Assembly: GCA_024226335.1 (NCBI GenBank)
Contig: JAAELY010000386.1
Coordinates: 1 to 43,798, forward strand
Direction: 5' to 3'
From: a bacterium
GTDB lineage: Bacteria; Myxococcota_A; UBA9160; SZUA-336
DNA length: 43,798 nucleotides
Shown: piece by piece, positions 1-43,798 of the stretch
How positions within the stretch are numbered: the stretch's first letter is position 1
How the letters are laid out: each line of letters begins with the position of its first letter
Position numbers and translations under genes: made by a program
Notes under the pieces: generated by a model
The model's database searches: none
The model's input: only the letters and a program-made list of their open reading frames with translations
Told to the model about the DNA's origin: nothing

Positions 1-505
1 ATACATAGGCGTCCGGCACCCACAGACTGAACATACCGAGCCCTAGGGAATCTTCGCACAGGGAGGAATCGAGCGAGAAGCGGGAGTCGCCGCCTGAGCA
101 AGAAGCGTGATCCGATCGCAGATCCGTAGATCTGCAGAGGGTCGCGCGACGCAGCGCAGGCGGATGCATCGCGCTTCGCAGTCGCAGCCTCCCTGTGCAG
201 AGGTTCCCTAGCCAGTTCCCCAGGTTCTGGACGCCGTAGCCGCTCTGGAACATCGGAAGCGCCCCATCGGGAAGACTGGCCGCGCTCGCAGGCACCATGG
301 GATATGCCTGTGTTACGCCGACGATCGCGATCAGGGACGCGAAGGCCAGGCCTCCGAAGAGCGGATCGATCGACCATCCGTTCATCACTCGCCACTCCCG
401 CTGCAGTACTCGCGGGCGTTCGTTCAGATAGTTGAGTTTCTGGCTGTACGGGAACAGGTACAAGAAGACGAGCGAGGCGAGCACAAGCGCAATCCGTGGC
501 GACAC
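1..505 (-). CDS. Truncated membrane protein carrying an in-frame repeat insertion (partial, 3' end off the window)
   Basis: A stop-free minus-strand frame runs from a GTG at 505-503 to the window edge. It begins 8 bases after the stop of the endonuclease-like gene, as the next gene of the same operon would. The N-terminus is hydrophobic (IALVLASLVFLYLFP), with a second likely membrane segment (LFGGLAFASLIAIVGV). The motif KLNYLNERPRVLQ is vaguely like the start of some bacterial integral-membrane glycosyltransferases, but I do not assign a family. Codons 99-153 are contributed by the 169-bp repeat element. Removing 165 bases between the two CTAG ends restores the reading W-L-G-L-G-M-F-S-L-W. 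No clear ribosome-binding site precedes the GTG, so an earlier start overlapping the upstream gene is possible. Whether the product is still functional is unknown. Confidence 0.55.
   Translation of the reverse strand, partial: MSPRIALVLASLVFLYLFPYSQKLNYLNERPRVLQREWRVMNGWSIDPLFGGLAFASLIAIVGVTQAYPMVPASAASLPDGALPMFQSGYGVQNLGNWLGNLCTGRLRLRSAMHPPALRRATLCRSTDLRSDHASCSGGDSRFSLDSSLCEDSLGLGMFSLWVPDAYV
43..211 (+). mobile_element. MITE-like 169-bp terminal-inverted-repeat element, copy A
   Basis: The element begins CTAGGGAA and ends TTCCCTAG. The outer 24 bases of each end are inverted repeats of one another, nearly perfect apart from a few substitutions. The interior holds a perfect hairpin GCAGATC-CGTA-GATCTGC at 118-135. 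The same 169-base unit recurs in reverse orientation at 43630-43798 with five mismatches that I counted by eye. There is no transposase and no room for one, so it would be non-autonomous. CTAG is present at both ends and may be the duplicated target. The element lies in a coding frame of the minus-strand gene. Alternatives are a REP/ERIC-like intergenic palindrome or an RPE-like protein-inserting repeat. Confidence 0.85.
118..135. repeat. Perfect internal hairpin of the repeat element
   Basis: Seven-base arms (GCAGATC / GATCTGC) around a CGTA loop lie near the middle of copy A. The same hairpin is conserved in copy B, where the mismatches fall elsewhere. Conservation of the hairpin suggests that folding of the DNA or RNA matters to the element. 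Confidence 0.7.
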
Positions 506-513
506 CCGGTGAC

Positions 514-1317
514 TCAGAACGGCTCGGTTCGGAGGCGTGCGAAAACGCCGAAGTGATCACTTGGCCAGACGTTACCGGCCTGTTCATCGCACACGACGCG
601 ACACGATTCCAGGTGGCCTACGCCGTTGCGCAGCGGAAAGCCCGTGAAGATGTAATCGATGCGGCGATCGGGTTCGAGTTCCTTGCTCGCATACGTGTTG
701 CGATTCGACCAGGTCGTCCCATCCCCCTGCCCGGCCACTTTCCAGGCATCGTGAAAGGCAACACTGCGACCATCGATGGAATGAAGACCGGTCATATAGC
801 GGATCTCATCCGACTCCGGCTCGGCGTTGAAGTCGCCAACGATGATCGGGGGGAATCCGTTCTGATCGCGCAGGCGAAGCACCTGGTCACACAGACGGAC
901 CACCTGTTGCTCGCGAGTGACGCCGTGATGGAACATCCAGTGCAAGTGGGTGTTCGAGAAGCACAACGGACCGTGGGGTGAGTCGATGCTCACGGTCAGA
1001 GCGGAACGCTTTTCCCAGTCTCCGCGATCCGGGAGTCGCAACTCCTCTCGCGAGGTAATCGGCCAGCGACTCGCAATCGCGTTCCCAAAACGGAGTTCGG
1101 GATCTCCCCAGAAGGGAACCGCGTCGACGAAATCGAGTTCATAGGCACGATCGCCGATCAGTTCGGCCGCCAGATCCACGTCCTTTCCGCGCAGCACTTC
1201 CTGGAACCCGATCAGATCGGGTTCCAGTCGATCGATCCAGCCCCGAATCAGCTCTGATCGATCCTTCCAGGGGCCCGAGTTGTGCCAGAGGTTCAGTGTC
1301 AGAACCGACAAGCTCAT
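514..1317 (-). CDS. Endonuclease/exonuclease/phosphatase (EEP) family protein
   Basis: This 267-residue protein has the fold signature of the DNase I/AP endonuclease/sphingomyelinase superfamily, which hydrolyses phosphodiester bonds with a divalent metal. Visible catalytic motifs are LTLNLWH (Asn9), GFQEV (Glu40), NTHLHW (His124), GDFNAEP (Asp162, Asn164) and SDHFGV (Asp254, His255). All the usual metal and general-base positions are therefore present. There is no signal peptide, so it is probably cytoplasmic. The ATG is preceded by GGGAG at a good distance. It follows the SDR gene by 11 bases and is followed after 8 bases by the truncated membrane protein, suggesting one operon with the acyl-CoA ligase. 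The substrate (nucleic acid, phospholipid or other) cannot be told from the sequence. Confidence 0.9.
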   Translation of the reverse strand: MSLSVLTLNLWHNSGPWKDRSELIRGWIDRLEPDLIGFQEVLRGKDVDLAAELIGDRAYELDFVDAVPFWGDPELRFGNAIASRWPITSREELRLPDRGDWEKRSALTVSIDSPHGPLCFSNTHLHWMFHHGVTREQQVVRLCDQVLRLRDQNGFPPIIVGDFNAEPESDEIRYMTGLHSIDGRSVAFHDAWKVAGQGDGTTWSNRNTYASKELEPDRRIDYIFTGFPLRNGVGHLESCRVVCDEQAGNVWPSDHFGVFARLRTEPF

Positions 1318-1328
1318 GAGGTCTCCCT

Positions 1329-2108
1329 CTACTCTGGAGTGACGTAGGCGGCTGTTATGCCGCCATCAACAAGAAATGAAGTCCCAGTGACGAAGGATGA
1401 TTCATCGGACGCCAGGAACACGACCGCTTGCGCGATCTCCCGCGCTTCTCCGAAACGACCCATTGGCACGTGCACGAGGCGTCGCTGACGTTTGGCCTCG
1501 GTATCGAGGTATTTCATGAGCAACTCGGTACGCAGAGGTCCAGGGCAGAGGGCGTTGACGCGAATATTCTCACGCGCGTGAATCACGGCCAGTTCGCGGC
1601 TCAACGCCAGAACGCCTCCCTTGCTCGCCGTGTAAGCGAGTTGCGGCGTCGCCGCGCCCACGACAGCGACGAATGACGCCGTATTGATGATCGACCCGCC
1701 TCCCGCTCGGCGCAGTGCGGGAATTCCGTACCTGCACCCCAGATACACTCCGCGCAGATTGACGGCCATCGTCAGATCCCAGACGTGTTCCTCTGTATCG
1801 ATTGCATCGGAATCGTCGATGTGTGAGATGCCGGCATTGTTGAACAGTACGTCGAGGTGACCAAACTGGTCCTCGGCGAACTCGACCATCGCCTTGCAAT
1901 CGGCCGAAGTGGATACATCGGCCCGGATGGCCGCGGCTTCAGCACCTGCCGAGCGGATCGCGCTCGCGGTCTCTTCGGCGGCCTCTGCATCGATGTCGAC
2001 CGATACGATGCGAGCCCGCTCTTGCGACATACAAAGAGCCGTCTCGCGGCCGATGCCGCTACCGGCTCCGGTGATGAGCACGACCTTGCCTTCAAGTCGA
2101 TCCGACAT
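1329..2108 (-). CDS. SDR family NAD(P)-dependent oxidoreductase
   Basis: Classical short-chain dehydrogenase of 259 residues. It has the TGAGSGIG nucleotide-binding motif (residues 13-20), Asp39 after the second strand suggesting NAD preference, NNAG (90-93), catalytic Ser145 and YTASK (Tyr159, Lys163). The C-terminal half carries the family's CPGPLRTEL and GTSFLVDGG signatures. I placed the start at MSDRLEGK. Its ATG overlaps the TGA of the upstream acyl-CoA ligase by one base (TGATG), indicating translational coupling, whereas a longer frame upstream would run antisense to real domain structure. Pairing with an AMP-forming ligase suggests oxidation or reduction of a fatty-acyl or alicyclic alcohol/ketone, but the substrate is not determined. 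Confidence 0.93.
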   Translation of the reverse strand: MSDRLEGKVVLITGAGSGIGRETALCMSQERARIVSVDIDAEAAEETASAIRSAGAEAAAIRADVSTSADCKAMVEFAEDQFGHLDVLFNNAGISHIDDSDAIDTEEHVWDLTMAVNLRGVYLGCRYGIPALRRAGGGSIINTASFVAVVGAATPQLAYTASKGGVLALSRELAVIHARENIRVNALCPGPLRTELLMKYLDTEAKRQRRLVHVPMGRFGEAREIAQAVVFLASDESSFVTGTSFLVDGGITAAYVTPE

Positions 2109-3685
2109 CAGCGGACTCGCCGCTCCTGCCCAGCCCAGTACTGTTCGCGCAGCTTGAATTTCTGAAGCTTGCCAGTGGCGGTCCTCGGTAGTTCGTCGAT
2201 GAACTTGATCACGCTCGGGCACTTGAAATGCGCGAGATGGTCGCGACAGAACTCCTTCAGTTCATCTTCACTCAGCGAGGCTCCCGGACGAAGGACGACC
2301 AGGGCCATCGGCGTCTCGCCCCACTTTTCATGCGGCACGCCAATGACAGCGCACTCGAAGACCGCTTCGTGCTTGTACAGCGCATCTTCGATATCTGGCG
2401 AGCTGATGTTCTCACCTCCCGAGATGATGACATCCTTCTTGCGATCCACGATGTGGATATTGGAGAACTCGTCCCAAACGGCGAGATCACCCGTGTGAAA
2501 GAACCCGTCCCTGATGGCGACCGCGGTCTCGTCGGGTTGCTCCCAGTAACCCTTGAACACGACGTTGGAGCGGGCACAGACCTCACCTACCGCAACGCCG
2601 TCCTTCGCAACCGGCCTGTCCTCGTCGTCGAGCAGGATCAACTCGACGCCGATCCCCGGCACGCCCGCACGCGCGCGGCGCGCGTAGTCATCCCGGGCCG
2701 TACCGTGATCGGGACCCGACACGGTAAGAAGCGGCGCCGTTTCCGTCAGCCCGTAGATCTGAATGAAATCCCAGCCTAATTCCCGTTCGAGACGTTCGAT
2801 AAATGCAGCGGGCGGCGGCGCTCCGGCCACGGTAAAGCGGGGTCGTGTCACGAGATCGTGCTTTTCGCGATCGGGATAGTCCAGGATCGTGCGCAAGACG
2901 GCAGGAGCCATACACGCAAAGGTGACTTTCTCGTCCGCGATCAACTGGAAGATCTGCGCACCATCCACCGCGCGCAAGACGACATGTGTCCCGCCCATCC
3001 CCGTCAATGCGTAGACTCCACCCCAACCGTTGCAATGGAACATCGGTAGCGTCCAGAGTTCGACATCTTCATGCGCCACTCTCAAGTGCGCGATCAGACC
3101 GTACGCGTTGATGTAGCAGTTGCGATGGGTGAGCATCACGCCTTTGGGGCGCGCCGTCGTTCCCGAGGTGTAGTTGATCGAAACAAGATCGTTCTCGTCG
3201 CGCTCAATCGCGGGTGGTCGTCGATCTGGAGCACCCGCGATCAGGGTTTCCCAATCGAGCCAGCCGTCTGGAGCGCTGCCTTGTTCCTGGGCGACGATGA
3301 AATGCTCCACAGAGGTCAAACCGGTGCGAATCTCGTCGATCACCTCGGTGTACTCATAGTCGACGAGTACGACCTTCACCCCTGCGTGGTTCAAGATGTA
3401 CTCGTGGTCCGCAGCGACCAGTCGGTAATTGAGCGGCACCAGGACCGCGCCAATCTGACTGGTGGCGTAGAAGCTCTCCAGGAAGAAGTGGGAGTTCGGG
3501 CTCAGAATGCAGACACGGTCGTCGGGACCGATACCCAATTCGAGAAGCGAGTGAGACAACTGATTCACCCGCGCTTGATACTGTGCGTAGCTGAATCGTC
3601 GAGCACCATCGACGATCGCCGTCTTGTCGGGATAGAGCTGGGCCGGGCGACGCAAGAAATCGTCTACGAGCAGCGGTACTTCCAT
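2108..3685 (-). CDS. AMP-dependent acyl-CoA synthetase (long/medium-chain fatty acid-CoA ligase type)
   Basis: This 525-residue member of the ANL superfamily activates a carboxylic acid with ATP and CoA through an acyl-adenylate. Core motifs are in order: the phosphate-binding loop YTSGTTARPKG (172-182), YGLTETAP, the GDLAVWD motif, DRKKDVIISGGENIS at the domain hinge, and the C-terminal catalytic lysine in PRTATGK (Lys506). The start is ATG at 3685 with GGAGGT four to five bases upstream. The nearby upstream in-frame codons would bury this Shine-Dalgarno site. It is first in a coupled set with the SDR, so the two enzymes probably act on the same acid-derived intermediate. Chain-length preference cannot be read from the sequence. 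Confidence 0.95.
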   Translation of the reverse strand: MEVPLLVDDFLRRPAQLYPDKTAIVDGARRFSYAQYQARVNQLSHSLLELGIGPDDRVCILSPNSHFFLESFYATSQIGAVLVPLNYRLVAADHEYILNHAGVKVVLVDYEYTEVIDEIRTGLTSVEHFIVAQEQGSAPDGWLDWETLIAGAPDRRPPAIERDENDLVSINYTSGTTARPKGVMLTHRNCYINAYGLIAHLRVAHEDVELWTLPMFHCNGWGGVYALTGMGGTHVVLRAVDGAQIFQLIADEKVTFACMAPAVLRTILDYPDREKHDLVTRPRFTVAGAPPPAAFIERLERELGWDFIQIYGLTETAPLLTVSGPDHGTARDDYARRARAGVPGIGVELILLDDEDRPVAKDGVAVGEVCARSNVVFKGYWEQPDETAVAIRDGFFHTGDLAVWDEFSNIHIVDRKKDVIISGGENISSPDIEDALYKHEAVFECAVIGVPHEKWGETPMALVVLRPGASLSEDELKEFCRDHLAHFKCPSVIKFIDELPRTATGKLQKFKLREQYWAGQERRVR

Positions 3686-3748
3686 TGGACCTCCGAGAAT
3701 GCCGCGCAACCCGCGGAAGCCCAGTCTACCCCTGCGAGCTGTCGGAGG

Positions 3749-4390
3749 TCACGTAGCAGGTGGCGTGCTCGAATCGACGGACTCCGCGACCGCCTGCGGC
3801 CGGCCGAAGAGCTTTGCCAGGAATCGGAAGACCCGCTTCAAACCGCGCCAGATGCGGGGCATGAGCCAGACCGCGGCGGCGATGAAAAGGATCAGTCCCA
3901 GCAGGAACAACCAGGGATTGTAGAGCGCAGCCCAGAGCCCGCCAAAGACCAGGAGATCTTCGGCTACCGAGGCAGTCCAGTTGCTGAAGGGTTCGGGAGA
4001 TGTATTGATCAACGCGCGGCTTCCCGCCTTGGTCGCGTGACTGCCCGCGGCCAGCGTACCTCCAACCAATAGCGCCGAGAACTCGAGGGCGGGAGTCACA
4101 TCGCCGACCGCGCTTGCCGCAAGCAGGGCTCCCGCGGGAATCCGGATGAAGGAGTGGATCACATCCCAGCCAGTATCTACACCAGGCATCTTATCGGCCG
4201 TGAACTCCACCAGATACATGAGCCCCGCAGCACTGAGCACCAGAGGATCCTGGAGTAGCTGCAGGTCGGGCGGGAGTACGATGTTGTCCGTCGCTCCGAG
4301 TGCTCCGAGCATGAAGACGGCCGCGTACAGGTTGATACCACTCGCCCAGCCGACTCCCAGCGTGAGCGCGATGACGTTGACGACCTCCAT
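3749..4390 (-). CDS. DUF4126 family integral membrane protein
   Basis: The protein is 213 residues and strongly hydrophobic. It has a family-typical N-terminus (LTLGVGWASGINLYAAVF), an internal GXXXXGDVTPALEF segment, and the characteristic NTSPEPFSNW / SVAEDLLVFGGLWAA stretch before two C-terminal membrane helices. The tail (about residue 185 on) is basic and probably cytoplasmic. DUF4126 proteins have no established biochemical role. The ATG has GGAGGGG seven bases upstream. It lies 63 bases upstream of the acyl-CoA ligase on the same strand, so it may be co-transcribed with it. Confidence 0.88.
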   Translation of the reverse strand: MEVVNVIALTLGVGWASGINLYAAVFMLGALGATDNIVLPPDLQLLQDPLVLSAAGLMYLVEFTADKMPGVDTGWDVIHSFIRIPAGALLAASAVGDVTPALEFSALLVGGTLAAGSHATKAGSRALINTSPEPFSNWTASVAEDLLVFGGLWAALYNPWLFLLGLILFIAAAVWLMPRIWRGLKRVFRFLAKLFGRPQAVAESVDSSTPPAT

Positions 4391-4540
4391 ACAGTTGCCC
4401 CTCCGGTAGTCGAGTTCCCTCGAGTCAAAACCCAGCCGTGAGACGGAGGCCGGGGCCCGTCCATTCGGGAAGAACGAGAATCTACCGAACGGTGGATCCG
4501 GGGTGCAGCATCAGAGCTTCAGTGATGAGCGGAGAGGATC

Positions 4541-5014
4541 TCAGTAGACCCATTTCTTGCCGTCGAAGCGGAAGATCTCCATGACCTCGGTCTCGGCCAG
4601 CGAGATGACCGACGCCGAGCCGTTGCGCACGCTCTCTTTGGTCTTGCCCGACGCCCTGTACTTGGCCTCCGTGTAGACCATCTTCCCGATGTAGGGATTC
4701 TGGCTTACTCCGGTCGCCTTCGCCTCGCAACGGTCGTGATGCTTTGCGTAGCCGATGTACTCCAGCACCCACTTTGAGCCGGATCGTCGCGGCCTGGCCG
4801 AGCGTCGATTGTCGAGTTCGCGCCTGGCGAGTTTGGTCATCCAGGTATTGCAGAATTTGCTGAACGAGCGTCCGGCTGCGGCGCGCTCCGGTATCGGAGT
4901 TGGAGAGGCCGAAACTGCAGGTAGACCAGCCATGGCGGGCCTCAGCAAACCGAGACTTCCTGCCGACAGGAAGAGCAGCAGCGTCAAGAGCAAGAGATTT
5001 CGTTTCAACGACAT
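4541..5014 (-). CDS. Small secreted protein of unknown function
   Basis: The product is 157 residues from MSLKRN, or 160 from an ATG nine bases earlier. The N-terminus is a clear signal peptide: basic start, hydrophobic run LLLLTLLLFLSAGSLGLL, and a cleavage-like AMA before GLP. The mature part contains FCNTWMTKLARRE, two cysteines (in FCNTW and DRCEA) that could pair, and a C-terminal SVISLAETEVMEIFRFDGKKW segment reminiscent of small lipocalin/NTF2-like secreted proteins. I do not recognise a family. It lies downstream of the OmpA lipoprotein on the same strand but is separated from it by a probable terminator. Confidence 0.65.
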   Translation of the reverse strand: MSLKRNLLLLTLLLFLSAGSLGLLRPAMAGLPAVSASPTPIPERAAAGRSFSKFCNTWMTKLARRELDNRRSARPRRSGSKWVLEYIGYAKHHDRCEAKATGVSQNPYIGKMVYTEAKYRASGKTKESVRNGSASVISLAETEVMEIFRFDGKKWVY

Positions 5015-5101
5015 CCGCACCACTCAATCGATTCAATCGCTGCAACGCACATCGGCAGCGAGATGCGCGCGCTTGAACGTGATTTCGGCGCGATCTCACA
5101 A

Positions 5102-5133
5102 CCCTGCCGCGCAGACAGATCCGCACGGCAGGG
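5102..5133 (-). terminator. Stem-loop after the OmpA/PKD lipoprotein gene
   Basis: A perfect 8-bp stem (CCCTGCCG / CGGCAGGG) with a 16-base loop begins 21 bases downstream of the minus-strand stop at 5155. The following T-run is poor (TTGTG), so this may be a weak terminator or an mRNA-stabilising hairpin. Confidence 0.4.
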
Positions 5134-5154
5134 CCGTTGAATGGGACGTTGCGT

Positions 5155-6027
5155 CTACTGGATGTTCAACTCCACTCGCCGGTTCTGTGCACGACCGTCG
5201 TCCGTGCTGTTGCTGGCAACAGGGTTTGCCTCGCCGCTACCAACGGAACTCAGACGACCGCTCGAGATTCCCTTGCCTACCAGGTAACGCTGCACCGACT
5301 TCGCTCGTCGTTCAGACAGACCCTGGTTGTAGGCTTCTGTGCCGACGCTGTCGGTGTGACCCGCAATCTGGACACGGACACCCGGGTTTTCACTCAGGAC
5401 TTCAGCGGCTGCGTCGAGAATGACCTGAGCATCCGGCCGGATGTCAGCCCGGTCGAAGGCGAAGTTGACTCCGCGCAAGACGATGCGTTTCGCGGAGGGC
5501 GCTGAGGCCTTACGTTCCGCGCGAACGGGAACGACCGTCGAAGCGATCATGCCGTCATTGTCCTTCACGGTGACTCGAGCCGTGTAGTCACCCGGTTCCT
5601 GGTAGGTGTGACTGACCCGCGCACCCTTGGCGTTGGTGCCATCACCCAGATCCCACTCGTAACTCACGACGCTACCGTCGTCCTTACCGACCGCACGCAG
5701 TTCCGTCGTGAGCGGTGCCGGTCCAGACGATGGGTTCGCACTTGCACGGACCGTAGGAGGCCGCTTTTCCGTCGCGGCCTGGGAATCCGCGCATAGCATT
5801 GAACCCAGACCTGCTCCTACCAGCGCGCCGATCGCTCCGCCAACGGCATGCCGGGTTTCATCATTGTCGTGATTCGCACCCGAACCGACGACACCAGCAC
5901 CCGCGCCGAGGACGCCTCCGATCATTGCGCACTTCGCCTTGTCCATTCCCGAACCCGAACCGGTCGCGCATCCGGAAGCTACGAACACCAGGCACGCGAA
6001 TGCCGCAAGGATCTTGTTGGAAACCAT
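5155..6027 (-). CDS. OmpA family lipoprotein with PKD domain
   Basis: The 290-residue envelope protein starts at MVSNKILAAF, preceded by GGAGCAG. A lipobox (VASGC) makes it a probable lipoprotein. After it comes a glycine-rich, zipper-like segment (MIGGVLGAGAGVVG and GGAIGALVGAGLGSML), then a PKD/Ig-like domain (SYEWDLGDGT, VSHTYQEPGDYTARVTV). The C-terminal OmpA domain has VNFAFDRADIRP, the peptidoglycan-binding signature AGHTDSVGTEAYN-LSERRA and AQNRRVEL at the very end. The OmpA domain should bind diaminopimelate in peptidoglycan and tie the outer membrane to the wall. The PKD insertion between the anchor and OmpA domain is an uncommon arrangement and may act as a spacer or in protein contacts. 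Confidence 0.93.
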   Translation of the reverse strand: MVSNKILAAFACLVFVASGCATGSGSGMDKAKCAMIGGVLGAGAGVVGSGANHDNDETRHAVGGAIGALVGAGLGSMLCADSQAATEKRPPTVRASANPSSGPAPLTTELRAVGKDDGSVVSYEWDLGDGTNAKGARVSHTYQEPGDYTARVTVKDNDGMIASTVVPVRAERKASAPSAKRIVLRGVNFAFDRADIRPDAQVILDAAAEVLSENPGVRVQIAGHTDSVGTEAYNQGLSERRAKSVQRYLVGKGISSGRLSSVGSGEANPVASNSTDDGRAQNRRVELNIQ

Positions 6028-6193
6028 CTGATCTGCTCCTTCATCGGTAGAATCCGGGACTTCAGTTCCATCGCAGACTCGGCGGCAACTGCTAACCCGT
6101 GGATTTCGCAAGGGCATTCGTACCACCCGCTCGACGGCAGGTCAATTTTCCGCCCTGTCATGCGTGGAAACCGCAACAGTCTATGCTCACCGG

Positions 6194-7411
6194 TCATCGA
6201 TGAGAACTTACGAGTGGAATCGGGCTGCCCTCGGAGTGACGAGGCGGTTCAATTCCAAGAAGTCCGGCGACCGTCGCAGCCACGTCGAGCGTTCGCACGG
6301 AACCCAGCGTGGATCCGCGCCCAACTCCGCGACCCATGGCATAGAAAACGGCGCTCATGTCCGGGTGTTCAGCGCGGTAGCCGTGCATTCCGGCAACCTC
6401 GGGGGCCAACCAGCGAAACCAACGCCGCCAGCCGCGAAGCTGGGAAATGCGCGAGAAACTATGAGGCGGTGTGGCGATGACGATGATCTGCCCCTGTCGT
6501 CCAGCGAATCCAGCGCGCAGTTCCTTCGGCAGTGCCTCACTCGCATAGGACTCGACTCCCTCCAGCGCGTCGAGTGTTTCCCGTGCGGCATCGACCTGGT
6601 CCGGCTGCTCGAGATGTACATAACCGACGCCACCGCCTGCGACAAAACTGGCTTCGATACCCGCCTCGGAAAGCCTGTTCTCGACCTCTACGGAATGCGT
6701 CGCCCGTGTCATCCCGTGATCACTGAGCACGATCAAGGTGATCTGCGACCAGAGCTCTCGAACGTCGATCGCGGCGAGCAGCCGAGCCAGTTGGGCATCG
6801 TGGGCCGCCAGTTGTCGCGCGATCGCGGCATCTCTGGGCCCGTTGGCATGCCCCACGTGATCGCAGCCATTCCACCAGGACATGATGAGTCCGGGCCTCT
6901 GTCCCGGGGGTAGATCGAGCCAGGCTTCTATCTGATCGACTTTCTCGCTTTCCGGGATCTTGGCATCGAAGGGCGTCTTGCGATGCGTCGCACCTATGCC
7001 GTTCCAATTGGTCTCCGAACCGACCCAGAAGAATACGGCCGCGCGAACGCCTTGCCGTTCGGCCGCCACCCAGAGCGGCTCTGCCTCGATCCAACTCGCG
7101 TCATTCGAATAGCGGAAAGCTCCGCGTTCCGTATCGAGGAAGCGATTGCCCACGACTCCGTGCACATCGACGGGCGCTCCCGTCGCCAGGGAAACATGGT
7201 TCGGAAACGTGTTTGTGGGAAACACGGGTACGAGACGCTTCGCACGGGCTCCCTCGCGCTGCATGCGACTCAGTGCGGGCGTGGCCACGCGCTCGGGATA
7301 ATCGTGGCGCGTGCCATCCCATGACAGGACGATCACGATCGGCTCTTCTTGCGCAAACGCGACGCTGCATTGGGCCAGAAGAAGGACAAGAACGAGGAAC
7401 CGGTTCGTCAA
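6194..7411 (-). CDS. Secreted alkaline-phosphatase-superfamily phosphodiesterase (NPP type)
   Basis: A 405-residue protein with a signal peptide (MTNRFLVLVLLLAQCSVAFA). It matches the nucleotide pyrophosphatase/phosphodiesterase branch of the alkaline phosphatase superfamily. Visible features are the first metal-binding aspartate in SWDGTRHDYP, catalytic threonine in FPTNTFPNHVSLATG, the second metal site around WWNGCDHVGHANG, LSDHGM, and a late histidine in PPHSFSR / GMHGYRAEHPDM. The enzyme probably hydrolyses phosphodiester or pyrophosphate bonds outside the cytoplasm. Its ATG overlaps the TGA of the F420-type oxidoreductase upstream (ATGA), so the two are translated together. The functional link between them is not obvious. 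Confidence 0.93.
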   Translation of the reverse strand: MTNRFLVLVLLLAQCSVAFAQEEPIVIVLSWDGTRHDYPERVATPALSRMQREGARAKRLVPVFPTNTFPNHVSLATGAPVDVHGVVGNRFLDTERGAFRYSNDASWIEAEPLWVAAERQGVRAAVFFWVGSETNWNGIGATHRKTPFDAKIPESEKVDQIEAWLDLPPGQRPGLIMSWWNGCDHVGHANGPRDAAIARQLAAHDAQLARLLAAIDVRELWSQITLIVLSDHGMTRATHSVEVENRLSEAGIEASFVAGGGVGYVHLEQPDQVDAARETLDALEGVESYASEALPKELRAGFAGRQGQIIVIATPPHSFSRISQLRGWRRWFRWLAPEVAGMHGYRAEHPDMSAVFYAMGRGVGRGSTLGSVRTLDVAATVAGLLGIEPPRHSEGSPIPLVSSHR

Positions 7412-8352
7412 CCGCCGTTTACCAGAGGTTCGAGGACGGATTCTGCAAACGACTCCAGATGATCACCCGACTGGATCACGATGTAGCTGATCCCGGTCTC
7501 TTCGCGGCGCTTCTCGAGTCGATCGCGAATTTCCGACGCTGGGCCGGTCAGGAAAAGCGGACAATCCGCGACTTCCTCCTCACTCATTCCACTGCTCGAA
7601 GACAATGCCTGGCGAATTCCGCTGGGATCGTCGGTCATGGCCACGACAAAGACCAGTGAGTTGAACTCCAGCGCGTCGGGATCGCGTCCCGCTTGGATGG
7701 CTGCATCTCGCACCCAGCCGATTTTCTCCCGCACGCGTGAAGGACTCAGATCCGCCGCGGTCGTATTGATGACTCGACCCTCTGGAAGTGAGGGATTGAT
7801 CCCAACGATATCAGCGTGGCGTCCCGCAACTCCGAGTAGACGCTTACCACCGCCTCCGATCAGGATCCTGGGCCGCTCGCCATCAGCCAATCTGGCAGCC
7901 TGCGCGATCGAGTCGATCTTGTAGAACTCACCTTCGAAGCTCGTGCTCTCTTGCGACCACATCATCTGGATGATCTGCATCGCCTCTTCCAACCGGCGGA
8001 TGCGTACTCCGGGACGGTCGTAGTCCAGGCCCGCTTGCAGGTAGTCATCCTCCATCCAGCCCGCACCCAGGCCGAACTCGTGCCGCCCCCCCGAGATCAT
8101 GTGCAGTGTCGCCGCGGCCTTTGCGTAGATGACGGGGTGTCGATAGTCGACGTCGTAGACCAGCGCGCCCAATTTCAACTTCTGCGTGACGGCTGCAAAC
8201 GCGGGAAGAGAACTCATCGGATCCCATTGCGTACCGAAGTGGTCGGGAATCAGGACCGAGGAGAACCCGAGCGACTCGATCTTTTGCACCGATTCCCGCC
8301 AGCCCGTTGCCGGGTATTCGGATTGTTGAACGCCGAAGCGAAAGGGACGCAT
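7408..8352 (-). CDS. LLM class F420-dependent oxidoreductase (MSMEG_2516-like)
   Basis: A luciferase-like TIM-barrel oxidoreductase of 314 residues. The start MRPFRFGVQ is typical for the subfamily first described in mycobacteria. Family signatures are SSVLIPDHFGTQWDP, KLGALVYDVDYRHPVI, AATLHMISGGRHEFGLGAGW and the IGGGGKRLLGVAGRHADI segment. Such enzymes use reduced coenzyme F420 (some use FMN) for hydride transfer to organic substrates. I chose the ATG at 8352, since the upstream extension is low-complexity and antisense to nothing useful; GGAGAA lies about ten bases upstream. It is the first gene of a two-gene operon with the phosphodiesterase. Cofactor use is by family analogy only. Confidence 0.9.
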   Translation of the reverse strand: MRPFRFGVQQSEYPATGWRESVQKIESLGFSSVLIPDHFGTQWDPMSSLPAFAAVTQKLKLGALVYDVDYRHPVIYAKAAATLHMISGGRHEFGLGAGWMEDDYLQAGLDYDRPGVRIRRLEEAMQIIQMMWSQESTSFEGEFYKIDSIAQAARLADGERPRILIGGGGKRLLGVAGRHADIVGINPSLPEGRVINTTAADLSPSRVREKIGWVRDAAIQAGRDPDALEFNSLVFVVAMTDDPSGIRQALSSSSGMSEEEVADCPLFLTGPASEIRDRLEKRREETGISYIVIQSGDHLESFAESVLEPLVNGG

Positions 8353-8459
8353 GATTACGGTTCTCCGTGATCTCGAGTTTCGAGGACACTCAGCATACAG
8401 GCAGCAACTCCTGAAAGTCGTATTGGAAGTCGGCCTGGCCGTCGTTCTGGCCGTCGGAT

Positions 8460-8481
8460 CCTGCAGCCCGCTCGCTGCAGG
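8460..8481. repeat. Perfect inverted repeat in a divergent promoter region
   Basis: Arms CCTGCAGC and GCTGCAGG around a 6-base loop lie in the 265-base gap between the minus-strand oxidoreductase gene and the plus-strand histidine kinase gene. The gap has no convincing gene. The repeat could be an operator or an mRNA hairpin for either side. Confidence 0.35.
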
Positions 8482-8617
8482 TGACACCAGATAGCTGCGG
8501 GCGACGGTGCCCTATCGGGCCAGACGAGGCCCTGAGCCGCCCTATTCCGGGCACAGTGCTTGCTGTTTCCAAGGGGAGATCTCAGGAGACGGGACGCGTA
8601 CAATGCGGAGATGCGAA

Positions 8618-9919
8618 ATGGGGCACAGCTGGAGCAACGGCATGGGCCATGACCACGAGGGTTACGACGGTGATTGGAAGCGCCGGGCGTTGCGCGAGGT
8701 CGACCGGGCTCGGCGCCGTATTCAGCAGGATATCCGCGAGGCGCGTAGCAGATCGGTAGCCGACTCCTCTCCGGATGGAAGCGACCGGCGACGCGCCGAA
8801 CAAGCCCGAGAGGACCGGCGTCGATCCAGGCAAGAGTCCGCGAGACGGCGCGAACGTGCCCGAAAACACAATCACCGGCGACGCGACAAAGCCCGCGCCA
8901 AGCGACACGACGACCACCACGAGAACCGGGAGGCCAAGCGTCAGCGCGCCCGACTGACGGCCGAGGAGCGCGCTTACCGGGTGGCGCGAAGACGGGCGAA
9001 CGCCAAGCTCAGCGTCATGATTCATCTCGTGGCGTTCTGCTCGGTAATCCTCTTCCTGTTCTTCGTTGCGGGTTTCCGCGCGGCCACGATCACGGGAATG
9101 TCATGGGGCATCGGTCTGAGCATGCACTGGTTCATCGTGGTCATCGCGCCGGGCTTACGGCAGCGCTGGATCGATGAAGAGGTGCGCAACCAGGTGCACA
9201 GCACGGTGTCGAGCGAGCGCCAGGTCCTGGAGGGCAAGCATGCGCGCAGCCTCGAGGAACTATCGGCATCGCTCGCACACGAGATCCGCAATCCGATCAC
9301 CGCGGCCAAGAGCCTGGTACAACAGCTTGGAGAAGACCCCTCGTGCGAAGACAACGTCGAGTACGCAGGTGTCGCACTCGAAGAACTGGATCGCGTAGAA
9401 CGATCGATCTCTCACTTGCTGCGCTTTGCACGCGAAGAAGAAGTGGCTCTGGCCGAGATGCACATGGGCGACGCCGTTGATTCCGCGCTTGCGACGGTTC
9501 GAGATCGACTCGATCGCCTCGATGTCCAGATCCAACGCGAGATCGACAGCGATGGTGTGATGCAGGGTGATGCGGAGAAACTGCGCCGTGTCATCATCAA
9601 CCTGATCAACAACTCCCTGGACGCACTTGAAGAAGCCGAGACGAGCGACCCGCGTTTGAACCTGACCAGTGGTGAGAACCTGGCGGGGACTGAAGTCTGG
9701 ATCCGCATCCGAGACAACGGACCCGGCATGGATGCAGACGACCTCGAGAAGATCTTCAAACCGTTCTACACCTCCAAAAAGAGTGGCACGGGACTCGGGC
9801 TGGCCATTTCCAAGAAGCTGGTCGACGCCCACGGCGGAACCATCGAGGCCACCTCGTCACCCGATGAAGGCACCGAATTCGTGCTGACCTTCCCAAAGCA
9901 ACGCCCGGCCGACCAGTAG
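8618..9919 (+). CDS. Membrane histidine kinase with an arginine-rich N-terminal region
   Basis: This 433-residue sensor kinase starts at MGHSWSNGMGHDHEG, with GGAG seven bases before the ATG; an ATG at 8603 is an alternative. Residues 21-130 are extraordinarily basic, with about one residue in three arginine, mixed with Asp/Glu/His. Two membrane helices follow (about 132-153 and 158-178) in a 2TM-domain arrangement with no visible periplasmic sensor. The HisKA domain has SASLAHEIRNPITAA with the phospho-accepting His221. The ATPase domain shows NLINNSLDAL (N box), IRDNGPGMDADD (G1), PFYTSKKSGTGLGLAI (F and G2). No response regulator is adjacent; the next gene encodes a Spy/CpxP-like protein, hinting at envelope or metal stress sensing. 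Confidence 0.92.
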   Translation: MGHSWSNGMGHDHEGYDGDWKRRALREVDRARRRIQQDIREARSRSVADSSPDGSDRRRAEQAREDRRRSRQESARRRERARKHNHRRRDKARAKRHDDHHENREAKRQRARLTAEERAYRVARRRANAKLSVMIHLVAFCSVILFLFFVAGFRAATITGMSWGIGLSMHWFIVVIAPGLRQRWIDEEVRNQVHSTVSSERQVLEGKHARSLEELSASLAHEIRNPITAAKSLVQQLGEDPSCEDNVEYAGVALEELDRVERSISHLLRFAREEEVALAEMHMGDAVDSALATVRDRLDRLDVQIQREIDSDGVMQGDAEKLRRVIINLINNSLDALEEAETSDPRLNLTSGENLAGTEVWIRIRDNGPGMDADDLEKIFKPFYTSKKSGTGLGLAISKKLVDAHGGTIEATSSPDEGTEFVLTFPKQRPADQ

Positions 9920-10050
9920 CCTCCGGTCCAGGGCCCCCGCACGCAGCTTTACGATACTTCACACGAACGCAAAGCCAGCGAAACCGCAGCGTCCGATACT
10001 TCGGAACGTGGCAGGCACTCAAGCCTTCCACGAGCCCCAAGGGGATCGAC

Positions 10051-10614
10051 ATGACCGATTCGAAGAATCCGAACACCGTATCCGATGGCAAGCCGAGCAA
10101 GCGCCGCCGGTGGATTGAACCGGGCCTGATCGGAGTAGTGGGTCTGGCTGCATTGATCGCGGGCCTGGCCCTGTCGCCAGTTTCGGCCGCCGCGCGGGCG
10201 GGGCTCTTCGGGCGCGGGAACCACGACTCACCAGAGGAAATGCAGGAGCACATGGATTTCGCTGCTGACTGGATCCTCGACAAGCTCGACGCAGACGAGG
10301 AGCAGAGCACCCGGGTGAAGGCCATTCTCGCGGGTTCGCTGAGCGATATGCAGGGGATGCACGCAGAACACGAGGCCGTACAACAGGCGCTGGTTGCGGA
10401 ACTAACAGCCGAGAACGTCGATCGCGCGGCACTCGAGCGGATCCGCAGCGAGCAGTTTCAGAAATTCGATGAGGTATCTCGTCGCATCACGACGACCGTT
10501 GCCGACATCGCTGACGTACTGCGGCCCGAGCAGCGCGCCGAACTCGCAGAATTCGCGGAACGCTCCCACGGTCACCGCGGCTGGCGCAGTGGTCGACGCC
10601 ACGGTTGGCACTAA
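10051..10614 (+). CDS. Spy/CpxP-like periplasmic stress protein
   Basis: A 187-residue protein with an N-terminal membrane segment (LIGVVGLAALIAGLALSPVSAAA) that is a signal peptide or anchor. The rest is helical and resembles the Spy/CpxP/CnrX metal-sensor-chaperone group, with LDADEEQSTRVKAILAG and VADVLRPEQRAELAEF in place of the paired LTxxQ repeats. The C-terminus is histidine- and arginine-rich (HGHRGWRSGRRHGWH), plausible for metal binding. GGGGATC precedes the ATG. It lies 131 bases after the histidine kinase gene on the same strand; in known Cpx-like systems such proteins dampen or tune the kinase. That partnership is inference here. Confidence 0.78.
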   Translation: MTDSKNPNTVSDGKPSKRRRWIEPGLIGVVGLAALIAGLALSPVSAAARAGLFGRGNHDSPEEMQEHMDFAADWILDKLDADEEQSTRVKAILAGSLSDMQGMHAEHEAVQQALVAELTAENVDRAALERIRSEQFQKFDEVSRRITTTVADIADVLRPEQRAELAEFAERSHGHRGWRSGRRHGWH

Positions 10615-10745
10615 CACTGTGTTCTCCGCGTCGGCGCACCACAGCACGCGTCGGCGCGGAAAACAGGGATCTGGATTCCAACCCTCGCCTATCTGACACA
10701 GGGCAGCGCCGGAAGATCACGTCCTACTGAGGCATCTCTCGAATC

Positions 10746-11501
10746 TCAGCGGCGGAAACCACCTTCCGAGTCGATCACCTGTCCGGTCACCCAGCGTGCG
10801 TCTTCCGTACTCAACCAGGCAATCAGGCGTGCAGCATCATCGGGTTGCCCCCAGCGCCCCATCGGCATGCGCCCAGCGATCGCGGCGCTCATCTCGTCGC
10901 TGGCCCAGCCGGTATCCGTTGGGCCGGGATTCACGGTGTTCACCGTGATGCCGCGCTCGACCAGTTCGTCGGCGAGGCTCGCCGTGATCTGCAGCAGCGC
11001 TCCCTTCGATGCTGCGTAGGCCAGTTCACCGCGCATCGGACCTCGATGCTGGCCGGACGTCAGCAGGATCACCCGACCGCCTTCGCTCCCGTCGTGTCGG
11101 TCTGCAAACTCCTTCACCAGGAGCAACGAACCGCGCACGTTGACCTGCATGTGCCGATCGATCTGCTCCGCCGTCAGTTCTGCGAGCGATCCGTTTCGAC
11201 TGTAGGCGTGGTTGGCAACCAGGACGTCGACTCGCCCGAAGGCTTGCATCGCAACATCCAGGACCCTGGTGGGAGCGTCGGGATCCGAGAGATCGGCGTC
11301 GCAGTGTTCCACCATCGCCCCGGCTTCGCGCAATTCGGACAGGACTGCTGAGGTTCCCCCTGGATCGGCCAGTGTCGCCTCGTCGTCGACCGACCAGCCT
11401 TGGATCAAGAGCTTCAATCCGAGATCGGCAAGTCGGCGAGCGATCGCGAATCCTATACCCGAACGTCGACTCACTCCGGTGACGATTGCAACTCGCTTCA
11501 T
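10746..11501 (-). CDS. SDR family oxidoreductase
   Basis: A 251-residue short-chain dehydrogenase beginning MKRVAIVTGVSRRSGIGFAI, so the glycine motif is the slightly longer TGVSRRSGIG form found in ketoacyl-ACP-reductase-like SDRs. Other signatures are VANHAYS in place of NNAG, the active-site stretch LLTSGQHRGPMRGELAYAAS (serine, Tyr, then Lys), VNPGPTDTG, and the C-terminal WVTGQVIDSEGGF. It is divergent from the GNAT gene across about 60 bases and is monocistronic. The 131 bases downstream contain only an 11-base direct repeat (CGCGTCGGCGC at 10627 and 10647) and nothing I can call. Confidence 0.9.
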   Translation of the reverse strand: MKRVAIVTGVSRRSGIGFAIARRLADLGLKLLIQGWSVDDEATLADPGGTSAVLSELREAGAMVEHCDADLSDPDAPTRVLDVAMQAFGRVDVLVANHAYSRNGSLAELTAEQIDRHMQVNVRGSLLLVKEFADRHDGSEGGRVILLTSGQHRGPMRGELAYAASKGALLQITASLADELVERGITVNTVNPGPTDTGWASDEMSAAIAGRMPMGRWGQPDDAARLIAWLSTEDARWVTGQVIDSEGGFRR

Positions 11502-11564
11502 GTCGTGAGTATAACGACACGGTCCGGTTTGACCCTCCGCACCTCACGGGAGACCCTTGCAGCA

Positions 11565-12377
11565 ATGGACGCCAGAGAACCCGATCGAGAAATCCCGCTA
11601 CGAGTTGCGCAGGGCTGGGACGACTATCTAGCCCTGGGAAACCAGGTGCAGGACACTCCCCTCTTCCGTTTGGTCACGAGTCCCGATGCGCCGCTCATTC
11701 ACGACGCAAACTACGCCAGCCGCGTGCGAGCTTCGAGTGAAGACGAGATCGAGGCCGTACTCGCGCAAGTCGAAATCGAGTTCGCAGGTTTGACGCATCG
11801 GCGCTTCGTGCTCGACCCGTTGACACCCGAGTCATTTGAAGCTCGCCTCGTACTGGAGGGCTACGAACTGAATTCAGAGTTGGAACTCCTGCTGGAAGAC
11901 GAGCTTCGCGCGAAGCCAGAACCCGTTGCGATCCGACTCGTCGAGAGCGAGACAGACTGGAACGTCGTACTCGAACTCACGAAACTTGACATCGACGAAA
12001 GCACTGCCCGCGAAGGCCAGAAGCCCTATGGAATCGACGTCGTACAGCAGTTGTTCGAACGGCGTCGCGCGAAGACTCCCGATGTACTTACCTGGCTTGC
12101 TTGCGCTGACGGTGTGGACTGCGCCTACTTCTCCTCCTGGCCCGGCAACAACGGAATCGGAAAAGTCGAGGACCTGTTCACGTTACCCGCCTTCAGACAT
12201 CGAGGGATCGCAACCGCATTGATCGCGCACACCGTCGCGGACGCGCGCACGCGCGGAGCGGACTCCGTGGCCATTGGAGCCAGAATCGACGACTCACCCA
12301 GGCATATGTACGCGGCGCTCGGTTTTCGAGCCTGTTTCGTGCAACGGGCCTATCTGAAGAGATTGAAAAGCGCGTGA
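11565..12377 (+). CDS. GNAT family N-acetyltransferase
   Basis: A 270-residue protein whose C-terminal half has the acetyl-CoA-binding GNAT core: VEDLFTLPAFRHRGIATALI contains the R/Q-x-x-G-x-A pyrophosphate loop, followed by HMYAALGFRA as the usual terminal motif. The N-terminal half (about residues 1-125) looks like a second, degenerate acetyltransferase lobe, common in long GNAT proteins. I chose the ATG at 11565 rather than an upstream frame that is antisense to the SDR gene. Its TGA overlaps the GTG start of the next gene (GTGA), so the two are coupled. The substrate is unknown. Confidence 0.85.
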   Translation: MDAREPDREIPLRVAQGWDDYLALGNQVQDTPLFRLVTSPDAPLIHDANYASRVRASSEDEIEAVLAQVEIEFAGLTHRRFVLDPLTPESFEARLVLEGYELNSELELLLEDELRAKPEPVAIRLVESETDWNVVLELTKLDIDESTAREGQKPYGIDVVQQLFERRRAKTPDVLTWLACADGVDCAYFSSWPGNNGIGKVEDLFTLPAFRHRGIATALIAHTVADARTRGADSVAIGARIDDSPRHMYAALGFRACFVQRAYLKRLKSA

Positions 12378-13456
12378 AACCAATAGTCCTGATCCTGGTA
12401 TCGACGATGCTACTGGCCTGTGCGGATCCGGTGGACCGCAGCTATCTGGACACGGACGACCCAGTCGTCGAGCGCGAGTCCGACGATAGCCTGGTCATTC
12501 ACTGGCGGGTGGCTCCCGAGAGTGCCGAGATTCCCGTGTACGCCGGAACGGTTCCGGGAAGCTTCAATCGCGCGAAGCCGGTGGCAACTCTAGTCAATGG
12601 GCGGGCACGAATTTCAGGGCTCGATCCCGCGACGAGATTCTATTTCGAGATCGCAGCCCCTGGCTCGAAACCGCTGCGTGTGGCCGAACGAAAGCTCCCG
12701 TTGGAAGGCGCACACAATTTTCGCGATCTGGGCGGCTACCGCGGACAGGATGGCCGACGTGTGCGCTGGGGAGTCATGTTCCGCTCCGACGCACTCGGGG
12801 AACTCAGCGATAGCGATCTCGATTATGTTTCGCGCGTCAAGCTGCGACTGGTCTGCGACTTTCGCAGTCCGAAAGAGCGCGAGGCAGCGCCCGATCGTCT
12901 ACCTGAGCGCGACCGTCCCAGTGTCGCGGAGCTGGCAATCTACGACGAGTCCTTCGACCCCGAAATGTTGCGCGATCGCATCCTGTCGGGCGATCTCGAG
13001 GGCCTCGATCTGGCGCAGATGCTCGTCAACGCGAATCGTGAGTTCGCTCGCCGTTTCACTGCACAGTACGCGAAGATGTTCGAATATCTCCTTGAGCCCG
13101 GAAACCTGCCAGCCGTGATTCACTGCACTGCGGGAAAAGACCGGGCGGGTTTTGGTTCGGCAATCTTGTTGTTGGCGCTCGGAGTCGATCGAGAAACTGT
13201 CTTCGAGGATTTCCTCTTGACCAACACCTACATCGCCGCAGAGACCGAAAAGAGTCTCCGCATGATCCGGATCTTCTCGCTCTTCCGCGCCGACCCGGAA
13301 AAAATCCGCCCGGTACTGGGCGTGCGGCGGGAGTATCTCGAAGCCGGTCTGGATGAAATCGACAAGCGCTTCGGGTCCTTTGAAGCCTACCTGCACGATG
13401 GATTGGGACTCAGTGCCGGGAATATCTCCCGCCTCCGGGAGCGCCTGCTCGAATAG
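12374..13456 (+). CDS. Tyrosine/serine phosphatase lipoprotein
   Basis: The GTG start gives a 360-residue protein with a lipoprotein signal (MKPIVLILVSTMLLAC, Cys16). Residues about 35-105 look like a fibronectin-III-type beta domain. The phosphatase part begins with the family hallmark AHNFRDLGGYRG (about 113-124) and continues with VMFRSDAL and LVCDFRSPKERE. The active-site loop is HCTAGKDRAG: Cys251 nucleophile and Arg257, the CX5R motif. This is the bacterial tyrosine-phosphatase-3 type, in some species active on phosphoinositides or phosphoproteins. Lipid anchoring places it outside the cytoplasm. It is coupled to the GNAT gene, with the GT2 gene only 34 bases downstream. Confidence 0.92.
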   Translation: MKPIVLILVSTMLLACADPVDRSYLDTDDPVVERESDDSLVIHWRVAPESAEIPVYAGTVPGSFNRAKPVATLVNGRARISGLDPATRFYFEIAAPGSKPLRVAERKLPLEGAHNFRDLGGYRGQDGRRVRWGVMFRSDALGELSDSDLDYVSRVKLRLVCDFRSPKEREAAPDRLPERDRPSVAELAIYDESFDPEMLRDRILSGDLEGLDLAQMLVNANREFARRFTAQYAKMFEYLLEPGNLPAVIHCTAGKDRAGFGSAILLLALGVDRETVFEDFLLTNTYIAAETEKSLRMIRIFSLFRADPEKIRPVLGVRREYLEAGLDEIDKRFGSFEAYLHDGLGLSAGNISRLRERLLE

Positions 13457-13490
13457 CCCGTATAATCGGCGGCGCATCGGGAGGATCCAC

Positions 13491-14243
13491 GTGTATCGCG
13501 ACAAGAAGGTCGTCATCGTCATGCCCGCGTACAACGCGGAAAGCACTCTTCTCCGGACCTGGAACGAGGTCATGGAGCAAGATATTGTCGACCTGGTGAT
13601 CGTGGTCGACGATGCCAGTTCCGACGAAACGACCCGACTCGCCCAGAGTTTGCGAGACACCAAGGTCTACACACACGCCGAGAACCGCGGCTACGGGGCC
13701 AACCAGAAGACCTGCTATTCGGCAGCGCTCGAGGAAGGCGCCGACATCATCATCATGGTCCACCCCGACTACCAGTACACGCCGCAACTGATCCCGGCGA
13801 TGGCCTCGATGATCGGAAATGGCCTGTATCCCTGCGTACTCGGCTCGAGGATTCTCGGAGGACGCGCACTCCAAGGCGATATGCCGCTCTGGAAATACAT
13901 TGCGAACAGAGCCCTGACCTTTGTCGAAAACCTCTTGCTCGGTTCAAAGCTCTCCGAGTTCCACACCGGTTATCGCGCCTACTCGAGAGAGGTTCTGGAA
14001 CGCCTTCCCCTCGATCGCAACTCCGACGACTTCGTGTTCGACAATCAGGTGCTCGCGCAGATCCTCTGGTTCGGGCACACGATCGCTGAGGTCAGCTGCC
14101 CGACAATGTACTTTCCAGAGGCCTCGTCGATCAATCTACAACGCAGCATCCGCTACGGAATCGGCTGTCTGTGGACCGGCCTGGTGTTCCGGCTGGCCCA
14201 CTGGGGACTCCTGCGGTCTCCGCTGTTTCCCAAGCGCACTTGA
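13491..14243 (+). CDS. GT2 family glycosyltransferase (dolichyl-phosphate mannose synthase-like)
   Basis: The protein is 250 residues from a GTG start that has GGGAGG seven bases upstream. A-fold GT2 motifs are visible: VIVMPAYNAESTL near the N-terminus, IVVDDASSDET, and the metal-binding MVHPDYQYTP (the DXD position reads as HPDYQY). FHTGYRAYSREVL near residue 165 is the acceptor-side signature found in DPM1-like enzymes. There are no strong membrane helices, so it is probably cytosolic and membrane-associated, making a lipid-linked sugar. The following TMTC-like protein could use such a donor; the adjacency is seen and the partnership is inferred. TATAAT at 13461-13466 could be a promoter -10, but no -35 is evident. 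Confidence 0.9.
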   Translation: MYRDKKVVIVMPAYNAESTLLRTWNEVMEQDIVDLVIVVDDASSDETTRLAQSLRDTKVYTHAENRGYGANQKTCYSAALEEGADIIIMVHPDYQYTPQLIPAMASMIGNGLYPCVLGSRILGGRALQGDMPLWKYIANRALTFVENLLLGSKLSEFHTGYRAYSREVLERLPLDRNSDDFVFDNQVLAQILWFGHTIAEVSCPTMYFPEASSINLQRSIRYGIGCLWTGLVFRLAHWGLLRSPLFPKRT

Positions 14244-16096
14244 GCGGATATCACGAATCCTTCAAGCGGCTCGCGATCGGATTGCTACTTATCATCGCGA
14301 TCCTCATCGCTTACGCGCCGGTATGGGAGAACGAGTTCGTAGACTACGACGATGACGTCTACGTAACGGACAATCCAAGGGTCACCGGCGGCTGGTCAAG
14401 CGAGGACGTGCACTGGGCGTTCTTTCAGACCCGCGGAGGCAACTGGCATCCCGTCACCTGGCTCTCGCACATGCTCGATGTAGAACTCTTCGGGTTGGAT
14501 CCACGCGGACATCACGCGGTGAACCTGGCTTTTCATGCGGCGAACACGCTCCTGTTGTTTGCCCTTTTGATTCAGCTGACCGGAAGCAGCGGATGCAGCG
14601 CATTCGTGGCGATACTCTTTGCGTTGCATCCGCTGCAGGTCGAGACAGTGGCCTGGATCGCAGAGCGCAAGAGCCTGTTGTCGAGCTTTTTCGGATTTGG
14701 CGCGATCAGCTGCTACGTACGCTTCGCGCGCACAAAGAGCCGATACTGGTACGCGTCGTCGTTAGCCGCCTTCGGCCTGAGTCTAGGCTCGAAGTCGATG
14801 CTGGTCACCCTGCCCTTCGCATTGCTTCTGCTCGACGTGTGGCCACTCGGGCGAACACAAGGCTTGGTCCCGGTCCGTCTTCGCTCATTGGTTCGCGAAA
14901 AGTCGCCCTACTTTGGCCTCTCCCTGGCGATCTCTTTGATCACGGTCTTCACCCAGTGGCCCGCAATCTCAACTGCAACGCCTTTTCCCTCGCGGGTCGC
15001 CAATGCCATCGTCGCCTACGTCCGGTACCTGGGGAAGTTCTTCTGGCCGCAGGACCTGGTGGTGTTCTACCCGTACCCGGACTTCTGGCCCGTCTGGCAG
15101 GTATCCGGTGCACTCATCGCACTGATGATGATCACTGCGCTGGCCTTGCGCCAGAGACGGAATCAGGCCTGGTTGCTGGTTGGATGGCTCTGGTTTCTCG
15201 GCCTGTTGTTCCCGACGATCGGGCTGGTGCAGGTCGGCGGCCAGTCGCTTGCAGACCGCTATATGTACGTTCCGATCATCGGGCTCGGCATCATCGTGGT
15301 ATGGCTGACCTCTCGGGTGGCGCTGAGCGCCGGGGTTCTGGTGCGCGATCGCTGGCTTGCATTTGCGGGACTCTGCCTTGCGGCGACACTCTCCGTAACG
15401 ACTCACGCGCAGGCGCAGCACTGGAAAGACACGATCGAGTTGTTCGGACACGCCGTACATTCGACCAAAGACAACACACTGGCGCAGACCGAACTCGGAA
15501 TTGCCTGGGTTGCGAAGAACCGCCCAGATCTCGGAATCATCCATCTCGGAGTGGCGTTGAGGCTCGATCCGAATGACCCGCGCGTCCTCGGTAACTACGG
15601 TTGGGCTCTGGTGCGAACTGGCGATCTCAGGCGCGGTACCGAGCAGTTGCGCCATGCACTTGAATTGCGACCGAGCATTCGAAACGGCGCTTTCCACCTG
15701 GCGTGGGCACTCGAGATGAACGGCGAGTACGACGAAGCCATGGAGTGGCATCGCGAACAACTCGGGATTGATCCCGGGCAGCGGGGTTCACTCTTGCGCC
15801 TCTCGCGTCTGCTCGCGGCCCACCCCGAGGAGAGCCAGCGCAATGGTTCCCGAGCGCTGCGACTCGTCCAACGGGCGTGTGCGTACCGAACCTGTACGGA
15901 GGCCTGGGAACTCGACGTCTTCGCCATGGCCTTGATGGAAGCGGGACGGCCCCAAAAGGCGCTTGCCCTGGGCCAAAGAGCCTGGAAGGCTGCGAGACAG
16001 GAAGAAGATGTGGGACTGGCCGTGGCCATCGAGCGGCGTCTCGATGGCTACGCCGAGGGGATTGCCTTCCGTCTGTCCGCAAGACGGAACCCGTGA
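14240..16096 (+). CDS. TMTC-like multi-pass membrane protein with C-terminal TPR repeats
   Basis: An approximately 618-residue protein. It has a many-helix membrane part (about residues 10-400) beginning with the family pattern APVWENEFVDYDDDVYV, then WHPVTWLSHMLD and HHAVNLAFHAANTLLLF. The YDDD motif is the expected acidic catalytic site of GT-C glycosyltransferases such as eukaryotic TMTC O-mannosyltransferases. The C-terminus has tetratricopeptide repeats (LGIAWVAKNRPDLGIIHLG, LGNYGWALVRTGDLRRGTEQ, AFHLAWALEMNGEYDEAMEW). The TTG at 14240 overlaps the stop of the GT2 gene (TTGA); an ATG at 14171 would overlap it by 73 bases, so I prefer TTG. Likely role: transfer of a lipid-linked sugar to exported proteins. 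Confidence 0.88.
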   Translation: MSGYHESFKRLAIGLLLIIAILIAYAPVWENEFVDYDDDVYVTDNPRVTGGWSSEDVHWAFFQTRGGNWHPVTWLSHMLDVELFGLDPRGHHAVNLAFHAANTLLLFALLIQLTGSSGCSAFVAILFALHPLQVETVAWIAERKSLLSSFFGFGAISCYVRFARTKSRYWYASSLAAFGLSLGSKSMLVTLPFALLLLDVWPLGRTQGLVPVRLRSLVREKSPYFGLSLAISLITVFTQWPAISTATPFPSRVANAIVAYVRYLGKFFWPQDLVVFYPYPDFWPVWQVSGALIALMMITALALRQRRNQAWLLVGWLWFLGLLFPTIGLVQVGGQSLADRYMYVPIIGLGIIVVWLTSRVALSAGVLVRDRWLAFAGLCLAATLSVTTHAQAQHWKDTIELFGHAVHSTKDNTLAQTELGIAWVAKNRPDLGIIHLGVALRLDPNDPRVLGNYGWALVRTGDLRRGTEQLRHALELRPSIRNGAFHLAWALEMNGEYDEAMEWHREQLGIDPGQRGSLLRLSRLLAAHPEESQRNGSRALRLVQRACAYRTCTEAWELDVFAMALMEAGRPQKALALGQRAWKAARQEEDVGLAVAIERRLDGYAEGIAFRLSARRNP

Positions 16097-16204
16097 ATGA
16101 ACCGGTCCAGATCTTCGCTCGGGGACCGCTGCGCCAGAACGCATACTGCGAGTCCAAAAAGGAGAGAGCGGAATTCCCGCTGGTCGCCGGGGAGCCTCTT
16201 CAGG

Positions 16205-16624
16205 TCAGTCGTCGATCGGTTCCCGGCGGCGGCGCTTGCGCTGCGAGCGCTCTCGCTTCTCTTTGAGACGGCGCTCGACCGCACCTCTGGACGGGCGCGT
16301 CTTCTTTCGTGACTTCGGTGCCGTAGCGACCGAGTCGAGCATCTCGCGCAGTTTCTCGAGACTGTCAGCTACATTTCGCCCCTGGTCGCGAAAGCGCTGG
16401 CTCGTGACAATCAGTTCGCCCTCTTGCGTCACTCGTCTCCCGTAGCGCTGCATGAAGCGTCGGAGGACTGCGGGTGGAAGACTCGGACTGTCTCTGATCG
16501 ACCAGCGCAACGTGACCCGGGTGTTGACCTTGTTCACGTTCTGACCGCCGGGACCGGAACTGCGCGAAAAAGAGAACTGGAACTCGCGCAGTGGAATCTT
16601 CAGTCTGTCGTTCACATGGAGCAT
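16205..16624 (-). CDS. arfB: Alternative ribosome-rescue factor, peptidyl-tRNA hydrolase
   Basis: A 139-residue protein, about the length of E. coli ArfB (YaeJ). The catalytic GGQ lies at residues 26-28 in FSRSSGPGGQNVNK, followed by VTLRWSI. The C-terminal tail is rich in lysine and arginine (KKTRPSR, RRLKEKRERSQRKRRR), which in ArfB enters the empty mRNA channel. It hydrolyses peptidyl-tRNA on ribosomes stalled without a stop codon. I chose MLHVNDRLKI as the start because it matches the family length; an ATG 90 bases upstream would add an unrelated segment. It is convergent with the TMTC-like gene and divergent from the thioesterase gene. Confidence 0.95.
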   Translation of the reverse strand: MLHVNDRLKIPLREFQFSFSRSSGPGGQNVNKVNTRVTLRWSIRDSPSLPPAVLRRFMQRYGRRVTQEGELIVTSQRFRDQGRNVADSLEKLREMLDSVATAPKSRKKTRPSRGAVERRLKEKRERSQRKRRRREPIDD

Positions 16625-16642
16625 ATGGCCATATTCTAGCTC

Positions 16643-16671
16643 TTGACCGGGAAGTACTCTAAAGAAACACT
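16643..16671 (+). promoter_or_regulatory. Candidate sigma-70-type promoter of the thioesterase gene
   Basis: TTGACC (16643-16648) and AACACT (16666-16671) are separated by 17 bases. A start point about seven bases downstream would fall on the GTG start codon at 16678, implying a leaderless or nearly leaderless transcript. That fits the lack of a Shine-Dalgarno site before this gene. Confidence 0.4.
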
Positions 16672-16677
16672 CTGCAC

Positions 16678-17115
16678 GTGCCCGATCTACCAGCAACAGC
16701 ACCTCCAGGTGCAAAGACTTCGACGCTCCGCTACCGCGTACCCTTTTTTGACACCGACGGCATGCGGATCGTTCACCATGCGAACTACCTTCGTTATCTC
16801 GAACTCGCCCGGGTCGCGTTCCTCGACGAACACGACCGTGCGTATCGCGAATGGGTCGACCAGGGGCTGCACTTTGCAGTGACCGGCGTCGAGGTCGCCT
16901 ACAAGCGCGGAGCTCACTTCGATGAGATCCTGGAGATCACGGCGTGGATCGAGAAGCTTCGCGGCGCATCTCTGCGGATCGCCTACATCGTAAGCTGCGG
17001 CGAGGAACTCCTGGCCACCGCCGCGACAAATCACGCCCTGGTCGACGATTCCGGACGACCCAGACGCATCCCGCGCGAGCGACGAGACAGCATGCGCGCG
17101 CTGATGGAGGACTGA
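16678..17115 (+). CDS. Acyl-CoA thioesterase, 4HBT hot-dog fold (YbgC-like)
   Basis: A 145-residue hot-dog protein with the family's active-site pattern VPFFDTDGMRIVHHANYLRY (about residues 22-41), where the aspartate in FDTDGM is the expected catalytic residue. Then come FLDEHDRAYREWVDQG and VTGVEVAYKRGAHFDE. These enzymes hydrolyse short- or medium-chain acyl-CoA. The start is GTG with no clear ribosome-binding site. It is divergent from arfB and convergent with the SpoU methyltransferase gene. Confidence 0.92.
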   Translation: MPDLPATAPPGAKTSTLRYRVPFFDTDGMRIVHHANYLRYLELARVAFLDEHDRAYREWVDQGLHFAVTGVEVAYKRGAHFDEILEITAWIEKLRGASLRIAYIVSCGEELLATAATNHALVDDSGRPRRIPRERRDSMRALMED

Positions 17116-17136
17116 AGGGTCGGGTTCGACGGGCGA

Positions 17137-17967
17137 CTACTCGGAGGCAGCAGCAGGACTGCCCAGAGCGTGTAGCGCCACTGCGGCGGCGGTCGCCACA
17201 TTCAGCGACTCAACCGCCTCTGAGATGGCGATCCGCAGCGATCGATCCGCGAGTTCCAATGCCTGCGGATGCAGCCCCTCGCCTTCGTGCCCGAGCAGGA
17301 GCGCATAGCGTGAGGGAACCGATCCACGCTCGAGTCCGGCCAGATCGTCTGAGCCTTGCGCCGGGGTCAGGGCGAGACACGCGAAACCCGCCTTGCGCAG
17401 TTCTGCAATGGTATCGCGCCAATCGTTGAAGCCTGTGAAAGGCACGAGCAATGAACTTCCCATGGAAGTGCGAATTGCCTTCCGGTAGAGCGGATGCGCG
17501 CAGCCCGGACCGAGCAGCACCGCATCGACACCGAAAGCCCGCGCGTTGCGGAACAGACCGCCGATATTGTCGGGATTGGTCACGCGATCGAGCACGAGAA
17601 GCCGCCGGGCGCCGTCGCCGATCTTCTTCAGCAGCCCCTCGATCGGCGTATCGTCGGGTCTTTCGCCAATCGCCAGGCAATTCTGGTGGATTTCGTGGCC
17701 CGCGATCGACCGCAACGCAACTCCGTCCGCCAGGAAGACCTCGAGATCGGCTCTCGCGCCGCCCAGAACGGGCTCGAGTCGACGAAACGCGTTCTCCGTG
17801 GTCAGGAGCGAGCGAACCCCGAGATCGGACTCGAGAAGCAGGATCTCCACCACCTTCAGCCCCTCGGCAATGAAGAGGCCCCTTTCCCGCACCCACTCCG
17901 GATCCCGGACCCCGCGGTAATCCGCGACGCGTGGGTCTTTGAGATCCATAATCTCGCTGATCTTCAC
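17137..17967 (-). CDS. SpoU/TrmH family RNA 2'-O-methyltransferase
   Basis: A 276-residue protein with a GTG start, preceded by GGAGG five bases upstream. The N-terminal part is an RNA-binding substrate domain (ERGLFIAEGLKVVEILL). The C-terminal SPOUT knot domain has motif 1 LDRVTNPDNIGGLFRNARAF, motif 2 LLLGHEGEGL and motif 3 ISEAVESLNVATAAAVALH, which together bind S-adenosylmethionine in the trefoil knot. It methylates a ribose 2'-hydroxyl in tRNA or rRNA, but the target nucleotide is not predictable. It follows the enoyl-CoA hydratase gene by 13 bases and is probably co-transcribed with it. Confidence 0.93.
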   Translation of the reverse strand: MKISEIMDLKDPRVADYRGVRDPEWVRERGLFIAEGLKVVEILLLESDLGVRSLLTTENAFRRLEPVLGGARADLEVFLADGVALRSIAGHEIHQNCLAIGERPDDTPIEGLLKKIGDGARRLLVLDRVTNPDNIGGLFRNARAFGVDAVLLGPGCAHPLYRKAIRTSMGSSLLVPFTGFNDWRDTIAELRKAGFACLALTPAQGSDDLAGLERGSVPSRYALLLGHEGEGLHPQALELADRSLRIAISEAVESLNVATAAAVALHALGSPAAASE

Positions 17968-17980
17968 GATCGCCTCCGCG

Positions 17981-18760
17981 TCAGTCGCCTCGCTCAAAAC
18001 TCGCGCGGGCTGCCGCACTTCGCGATGCAGACATCAGCGAATCTCCATCGGATTCGGTGGCATCTCCAAGCGGCGAACTCTGACTGTAGGCCCGGAACTG
18101 GGTCTTGGTCATGTGAACCGCAACCTCCGGCTTCTCGGCAATGCGGCGGGCCCAGGCGTCGACGGCAGAGTCGAGTTCAGCCACCGGAACGGCTCGATGG
18201 ACGACCCCGAGGCGAGCGGCTTCAACAGCTTGGATTTGATCGCACATCAGGATCAACTCGCGAGCCCGGGATGCACCAATCTCTTGAATCAGGCGCGGTG
18301 TAGCTCCCCACGCCAACGGAATGCCGAGATCGACCTCGGGAATGTGGAAGACGGCATCGTCTGAGGCGATTCGCAGATCGCACGCGAGTGCGAGCGCCAG
18401 ACCACCGCCGACTGCGTGACCGTGTACCCGCGCGATCGTGGCCGCTTCGAGGTCGAGAACTGCCGCACAAGCGCGCCGTCCGAGTTGCGATGCATAGCGG
18501 CGTTCGCGATCACTCGCTCCTGATGCAGCACTCATTCGCGCAACACCCGGAGGATCTCGGCGATCCGCCCCGGCACAGAAAGACTTTCCACGACCGCCGA
18601 GAACGACGACGCGCGTCTCGAAATCTCTTTGGAGTTCCGTGAATAGCGCGCAGATCTCCTCGAGCGCCAGTGTGTTCAGTGCGTTGCGACGTTCGGGCCG
18701 GTCGAGCCAGACATAGGTGATCGCGTCTTTTCGTTCCACGGTCAGGGTTTCAAAGCTCAT
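17981..18760 (-). CDS. Enoyl-CoA hydratase/isomerase family protein
   Basis: A crotonase-fold protein of 259 residues. The oxyanion-hole segments GKSFCAGADRRD (about 58-69) and GHAVGGGLALALACDLRIAS (about 113-132) are both visible. In the second half, the usual catalytic glutamate region reads FHIPEVDLGIPLAWG, containing one acidic residue at the expected place, so hydratase activity is plausible but an isomerase or hydrolase role cannot be excluded. It probably acts on medium-chain enoyl-CoA. GGAGAG lies about 11 bases before the ATG. Transcription is divergent from the HD hydrolase gene. Confidence 0.92.
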   Translation of the reverse strand: MSFETLTVERKDAITYVWLDRPERRNALNTLALEEICALFTELQRDFETRVVVLGGRGKSFCAGADRRDPPGVARMSAASGASDRERRYASQLGRRACAAVLDLEAATIARVHGHAVGGGLALALACDLRIASDDAVFHIPEVDLGIPLAWGATPRLIQEIGASRARELILMCDQIQAVEAARLGVVHRAVPVAELDSAVDAWARRIAEKPEVAVHMTKTQFRAYSQSSPLGDATESDGDSLMSASRSAAARASFERGD

Positions 18761-18842
18761 GGAAGTATTCTCTCCGAGACGACTCGCGCTGTCGAGTTGA
18801 GAGAACCCGCCCCGAAGCGATCGTTTCGGCTATATTCCCTGC

Positions 18843-19433
18843 GTGACTCCAGAAGATCGCCAGCGCTTCATCGATGCTTTCGCCTTTGCGCTAGACGTCC
18901 ATGCCCGGCAACAACGGAAGGGCCGCGCGGTTCCCTATTCGAGCCACCTCCTGCAAGTGGCGGGGCGTGTTCAGGAAAGCGGTGGTGACCTGGATCAGTC
19001 GATCGCGGCGCTGCTTCACGATGCGATTGAGGACTCGGAGCACGTGAGCTACGAACTCATCTACGAGGAGTTCGGCGAGTCCGTCGCTGAAATCGTGCGC
19101 GACTGCACCGATACCCTGCCAGGCGAGCATCCCAAGCAGAAACGACCTTGGATGCAGCGAAAGACCGAGTATCTGGAACACCTGAAGTCCGCCCCTGACC
19201 GCAGCCTGCTAGTCACGCTTTGCGACAAGTGTCACAACCTGAGTTCCACACTCATGGACATTCAGGATCGGGGTTTTCAGCACATGGATCACTTCAATTC
19301 GACGCCGGAGCAACAGCTCTGGTACTTCGAGAGCATTCTCGAAATCACTCGATACCGGATTCCGACGCGTTTGCAGCGGGAGTTCCAGGAACTGGTTTCG
19401 AGGTTCCGCGAAATCCTGGCGAGCGCAAAATGA
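18843..19433 (+). CDS. HD-domain hydrolase related to the SpoT (p)ppGpp hydrolase domain
   Basis: A 196-residue single-domain protein. Residues about 17-165 match the HD hydrolase part of RelA/SpoT/MESH1: HARQQRKGRAVPYSSH, LLHDAIED (the HD pair) and TLCDKCHNL (distal metal-binding Asp). No synthetase or ACT/TGS domain is present, so it would be a small alarmone hydrolase or a related pyrophosphohydrolase. The GTG start lies seven bases after TATATT (18831-18836), a possible -10, suggesting a leaderless mRNA. Its TGA overlaps the ATG of the next gene (ATGA), an unexpected coupling of a cytosolic alarmone-type enzyme with a secreted protein. Confidence 0.88.
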   Translation: MTPEDRQRFIDAFAFALDVHARQQRKGRAVPYSSHLLQVAGRVQESGGDLDQSIAALLHDAIEDSEHVSYELIYEEFGESVAEIVRDCTDTLPGEHPKQKRPWMQRKTEYLEHLKSAPDRSLLVTLCDKCHNLSSTLMDIQDRGFQHMDHFNSTPEQQLWYFESILEITRYRIPTRLQREFQELVSRFREILASAK

Positions 19434-21835
19434 ACATCAGAGCAGTCCTCCTGCTCTGCCTCGTCTCCATTCCGGGAATCGCCCGATCCACTACGCTCCC
19501 GACCTATCAAACCTTGACACTGGCAGCGGGCGACGTACACCAGCACGCGTTTTCGGCTTACTCCGCAGCCATCATGGCCAGCGATACCTGCGGGGCCCAT
19601 CAGTACGGGGTACCCGATGCGGTCTACGACGCGATGGCGAGCGGGGGCTACGACTGGGGCAATATCGCGCACCACACGCACCTGCTCAGCGGCGACCCGA
19701 ACAGCCCGGGCTATAGCTGGTGGATCGATCCAAACAACAGCTTCTCGGTGCCCGATCCGAGGTTTGCAGGCTACTCGTTCGAGCCCAATCCAAACGGTTT
19801 CTTCGACTACGTGAGCGGTCAATCGCTCGTGGCTCCCGCGAATCCGTGGAGCGAACCCATGTCGATGTCGAGCGCGGCAAACTCACGCAATAATCCGGGA
19901 ACTTTCGTGGCATTTTCGGGGCGCGAGTTCACGACCCAAGTCGGAAGCATCAGCGGTAGTGACGCCGGTGAAGGCGGTCACAAGACGGTCATCATCCCGG
20001 GCGATACCGACCGCGTCTGTGGCCCGATCCTGCAGGGCACCCCTCCAGTGATCGTCAACGATTCGCAATTCTGCCACAGCGAGTACGATCTCTTTCTCTG
20101 GGCCCACGAGAACAACGCGATCATCGTCCAGGCGCACCCTGGGAACATGAACGCGGTCCCGCTTCATCCCATCACGGCTCCCGGTGGATTCAGCGACGAC
20201 TTCGTTCAAGGCATTGAACTCGGAAACTCCCATCGGGCGAAATGGGAGGATTCCTATCAAGAGGCCTTGCAGAAGGGATACCGTCTTTTCCCCGCATGCG
20301 GCACCGACACTCACAACAATCCCGGCGGTTCCTGTACGTTGAACAGCCTCCCCAACACGAAACGAGGGGCGACGTTGTGCTGGGTCGATACCCTGACTCG
20401 AAACGGCGTAATCGACTCAATGAAGGATCGGCGTTGCTACTTTGCCAAGCATCACGAGCCGGTTCTTCAGATCGAATCCTGCGACGAGTGGGACGATCTC
20501 AATGGCGTTTGCATCACGCCCGCCGCGCGCATGGGCGATCTTCTGGACGTAGGCGACGGAAGCGGTCACGTTCGAGTGCGGGCCACGAATGACCCCAATA
20601 ACGTCGTTCCGGGCGTTCCGCAAAACAGCTACCGCTTTCACCAACTCGACCTGGTGAATCAATCCGGAACCGTCCTCGCTACGTGCGACGACGACCCAAA
20701 CACCACGACCGCCGAATGCGGCTGCACACTCGACGATGTGAACGGCCTGGACACCTGCATTTTCGAAGGAGAGATTCCGCTGGCACCGGGCGCGATCTAC
20801 GCGCGCATCCGCTGCGAAGGTCCATCGTGCACAAACCCCTGCCCCGCCTCTATCGGCGCGGTGGGTGACTGCAGGGTGGTCACGGCCAGTGCTCCGATTT
20901 TCGTCAACTGGCCGGACTACAAGACATCGATCGGCTTCGCGGGCTTTGAGAACTGTGACTTTGACTCCGACACCGTGCCCTGCTGGGACGACAACTGCGA
21001 TGTCACCGCGAATGCGGATCAACTGGACGGCGATGGCGATGGCCGGGGCGATGCCTGCGACAACTGCCAGTTCATCGCAAACGAAGGCCAGGAGGACCTC
21101 GATGGCGACGGCATCGGCGATATCTGCGATCCCGATATGGACAATGATCTGCTTCCCAATGGCTCAGACCCCTGTCCCGCGGTCTTCAACTGGGATTTCG
21201 GAGACATCGACGCCGACGGAATAGACGATGCCTGCGACGTCTGCCCCGATTTCGCGGATCCGAACCAGATGGATACCAATGGAGATGGAATCGGAGATGA
21301 GTGTCAGTGCGGCGATGCGAACGGGAACTCCTGGGTAGGCGCCAACGATGCCGATCTGATCGATGCCTACGTCCAGGGTGGACCGATCCCACCGGGGATC
21401 TGTGACGGTACGGGCGAAGGCGTCTGCGACTCCGGAGACTACGTGGCCGTCATCTTGAACGTCTTCTTCGGCGGAAGGTTGTTCTGCCCGCAATTCCCCG
21501 ACACTGACGGTGACCTGCTCACGGATGGTCGCGACAATTGTCCGAGCGTGGACAACCCATTGCAGGAAGATACGAACCAGGACGGCACGGGCGACGCCTG
21601 CCAGTGCGGAGATGTCAGTGAAGACAATGACCTGACGCAACTCGATTTCGACATGCTCAGCCTGGCGTTGGCCGATCCCGGCGGTGCCTCACTCTCAGCC
21701 AGTGCGCTAGACCGTTGCTCCGTCGTCGGAACCGCCGCAGATTGCAATATTGCCGACCTGGGAGTCATCGCGCGGGCGATCGCAGGCTTCCCTCCGGGAC
21801 CCCAACTCCTCTGCACGGCAGCTCAGGGACCGTGA
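19430..21835 (+). CDS. Secreted PHP-like protein with thrombospondin type 3 repeats and dockerin-like C-terminus
   Basis: The 801-residue protein has a signal peptide (MNIRAVLLLCLVSIPGIARS). The N-terminal half resembles the PHP/DUF3604 metallohydrolase fold: GDVHQH (about 34-39), IAHHTHL, FSGREF, VQAHPGNM and GTDTHNN provide clustered His/Asp metal ligands. Residues about 500-620 begin a run of calcium-binding thrombospondin type 3 units (DGDGDGRGDACD, DLDGDGIGDICD, DTNGDGIGDECQCG). The end carries two dockerin-like segments (CGDANGNSWVGANDADLIDAY; CGDVSEDNDLTQLDFDML). It is probably an outer-surface, calcium-stabilised hydrolase of unknown substrate. It is convergent, 24 bases apart, with the giant secreted protein gene. 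Confidence 0.85.
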   Translation: MNIRAVLLLCLVSIPGIARSTTLPTYQTLTLAAGDVHQHAFSAYSAAIMASDTCGAHQYGVPDAVYDAMASGGYDWGNIAHHTHLLSGDPNSPGYSWWIDPNNSFSVPDPRFAGYSFEPNPNGFFDYVSGQSLVAPANPWSEPMSMSSAANSRNNPGTFVAFSGREFTTQVGSISGSDAGEGGHKTVIIPGDTDRVCGPILQGTPPVIVNDSQFCHSEYDLFLWAHENNAIIVQAHPGNMNAVPLHPITAPGGFSDDFVQGIELGNSHRAKWEDSYQEALQKGYRLFPACGTDTHNNPGGSCTLNSLPNTKRGATLCWVDTLTRNGVIDSMKDRRCYFAKHHEPVLQIESCDEWDDLNGVCITPAARMGDLLDVGDGSGHVRVRATNDPNNVVPGVPQNSYRFHQLDLVNQSGTVLATCDDDPNTTTAECGCTLDDVNGLDTCIFEGEIPLAPGAIYARIRCEGPSCTNPCPASIGAVGDCRVVTASAPIFVNWPDYKTSIGFAGFENCDFDSDTVPCWDDNCDVTANADQLDGDGDGRGDACDNCQFIANEGQEDLDGDGIGDICDPDMDNDLLPNGSDPCPAVFNWDFGDIDADGIDDACDVCPDFADPNQMDTNGDGIGDECQCGDANGNSWVGANDADLIDAYVQGGPIPPGICDGTGEGVCDSGDYVAVILNVFFGGRLFCPQFPDTDGDLLTDGRDNCPSVDNPLQEDTNQDGTGDACQCGDVSEDNDLTQLDFDMLSLALADPGGASLSASALDRCSVVGTAADCNIADLGVIARAIAGFPPGPQLLCTAAQGP

Positions 21836-21859
21836 TCGCACGGCGATAGCGCGGCCGGG

Positions 21860-24800
21860 CTAGTCGTCGCGGGCCAGCACGCTTGCGTAGAACAGCCAGC
21901 GCCGTTCCCAGAAGCGCGACAGTTTGAGCAGCAGGACATTGCGCCCGGCGCGCAACCGCACGGGGACACGGGCTTCGTCGCGCGTAATGCCCTTCAGGTT
22001 TGGCAGATACGCGACGGACTTTCCGTTGAGCCAGGCCGCCGCCGAACTACTGGCACCGAGGCTCAACCAGACGTCTTCGGGTGTCTCCCGTTCGATGTAC
22101 GCGACCGCATACACGACATCTCCAGTAACCGCGTGCTGGGCTGGACCGAGATCGACGACGGGCAGGCCCTGCAACGGAGTGACACGCGTGCTCCACCCCT
22201 CTGTATCGGGTGAGGCGAGCGCGCGCTCCGGAGGGGCCCGGGTCTCACGAATCGGGTACCAATCGGGATTCGCGTAACGGGGGCTGAGCTGCCATTTTCG
22301 CAGACCTCCAATCTCGAGAGGGTCCGAGCTCGCGCTGGCAATCGGTTCGATCGCCAGCGCAGCCAGACCGAACCCGGTCGGTCCGCCGAATTCGAAGATC
22401 AGAGAACCTTCTTCCGTCTGCGCCTCGAAGGAGCGCCGGAGCATCTGCCCAAGACTCAAGGGTGTGTCGAGTAGTGCGTACTCACCGCCGACGCGGGTCA
22501 GACCCGAGACCAGGAAGTTGCGCTGCGCCCATCCCGCATTCGTCTGGATCAGATGTACACGGTAGCGCCCGTCCGGCACGTCGACTCGAAACCGCTGCGC
22601 CCGTCCAGAAATCACAGAACGTCGAAGGGGAGGCTCTCGCAGCGTCTTTTCGTACGGCCAGAGCTGCGACTTCGTCCACTTCACGCGCACGCGCTGCGTA
22701 TCTCCCGCACGCCGCGCCAGCCGATAATCGCGTTCTTCGGGAGTCGGAGTCGAAATATCGTCCGGCTTCAACCAACCAAAACCGCGCTTGGAATCGTAGG
22801 GCGAATTGGGATCCACTCCCTGCCAGGGTCTGAGCGGTCGGGCTTCGCCGAAATCGAGAGCAATCGTCACGTTGCGCGGCGCCTCGCGCATCGCGAGATG
22901 CTCGTCTCGCAGCGCTTGCTCGCGTTGTTTCGCGACTTTCTGCAAGAGGACTGTACCGGCCGAAGCGTACTTAGCTGCGTCGATGAAGCCGCGTTGCACG
23001 CCTAGCTCCGCCACCTCGCTCAATAGTTCAGGAACTCCACGTGCCGCGTGTTTCGCGCGCATCAGATAGCGATCGCCTCGACGCACGAGACTCTCGGTGC
23101 GGCCGAGATCCCTGGGACCGAGCAGGATGACGCCATAGACGTCCATCGCTGGAACATCGAGTTCGATCTGCAATCCGCTCTTCTTGAATTGCAGCGGAAT
23201 CGGGTCGCGCCCGGGAACCAGAAACACCGCAGCCTCGACCAGGAGATCCTCGGGCGCGCGCAATCGCATCGGAAAACTCGCAATCTCAGCCGCCTCTCCA
23301 CTCTCGAAGTCGATGTCGTAGTTCACCAGATGGATCGACAGGAGACTCTTGTGGTGAACCCACGTCTTCGCCCAGAGCATCTCGGGGAGTGCACCGTCGA
23401 GTATCGGAGTCTCGAGGACCGCCCGCACCGCAGAATGAACGCGGCGACTCCTGTCCGAGATCTTCGCGGTGCGTCGGGACCTTGAGGACTGAAATGATCC
23501 GTCGCCCAGTGGTTGCACGACCGTACCGAATTTGCGCAACTCCTCGAGTCGCTTCCCGGCCGCAACTCCGTGGTTCTCGTCGCGGGTTCCGAACTCACCG
23601 AGCACTACCAGGGCCCCTCCCGTTTCCAGGAAGCCCTTTAGGATCTCTGTGTGCACCCGAGACAGATCGGTAATGGAGGGAGCGATCAACACGCGATACT
23701 TGCGCAGATCGTCCACGGAAATGCGATACGGTCCCAGATCGGGATGTTCCAGCAACACGACGCCATAGGGAAGATGTCCCTCTTCCAGAGCTCGTGCGGC
23801 ACCGGCGAGATCATTCACCGGCGGGATGTTCATCGAGAGAATCGTCGGAACGTACTGAGCGTGCATGAGCGTCGGAACCGAGTACAACAATCCGACCTGC
23901 GCATACCGCTCACGCCCCCGGCGCTCGAAGATCGCTCGATGCATCTCACGAAAGACCAGGTGTTCGCGCAACACATCGAGGAGTTCCGGGTGATCTCGCT
24001 GGAGCATGACTGGATTGTGCAAGAACACGGCGCCTCCGGCACTCATCTCTGCCCATTCGTGCACCAGGAGATCCCGGGTTGTCTTCCCCAGGTTCGGCAA
24101 GAACTGATAGGGTTTGCGGCCTCGCGCCATGGCTTCGGCAAGTTGCAGACGAAAGCTGCCCCAGGCGTTACTCCATCCGTTCTTGAAGATGTCGTACTGC
24201 GATTGGCCCGATGCTTCGAACCAGAGCATGTCGACGGAATCTCCCAGCGCGACTGCGTAGGGAACACGCCCGGGGAAGGACCCGCCGAGGTTTCCGTGTA
24301 CGTCATAGCTGCGTCCTGAGCGACTCGCAATCAGCTTGTTCTCACGGTAATAGCGCTGAAAACTGTGCAACTCAGATACGTACTGGAAGCGCTGGTACTC
24401 GGCCATGACGGGATCGTCAGTAATTCGACCCGCAGCTTCGCGCGCGCTCTTGTACAGGTAGGCTTCCGGTTCGACGTAAGGAGGAATCTTGTCGAAGAGA
24501 TCCTTGAGATGCGTCGCGGCGTACGTCCGAATATTGAAAGGGTCGGAACCTGGTTTCGACTTCAGCCGCTGCAGGCGTCCAGACGTGGTCAGAAAATGGC
24601 GAAACTTCAAGCTATTGAAGTCGTCGTAACGCCCGCGCGCTCCTTCGCCGATGCGGCTCGTTGCACCTCCAATATTGTCCTGCGAAATCGAATCGCCGAA
24701 TAATGGACTCGTAAGCCAATCGTAGTTGATCACCGCGGACCATCGCGGAGCCTTGTTGTCGGTGATCCAAGCGTTCCACTTTTGCTTCTTGGTCCAGCGT

Positions 24801-25279
24801 TTGACGCGGAGATTGTGGTGCGGGTCGATGACCTTTTCATTTCCGATCCCACGCGCAATTCCGTTTTCCCCGAAGAGTTTGAGTGCCGCATCTTCGTGAA
24901 AATGGATCGTCTCCTGGTACTCGTTATTGCCGTAGATCTCCGCAAAGATCCCGCGAGTTTCCAGGTATTGGTGGGTCGTGAGGTTCCCGCTGCGATCCAC
25001 GTAGTCGATCAGCAGCCAGTTATCCGGGTCCCGCCACCAGCCGGTCTCGCGCGTGGCACCGGCGCCAGTCCCGTGTCCAGAAGCTGCATTGACGATCGTT
25101 TCATTCCAGGCGGGCGGAGAACTGCGAAATTCCCGCACTTCGGTCAGGTAGTCGGGTAACTCGATCTCGACCGCCGGACCGCGGGGCAAGGGCTCTGCAA
25201 GCGCGCTCCCGGAAATGATCGACGCCGCCAGGCACGCGACGAGCGCAAACGAACTCGGGTTGCGGCTGAAGAAGAACAC
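21860..25279 (-). CDS. Large secreted glycosidase-like protein of unknown family
   Basis: From the GTG at 25279 it has about 1139 residues; TTG at 25333 or GTG at 25312 would add up to 18. A signal peptide (FALVACLAASIISGSALA) is clear. The middle (about 410-620) resembles the beta-galactosidase A4-type trimerisation/Rossmann domain, with AQVGLLYSVPTLMHAQ, YRVLIAPSITDLS and LKGFLETGGALVVLGEFG. After about residue 880 comes a jelly-roll or malectin-like domain (FRVDVPDGRYRVHLIQ), and the end is a galactose-binding-like domain (AAWLNGKSVAYL, VRLRAGRNVLLLKL). The N-terminal 400 residues should hold the catalytic domain but match no family I can name. The upstream-most TTG lies inside the T-run of a terminator, which argues for a later start. 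Confidence 0.82.
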   Translation of the reverse strand: MFFFSRNPSSFALVACLAASIISGSALAEPLPRGPAVEIELPDYLTEVREFRSSPPAWNETIVNAASGHGTGAGATRETGWWRDPDNWLLIDYVDRSGNLTTHQYLETRGIFAEIYGNNEYQETIHFHEDAALKLFGENGIARGIGNEKVIDPHHNLRVKRWTKKQKWNAWITDNKAPRWSAVINYDWLTSPLFGDSISQDNIGGATSRIGEGARGRYDDFNSLKFRHFLTTSGRLQRLKSKPGSDPFNIRTYAATHLKDLFDKIPPYVEPEAYLYKSAREAAGRITDDPVMAEYQRFQYVSELHSFQRYYRENKLIASRSGRSYDVHGNLGGSFPGRVPYAVALGDSVDMLWFEASGQSQYDIFKNGWSNAWGSFRLQLAEAMARGRKPYQFLPNLGKTTRDLLVHEWAEMSAGGAVFLHNPVMLQRDHPELLDVLREHLVFREMHRAIFERRGRERYAQVGLLYSVPTLMHAQYVPTILSMNIPPVNDLAGAARALEEGHLPYGVVLLEHPDLGPYRISVDDLRKYRVLIAPSITDLSRVHTEILKGFLETGGALVVLGEFGTRDENHGVAAGKRLEELRKFGTVVQPLGDGSFQSSRSRRTAKISDRSRRVHSAVRAVLETPILDGALPEMLWAKTWVHHKSLLSIHLVNYDIDFESGEAAEIASFPMRLRAPEDLLVEAAVFLVPGRDPIPLQFKKSGLQIELDVPAMDVYGVILLGPRDLGRTESLVRRGDRYLMRAKHAARGVPELLSEVAELGVQRGFIDAAKYASAGTVLLQKVAKQREQALRDEHLAMREAPRNVTIALDFGEARPLRPWQGVDPNSPYDSKRGFGWLKPDDISTPTPEERDYRLARRAGDTQRVRVKWTKSQLWPYEKTLREPPLRRSVISGRAQRFRVDVPDGRYRVHLIQTNAGWAQRNFLVSGLTRVGGEYALLDTPLSLGQMLRRSFEAQTEEGSLIFEFGGPTGFGLAALAIEPIASASSDPLEIGGLRKWQLSPRYANPDWYPIRETRAPPERALASPDTEGWSTRVTPLQGLPVVDLGPAQHAVTGDVVYAVAYIERETPEDVWLSLGASSSAAAWLNGKSVAYLPNLKGITRDEARVPVRLRAGRNVLLLKLSRFWERRWLFYASVLARDD

Positions 25280-25331
25280 TTGCGAAGGATACGTCCGGTT
25301 GGCGATCGACACAGACCGCGGCGAAAGACGC

Positions 25332-25369
25332 AAAACGCCTGCGCACCTGTGAGGCAGATGCGCAGGCGT
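25332..25369 (-). terminator. Rho-independent terminator of the cyclophilin gene
   Basis: A perfect 11-bp GC-rich stem (ACGCCTGCGCA / TGCGCAGGCGT) with a 13-base loop, followed on the minus strand by TTTT, begins 9 bases after the cyclophilin stop. The stem and T-run sit directly against the next minus-strand gene, which must then use its own promoter or rely on read-through. Confidence 0.65.
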
Positions 25370-25378
25370 CCTGGTTTC

Positions 25379-26053
25379 CTACTCGACGCGGATCGTCGCC
25401 TTCTCGATCAACAGCGGGCTCTTTGTCTGCCCGCTCGAAGAACCCTTCTCTTCCAGGGCCTTCACAGTTTCCATTCCGTCGACCACTTCGCCGAAAATCG
25501 TATGCTTGCCATCGAGCCACGGTGTCGCCTTGAACGTGAGGAAGAACTGGCTTCCATCCGTTCCCGGTCCCGCATTGGCCATGCTCAGCAACCCACCCTT
25601 GTTGTGCGTCACTTTGGGATCAAACTCGCCATCGTATTTGTAGCCGGGTCCGCCGGTTCCACGACCGAGTGGATCTCCGCCCTGCGCCATGAAGTCGGTG
25701 ATGACTCGATGAAAAACGACGCCGTCGTAGAACTCCAGTTGGGTCAGATAGACCGTGCTCGAAACGTGCATCGGCGCGACATTTGGCATGAGCCGGACCG
25801 AAATATCGCCGACGTTGGTCTTCAGATCCCAGAAATACGTCTTGGACGAATCGAACTCGACCTTGGGTGGCTTTGGAAGCTGGGTCTTCCAGCGCGATTC
25901 GCTCTTGTCGATCTTCTGCTCGCTGATGAACTTCTCGATCGCACCGATTGCTGCATCCACAGTTTTCTCCTCTGCGGCCCACGCCGCCGAGGCGACGCTG
26001 AAAGTCAGTGCCGCGAACACGACGGTCGCAGCTTGTAAGGTTCGTATCTTCAT
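25379..26053 (-). CDS. Exported peptidyl-prolyl cis-trans isomerase, cyclophilin type
   Basis: The 224-residue protein starts at MKIRTLQAA, preceded by AAGGGA. A signal peptide ends near AAWAA. Cyclophilin motifs are VVFHRVITDFMAQGGDP (active-site Phe-His-Arg), GGLLSMANAGPGTDGSQFFLTF (Gln-Phe-Phe) and LDGKHTIFGEVVDGM (with His). The usual tryptophan of eukaryotic cyclophilins is replaced in WLDGKH by a Trp-Leu-Asp form common in bacteria. It catalyses proline isomerisation during folding in the periplasm. About 60 residues between the signal and the domain form a helical linker (AAIGAIEKFISEQKIDKSES). Confidence 0.94.
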   Translation of the reverse strand: MKIRTLQAATVVFAALTFSVASAAWAAEEKTVDAAIGAIEKFISEQKIDKSESRWKTQLPKPPKVEFDSSKTYFWDLKTNVGDISVRLMPNVAPMHVSSTVYLTQLEFYDGVVFHRVITDFMAQGGDPLGRGTGGPGYKYDGEFDPKVTHNKGGLLSMANAGPGTDGSQFFLTFKATPWLDGKHTIFGEVVDGMETVKALEEKGSSSGQTKSPLLIEKATIRVE

Positions 26054-26134
26054 CTGAGATTCCCTTCCTTCAGGCGGAAAAGTCGCGGCACAGGGTAACA
26101 CCGGCGCCCCGTCCTACCAGGGGACGTCGAAAGG

Positions 26135-27373
26135 CTACTCGAGCTTCGAAATCCGGGTCGTCAATGCGACCGCAGAGACGAAAACCAGCATTCCGGCGCC
26201 GGCGAATGCGAATGCCCCCAGAGGACCGACCGCACCGGCCAGGAGGCCCGCTGCGGGCGAACCGACCGCACCGGCCACGAAAAAGCCGAGCGGGTAGACG
26301 GACAGGACCCGCGCGCGATTCGCCCCGAGCGCGCGTTCCTGGAAGATCGTCCGCCCCACGTTCAGAAACACAGATCCACTCAAGCCCCATCCCAGCCCTG
26401 CGAGCAGGGCGAGCGGATAGGGGACGCCGAGTGACGTGATCAAGAGGCAGCAGGCCGCGAGAGCCTGCGCAATCGCCATTGCTCGACCGCGGCGCTTGAA
26501 GGAAAGCCCCCGCAGGAGCAGTACCGAGCCCACCACGACGCCGATCGGAAACACGCCAATCAGAGCTCCGAGCTCTCCGACATCTCCCTGATAGAAGTCG
26601 CGCACGAGCAGCGGGTAGACGACGAAGTACGCACCCTGGAAGAAGAAACCCACCCCTAGCACCAACAAGAACACCGGGAGGAGATCGCGAGAACGAAGCA
26701 CTTCAACAAGGCCTGTGCCCAGGTCCGAAAAGCGCGGGCGAGCATCCACACGGGTATGCGAAGAAGAGCGGGGGAGTCGGCGAATCGCAACAACTCCGAC
26801 TAGCAGAATGGCGCTCTGTACTCCGAGCATGGCAGGCGAACCCACGTAACGCGCGAACCCGGCCAGAAACGCAGCCCCACCACTGGCCACGAACTGGATG
26901 AGCGTGGTTCCCACGACGGCGCGCGGCAGATCCGAGCCCGCCACGTCGCTCAAGACAGCGTCGCGTGCGGGATGCAGGAACGACGACGCGGTTCCCAGCG
27001 CCAACGCGTACGCGATTACGTAGGGGAAGCTGAGCTTGCCGCCGAGGACGACCAACGCCAACGCGGCGACGATTCCCGCCGCAACGATATGTATGCCCGT
27101 CATCAGTGAGATTCGATCGAAGCGATCGGCGGTCGCCCCACCGAGCAATAGAAGTACACCCGGAGCCACAAGTGAAAACTGGGCGGCGCCGACCCATTCC
27201 GCCGGTGCGCCCAGATCGTTGACGATCAGCCAGGAGAACAGGACACCCTGTATTCCCCATGCGGAAAACCAGGACGCGACTGCGAATGCGTAGAGTTGGA
27301 AGCCCGCCGGTGGCGCTCCCGAAGCTGGTTGCGTAGGAGAATCCAGCAGCGGAGTACCTTGAGGTAGCGACAT
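26135..27373 (-). CDS. MFS transporter (enterobactin-exporter-like, MFS_3 type)
   Basis: A 412-residue protein with about 12 hydrophobic segments. The first helix region reads AFAVASWFSAWGIQGVLFSW. The loop between helices 2 and 3 has LLLGGATADRFDRISLM, the major-facilitator motif-A equivalent (GxxxDRxxR-like). I placed the start at MSLPQGTPL, since upstream codons are antisense to the neighbour's leader; the ribosome-binding site is weak. Related proteins export siderophores or other small molecules by proton antiport. No substrate hint comes from the neighbours. Confidence 0.88.
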   Translation of the reverse strand: MSLPQGTPLLDSPTQPASGAPPAGFQLYAFAVASWFSAWGIQGVLFSWLIVNDLGAPAEWVGAAQFSLVAPGVLLLLGGATADRFDRISLMTGIHIVAAGIVAALALVVLGGKLSFPYVIAYALALGTASSFLHPARDAVLSDVAGSDLPRAVVGTTLIQFVASGGAAFLAGFARYVGSPAMLGVQSAILLVGVVAIRRLPRSSSHTRVDARPRFSDLGTGLVEVLRSRDLLPVFLLVLGVGFFFQGAYFVVYPLLVRDFYQGDVGELGALIGVFPIGVVVGSVLLLRGLSFKRRGRAMAIAQALAACCLLITSLGVPYPLALLAGLGWGLSGSVFLNVGRTIFQERALGANRARVLSVYPLGFFVAGAVGSPAAGLLAGAVGPLGAFAFAGAGMLVFVSAVALTTRISKLE

Positions 27374-27488
27374 ACACTGCAGATCATCCACGAAACCCGA
27401 GGAGGAAGCGAGCGGGAGGCCCTTTCGGGTTGGCCCGCACATCGGGATTCGTGCAGAATGGCCGCGCCGATCCGGCGGGAGGTGCGGA

Positions 27489-28367
27489 TTGAAGTTTGGA
27501 ATCGCGAGCGCATTCAGCCCGGTGCGCGACTACAACGAACTGGCGATCACGGCCGAGTCCTGTGGCTGGGATTTCGTCGCTGTCTCGGACCACGTCGTCC
27601 ATCCCGAGAAGCTCAACACGCCCTACCCCTACACCGCCGATGGTCAGCGACGCTGGCAGGCCTTCACGCCGTGGCCCGATCCCTGGGTAGCCATCGCCGG
27701 GATGGCGGCCGTCACCGTGCAGATCCGCTTCATCACCAACGTCTTCGTACTGCCCATACGCAATCCGTTCAGCGTGGCAAAAGCGGTCGGCACAGCGGCC
27801 GTGCTATCGGATCATCGCGTTTCACTGGGCATTGGCGTGGGCTGGTCCAAAGACGAGTTCGCGTTGATGGAGCAGAACTTCCACAACCGGGGCAAACGAG
27901 CGAACGAGATGATCGAGGTCATGCGCAAGCTCTGGACCGGAGAGATGGTCGAGCACCGAGGCGAATACTATTCATTCGACCGGCTCGAGATGAGTCCCGC
28001 CCCAAGCCGTCCGATCCCGATCCTCGTCGGAGGAGTTTCCGATGCCGCCCTGCGCCGCGCGGCGCGATTGGGCGACGGCTGGATCTCCGATCTTCACACG
28101 ACGGATGAACTTCGAACGCTGGTCCACAGACTCAACGGCTATCGACGAGAATACGGGCGCCACGAGAAGGGTTTCGAGATCGTGGCTTCGGCGATCGACG
28201 CGGTCGACCTCGACGGATATCGGAGACTGGAAGACGCGGGCGTCACCAGTCTCAACACCGCGCCCTGGGTGTTCTATACCGGTGGCTCCGACTCGCTGGC
28301 CGACAAGAAAGACGGCCTGCGGCGTTTTGCCGACGACGTGATCGCCAAGATGGAGGCGGGCTCGTAA
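27489..28367 (+). CDS. LLM class F420-dependent oxidoreductase (TIGR03619-like)
   Basis: A luciferase-like protein of 292 residues starting at TTG, with GGAGGT a few bases upstream. Family features are MKFGIASAFSPV at the N-terminus, AITAESCGWDFVAVSDHVVH, RVSLGIGVGWSKDEF (cofactor phosphate region), the GKRANEMIEVMRKLW helix and PIPILVGGVSDAALRRAARLGDGW. This subfamily is usually assigned to coenzyme F420. It is the second such enzyme in the window and shares only the fold with the one at 7408-8352. It is divergent from the MFS gene. Confidence 0.9.
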   Translation: MKFGIASAFSPVRDYNELAITAESCGWDFVAVSDHVVHPEKLNTPYPYTADGQRRWQAFTPWPDPWVAIAGMAAVTVQIRFITNVFVLPIRNPFSVAKAVGTAAVLSDHRVSLGIGVGWSKDEFALMEQNFHNRGKRANEMIEVMRKLWTGEMVEHRGEYYSFDRLEMSPAPSRPIPILVGGVSDAALRRAARLGDGWISDLHTTDELRTLVHRLNGYRREYGRHEKGFEIVASAIDAVDLDGYRRLEDAGVTSLNTAPWVFYTGGSDSLADKKDGLRRFADDVIAKMEAGS

Positions 28368-28368
28368 G

Positions 28369-28381
28369 GGACTGCTAAGCT
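28369..28381 (+). promoter_or_regulatory. Extended -10-like 13-mer before the P-loop ATPase gene
   Basis: GGACTGCTAAGCT contains TGC-TAAGCT, an extended -10 shape, and ends 7 bases before the GTG start at 28389. The identical 13-mer precedes the VTT-domain gene at 40451. Initiation here would give a leaderless mRNA. Confidence 0.35.
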
Positions 28382-28388
28382 GCGTTGC

Positions 28389-29123
28389 GTGTCCGAGTAC
28401 GCCCGAGTCCGACTGATCGACCGCCTGGTCGAAACCGCCGTTCGCGGTCGTACATGCGTCGTACTGGGCGGGCCGGGTATGGGCAAGACGACGGTGGCCC
28501 GGGCCGCAGTGGAAGAACTGGCCCTACGCGGTCGCCGGGTCGGAATTCTGGAATTGCCCGAAGACGAAGGCGACTGCAATCGCCTGCTGGACGAAGCGCC
28601 GGAAGGTCCTCGCATTCTGACGGGAGGATTGGGGCTTCATCGCGTCCTGGCGAAACGCGTGGCACCCGAGGGGGCCGTTCTCCAGCGCTTTCCCCTGTCT
28701 CCGCTCCCACGGCTGGATCTCGAATCCTGGGCGCGACGCTCCGGGGCTCGGATCGGACGCGAAGAATTGCTGCTCGCGTTCGAGGCAAGCGGTGGACATC
28801 CTCTGCTCTTCGCTGCATGGCTGCATACTCGGCGCAGTCTTCCAGCCCCCGAAGCGATCGAGAAAGAACTGATGACGGCGCAATCCGATTTGTTCCGGCG
28901 AATCGATCGCGAACTCCTGGCCGCCGAGCTCGCCGCTCCATTCGCATGGCTCGAAGAGCACGGTCTCAGCAGTGTCGACGAACTTCGCCGAGCAACGCGT
29001 GCGGACAAGCAGACGGTCGATCGACTGGTCATGGCCGGGCCGGTCTCGCGCACACAGGGCGAACGCTCCGAGATCCAGATCAGCTGCGGTCTCTACCGAC
29101 GCTGGCGCGCGGAGGCCCGCTGA
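28389..29123 (+). CDS. Small P-loop (AAA/STAND-like) ATPase
   Basis: A 244-residue protein with a GTG start. The Walker A motif is VVLGGPGMGKTTVARAA (about residues 24-40), and a hydrophobic strand RRVGILELPEDE follows, where the Walker B-like acidic residues could be. The remainder is helical: LLLAFEASGGHPLLFAAWL is the sensor-2/GHPL signature seen in archaeal-type and STAND ATPases (GxP region). The C-terminal 70 residues resemble a winged-helix (LEEHGLSSVDELRRATRADKQTVDRLV). No effector domain is attached. The last 31 bases overlap the 3' end of the convergent fusion gene. Function is unknown; it could be a regulatory switch. Confidence 0.8.
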   Translation: MSEYARVRLIDRLVETAVRGRTCVVLGGPGMGKTTVARAAVEELALRGRRVGILELPEDEGDCNRLLDEAPEGPRILTGGLGLHRVLAKRVAPEGAVLQRFPLSPLPRLDLESWARRSGARIGREELLLAFEASGGHPLLFAAWLHTRRSLPAPEAIEKELMTAQSDLFRRIDRELLAAELAAPFAWLEEHGLSSVDELRRATRADKQTVDRLVMAGPVSRTQGERSEIQISCGLYRRWRAEAR

Positions 29124-31060
29124 GCGGTTGCGAATTCGACGCGGGATTGCAGCCCACTGTCCGGGTCGCGGATTTCCAGGACAGAGGGGACGTCGACTCG
29201 GAATTCGAAACGACCCGGCGCGCGAGCCACGCCGACCCGTCTGGCCCGCTCGACCAGCCCAAGCGCAACCGTGCCCAGCGTGAAGCGCGCATTAAACTCG
29301 ACGAGGGGACGCAAGATGGACTCGCCATCAAAGGAATAGACGAAAGCGTCCACTCCGCAGGCTCCGAAATAGCCGCGTTCGCGTGCTGCTTCCGCCGCCA
29401 CGAGACCCGCCGCCTGCAGCCGTTCGTCAAACAGCGTGCCCGCGCGAATCGAACCATTCGCTTCCAGACAGCCGCGATGTCCCCGAGGAACACCCGAAGG
29501 GCTCACGATCGACTCGAGCGTTCCGAGCGCATGAATCTCGCCGCTCATTTCGATCCAGTAGTGCGCCGACAGGTCGACCGTGCGCTTCAACCAGGGTTCG
29601 AGCAGAAAACCGCCGCAGCGGGCAAGCCGAGCCATCGCGCCTTCGATCTCGGAGGGAGCGAATGAGCCAATTCGCCCAGCGACGCGGCCTCTCCCGCTCG
29701 AACTCAGCCGGGGCTTGAGCGCGAACTCACTCCCCAACTCAGGGGCCCAGCGAGCCGTTGCGCTTTCCACGGATTCGACGACACGATGGACGTCCGCGAG
29801 TTCTTCCGGGTCGAAGACCCGAATCGCCTCCCGCAGGCACGGGTGCAGGCTTCCCTCTTCGAGCGCCAGGCGGTGGGCAAACGCCTTGTCATGCACGCTG
29901 CGCACGACCGCGGGTGGAGGTGAGGCGAGTTCCCGGCCCGCGCGAGTCGCGATGCGCAGCGCCTCATCGGTACCGAGCCAGGCCACCACCTTCTTGCCGC
30001 GCGGCAGGAAACTCCAGGCCGGAAGCTGCGCATCGTCGCTCCAGGCTTCGGGCAGGACCGCGGCATCGAGGCCATCCACCCCACAGAAGCGCGCGTCACG
30101 GGCGAACAGGCCGCCGAACAGACGCGCACTCGCGGCAACCGCCGCGTGCGAGAGCGCACGTCGCCAGTTGTCCCCCTCTTCCGCACCGAGGTTGGGGAAG
30201 ATTCGCGGCTCCTCGACGGCGGGCTCAGGGCCGTTGCCTTTCCGCTTCGGACCTGCGTTTCGCACGTACTCGATCCAGGAATCGTCCAGCCCCGCCGCGC
30301 GCCGCGCATCCGCACTGAACGCGCGCCCCTTCGCCCGCGACGCGGACAGGGGAAACGGCACGCTGGCTTCATAGGCTTCGAGATCGCTTTGCTCGGGCGA
30401 CTTGAGCCTTCGCAACCAGGTGAGCGCGAGACGCACGTGCCCCTGCTCCTCGTCGTGAATCTGCTGACAGACTCGCGCACTCGCTTCATCGCCCACCGTG
30501 GCAAATGCATCGCGATACATCAGGGTGAAATCCAGATTCGCCTGCTCCAGGGTCAGACCCATGGCACTCAGAAAGGCGAGCGGACCGTGGGGGCTGGCCC
30601 AAAGCGCGGGAACGTGCAGCCAGAAATAGTCGGATCGCGGCGCATCGCCCAGGCTCGAGCCGAGCCTGTCCAGACGCTCGAGGTATAGGCCGAGGTGTCG
30701 TTGCTCATCGGCCAGAGCCGCGAGCCAGCCGCGGCGCAACGACTCGGGCGCCTCGGGCCAGGCGAGCAATGCCCAGGCGAATAGTTCGACCGCCATCAAC
30801 TCGTGATGGGCAAAGCGGTGAATGCAGGTCGCTCGCTTGGCGGGATCTTCGAGTTGTGGGGGCGGCGGAAGGCGCTCGGCTCCCGAACTCAGCGTCAGAT
30901 CGGCGGAACGCGCCGGTCGGTCGATGTAGATGGCCGCAAGCGGATCCGAGCCGAAGAATCCCGGCTCGTCTGAAACGGGCGGCGGACGCGTCTTCGCTTC
31001 GAGATCCCCCGATTCCAGGATCGACAGGCAGTAATCGCGCACGCTTTCGCCGTCCGACAT
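29093..31060 (-). CDS. DUF455 ferritin-like / ATP-grasp fusion protein
   Basis: A 655-residue two-part protein. Residues about 70-290 match the ferritin-like DUF455 family: HHELMAVE (Glu87, Glu92), DEQRH (Glu119, His122) and HDEEQGH (Glu204/205, His208) are the paired E...EXXH-type metal ligands of a four-helix bundle. Residues about 340-655 look like an ATP-grasp domain: EFALKPRLSSSGRGR (ATP-binding Lys and loop), GGFLLEPWLKRTVD, then FGACGVDAFVY and PLVEFNARF, with the Glu-x-Asn metal-binding pair. A combined metal-oxidase/ligase could make a small peptide or modified amino acid. No domain of known substrate is attached and the product is unknown. Confidence 0.88.
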   Translation of the reverse strand: MSDGESVRDYCLSILESGDLEAKTRPPPVSDEPGFFGSDPLAAIYIDRPARSADLTLSSGAERLPPPPQLEDPAKRATCIHRFAHHELMAVELFAWALLAWPEAPESLRRGWLAALADEQRHLGLYLERLDRLGSSLGDAPRSDYFWLHVPALWASPHGPLAFLSAMGLTLEQANLDFTLMYRDAFATVGDEASARVCQQIHDEEQGHVRLALTWLRRLKSPEQSDLEAYEASVPFPLSASRAKGRAFSADARRAAGLDDSWIEYVRNAGPKRKGNGPEPAVEEPRIFPNLGAEEGDNWRRALSHAAVAASARLFGGLFARDARFCGVDGLDAAVLPEAWSDDAQLPAWSFLPRGKKVVAWLGTDEALRIATRAGRELASPPPAVVRSVHDKAFAHRLALEEGSLHPCLREAIRVFDPEELADVHRVVESVESATARWAPELGSEFALKPRLSSSGRGRVAGRIGSFAPSEIEGAMARLARCGGFLLEPWLKRTVDLSAHYWIEMSGEIHALGTLESIVSPSGVPRGHRGCLEANGSIRAGTLFDERLQAAGLVAAEAARERGYFGACGVDAFVYSFDGESILRPLVEFNARFTLGTVALGLVERARRVGVARAPGRFEFRVDVPSVLEIRDPDSGLQSRVEFATAQRASARQRR

Positions 31061-31183
31061 CGCCGCTCAGCCTACCGAACGCTCGGGGTGCGAGCGACCT
31101 GGCCGGGCGAGCCCGGAGCGGGGTGAAATCCCTTGTTTCGCACGGCTGATGATTCTGTACCCTGAGTTTCCCTCTGCACGAAA

Positions 31184-31209
31184 CGAAGCGCGACACGCGT
31201 CGCGCTTCG
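31184..31209 (+). promoter_or_regulatory. Leader hairpin upstream of the diadenylate cyclase gene
   Basis: A perfect 11-bp inverted repeat (CGAAGCGCGAC / GTCGCGCTTCG) with a 4-base loop (ACGC) ends 22 bases before the ATG at 31232 and 12 bases before the GGGGAGAGG ribosome-binding site. In the mRNA it would form a very stable stem, so control of initiation or attenuation is plausible. Confidence 0.55.
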
Positions 31210-31231
31210 CCAGCGAGACGCAGGGGAGAGG

Positions 31232-32110
31232 ATGCTCGAAGCACTTTCGAAGTTTGGTGCGGCGGACGCGATCGACATCGCCCTGGTCAGTATTCTGTTT
31301 TACGCGGGCGCCTCGGTCCTGCGGCGAACTCGCGCAGCCCTGGTCGCTCTGGGCATCGGCCTGCTGGGAATCGTGTACCTGACTGCGAACTGGTTCGCGC
31401 TGGGCACGACCAGCCTGGTCTTGCAGGGCCTGTTCGCAGCCACCGGCCTCGCATTCGTGGTCATCTTCCAGGACGAGTTGCGCCAGGCCTGCGAAGAACT
31501 GGCGGCCTGGGCCATCGGCCGACATGACGACCACCGTCCCAAGCTCGACTCGAGCGAAGTGCTGGTCGGGGCATTGGCCAGGCTGGCGCGCGAGAAGGTC
31601 GGTGCGCTCGTCGTGCTGACCGGCTTGCAGAAGCTCGATCGACATTTCCAGGGAGGAGAAGTCCTCGGTGGCGAGATCAGCGCGCCCCTGCTCGACAGCC
31701 TGTTCGACCCGTCCTCCGATGGACACGATGGCGCGGTGATCCTCGAAGACCGGCTCGTAAGCCGTTTTGGCGTTCAGTTGCCGCTGTCCAAGAACCTGGA
31801 GCGTCTGCCGGGCACGGGCACGCGCCACAGCGCAGCACTCGGACTCGCTGAGCGAACTGATGCGCTTTGCCTCGTCGTCTCTGAGGAACGGGGTACCATC
31901 TCGGCAGCGGCAAATGGTCAACTGCACGAGATCCAGAGCGAGGACGAATTGACATCGATCGTGAACTACTTTTTCCGTCAGCAACGCCGGCTGGCGGCGC
32001 CTCGTCCTCTGGCTCAGCGGATCTTCCGGGATCGCCTGATCGAAAAGGCTGCGGCGCTGGGCCTGGCCTGTGCGCTCTGGCTTCTGCTCGCGGTGACGCG
32101 CGGCGCATGA
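31232..32110 (+). CDS. cdaA: Membrane diadenylate cyclase (c-di-AMP synthase, CdaA type)
   Basis: The protein is 292 residues: three N-terminal membrane helices (about 14-30, 35-55, 60-80), then the DAC domain. The catalytic motif DGA lies at 166-168 in DGHDGAVI, and GTRHSAALGLAERTDALCLVVSEERGTIS (197 on) corresponds to the second motif. In described cyclases this reads RHR; here it is RHS (198-200). An extra hydrophobic C-terminal segment (ALGLACALWLLLAV) is unusual. It makes cyclic di-AMP from two ATP, a signal for cell-wall and osmotic control. The TGA overlaps the ATG of yhbY (ATGA). Neither the CdaR regulator nor GlmM is adjacent. Confidence 0.9.
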   Translation: MLEALSKFGAADAIDIALVSILFYAGASVLRRTRAALVALGIGLLGIVYLTANWFALGTTSLVLQGLFAATGLAFVVIFQDELRQACEELAAWAIGRHDDHRPKLDSSEVLVGALARLAREKVGALVVLTGLQKLDRHFQGGEVLGGEISAPLLDSLFDPSSDGHDGAVILEDRLVSRFGVQLPLSKNLERLPGTGTRHSAALGLAERTDALCLVVSEERGTISAAANGQLHEIQSEDELTSIVNYFFRQQRRLAAPRPLAQRIFRDRLIEKAAALGLACALWLLLAVTRGA

Positions 32111-32424
32111 AGGGTTTTCAGAAACGCTACCTGCGCAGTCTGGGTCACAATCTGAAGCCCGTCGTGGTGATCGGACGCAACGGCCTGAGCTCGGCCGTGA
32201 TGGCCAAGGTCGACCAGGAACTGAACGCACACGAGTTGATCAAGATCCGCTTCTCGGACTTCAAGGAGGAGCGCAAACAGCTCGTCGAACAGATCGCCGA
32301 GGCCACACAGAGCGCGACGGCGGGAGTACTGGGCAATACGGCCATCCTGTACCGCGAACACGCAGATCCCGACAAGCGCAGCGTCGTCGTGCCGCAACGA
32401 GAAAGTGGCGGCGAGAAAGCCTGA
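32107..32424 (+). CDS. yhbY: YhbY-family RNA-binding protein (CRM domain)
   Basis: A 105-residue single CRM domain. It has the family start LRSLGHNLKPVVVIGRNGLS with the GxxG loop (GRNG, about residues 23-26), followed by LIKIRFSDFKEER and the end TAILYREHADPDK. E. coli YhbY binds the pre-50S ribosome and takes part in large-subunit assembly. It is translationally coupled to the diadenylate cyclase gene, and is convergent, 4 bases apart, with the GST-like gene. Confidence 0.93.
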   Translation: MKGFQKRYLRSLGHNLKPVVVIGRNGLSSAVMAKVDQELNAHELIKIRFSDFKEERKQLVEQIAEATQSATAGVLGNTAILYREHADPDKRSVVVPQRESGGEKA

Positions 32425-32428
32425 CCCG

Positions 32429-33211
32429 CTAGAAATCCAGGGGAAGCGTCAGGTAGTCGCGATAGATCCGGTCGCGGTGCTCCAACAGGACGGGGTCGGC
32501 CGCGGCGCGCGCCTCTGGATCGAGCAAGACGTAGCCGACACGGATCGGCTCCGGCATGGGGCAGACCTCGGCGGGCAGTGGCTCGAGCATCGCACTCGCG
32601 GTCGCCCAGTAGATGTCGGCTGCGCTCAGGTCATCGCCCACGAAGTACGCTGAACCGCGCCGCTTCTGGGCGAGCAATCGCCCTGAAAGAAATTCCAGGA
32701 TCTGCGTCACCCGGCCCGACGCCGAACGAGCCGTCGCCTCGGTGTAACCGTACTTGTCAGCCAGATTCTGGACGATTCCTCGCATGAATTCGGGCAACGC
32801 CGCTGCGGCGTCTCCTTTCATTCCAGCCAACATCATGAGTCGGCGGCACCAGAGGAAGCCCTGCTCCCCGCTGATTTCGTGCAGGAGGCCGAACATCTCG
32901 ATGCGCGCTTCTGGATCGCTCGGGATCAGTGCGGGCTCGGGTTCCAGGCGTTCCGCCAGGTGCACGATATCGGACCAGTGAGAGCGCGGACGCTCGTTTT
33001 CGTAGATCGCGATCGGCGCGTTGTCCTGGCCGGTCCAATCCCGAAGGGCCGAGTTGTCCATCCCGCCGATCTGCCGCACCGGTGCGTACGGAATTCCTTT
33101 GACCTGAAAAACGCCCTTGGCCGCTTCGCCCCAGGGCCCGGGCACACCCGCGCTCAGAACCAGGCGAAGGCCCGACCGATGCCTGGCTTCTTCCACATCC
33201 AGATAGTCCAT
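32429..33211 (-). CDS. Glutathione S-transferase-like protein
   Basis: A 260-residue protein from an ATG with GGAG five bases upstream. The N-terminal segment (LVLSAGVPGPWGEAAKGVFQVKGIPYAPV) resembles the thioredoxin-fold GST domain, and ENERPRSHWSDIVHLAERL ends it with a Glu/Asp-Ser-like helix start. The C-terminal helices contain YFVGDDLSAADIYWATA, the GST capping-box pattern. The classic catalytic Ser/Cys/Tyr is not clear (SAGVPGPWG takes its place), so it may be a non-catalytic or unusual member. It starts 11 bases after the end of the selenoprotein gene and is probably in one operon with it, which suggests a redox role. Confidence 0.78.
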   Translation of the reverse strand: MDYLDVEEARHRSGLRLVLSAGVPGPWGEAAKGVFQVKGIPYAPVRQIGGMDNSALRDWTGQDNAPIAIYENERPRSHWSDIVHLAERLEPEPALIPSDPEARIEMFGLLHEISGEQGFLWCRRLMMLAGMKGDAAAALPEFMRGIVQNLADKYGYTEATARSASGRVTQILEFLSGRLLAQKRRGSAYFVGDDLSAADIYWATASAMLEPLPAEVCPMPEPIRVGYVLLDPEARAAADPVLLEHRDRIYRDYLTLPLDF

Positions 33212-33221
33212 ATCCGCTCCG

Positions 33222-33968
33222 CTAGTCCGAAGGTTCAAAGTCTAGTAACACGGGAGCCCCGGTCTCTGAACTCTCGAGCATGCCGAGCGCGGCTTCGAGC
33301 ACGGCGTGCTGGCGTTCGGGCTCTCCCGGACGGTCGAGTGGAAACCCGTGGGCGAAAGGCACGAAGAGCGCCCGCGGTGGGCGCACCGCGAGCGCCACCT
33401 CGCGCAGGAGCTGGATCGCCACGGTAGCGATGCCTTGACGCTCGAGTTCCGCCGCCACCAGGCCGACCGCCTGGTTGCACATGGGTCAGACCGGAACGAG
33501 CAGCGCTACGTCGACCTGGTCGTCGACCAGTGCGCGGACGGCTTCGGGGGCGGTGTTCTTCACCAGCCGACCCGGTGCAGTAATACTGCCCATGAAACTG
33601 AGGTGGCGCATGGCGACAGAGCCTACGACACCGGACTCCACGAGTTCGCGCACACGCTGCAGTGGAAAGGCCAGTTCAGTATCCCGGCGCATCGCGGTGT
33701 GATCGAACGACTCGCTGCGATGGGTATCGATCAGGATCGAGCCGTCGGTATCGCTGGGAATGAAGCGGAAGCTCGGATCCCCTCCTCGAAGCGATTCGTC
33801 AAAGCGCTCCTGATCGGGCAGGACGAATCCCGCACTTGAAACGAGCGCCAGGCGCGCTTGCGAAAGAGGCTTGCTCGGACGCGTAAAGGGCACCGGATCG
33901 ATTCGCCGCCAGCGGTAGGCCTTCAGGAAGAGGCGAACCGAAACGGAGAACTCACTCATCTGGCCCAT
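33222..33968 (-). CDS. Selenoprotein, glycine/betaine/sarcosine/D-proline reductase selenoprotein B-like (UGA = Sec161)
   Basis: One 248-residue product is read from ATG at 33968 (GGAGG seven bases upstream) to a stop at 33222, through an in-frame TGA at 33488-33486. Before it, the frame ends [16 protein letters not shown] and [12 protein letters not shown]; after it, it continues [18 protein letters not shown], giving V-U-P-M-C. The RH-SFMGSI and LLVPx-UxxC patterns fit the GrdB-like family. Sec161 and Cys164 form the redox motif. A hairpin with a GGUCG loop lies at the correct distance downstream (separate entry). Seen as two open frames, the gene would look broken. Known GrdB reductases reduce C-N or C-S substrates; the substrate here is unknown. 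SelA-D must be encoded elsewhere. Confidence 0.85.
33457..33475 (-). promoter_or_regulatory. Bacterial SECIS-like hairpin for UGA decoding
   Basis: On the minus strand, ACCAGGC (33475-33469), loop GGTCG (33468-33464), GCCTGGT (33463-33457) form a perfect 7-bp stem. Three further pairs extend it past an A-G mismatch. The loop begins 17 bases after the UGA, inside the spacing described for bacterial SECIS. Its GGUC core matches the SelB-contact loop of E. coli fdhF. The hairpin lies within the coding frame, as bacterial SECIS do. Confidence 0.8.
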
Positions 33969-34148
33969 TTGATCGCCTCCAATTCGGGTCCTGGCCGTCG
34001 GCAGGATAACGACGCTGACTCGGACTCGCCGTCTTTTTCCCAACTGCCGTCGAACTGCCGTCGAACTGCCGACCGGGTCGGAACGCGCGATACAGATATG
34101 GTCACCTGGGGCCGATTCAGACCGGAAGTCCAAGCCGCGGGAGCCTCG

Positions 34149-35177
34149 ATGCATCGCCAGCCCCTTCGCGCCGTGTTCGTTCCAGTGATCGCCTTCTTCA
34201 TCAACCTCGCCTTCGTCAACATCGCCGAGGCCGGTGCGGTGGAAGACTGGATGGACTGCAGCGACGACGTATGTGTGTTCGTCCGCAGCGCGGAAGACAT
34301 CGCCAGAATCAGCGCCAGCAACAATAGCGCTGCCCCGGTGGCCGTGAGTATCGACTTCACGGGCCTGCGCAACGCGGCGGCGTTCCCGCGCAAAGCGAAA
34401 GCAGTGGTCCAGCCTGGTGGTGTTCAGCATCTGGTAGAACTGAGGCGCAAGAACTCACGCGGAAATATGAGCTTCCCGTTCAAGTGGCGCTGGGTTCTGG
34501 GTGATCCAGGTGCCAGGCATGACGACGCTCTTTCGTACCACATTCCCTTTGGCGGAACGGTGGCCCGGGAGCTCACTCAAGGCGTCGGGGGCAAGTTCAG
34601 CCACACGGGCCCGCACCATTACTCCTTCGATTTCGGCATGCCGGTCGGAACGCCGATCGTCGCCGCGCGTTCCGGCGTGGTCGTAAACGTCGCAGATGGC
34701 CACAACCGCGCCGGCGTCACCGAGGAGTTCCTGACTCGAGCCAACTCGGTCACGATCCTGCACGAGGACGGAACCTTTGCGAGTTATGGTCACCTGGATC
34801 CGGGCGCGGGTGTGCACCAGGGCATGCGGGTTCGCGTTGGAGAAGTGATTGGCTTCAGCGGCAATACCGGCTTCACGACGGGACCTCACCTGCATTTCTC
34901 GGTGTGGCGATCGACGTTTGCAGGGCACCAGCAGACCCTTCCGATCCGCTTCTCTCACAAGGGCAGAGCACCGTTTGAGCCAAAACGGGGCGTGCGCTAT
35001 CCCCCGGGATGCTATGACGAGGGAAGACCCTGTACGGCGGAAGAACTACCGGCCAGAGCGGACAAGCGCGAACCCGATCGTCTGATGCGCTCGAACGATG
35101 GCTCGTGCCACTGCTCGAACGGTTCGGTCATCACGACACATCTACCGTGTCGCATGGTCTGCCCGAAGGCTCGTTAG
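34149..35177 (+). CDS. M23 family metallopeptidase (LytM-type), secreted
   Basis: A 342-residue protein with a signal peptide (MHRQPLRAVFVPVIAFFINL). The N-terminal half (about 40-130) is a beta-rich region without catalytic motifs. The zinc-site motifs of the M23 domain are visible: HHYSFDFGMPVGTPIVAA (HxxxD), YGHLDPG and GPHLHFSV (HxH). It is predicted to cut peptidoglycan cross-bridges or bind the wall. The C-terminal 60 residues are cysteine-rich (GCYDEGRPC, CHCSNGS, CRMVC) and may form disulphides. GGGAG precedes the ATG. It is divergent from the selenoprotein gene across 180 bases; a longer frame upstream is antisense to that gene. Its end overlaps the kinase gene by four bases. Confidence 0.9.
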   Translation: MHRQPLRAVFVPVIAFFINLAFVNIAEAGAVEDWMDCSDDVCVFVRSAEDIARISASNNSAAPVAVSIDFTGLRNAAAFPRKAKAVVQPGGVQHLVELRRKNSRGNMSFPFKWRWVLGDPGARHDDALSYHIPFGGTVARELTQGVGGKFSHTGPHHYSFDFGMPVGTPIVAARSGVVVNVADGHNRAGVTEEFLTRANSVTILHEDGTFASYGHLDPGAGVHQGMRVRVGEVIGFSGNTGFTTGPHLHFSVWRSTFAGHQQTLPIRFSHKGRAPFEPKRGVRYPPGCYDEGRPCTAEELPARADKREPDRLMRSNDGSCHCSNGSVITTHLPCRMVCPKAR

Positions 35178-36871
35178 TTCTCTTCTCGAGATTGGGAATG
35201 GCGTATGGGCACTTCGATGCAAGCCCGCGTTCCGCCTTCCGGACCTCTCTCGAGCCGAATACGCCCGTTGTGTCCGTGAACGACACCCCGGGCAATCGGC
35301 AGACCGAGACCGTTTCCACCGCCCCTCGTGGTAAAGAATGGCTCGAGAACCTTCTCCTGCAACTCTTCGGGAATGCCGTGACCCGTATCGGTCACACAGA
35401 AGCGCAAGACGTCCACGTTTTCGACACGCGAGACATCGAACGTGAGACGGCCACCGGCGGGCATTGCGTCAAGGGAGTTATCGGCAATACTCCCGAGCGC
35501 CTCGACCAGCAGAGCCCGATCGACTTCGATCTGCGGCAGATCGCGAGCGATGCCGACTTCGAGCTTGACCCCAAGATCGGCCGCGCGCTGCTCCAGCGCG
35601 TTTGCAACCTCATCCAGGATCTCGCCTGGGCTGTGCAAGCCCAGGTCCAGAGCGCCTTTGCGAAACAGCTGCAACGTCCGGTCGACGACCAGGCGAATGC
35701 GATTCCCGAGTAAGAGCGCGCGCTCCAGCTTCACATCGGGCTTGGAAGCCTCCGCCAGTGACATCTGGACGGTCCCGAGCAACGCAGCCAGCGGGTTGTT
35801 GATCGAATGCGCGATGCTCGCAGCCAGGTGTTCGGCCGTTCGCATGTGTTCGCTGCGCATCAAGCGCTCGTGCAGACCTCGCAGGACGTGGTTCGCACCT
35901 TCGAGTTCGCGGGTACGCTCCGCCACCTCGGCTTCGAGGCGCGCTGCATAGCGGCTGCGCACTTCCTCGAGTCGCTTGCTCGCGGTAACGTCTGAGGCCA
36001 AGCCCAGCAGAGTGAAGCTCCCGTCGGGTCTTCGCTCTTGTATGACCATGCCAGATCGCAGCCAGCGTTCGGTTCCGTCGCGCGCTTCGATCCGGTAGTC
36101 GATGTAATCGCTGGCCTCGCCCTTCGATATGGATGCGAACCAGGCGAAGACGGCCTCTTGATCGTCGGCGCAGAGACTGACTATAGGATCCCACTCTTCT
36201 CGCGTGTACCCGGTGATCCTCTCGAAGGCGGGCGTTACCCACTCCAGTACGGGTATCCCCTTCTTGGGAACAGTTATTCCAAAGCTGTAGTCGGATGTGA
36301 GCTCAGATAGCGCGGCATAGCTGCGATTCCTGGCCTGAAGCTGCTCTTCAGCTCGCTTGCGCTCCGTCACGTCGCGAGCCACGAAGACCAGGCACTCGCT
36401 CTGCTGGACCGGATCGCGAGCGATCCAGGAGCGAATCCAGAGCCATCGCGCGCTGCCATCCGCGTGCACGAGCCGAAACTCGAAATCTCTTTCCACGTCG
36501 GGATCGGCGAAGAACCTGAAAAGCGCGGGCCAATCGTCTTTGTGGACCAGCTGCAGCGCTCGTGACGATTCGCGGTAGAACTCGTACGGCTTCAGCCCCG
36601 CAGTTCGTTCGATCGAAGGGCTGATGTACAACATCTGTCTCGCGTCTCGTGTGAGAACTCCGAAGACGTCTTCAACCTGAGCAGCAAACTGGCTGAACAA
36701 GGATCCGGGTGCAGGCTGCGCGTAATCCCGAGAGCCCCCGGAATCCGCCACGGAAGAGGCGGCCGCCGCCGAGGAAGGCCGGTCGACGAGCTGATTCTCG
36801 AGTTGGCGAATCCGCTCCCGAAGTCGTTTGACTTCTCCCCCCGACCCGGTCGCCTTGCCGGAACTCGCCAC
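35174..36871 (-). CDS. Soluble PAS-PAS histidine kinase
   Basis: The 565-residue protein has a GTG start and no membrane helices. A short coiled coil (EVKRLRERIRQLENQL) comes first. PAS 1 lies at about 70-175 (MLYISPSIERTAGLKPYEFY ... CLVFVARDVTERKRAEE) and PAS 2 at about 195-300 (VLEWVTPAFERITGYTREEW ... DVTASKRLEE). The HisKA box is HLAASIAHSINNPLAALLG with the phospho-accepting histidine. The ATPase domain has ADNSLDAMP (N), VTDTGHGIPEE (G1), FFTTRGGGNGLGLPIARGV (F, G2). No response regulator is adjacent. It faces the M23 gene convergently with a four-base overlap. Confidence 0.92.
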   Translation of the reverse strand: MASSGKATGSGGEVKRLRERIRQLENQLVDRPSSAAAASSVADSGGSRDYAQPAPGSLFSQFAAQVEDVFGVLTRDARQMLYISPSIERTAGLKPYEFYRESSRALQLVHKDDWPALFRFFADPDVERDFEFRLVHADGSARWLWIRSWIARDPVQQSECLVFVARDVTERKRAEEQLQARNRSYAALSELTSDYSFGITVPKKGIPVLEWVTPAFERITGYTREEWDPIVSLCADDQEAVFAWFASISKGEASDYIDYRIEARDGTERWLRSGMVIQERRPDGSFTLLGLASDVTASKRLEEVRSRYAARLEAEVAERTRELEGANHVLRGLHERLMRSEHMRTAEHLAASIAHSINNPLAALLGTVQMSLAEASKPDVKLERALLLGNRIRLVVDRTLQLFRKGALDLGLHSPGEILDEVANALEQRAADLGVKLEVGIARDLPQIEVDRALLVEALGSIADNSLDAMPAGGRLTFDVSRVENVDVLRFCVTDTGHGIPEELQEKVLEPFFTTRGGGNGLGLPIARGVVHGHNGRIRLERGPEGGTRACIEVPIRHSQSREEN

Positions 36872-36938
36872 GGGAAAAGGTATACCGGACCGGCGGCCAT
36901 CTTCCCACTAGTTATTGCAATACTGGAACGGGCGGAAA

Positions 36939-38309
36939 CTATCCGCCGCGACGAGTTTCGAGTTCCCCCAGGATCCGCGCGTGCTCAGCGCGATCGAGGC
37001 TGTAGCCGCGCGCAATCAAGGCCGCGAGTACCAGGAAGAACGATGGAACAATCGACGCGACGCAGCGGATTGCCCAGAGCGCACTTTCCGGCTGGGTTTC
37101 GAGGGCGCTATCGAAGCCCGCTAGTTCCAGGCCGAATCCCGCGACAAATACGCCGATCGCACCACCGAGTTTGCGTATGAAGGTGAAGGATCCGCCATAC
37201 ACACCTTCGCGACGCTCGTGGCTCAAGAGTTCGTCCTCGTCGACTACATCGGCCAGCATCGACCAGGGCATCATATCGACCACCGCGTAACCCGCCGCAA
37301 AACAAATCGCGCCCCCGAACATCACCCAGCGCGGCCAGTCCGGTTCGATGAGCAGAATCAGTAGTTGGGAAGCGCTCCACAACAGACAACCCGTGACGAA
37401 CACGCGGTGTTTGTCGGTGCGTCGCGAAATATAGACCCAAAGGGGAAGAGACAGGATTGAAGTTCCCAGAAACAGCAGCATGGTGATCTCGAAGTCACCC
37501 GGGCGCAGCAGCCAGTACGTGAAGTAGAACAGCAGCACCATGCCGACGATGTCCATCGCGACCCGCCCCAGGATGTACAGAGCCGAGAGTCGCCGATACG
37601 CGCGGTGCGCCGCGAGCATCTTGATCCCCTCCAAGAAGCTCGTCTTGACCGGCTGCTGATATTCGGGACGCTCGCGCACGAAAAGGCAGAGCACCAGGAA
37701 CGGCAGAGTGATCCAGATGCCCAGCAGGAGTCCCGCCTGGAAGAATCCCACGCTCCCCTCACCCAGATACGCGGCCAGCGGTCGGAACCCGACTGCGGCC
37801 ACCCCGGTACCGAGCACCGTTAGAGCTCCTCGATAGGCACTCACGGAGGTGCGCTGCTCGTAGCCCGGCACGACCTCGGGAATCAACGCGACATACGGTA
37901 CGCCCACGACGGTCGAGGTGAGGCTGTAGAACACATAGACCAGCACGCAGAACGCGAAGCGAAAAAACTCGCTCTCGAAGCCCGGATTGAACCAGAGCAG
38001 TGCGAAGCTGATGCCGAAGGGAAGCGCGCCCGCCAGCAGATACGGTCGGCGGCGCCCGAAGCGTGTCCTCGTCACATCGCTGATCCGACCCATCAACGGA
38101 TCCGTGATGGCATCGACGAAACGGCCGATCAGAGGCACGGCCGCCGCCAGCCCGATACTCAGCCCGATATAGCGCTCGAGGAAGAAGACGTAGACGAGAG
38201 AGAGAGCGGAAAGCGCGAGCGTCAAACCGTGGTCAGGGCAGCCCAGAAGAATTTTCATCGGCACGCGAATCTCGGTTTGCCGGGCTCCCGCGGCGTTTTC
38301 GCTGGTCAT
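36939..38309 (-). CDS. MelB-type (GPH family) cation:solute symporter
   Basis: A 456-residue membrane protein with about 12 helices. The family signature DAITDPLMGRISDVTRTRFGRRRPYLL (about 65-91) contains the cation-binding aspartates of MelB. Other features are YSLTSTVVGVPYVALIPEV and VVDMMPWSMLADVVDEDE. Most relatives take up glycosides or sulfoquinovose with Na+ or H+, but many deltaproteobacterial members have no known substrate. I chose the ATG at 38309 (MTSENAAG); four codons earlier is also possible. It is divergent from the TesB gene across about 50 bases. Confidence 0.9.
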   Translation of the reverse strand: MTSENAAGARQTEIRVPMKILLGCPDHGLTLALSALSLVYVFFLERYIGLSIGLAAAVPLIGRFVDAITDPLMGRISDVTRTRFGRRRPYLLAGALPFGISFALLWFNPGFESEFFRFAFCVLVYVFYSLTSTVVGVPYVALIPEVVPGYEQRTSVSAYRGALTVLGTGVAAVGFRPLAAYLGEGSVGFFQAGLLLGIWITLPFLVLCLFVRERPEYQQPVKTSFLEGIKMLAAHRAYRRLSALYILGRVAMDIVGMVLLFYFTYWLLRPGDFEITMLLFLGTSILSLPLWVYISRRTDKHRVFVTGCLLWSASQLLILLIEPDWPRWVMFGGAICFAAGYAVVDMMPWSMLADVVDEDELLSHERREGVYGGSFTFIRKLGGAIGVFVAGFGLELAGFDSALETQPESALWAIRCVASIVPSFFLVLAALIARGYSLDRAEHARILGELETRRGG

Positions 38310-38361
38310 GAAGTGCATCATACACGCGGCGATCTGGCGGCGGTCGTGCTACCCAATCCGC

Positions 38362-39237
38362 GTGTCACAGACCCTCTCAGACCTGATCGGCTTGCTCGAA
38401 CTCGAAAAGATCGACCAGAACATCTTCCGAGGCGAGAACGAAACGGCGAGCCGCACGCGCTTGTTCGGCGGACAGGTCGCAGCACAGTCCCTCGCTGCAG
38501 CCGGTCGCACCATTGAAGACCTGTACGCCCACTCCCTGCACGCCTATTTCCTGCGTCCGGGCGATACCGAGGTTCCGGTTCTGTACACCGTCGACCGCAT
38601 TCGCGATGGCCGTTCCTTCGCAACGCGTCGGGTCGTCGCCATCCAGAATGGCAAAGCCATCTTCAATATGGCGGTCTCCTTCCATAAGGAAGAAACCGGC
38701 TACGAACACCAACAGATTGAAATGCCCGATGTTCCAGACCCAGAGAGCCTGCCGACGTGGGCGGAGCGCGTCGAGGTAGCGTTGAAAGGGGCCGATCCCC
38801 CGGTGTGGTTGCGGAGCGGCCGCCCCGTCGACGTGCGGCACGTCAACCTGCCCTCGTACATGGGCAGCGAGCCCCGCACGGGTCCCAGTTCCATGTGGTT
38901 CCGAGCGGACGGCGACCTTGGAGACGATCTTCTCCTACACCAGTGCGTGCTGACCTACGCTTCCGACATCTCCCTGGTCGACAACACCGTCCTTCCGCAC
39001 GGACGCAACGGCGCCCTTGGACCGGTGATGATCGCGAGCCTCGATCACGCGATCTGGTTTCACCAGCCGTTCCGAGCCGACGAGTGGCTGCTCTACGCAC
39101 AGGAAAGCCCCCGGGCTACGGGTGCACGGGGTTTCGCTCGCGGTACGATCTTTTCCCGCGACGGCACCCTGATCGCGTCGGTCGCGCAGGAAGGACTCCT
39201 GCGACCGACGGGAAAACCCGAAGACCGTTCTCTGTAG
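38362..39237 (+). CDS. tesB: Acyl-CoA thioesterase II
   Basis: The 291-residue double hot-dog protein begins at GTG with VSQTLSDLIGLLELEKIDQN. TesB motifs are FRGENETASRTRLFGGQVAA (about 22-41), LHAYFLRPGD, YTVDRIRDGRSFATRRVVA and, in the second hot-dog, YASDISLVDNTVLPHG and ASLDHAIWFHQPFRADEW. The Asp/Thr/Gln catalytic set (Asp in ASLDHA, Gln in GGQ) is represented; the third residue is not certain. The enzyme hydrolyses a broad range of acyl-CoAs. Its length matches the family (about 286). Confidence 0.93.
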   Translation: MSQTLSDLIGLLELEKIDQNIFRGENETASRTRLFGGQVAAQSLAAAGRTIEDLYAHSLHAYFLRPGDTEVPVLYTVDRIRDGRSFATRRVVAIQNGKAIFNMAVSFHKEETGYEHQQIEMPDVPDPESLPTWAERVEVALKGADPPVWLRSGRPVDVRHVNLPSYMGSEPRTGPSSMWFRADGDLGDDLLLHQCVLTYASDISLVDNTVLPHGRNGALGPVMIASLDHAIWFHQPFRADEWLLYAQESPRATGARGFARGTIFSRDGTLIASVAQEGLLRPTGKPEDRSL

Positions 39238-39266
39238 CTGCCACTGGGGAGACTCGACCGGGAGAC

Positions 39267-40418
39267 TCACTCGGGTATCGGCGCGCTTGTGATCGACGCA
39301 CCGCAATAGAGCGTCGCGTACACGCGCTGTTCGTGAATGAACGCGCTGTAGGTAACCGAACGTCCGCGCGGTGGATTGCAGCGTCGGGGCTTCGGCAGCG
39401 TTATGCGCGTCCAGCGTTGTTGACCGGCGCGCTCGGAGCTCACGACGACGCTGCCGGACCAGAATGAAATCGCCACCTCGCCATCGGAATTGATCTGGAG
39501 GTCCTGAGCAAAATCGCCCGGAATGCGCGGCCCCAGATCGAAACGGGAGACGACTTCCTCAGCGCGTCGCACCAGCAACTCGATAGTTCCAGCGTCATCC
39601 ACGACGAAGTAGCCGTTTCCAGATGCGTCGAAATCCATGAACATCAACTCGGACCCGTCGGAGGCGCGCTCGAGGATCTTCCCCTCGGCGTCGAGGTGAA
39701 TCATCGCGAACTCGATACCACCCTTTTCAAGGAACACGTCGGCGTTCAACCAGACCTCGCCGGTCTTCGGATCGACGGCCACGCTCTTGGGCGCGGTAAA
39801 CTGCCGGTCGGTCCGGCCAAAGCGGACTTCGCGCAGCATCTCTCCATCCGGCGTCAAGACGACCAGCCCCCCGAAAGACTGCCCTGCGGGATTGGAAGGC
39901 GAGTTCGAATAACGGGTGATGTACAGGTTTCCCCCGGGTCCCTCGACGATTTCGTTGAAACCGACGCCATGGCCCTCGATGAAGCCGACCTCACCCGTTT
40001 CGGGATCGACCCAGCCCAGTTCTTCGAAGTAGGTCGAGTAGTACACACGACCGTTGCTGTGCGCGAGCACGTCCCAGACCGAAGAGCGCACATCCTCAGC
40101 CCCTGCGCGCACGAGCAGGGGCGACAGAAAGACTCGGTTCTCCAGATCGAACCGGCCGATCAGGTGGTCGCCAGGTTCGCGTAGATCCGCACTCGAGTCG
40201 CCCTGCTCCGCCCACCAGAGTTCCCAGAACGGACTGAGCCCGAAGTAGATCACCCGCCCGTCACTGTCACCGAACCAGGCGGAGTAGTTCTCACTCCCCC
40301 GATTCGCGTCCTCAGCCTGAAACACTCCGTCCGGATCGGTGTCGAGAAAGCGACCGTGAACGCAGCCAACCAGGGCGACGCAGATCCATGCGAACCGGAG
40401 GCGAGAAGACTTCGGCAC
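39267..40418 (-). CDS. Beta-propeller (SMP-30/NHL-like) lipoprotein
   Basis: The GTG start gives 383 residues with a lipobox (ALVGC, about Cys19). The rest is built of repeated strands of a beta-propeller: GRVIYFGLSP, GRVYYSTYFEELGWVDPETG, GNLYITRYSNSP, SVAVDPKTGEVWLNADVF and SGNGYFVVDDAG, as in gluconolactonase/regucalcin or streptogramin-lyase-like proteins. The two cysteines near the C-terminus (RRCNPPR, LYCGAS) could pair. Metal ligands of SMP-30 enzymes are not obvious, so it may be binding rather than catalytic. Confidence 0.78.
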   Translation of the reverse strand: MPKSSRLRFAWICVALVGCVHGRFLDTDPDGVFQAEDANRGSENYSAWFGDSDGRVIYFGLSPFWELWWAEQGDSSADLREPGDHLIGRFDLENRVFLSPLLVRAGAEDVRSSVWDVLAHSNGRVYYSTYFEELGWVDPETGEVGFIEGHGVGFNEIVEGPGGNLYITRYSNSPSNPAGQSFGGLVVLTPDGEMLREVRFGRTDRQFTAPKSVAVDPKTGEVWLNADVFLEKGGIEFAMIHLDAEGKILERASDGSELMFMDFDASGNGYFVVDDAGTIELLVRRAEEVVSRFDLGPRIPGDFAQDLQINSDGEVAISFWSGSVVVSSERAGQQRWTRITLPKPRRCNPPRGRSVTYSAFIHEQRVYATLYCGASITSAPIPE

Positions 40419-40450
40419 GGCGCAACCGTAGCACGCAGCAGATCCGCAAC

Positions 40451-40463
40451 GGACTGCTAAGCT
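40451..40463 (+). promoter_or_regulatory. Extended -10-like 13-mer before the VTT-domain gene
   Basis: The same GGACTGCTAAGCT as at 28369-28381 ends 12 bases before the ATG at 40476. The TGC-TAAGCT core has an extended -10 shape and there is no Shine-Dalgarno site downstream. Confidence 0.35.
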
Positions 40464-40475
40464 CGGCGCAGTATC

Positions 40476-41234
40476 ATGAGTGACGAGTCGAACTCAGACG
40501 AAACCCCTTCGCGCGCGGAGCAGTGGGTCGAAGACATGGCCGCGGCGGGCGAGCCGCATTGGATCGTGCTCGGTTCGATCATCGGGCTGATCGTAGGCGG
40601 TTCGCTCCTGCGATCCTGGCTCGGTCTGGAATGGGACGCGACTTCGATTCGCGAAATGGTACTGGGCTTCGGGCTCTGGGGACCGCTCTTGCTGATCGGG
40701 TTGCTGGCCATCCGTTTCGTGCTGTTCATTCCATCGATCCTCTTGCTGACAGCCGGTGGACTGGTCTTTGGTGCCGCAACGGGAACGCTCTACGGAGCTC
40801 TGGGTCTGACCCTGGCGGGTCTGCTCAAGTTCGGAGTCGTGCACTGGGCGGGAGCCGAGGCGATTCGCGCACACGTACCGCAGCAATACGGCGAGATCAT
40901 CCGACTGGCGCGCTCCAAGGCAGGGACCGGATTGATCGGCCTGGTCTCGGCCTATCCGGCGGGACCCATCGGCATCGTGCATATCGCCGCTGCGATCGCC
41001 GGCATGACGCTTCTCCCATTCACCCTTTCCGTTTTTGCGGGTTCTCTGGTGCGCGCGGGGATCTTCTCGTTCTTCGGCAGCCAACTGGTCGACGGAGATA
41101 CCTGGCTGTGGAGCGCGGCATTGCTCGTGGCAACGGTCGTGCTACCTCTGGCGTTCAAGCCCAGTCGCGTGTGGTTGCTCAAGATCATGGGATTTGGCGC
41201 GCGGGAACAACGGGGCCGGGGGGACACTCAGTAA
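40476..41234 (+). CDS. TVP38/TMEM64 (VTT domain) membrane protein
   Basis: A 252-residue DedA-superfamily protein. Hydrophobic helices are at about 30-45, 62-100, 108-125 and 150-235. The family motif is the stretch LFIPSILLLTAGGLVFGAATGTLYGALG, with the glycine-rich loop. The second half has AYPAGPIGIVHIAAAIAGM and FAGSLVRAGIFSFFG. DedA/VTT proteins are implicated in moving undecaprenyl phosphate or phospholipids between leaflets, and this is by analogy only. The TAA overlaps the ATG of the YqeY gene (TAATG). Confidence 0.9.
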   Translation: MSDESNSDETPSRAEQWVEDMAAAGEPHWIVLGSIIGLIVGGSLLRSWLGLEWDATSIREMVLGFGLWGPLLLIGLLAIRFVLFIPSILLLTAGGLVFGAATGTLYGALGLTLAGLLKFGVVHWAGAEAIRAHVPQQYGEIIRLARSKAGTGLIGLVSAYPAGPIGIVHIAAAIAGMTLLPFTLSVFAGSLVRAGIFSFFGSQLVDGDTWLWSAALLVATVVLPLAFKPSRVWLLKIMGFGAREQRGRGDTQ

Positions 41235-41692
41235 TGCCGATCTTCGATGACGTCAGCGAGCAGATGAAGGAGGCGTTGAAGGCGGGCGAGAAGATCCGCC
41301 TTTCGACCCTGCGCAGCATCCGCGCGGCCCTGCTCAATCGCATGAAGGAGGACGGCTCCGATACCGTGTCGGACGAAGAATGCGTGACGCTCATGCGACG
41401 ACTGGAGAAACAGCGTCGCGAGAGCATCGAAGCCTTCCAGGATGCCGGTCGCGCTGAGCAAGCGGCGGCCGAACGCGATGAACTCGCCATTCTCCAGACC
41501 TTCCTGCCCAGCCTGGCAGACGAGACCGCAACGCGAAAATGGGTAGAAGAGGCAATCGAGTCTTCGGGTGCGAGCAGCCCGGGAGATGTCGGGCGGGTGA
41601 TGGGTGCCCTCATGAAAGCCCACAAGGGCAAGATCGACGGCGCCCTGGCCCGACAGATTGCTGCGGACCTGCTGGCCGATCCACCCGCCTGA
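41234..41692 (+). CDS. GatB/YqeY domain protein
   Basis: A 152-residue protein that matches the YqeY family, whose domain also ends the GatB/E amidotransferase subunit and binds tRNA. Visible signatures are IRLSTLRSIRAALLN, RRLEKQRRESIEAFQDAGR, AILQTFLP near the middle and SPGDVGRVMGALMKAHKGKIDGA-AR at the end. It starts at the ATG overlapping the stop of the upstream gene. A role in tRNA-dependent amidation is plausible; free-standing YqeY has no fixed function. Confidence 0.93.
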   Translation: MPIFDDVSEQMKEALKAGEKIRLSTLRSIRAALLNRMKEDGSDTVSDEECVTLMRRLEKQRRESIEAFQDAGRAEQAAAERDELAILQTFLPSLADETATRKWVEEAIESSGASSPGDVGRVMGALMKAHKGKIDGALARQIAADLLADPPA

Positions 41693-41702
41693 TCAATCGG
41701 GG

Positions 41703-41735
41703 TTGACAATCGACCTGTCGCCGAATGATCATTCG
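41703..41735 (+). promoter_or_regulatory. Promoter and palindromic operator of the Lrp-type gene
   Basis: TTGACA (41703-41708) is an ideal -35; a -10 GATCAT lies 18 bases downstream (41727-41732). A perfect 14-base palindrome CGAATGATCATTCG (41722-41735) covers the -10. Lrp/AsnC proteins bind such dyads and commonly repress their own genes, so autoregulation is likely. Confidence 0.55.
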
Positions 41736-41755
41736 ATTTCTGAAAGGAAATCCGG

Positions 41756-42205
41756 ATGTTCGACGACCGAGACCGAAAAATCCTGTCGATTCTACAGTCC
41801 AATGCTCGTACTTCGAACGCCGAGATCGCCCGCCGCATCGGCATGGCCGCTTCGGCGGTTCTGGAGCGGATCCGCAAGCTGGAGGCTCGCGGTGCGATTC
41901 AGGGCTACGAAGCCCGGGTCAATCCCCAGAACCTGGGTCTGGGCCTGACGGCTTTCGCCTTCGTGACCGCACTGGAACCGCTCAGCGAGATGAAGTCGGG
42001 CGAGGCACTGTGCCAGATCCCGGAAATCCAGGAAGTCCACTACATCGCCGGAGAAGACTGTTATCTGGTCAAGATTCGCGTAGCCGACCCCGAAGCTCTC
42101 GGTCGGCTGATTCGAGAAAAGATTGGCGCCATCCCCGGGATGCACCGCACTCGCAGCACCATGGTCTTGACCACGCTGAAAGACGGAATGTCCCTGCCCC
42201 TTTAG
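41756..42205 (+). CDS. Lrp/AsnC family transcriptional regulator
   Basis: A 149-residue protein. The N-terminal winged helix has DRKILSILQSNARTSNAEIARRIGMAASAVLERIRKLE, the AsnC-type signature, with AVLERIRKLE as the recognition helix. The C-terminal RAM/ACT-like domain (about 70-149) includes VHYIAGEDCYLVKIRV and the closing STMVLTTLKD, with GEDCYL at the effector-binding loop. The ATG follows AAAGGAAA. A likely effector is an amino acid. It stands alone, so its target may be its own promoter or a distant gene. Confidence 0.95.
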   Translation: MFDDRDRKILSILQSNARTSNAEIARRIGMAASAVLERIRKLEARGAIQGYEARVNPQNLGLGLTAFAFVTALEPLSEMKSGEALCQIPEIQEVHYIAGEDCYLVKIRVADPEALGRLIREKIGAIPGMHRTRSTMVLTTLKDGMSLPL

Positions 42206-42277
42206 GAGTCTCTGCGACCCGACTCGCGAGATCGAGCCAGTGATCTCCGGGGTGCGAAACGCTTTCCGAAGTGAGCC

Positions 42278-43561
42278 TCAGGAGCGGACGCGATGAATCC
42301 GCAAGCGCCGAATGCGCCGCGCGGAAGCATCGACGACCTCGAGGCGGATGCCTTTTTCGAGCTCGACGAATTCGCCGACCGCGAGCATGCGTCCGCTCTT
42401 CGAAAGAGCGATGCCCGCAACCGTGGACCAGCTCTCGCTCTCCGGCAGGCTCAAGCCCATGGCCCGGTTGACCGCGTGTACCGGCATCTCGCCGCGCACG
42501 ACCGCTGTACCACTTTCCTCGTGCACGATCCATTCACGCGGATCTTCGTCTTCCTTGAAGATGTCACCGACGAGTTCTTCGACGAAGTCCTGCGCCGTCA
42601 CGACTCCGGCCAGCTCGCCGCGTTCGTCGACGACCATTGCGATTTGCGTGCGATTCCGTTGCAACTCGCGAAGCCCCTTTGAGGCCATCGTGGTCGATGG
42701 AACAAAGAGTGCAGGGCGCAGCAGATCGTCGAGATCGACCCGGTTGCGTTCCACGAGCATCAGGAGCGCATCCCGCGTCACCAGATAACCCACGACATTG
42801 TCGAGATCTCCGTCGATGACCGGGTAGCGCTGATGATCGCCACTACGCAGAAGGGATATGGTCTCCTCCGGCGCTGCTGCACGATCGATCGCGGTGATCT
42901 GCGAGCGCGGAACCATGACCGCGGCGACTGTCAGATGGCCGAAATCGAAGGCGCGTGAAGCGATCTCACCGGTACGTCGGTCCAGCGAGCCGGACTCCGC
43001 CGCTTCCTCGACGACGGTTCGCAACTCATCGGGAGAAAGACGCGACTCGGAAAACGTCGTTTCGTCGTTGAACAGTCGCAATAGGAAGTTGGTGGCCCCG
43101 ACGAGAATGGAGATGAAAGGCCTCAGAAGAATCGACAGACCGAGCAACGGGCGTCCCACGGTCAGCGCGTAGCGTTCCGCGGTGCGCAAGGCGAGCGATT
43201 TGGGAACCAGCTCACCCAGCATCAGGGCAAAGAACGATATCCCCGCGACGACCAGCGCAATGCTGATCTGCTCTCCGTACGGCACCCCCAGGTTGCCCAG
43301 TAGTTCGCCAAGGGGCCTTGCAAGGCGAGCTCCGCCAAATGCGGCTGCGCCAGCCCCCAGAACCGTTATGCCGATCTGTACCGTGGCCAACAATCGCTCG
43401 GGTTCAGCCCGCAGGCTCTCCAGCGCGCGCGCGCTACCTTTGCCCAGATCAGCGAGTTCGGAGATGCGCGTGCGGCGCATCGACAGGATCGCGATTTCTG
43501 CGCCGGCGAAAACGCCGCTCGCGAGAATCAGCGTCAGGATGGTCCCGAGTTCAGTCAGCAC
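42278..43561 (-). CDS. HlyC/CorC (CNNM-type) transporter family protein
   Basis: The gene gives 427 residues from GTG at 43561 (GGAG nine bases upstream); a GTG at 43591 would add ten. The N-terminal DUF21/CNNM membrane domain reads TILTLILASGVFAGAEIAILSMRR, with GITVLGAGAAAFGG and FFALMLGELVPKSLALR. Two CBS domains follow (VMVPRSQITAIDRAA ... HQRYPVIDGDLDNVVGYLV; RNRTQIAMVVDERGELAGVVT). The C-terminal CorC_HlyC domain contains ESESWSTVAGIAL and a basic tail. Such proteins are proposed Mg2+/Co2+ transporters with adenosine-nucleotide sensing by CBS. It is convergent with the Lrp gene. Confidence 0.92.
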   Translation of the reverse strand: MLTELGTILTLILASGVFAGAEIAILSMRRTRISELADLGKGSARALESLRAEPERLLATVQIGITVLGAGAAAFGGARLARPLGELLGNLGVPYGEQISIALVVAGISFFALMLGELVPKSLALRTAERYALTVGRPLLGLSILLRPFISILVGATNFLLRLFNDETTFSESRLSPDELRTVVEEAAESGSLDRRTGEIASRAFDFGHLTVAAVMVPRSQITAIDRAAAPEETISLLRSGDHQRYPVIDGDLDNVVGYLVTRDALLMLVERNRVDLDDLLRPALFVPSTTMASKGLRELQRNRTQIAMVVDERGELAGVVTAQDFVEELVGDIFKEDEDPREWIVHEESGTAVVRGEMPVHAVNRAMGLSLPESESWSTVAGIALSKSGRMLAVGEFVELEKGIRLEVVDASARRIRRLRIHRVRS

Positions 43562-43629
43562 GCAGACAGTCTCCACGCATCGGAGAGTCACCGCAAGCGG
43601 CCCGCGTGGCGACCCAGAGGCGGGGAGAG

Positions 43630-43798
43630 CTAGGGAACCTCTGCACAGGAAGGCTGCGGCTGCGAAGCGCGATGCATCCGCCTGCGCTGCGTCGCGCGAA
43701 CCTCTGCAGATCTACGGATCTGCGATCGGATCACGCTTCTTGCTCAGGCGGCGACTCCCGCTTCTCGCTCGATTCCTCCCTGTGCAGAGATTCCCTAG
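43630..43798 (-). mobile_element. MITE-like 169-bp terminal-inverted-repeat element, copy B
   Basis: The reverse complement of this segment matches copy A at 43-211 over the whole 169 bases with five mismatches. It starts CTAGGGAA and ends TTCCCTAG at the last base of the window. It lies upstream of the CorC-family gene, outside any coding frame that I can support. Because the window stops exactly at the end of the element, I cannot see the right flank or test for a target duplication. Confidence 0.85.

Follow-up and report, generated by a model that had tools for sequence, protein, structure and literature searches.

Copies of a 161-bp palindromic element, one of which lies near the start of the window in frame within a predicted gene, mostly lie on the stop codons of complete genes when both of their flanks can be read, and the in-frame insertion of the window copy is the exception, not the rule. 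(The window is the whole stretch of DNA analysed here: 43,798 bp, one entire contig, C386, of a source assembly of 5.75 Mb in 556 contigs.) We consider it very likely that the element is of a known kind, and that its CTAG target, together with the loss of harmful insertions, parks its copies on stop codons.

The window copy occupies positions 47 to 207 on the plus strand, with its A-end (GGAATC) on the left and its C-end (GGAACC) on the right. It is bounded by CTAG target-site duplications at 43 to 46 and 208 to 211, with 161 bp between them, exactly where a preliminary description had placed them. The ends of the element are GGAATCTCTGCACAGGGAGG and GGAACCTCTGCACAGGGAGG, and its terminal inverted repeats (GGAAYCTYYGCACAGGGAGG, about 20 bp) face each other. 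Either strand of the imperfect palindrome is predicted to form a long hairpin (-110 and -92 kcal/mol, z = -10.9 and -7.0). Searching the genome for the element recovers at least 40 full-length copies of 96-100% identity, and the exact A-end is counted 74 times, so that the true copy number is about 75 or slightly above. Twenty-nine of the copies read are exactly 161 bp long; the other lengths are 160, 147, 96 and 83 bp. Copies are flanked on both sides by CTAG, TTAG/CTAA or mutated forms: mostly CTAG, TTAG in one copy, and CTAG/CTAA or CCAG mixtures in a few. An Rfam scan of the window gives no match at the gathering score, the 89 other genomes of the class contain no full match to the element, and plasmids contain no match.

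A second copy, 97% alike to the first, lies on the minus strand at 43634 to 43794 (43630 to 43798 with both CTAG duplications), and C386 terminates exactly at its outer CTAG. This copy is at least 38 bp upstream of an ORF at 42278 to 43591 (minus strand), whose product looks by eye like the CBS-domain membrane proteins of CorC/HlyC type. At the other end of the contig, the first 141 bases of C386 recur in reverse at the start of contig C194 (L023 1-141) as an identical overlap. Given this overlap, and given that many contigs start or stop within the element, a main reason for the fragmentation of the assembly is the element itself. The window also contains a weak pair of 37-bp inverted repeats (8487 to 8523 and 12413 to 12449), 73% complementary and 3.9 kb apart.

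Insertion sequences of the IS5 group duplicate a YTAR target, most often CTAG, a tetranucleotide that is under-represented in bacteria (PMC10359306, PMC5493358); judged by its sequence, the duplication around the element is this YTAR duplication. Traces of such insertion sequences are present in the same genome: contig C289 has a broken IS5-type transposase gene, with CTAG GGAATTTCCGCAG ahead of the remnant and a fragment assigned to the IS5 family transposases by NCBIfam NF033581 (1.3e-16), and contig C452 opens inside another such gene, of which it carries the 3' part, followed by the end GGAACCTCTGCACATG and then by CTAG. No complete autonomous insertion sequence was found in this assembly. 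Across the genome_contigs collection, the string CTAGGGAACCTCTGCACA is present in many genomes, Binatota, deltaproteobacterial and acidobacterial ones among them. Two elements, L206 (1,180 bp) and L251 (1,174 bp), carry CTAG next to GGAACCTCTGCACA at both ends, and their transposase genes are 329 and 333 codons long; that of L206 matches NF033581 (transpos_IS5_4) at 5e-97, and L206 aligns with the C289 remnant. A Binataceae genome has a short element that shares these ends and has a unit of 112 bp. Short elements of their own with these ends (112-bp and 222-bp units) occur at L185, L216 and L223, in Binataceae MAG011 and a proteobacterial MAG, with many in MAG011.

Since its ends and its CTAG are common to these IS5-type elements and remnants, the element is in all probability a non-autonomous IS5-family MITE: it is short (161 bp), free of transposase and bounded by terminal inverted repeats, its target duplication is a 4-bp YTAR, and its ends equal those of the autonomous IS5-family elements L206 and L251. 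Compared with IS5-family insertion sequences proper (NF033581; IS5 group, YTAR), it shares the terminal GGAACCTCTGCACA and the 4-bp CTAG duplication but is only 161 bp long, lacks a transposase and is almost wholly palindromic. Movement would be in trans, by an IS5-group transposase to which the remnants and the elements of other genomes point. The transposase of contig C542 was set aside as a partner, as it belongs to a different insertion sequence and matching ends are absent from the stretch read. At L042 (1283-1764), a single copy occupies the stop codon of one gene and also interrupts a convergent, decayed IS5-type transposase gene close to its 3' end. MITEPsy1 of Pseudomonas syringae is a probable IS5-type MITE of 100 bp that resembles the present element in its shortness, its probable IS5 origin and its duplication of CTAG or YTAA, and differs in its few copies, its length and its sequence; stop-codon placement is not described in the consulted part of the source (PMC3189936). 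For IS5-type MITEs in general, we found no description of stop-codon placement in the open-access literature; one may exist elsewhere.

The ORF that hosts the window copy is read from a GTG at 505 on the minus strand (2 to 505). As the preliminary description reported, the two duplications stand in the phase CTA-G (211 to 208 and 46 to 43), 165 bp or 55 codons apart, and the frame is free of stops through the whole element within the window. The 3' end of the frame lies outside the window; after C386 is joined to C194, it ends at 187 codons, 19 of them in C194, which leaves 132 aa without the insert. The host ORF has a codon score of +17.5, whereas none of the five remaining frames scores above -9.7, and its GC content by codon position is 0.65/0.44/0.73. 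It starts 9 bases past the end of an endonuclease/exonuclease/phosphatase family gene directly upstream in the same direction (514 to 1317, minus strand; PF03372, 5.9e-23). Its predicted product is membrane-like and an orphan. The preliminary description had looked to orthologues lacking the 55 residues for confirmation, and none came to light: no relative of the 132-aa protein was detectable in the 89 other genomes of the class, a search of genome_contigs at close-relative sensitivity found nothing, and there is no Pfam match. The best hit (G009, 5e-5) was rejected as an orthologue; it falls within a large membrane protein resembling a proton pump and was taken as a match of composition.

There is some chance, although we think it the less probable case, that the host frame is no real gene and that the element sits in a non-coding stretch separating the phosphatase gene from its neighbour, its open frame being accidental. 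The orphan status of the protein and the codon score of -1.3 over the 33 codons past the insertion site speak for this, but the 99 codons ahead of the site score +18.2 with a gene-like pattern of GC by codon position, and the ORF follows closely on its neighbour in a genome of which predicted genes make up 92% of the 444 kb sampled. The host could encode a genuine small membrane protein that evolves fast, or it could be non-functional. We infer that the window copy was inserted by chance in an ORF under weak constraint, of which the fusion protein is a putative product.

Placement of the other copies was assessed with a home-made codon-score gene caller, not with curated annotation, run on the same 444 kb. 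Ordinary CTAG sites (n = 212) divide into 101 within genes, 60 intergenic and 51 (24%) at the stop codon of a gene. About half of all element copies are visible from one side only; the 31 copies with both flanks were rebuilt as empty sites, and 24 of these lie on a stop codon (as C-TAG), 4 are intergenic and 3 are in genes, an excess at stop codons over the ordinary sites with a Fisher p of 1e-8. Among the one-sided copies, which lie at contig ends, a gene ends at the duplication in 20 of 66 flanks versus 51 of 417 control sides (p = 5e-4). The genes that end at the duplication are ordinary and complete: dapB is full-length, matched to profile position 270 of 270, and genes for a short-chain dehydrogenase, glucose-6-phosphate isomerase and an amidase are matched to or near the ends of their profiles. 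The orientation of the element relative to the gene is unbiased (20 versus 22). Intergenic palindromes of the REP/ERIC type also form hairpins just 3' of genes in either orientation, as the element does; it differs from them in its clean target duplications and in having an identified, if putative, IS5 family partner. At L092 (rpiB-like by eye) and L040, the element lies near the 3' end of a gene, and only the C-terminal tail is altered or extended.

These placements would follow from the ordinary behaviour of an IS5-type element. An IS5-group transposase would mobilize the MITE in trans, duplicating a 4-bp YTAR that is nearly always CTAG. Upon insertion at nnC-TAG, the first CTAG would stay, and the protein would be unchanged because the duplication restores TAG: the upstream gene would retain its stop codon and the exact end of its product, with the hairpin directly 3' of the intact gene. 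Insertion within a gene would usually be harmful and the copy lost, and CTAG is rare in coding DNA to begin with. Stop-codon placement would thus follow from stop-restoring insertion, loss of insertions within genes and the rarity of CTAG, with no need for a special mechanism. The window copy would have entered its host in the one orientation in which both usable phases are open, adding 55 residues and leaving the frame unended.

For an active preference of the element for stop codons, the data are no more than suggestive. We judge it improbable that, beyond the effects of CTAG and selection, stop codons or the 3' ends of genes are actively preferred by the transposase or through the target DNA. 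After gene interiors are excluded, stops account for 24 of 28 two-flank copies, compared with 51 of 111 CTAG sites (p = 2e-4), and pooling with the one-sided flanks gives p = 0.011, but the one-sided set by itself does not reach significance (p = 0.19); hence selection against gene interiors is perhaps not the whole story, or the effect is smaller than it appears. The bases outside CTAG also set the copies apart from ordinary sites, with C at -3 and G at -5 and -1, so that the target of the element may be longer than four bases. Selection on intergenic CTAG sites as well, as in promoters, may however mimic a preference, and other genomes with the same end sequence are only weakly enriched at stops (18 of 82 versus 59 of 459, for ORFs of at least 150 aa, p = 0.04). 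Slightly less probable again is the fuller proposal that stop codons are actively chosen by the IS5-type machinery of this lineage, which would recognize either a target extending beyond CTAG or the state of the DNA at the 3' ends of genes, and that the hairpins act as portable 3' ends for the genes they follow. Our preferred reading thus remains the CTAG target combined with the loss of harmful insertions.

The preliminary description had also suggested that the element was selected for an open frame, and had pointed to a second stop-free frame on the same strand. This second frame (phase CT-AG) is indeed free of stops in the consensus, and the other strand has one stop in each usable phase. 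An open frame by itself is not improbable, since about 12% of random imperfect palindromes of this size have one or both strands without a stop in either usable phase, a rough figure because the simulation used ungapped self-complementarity, and since the prior chance that a length such as 165 is divisible by 3 is one in three. Nothing points to selection for coding or for an open frame: the 29 copies contain 41 distinct substitutions, of which 2 create stops in the open phases versus about 1.8 expected under neutrality, and the length variants of 160, 147 and 96 bp violate the 3-base rule, as does the 112-bp Binataceae unit. In view of this neutral rate of stop gain, we rejected the possibility that the peptide of the element has a coding role.

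Inspection of the other copies, likewise proposed earlier, is favourable in one respect: all three in-gene copies, namely that of the window, L038, in a gene of the PhyH family, and L034, in a degenerate frame that weakly matches CN_hydrolase, are in the open orientation, which has a chance of 1 in 8. L038 and L034 have each gained an in-frame stop within the element, and only the window copy is uninterrupted. The genome has two related PhyH-family genes, the one interrupted at L038 and another, L057, with a short copy at its stop codon. L146 was dropped as an interrupted gene owing to its weak score and early stop. L105, a one-sided copy near a contig end, has the open orientation too; its frame runs directly into a signal sequence like that of a lipoprotein, to which it may supply a new N-terminal stretch or start.

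Rickettsia palindromic elements, to which the window copy had been likened, are palindromes of about 150 bp that can sit in frame in an ORF (PMC10969869); about half of them are inside genes, versus about one in ten here, where most copies are on stop codons. That the present element is of this type, kept in coding genes with an open frame that is tolerated or useful and adds a peptide, is very improbable: the open, in-frame window copy, the shared orientation of the in-gene copies and the L105 copy agree with it, but the copies are strongly depleted within genes (3 of the 31 with both flanks, compared with 101 of 212 ordinary CTAG sites), only one of these 3 is still open, and the frame is not kept among copies, given their neutral gain of stops and their off-frame lengths. 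What stands of the original interpretation is a mobile palindrome inserted in frame, and open, in a coding-like ORF; the likeness to Rickettsia and the selection for an open frame are not supported.

A lone in-frame palindrome is therefore weak evidence for protein insertion of the Rickettsia kind. Elements of the present sort break short-read assemblies at the ends of genes. Where the duplicated target contains a stop, its duplication at the end of a gene rebuilds the stop codon, and by this route a mobile element can reach many copies harmlessly in a gene-dense genome; a clear prediction follows for every IS5-type element that targets CTAG.

Follow-up and report, generated by a model that had tools for sequence, protein, structure and literature searches.

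A PrdB/GrdB-like gene with an in-frame UGA in a Myxococcota_A genome: comparative evidence for a selenoprotein

On the minus strand of the 43,798-nucleotide stretch of DNA analysed here (the window), two reading frames in the same phase are parted by a TGA at 33488-33486 and by nothing else. Does this TGA end one gene, or does it encode selenocysteine (Sec) within a longer one? The first-pass annotation took the second view, proposing a functional 248-residue selenoprotein with Sec in a UPMC motif, and direct reading of the sequence confirms the arrangement it described: between an ATG at 33968 and a TAG at 33224-33222 the TGA is the sole interruption, and it falls at codon 161 (Table 1). Naive gene calling would split the gene at this codon, as the annotation had said, and the locus is a clean example of truncation by standard annotation for which sequence alone gives unusually strong proof. 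Judged on the comparisons described below, the gene very probably encodes a genuine selenoprotein, a member of the PrdB/GrdB-like UxxC family.

Table 1. Features at and beside the predicted selenoprotein gene (positions in the window)
Feature	Position	Strand	Remarks
PrdB/GrdB-like selenoprotein gene	33222..33968	-	248 codons plus TAG, Sec codon 161; orthologues share start, TGA and end
In-frame UGA, predicted Sec161	33486..33488	-	TGA in 20 of 21 aligned orthologues, TGC in 1
UPMC redox motif (UxxC), codons 161-164	33477..33488	-	read from frame
Candidate bacterial SECIS hairpin, 7-bp stem, loop GGUCG	33457..33475	-	pairing upheld by compensatory changes where Sec is encoded; lost in Cys forms
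Putative ribosome-binding site GGAGG, 7 nt 5' of ATG	33976..33980	-	read directly from sequence
GST_C-like gene	32429..33211	-	PF00043, 21.7 bits (cut-off 20.7); starts 10 nt past the selenoprotein stop

Conservation across the UGA

The TGA could have arisen by nonsense mutation, or by an error of sequencing, in a gene that once had Cys at this codon, as the assembly is a draft of 556 contigs and TGA is one base away from TGC and TGT. The homologues argue strongly against this. A phylum-wide survey of 379 genomes gave 148 homologous places, and in counts made by eye from the list exactly one in-frame TGA occurs at 144 of them and TAA or TAG at none; two of the remaining places cover the site with no stop codon, and the other two are partial matches that end before it. 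Homologues were present in 45 of 60 genomes, the gene's own included. Orthologues at 57-73% identity were recovered from the GTDB collection in records titled Myxococcales/Deltaproteobacteria, Acidobacteriota, Planctomycetota (with Brocadia), Verrucomicrobia and Neomarinimicrobiota, and when 21 orthologues were aligned by codon, 20 of them, from several phyla, carried TGA at this very position. The other, L061, has TGC and so supplies the Cys homologue at residue 161 that the first-pass annotation had suggested looking for; looking for more Cys forms throughout the class to which the L061 genome belongs turned up one extra orthologue, which carries TGA.

Constraint also continues past the codon. 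Relative to the window copy, and among orthologues with unsaturated synonymous sites, dN/dS ranges from 0.06 to 0.28 downstream of the UGA and from 0.09 to 0.30 upstream. With the TGA shared and purifying selection persisting downstream, together with a covarying hairpin (see below), the reading as a pseudogene or assembly error is refuted, and we assign it a vanishingly small probability. The proposal that Sec lies in a UPMC motif gains support from the homologues as well: U/C161, P162 and C164 are invariant across nine orthologues. The assembly of one Planctomycetota orthologue (L062) lacks residues 39-116 or has them out of frame; its UPMC half is intact.

Alternatively, the locus might encode two proteins, one of 160 aa stopping at the UGA and another of 86 aa initiated by translational coupling at the ATG at 33482-33480. 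This ATG lies 3 nt past the UGA, and an 86-aa ORF beginning there appears in the open reading frame list. However, the Met following the UGA is not conserved (homologues have L, V, N, T, F, D or Y there), and a restart is disfavoured because this residue varies so freely. A stop that is never TAA or TAG at any of the 148 places also speaks against two proteins, as does the Cys orthologue L061, in which the two halves form one continuous frame. We therefore consider two separate products scarcely credible. What the comparison of homologues shows is a UGA that is read through, with the downstream part translated in frame and under selection.

The downstream hairpin and the selenocysteine machinery

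A perfect 7-bp hairpin with a GGUCG loop had been reported to start at the eleventh base after the UGA, and it does so exactly. ACCAGGC (33475-33469) and GCCUGGU (33463-33457) form seven Watson-Crick pairs around the loop at 33468-33464, with 10 nt between the UGA and the first stem base and a UGA-to-loop spacing of 17 nt. Published limits for bacterial SECIS elements are a loop of 3-9 nt, a stem of 4-16 bp, a spacing of 16-37 nt, a G within the first two loop positions and an MFE of at most -7.5 (PMC13188914), and the hairpin at 33475-33457 lies within all of them; its folding energy in isolation is -12.6 kcal/mol. By itself the hairpin is only suggestive, because an equally good one accompanies 10 of the window's 1085 TGAs, both strands counted (0.9%, a chance rate of about 1%), and the stability of the whole 61-nt stretch is unremarkable (z = -0.39). 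A search of Rfam around the gene at a permissive threshold returned chance matches only, below the gathering score. The case for a SECIS element is made by the conservation and covariation of the hairpin in homologues.

In a gap-free alignment of 41 TGA homologues, all of which preserve the hairpin through compensatory changes, 94.9% of cells in the named hairpin are paired, against 75.7 +/- 1.4% in shuffles, and 46 cells are altered on both sides, against 11.8. Covariation is 0.540 compared with 0.173 in shuffled alignments and at most 0.130 in slid controls; sliding the partner by one base lowers pairing to about 29-36%. Kinship among the sequences inflates the shuffle statistics, yet the slid controls share the same kinship and fail. 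RNAalifold recovered six of the seven pairs unprompted, and 12 of 14 additional loci read later, those with TGA, retain 5-7 pairs. The coding sequence shadows the RNA: a change from Gln (CAG) to Arg (CGC) on one side pairs with a change from Leu (CTG) to Ala (GCG) on the other, such that covariation in the RNA even forces paired changes in the protein (Q..L versus R..A). Where the UGA has become TGC the hairpin is gone. Only 3 of 7 pairs are left in the Cys orthologue L061. The same holds for L086 and L087, two distant relatives with Cys encoded by TGC (motif CGTC), whose position in the tree is independent. Shown in this way by comparison among homologous sequences, the hairpin is evidently a selected RNA element. 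The covariation of the hairpin and its loss together with the Sec codon were worked out in the present analysis.

The genome to which the window belongs (5.75 Mb, 97% complete) encodes the required machinery. It has a tRNA-Sec (72.7 bits, anticodon TCA), SelB over the cut-off, SelA (514 bits) and SelD (336 bits), so that selA, selB, selC and selD, whose presence the first-pass annotation had left to be checked, are all there. The selD gene (L070, G000:C545) has an in-frame TGA of its own and would by frame encode a selenoprotein with the active site VPAGGUARKLG. SelB scored over the cut-off in 10 of 10 genomes checked from the same phylum, and in 37 of 45 genomes with a homologue versus 8 of 15 without one (Fisher p = 0.039), a co-occurrence that is weakly informative as these are draft genomes. 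The eight genomes with a homologue and no SelB over the cut-off (8/45) are all draft MAGs. Two of them, G005 and G043, have SelB fragments at contig ends; the lack of one in G032 (97% complete), G050 (94%) and G054 (93%) weighs against the reading as a selenoprotein. On established biology, the hairpin would be recognised by SelB carrying Sec-tRNA(Sec), and Sec would be inserted at codon 161. The comparative evidence makes Sec insertion at the UGA (33488-33486) nearly certain.

Family placement and possible function

In profile searches with U read as Cys, the best NCBIfam match was TIGR04483 (PrdB), at 104.8 bits (E = 4.7e-30) over residues 27-235. Adding the downstream part raises this score from 76.7 to 104.8 bits, which indicates that the downstream part is homologous too. 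The joined protein also scores above the gathering cut-off of the GRDB family PF07355 (30.3 bits against 22; residues 16-158, profile positions 204-345 of 347), a search the first-pass annotation had proposed. This match, the Sec machinery and the Cys homologue at the site support the functional 248-residue selenoprotein that it had predicted. Its description of the product as half of a clostridial GrdB does not hold, since the protein is PrdB-sized and scores best with TIGR04483. GrdB, GrdF and GrdH (glycine/sarcosine/betaine reductase; PF07355, TIGR01918) align with the window protein through their C-terminal half; it is without their N-terminal half (248 aa compared with about 430) and is below all NCBIfam GrdB cut-offs (TIGR01917/TIGR01918: 40.8 bits against 65.45 and 37.9 against 602.2).

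The novelty implied by the earlier description was likewise too high. UxxC selenoproteins of the PrdB type have been published since 2005, when they were the third commonest known selenoprotein family in the Sargasso Sea, with 42 Sec forms and 1 Cys form (PMC1088965); the 2008 GOS survey counted 235 Sec and 110 Cys forms (PMC2398784). These marine proteins belong to the same family, in which Sec is commoner than Cys and which is abundant in uncultured bacteria (PMC1088965, PMC2398784), although the likening to the window gene, itself from a draft genome, is by family description. The family is already known, and what is new here is one more member of it.

Is the protein, then, a true D-proline reductase, acting with PrdA in Stickland-type amino-acid reduction? 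Its likeness to Clostridium PrdB (TIGR04483) is considerable, with lengths of 238 and 248 residues, a near end-to-end alignment that is the best NCBIfam match, and Sec in a UxxC motif. The score of 104.8 bits is nevertheless far below the TIGR04483 equivalog cut-off of 300 bits, and PrdA (TIGR04480) was found in none of the 60 related genomes, own included, in a search without a positive-control match, so that its absence is probable. We regard this reading as highly unlikely. As PrdA was not found in these 60 genomes the name "proline reductase" is unsupported, which suggests that the label does not fit this group; PrdA is also unmentioned in the main text of the GOS paper (PMC2398784).

A confident AlphaFold2 model built from nine orthologues (pLDDT 87.6, pTM 0.89) places the predicted Sec161 after a beta strand (154-158) and directly before a helix (162-177). 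Solved structures, searched by sequence and by fold, contained no relative at E <= 0.001, and the PDB copy searched held no family member. No mechanism is therefore borrowed from structure, and the catalytic step is drawn by analogy with the UxxC chemistry of PrdB, GrdB and thioredoxin-like selenoproteins. On that analogy the Sec161 selenolate would be the nucleophile that attacks a polar bond or disulfide of the substrate, Cys164 would resolve the intermediate to a selenenylsulfide, and a cellular thiol system would reduce the selenenylsulfide again. The protein would thus most likely be a stand-alone selenol-dependent reductase that works without the pyruvoyl partner PrdA. We hold this mechanism as a whole with moderate confidence, as somewhat the better bet. 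The second Cys of UxxC is not universal: the distant TGA homologues L045 and L047 read UPLD, with Asp in its place and the hairpin retained, so a resolving Cys at that place is not available to every member.

Action on other bonds has been proposed for a related protein. For the GrdB-like selenoprotein FarB the suggested reaction is cleavage of a C-F bond, that of monofluoroacetate (PMC10838667), rather than of the C-N bond of glycine, which suggests that GrdB-family chemistry may be portable. FarB, however, works with a GrdE-like partner in its operon, whereas a conserved partner gene was not seen for orthologues of the window gene. It is an evenly balanced proposition that the UPMC-NQ orthologues make up a separate subfamily of selenol reductases that act alone, independently of PrdA, are shared by several phyla of uncultured bacteria and use a substrate other than D-proline or glycine. 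If so, "proline reductase PrdB" would be largely a misnomer for the numerous genes counted under that name in ocean metagenomes. The family, published as proline reductase, occurs widely and in multiple copies in genomes that gave no PrdA match, which makes its real function a testable question.

Neighbouring genes and further copies

The selenoprotein gene and the GST_C-like gene behind it (Table 1) are probably co-transcribed in the window, and the first-pass annotation had regarded the two as coupled. They could conceivably form a functional pair, for example in selenol/glutathione detoxification, given a shared strand, a gap of 10 nt and the existence of GST-type selenoproteins (PMC1088965). 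Against this, no GST-like gene lies beside any other orthologous locus examined, within flanks of up to 1.5-4 kb, including L025, from a relative in the same family. Functional coupling is unsupported on this account, and we judge it unlikely. Among the orthologues generally, the only conserved neighbours were those shared within near-identical pairs or within small groups like L030/L056/L058.

The same genome holds at least 4 more TGA-containing relatives of the PrdB type, on C387 (L068), C435 (L069) and C29 (L065, L066), all with a SECIS-like hairpin. The motifs in this set are UPNC, UPLC, UPVC and UTDC, and the last-listed is truncated at a contig start. A further relative, L003 (G000:C266:53169-53480), matches only the part before Sec, and its frame does not run on into the UxxC half; it is either a truncated paralogue or a member of a different subfamily.

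Elsewhere in the window, the minus-strand gene at 29093-31060 encodes a 655-aa protein with a weak ferritin-like match (encapsulin cargo type) in its first third, the only part to receive an assignment. On the plus strand, 31232-32424 holds a gene for a CdaA-like diadenylate cyclase (153.6 bits; the cut-off is 188.8) and, after it, one for a YhbY RNA-binding protein; these run convergently with the selenoprotein gene pair.
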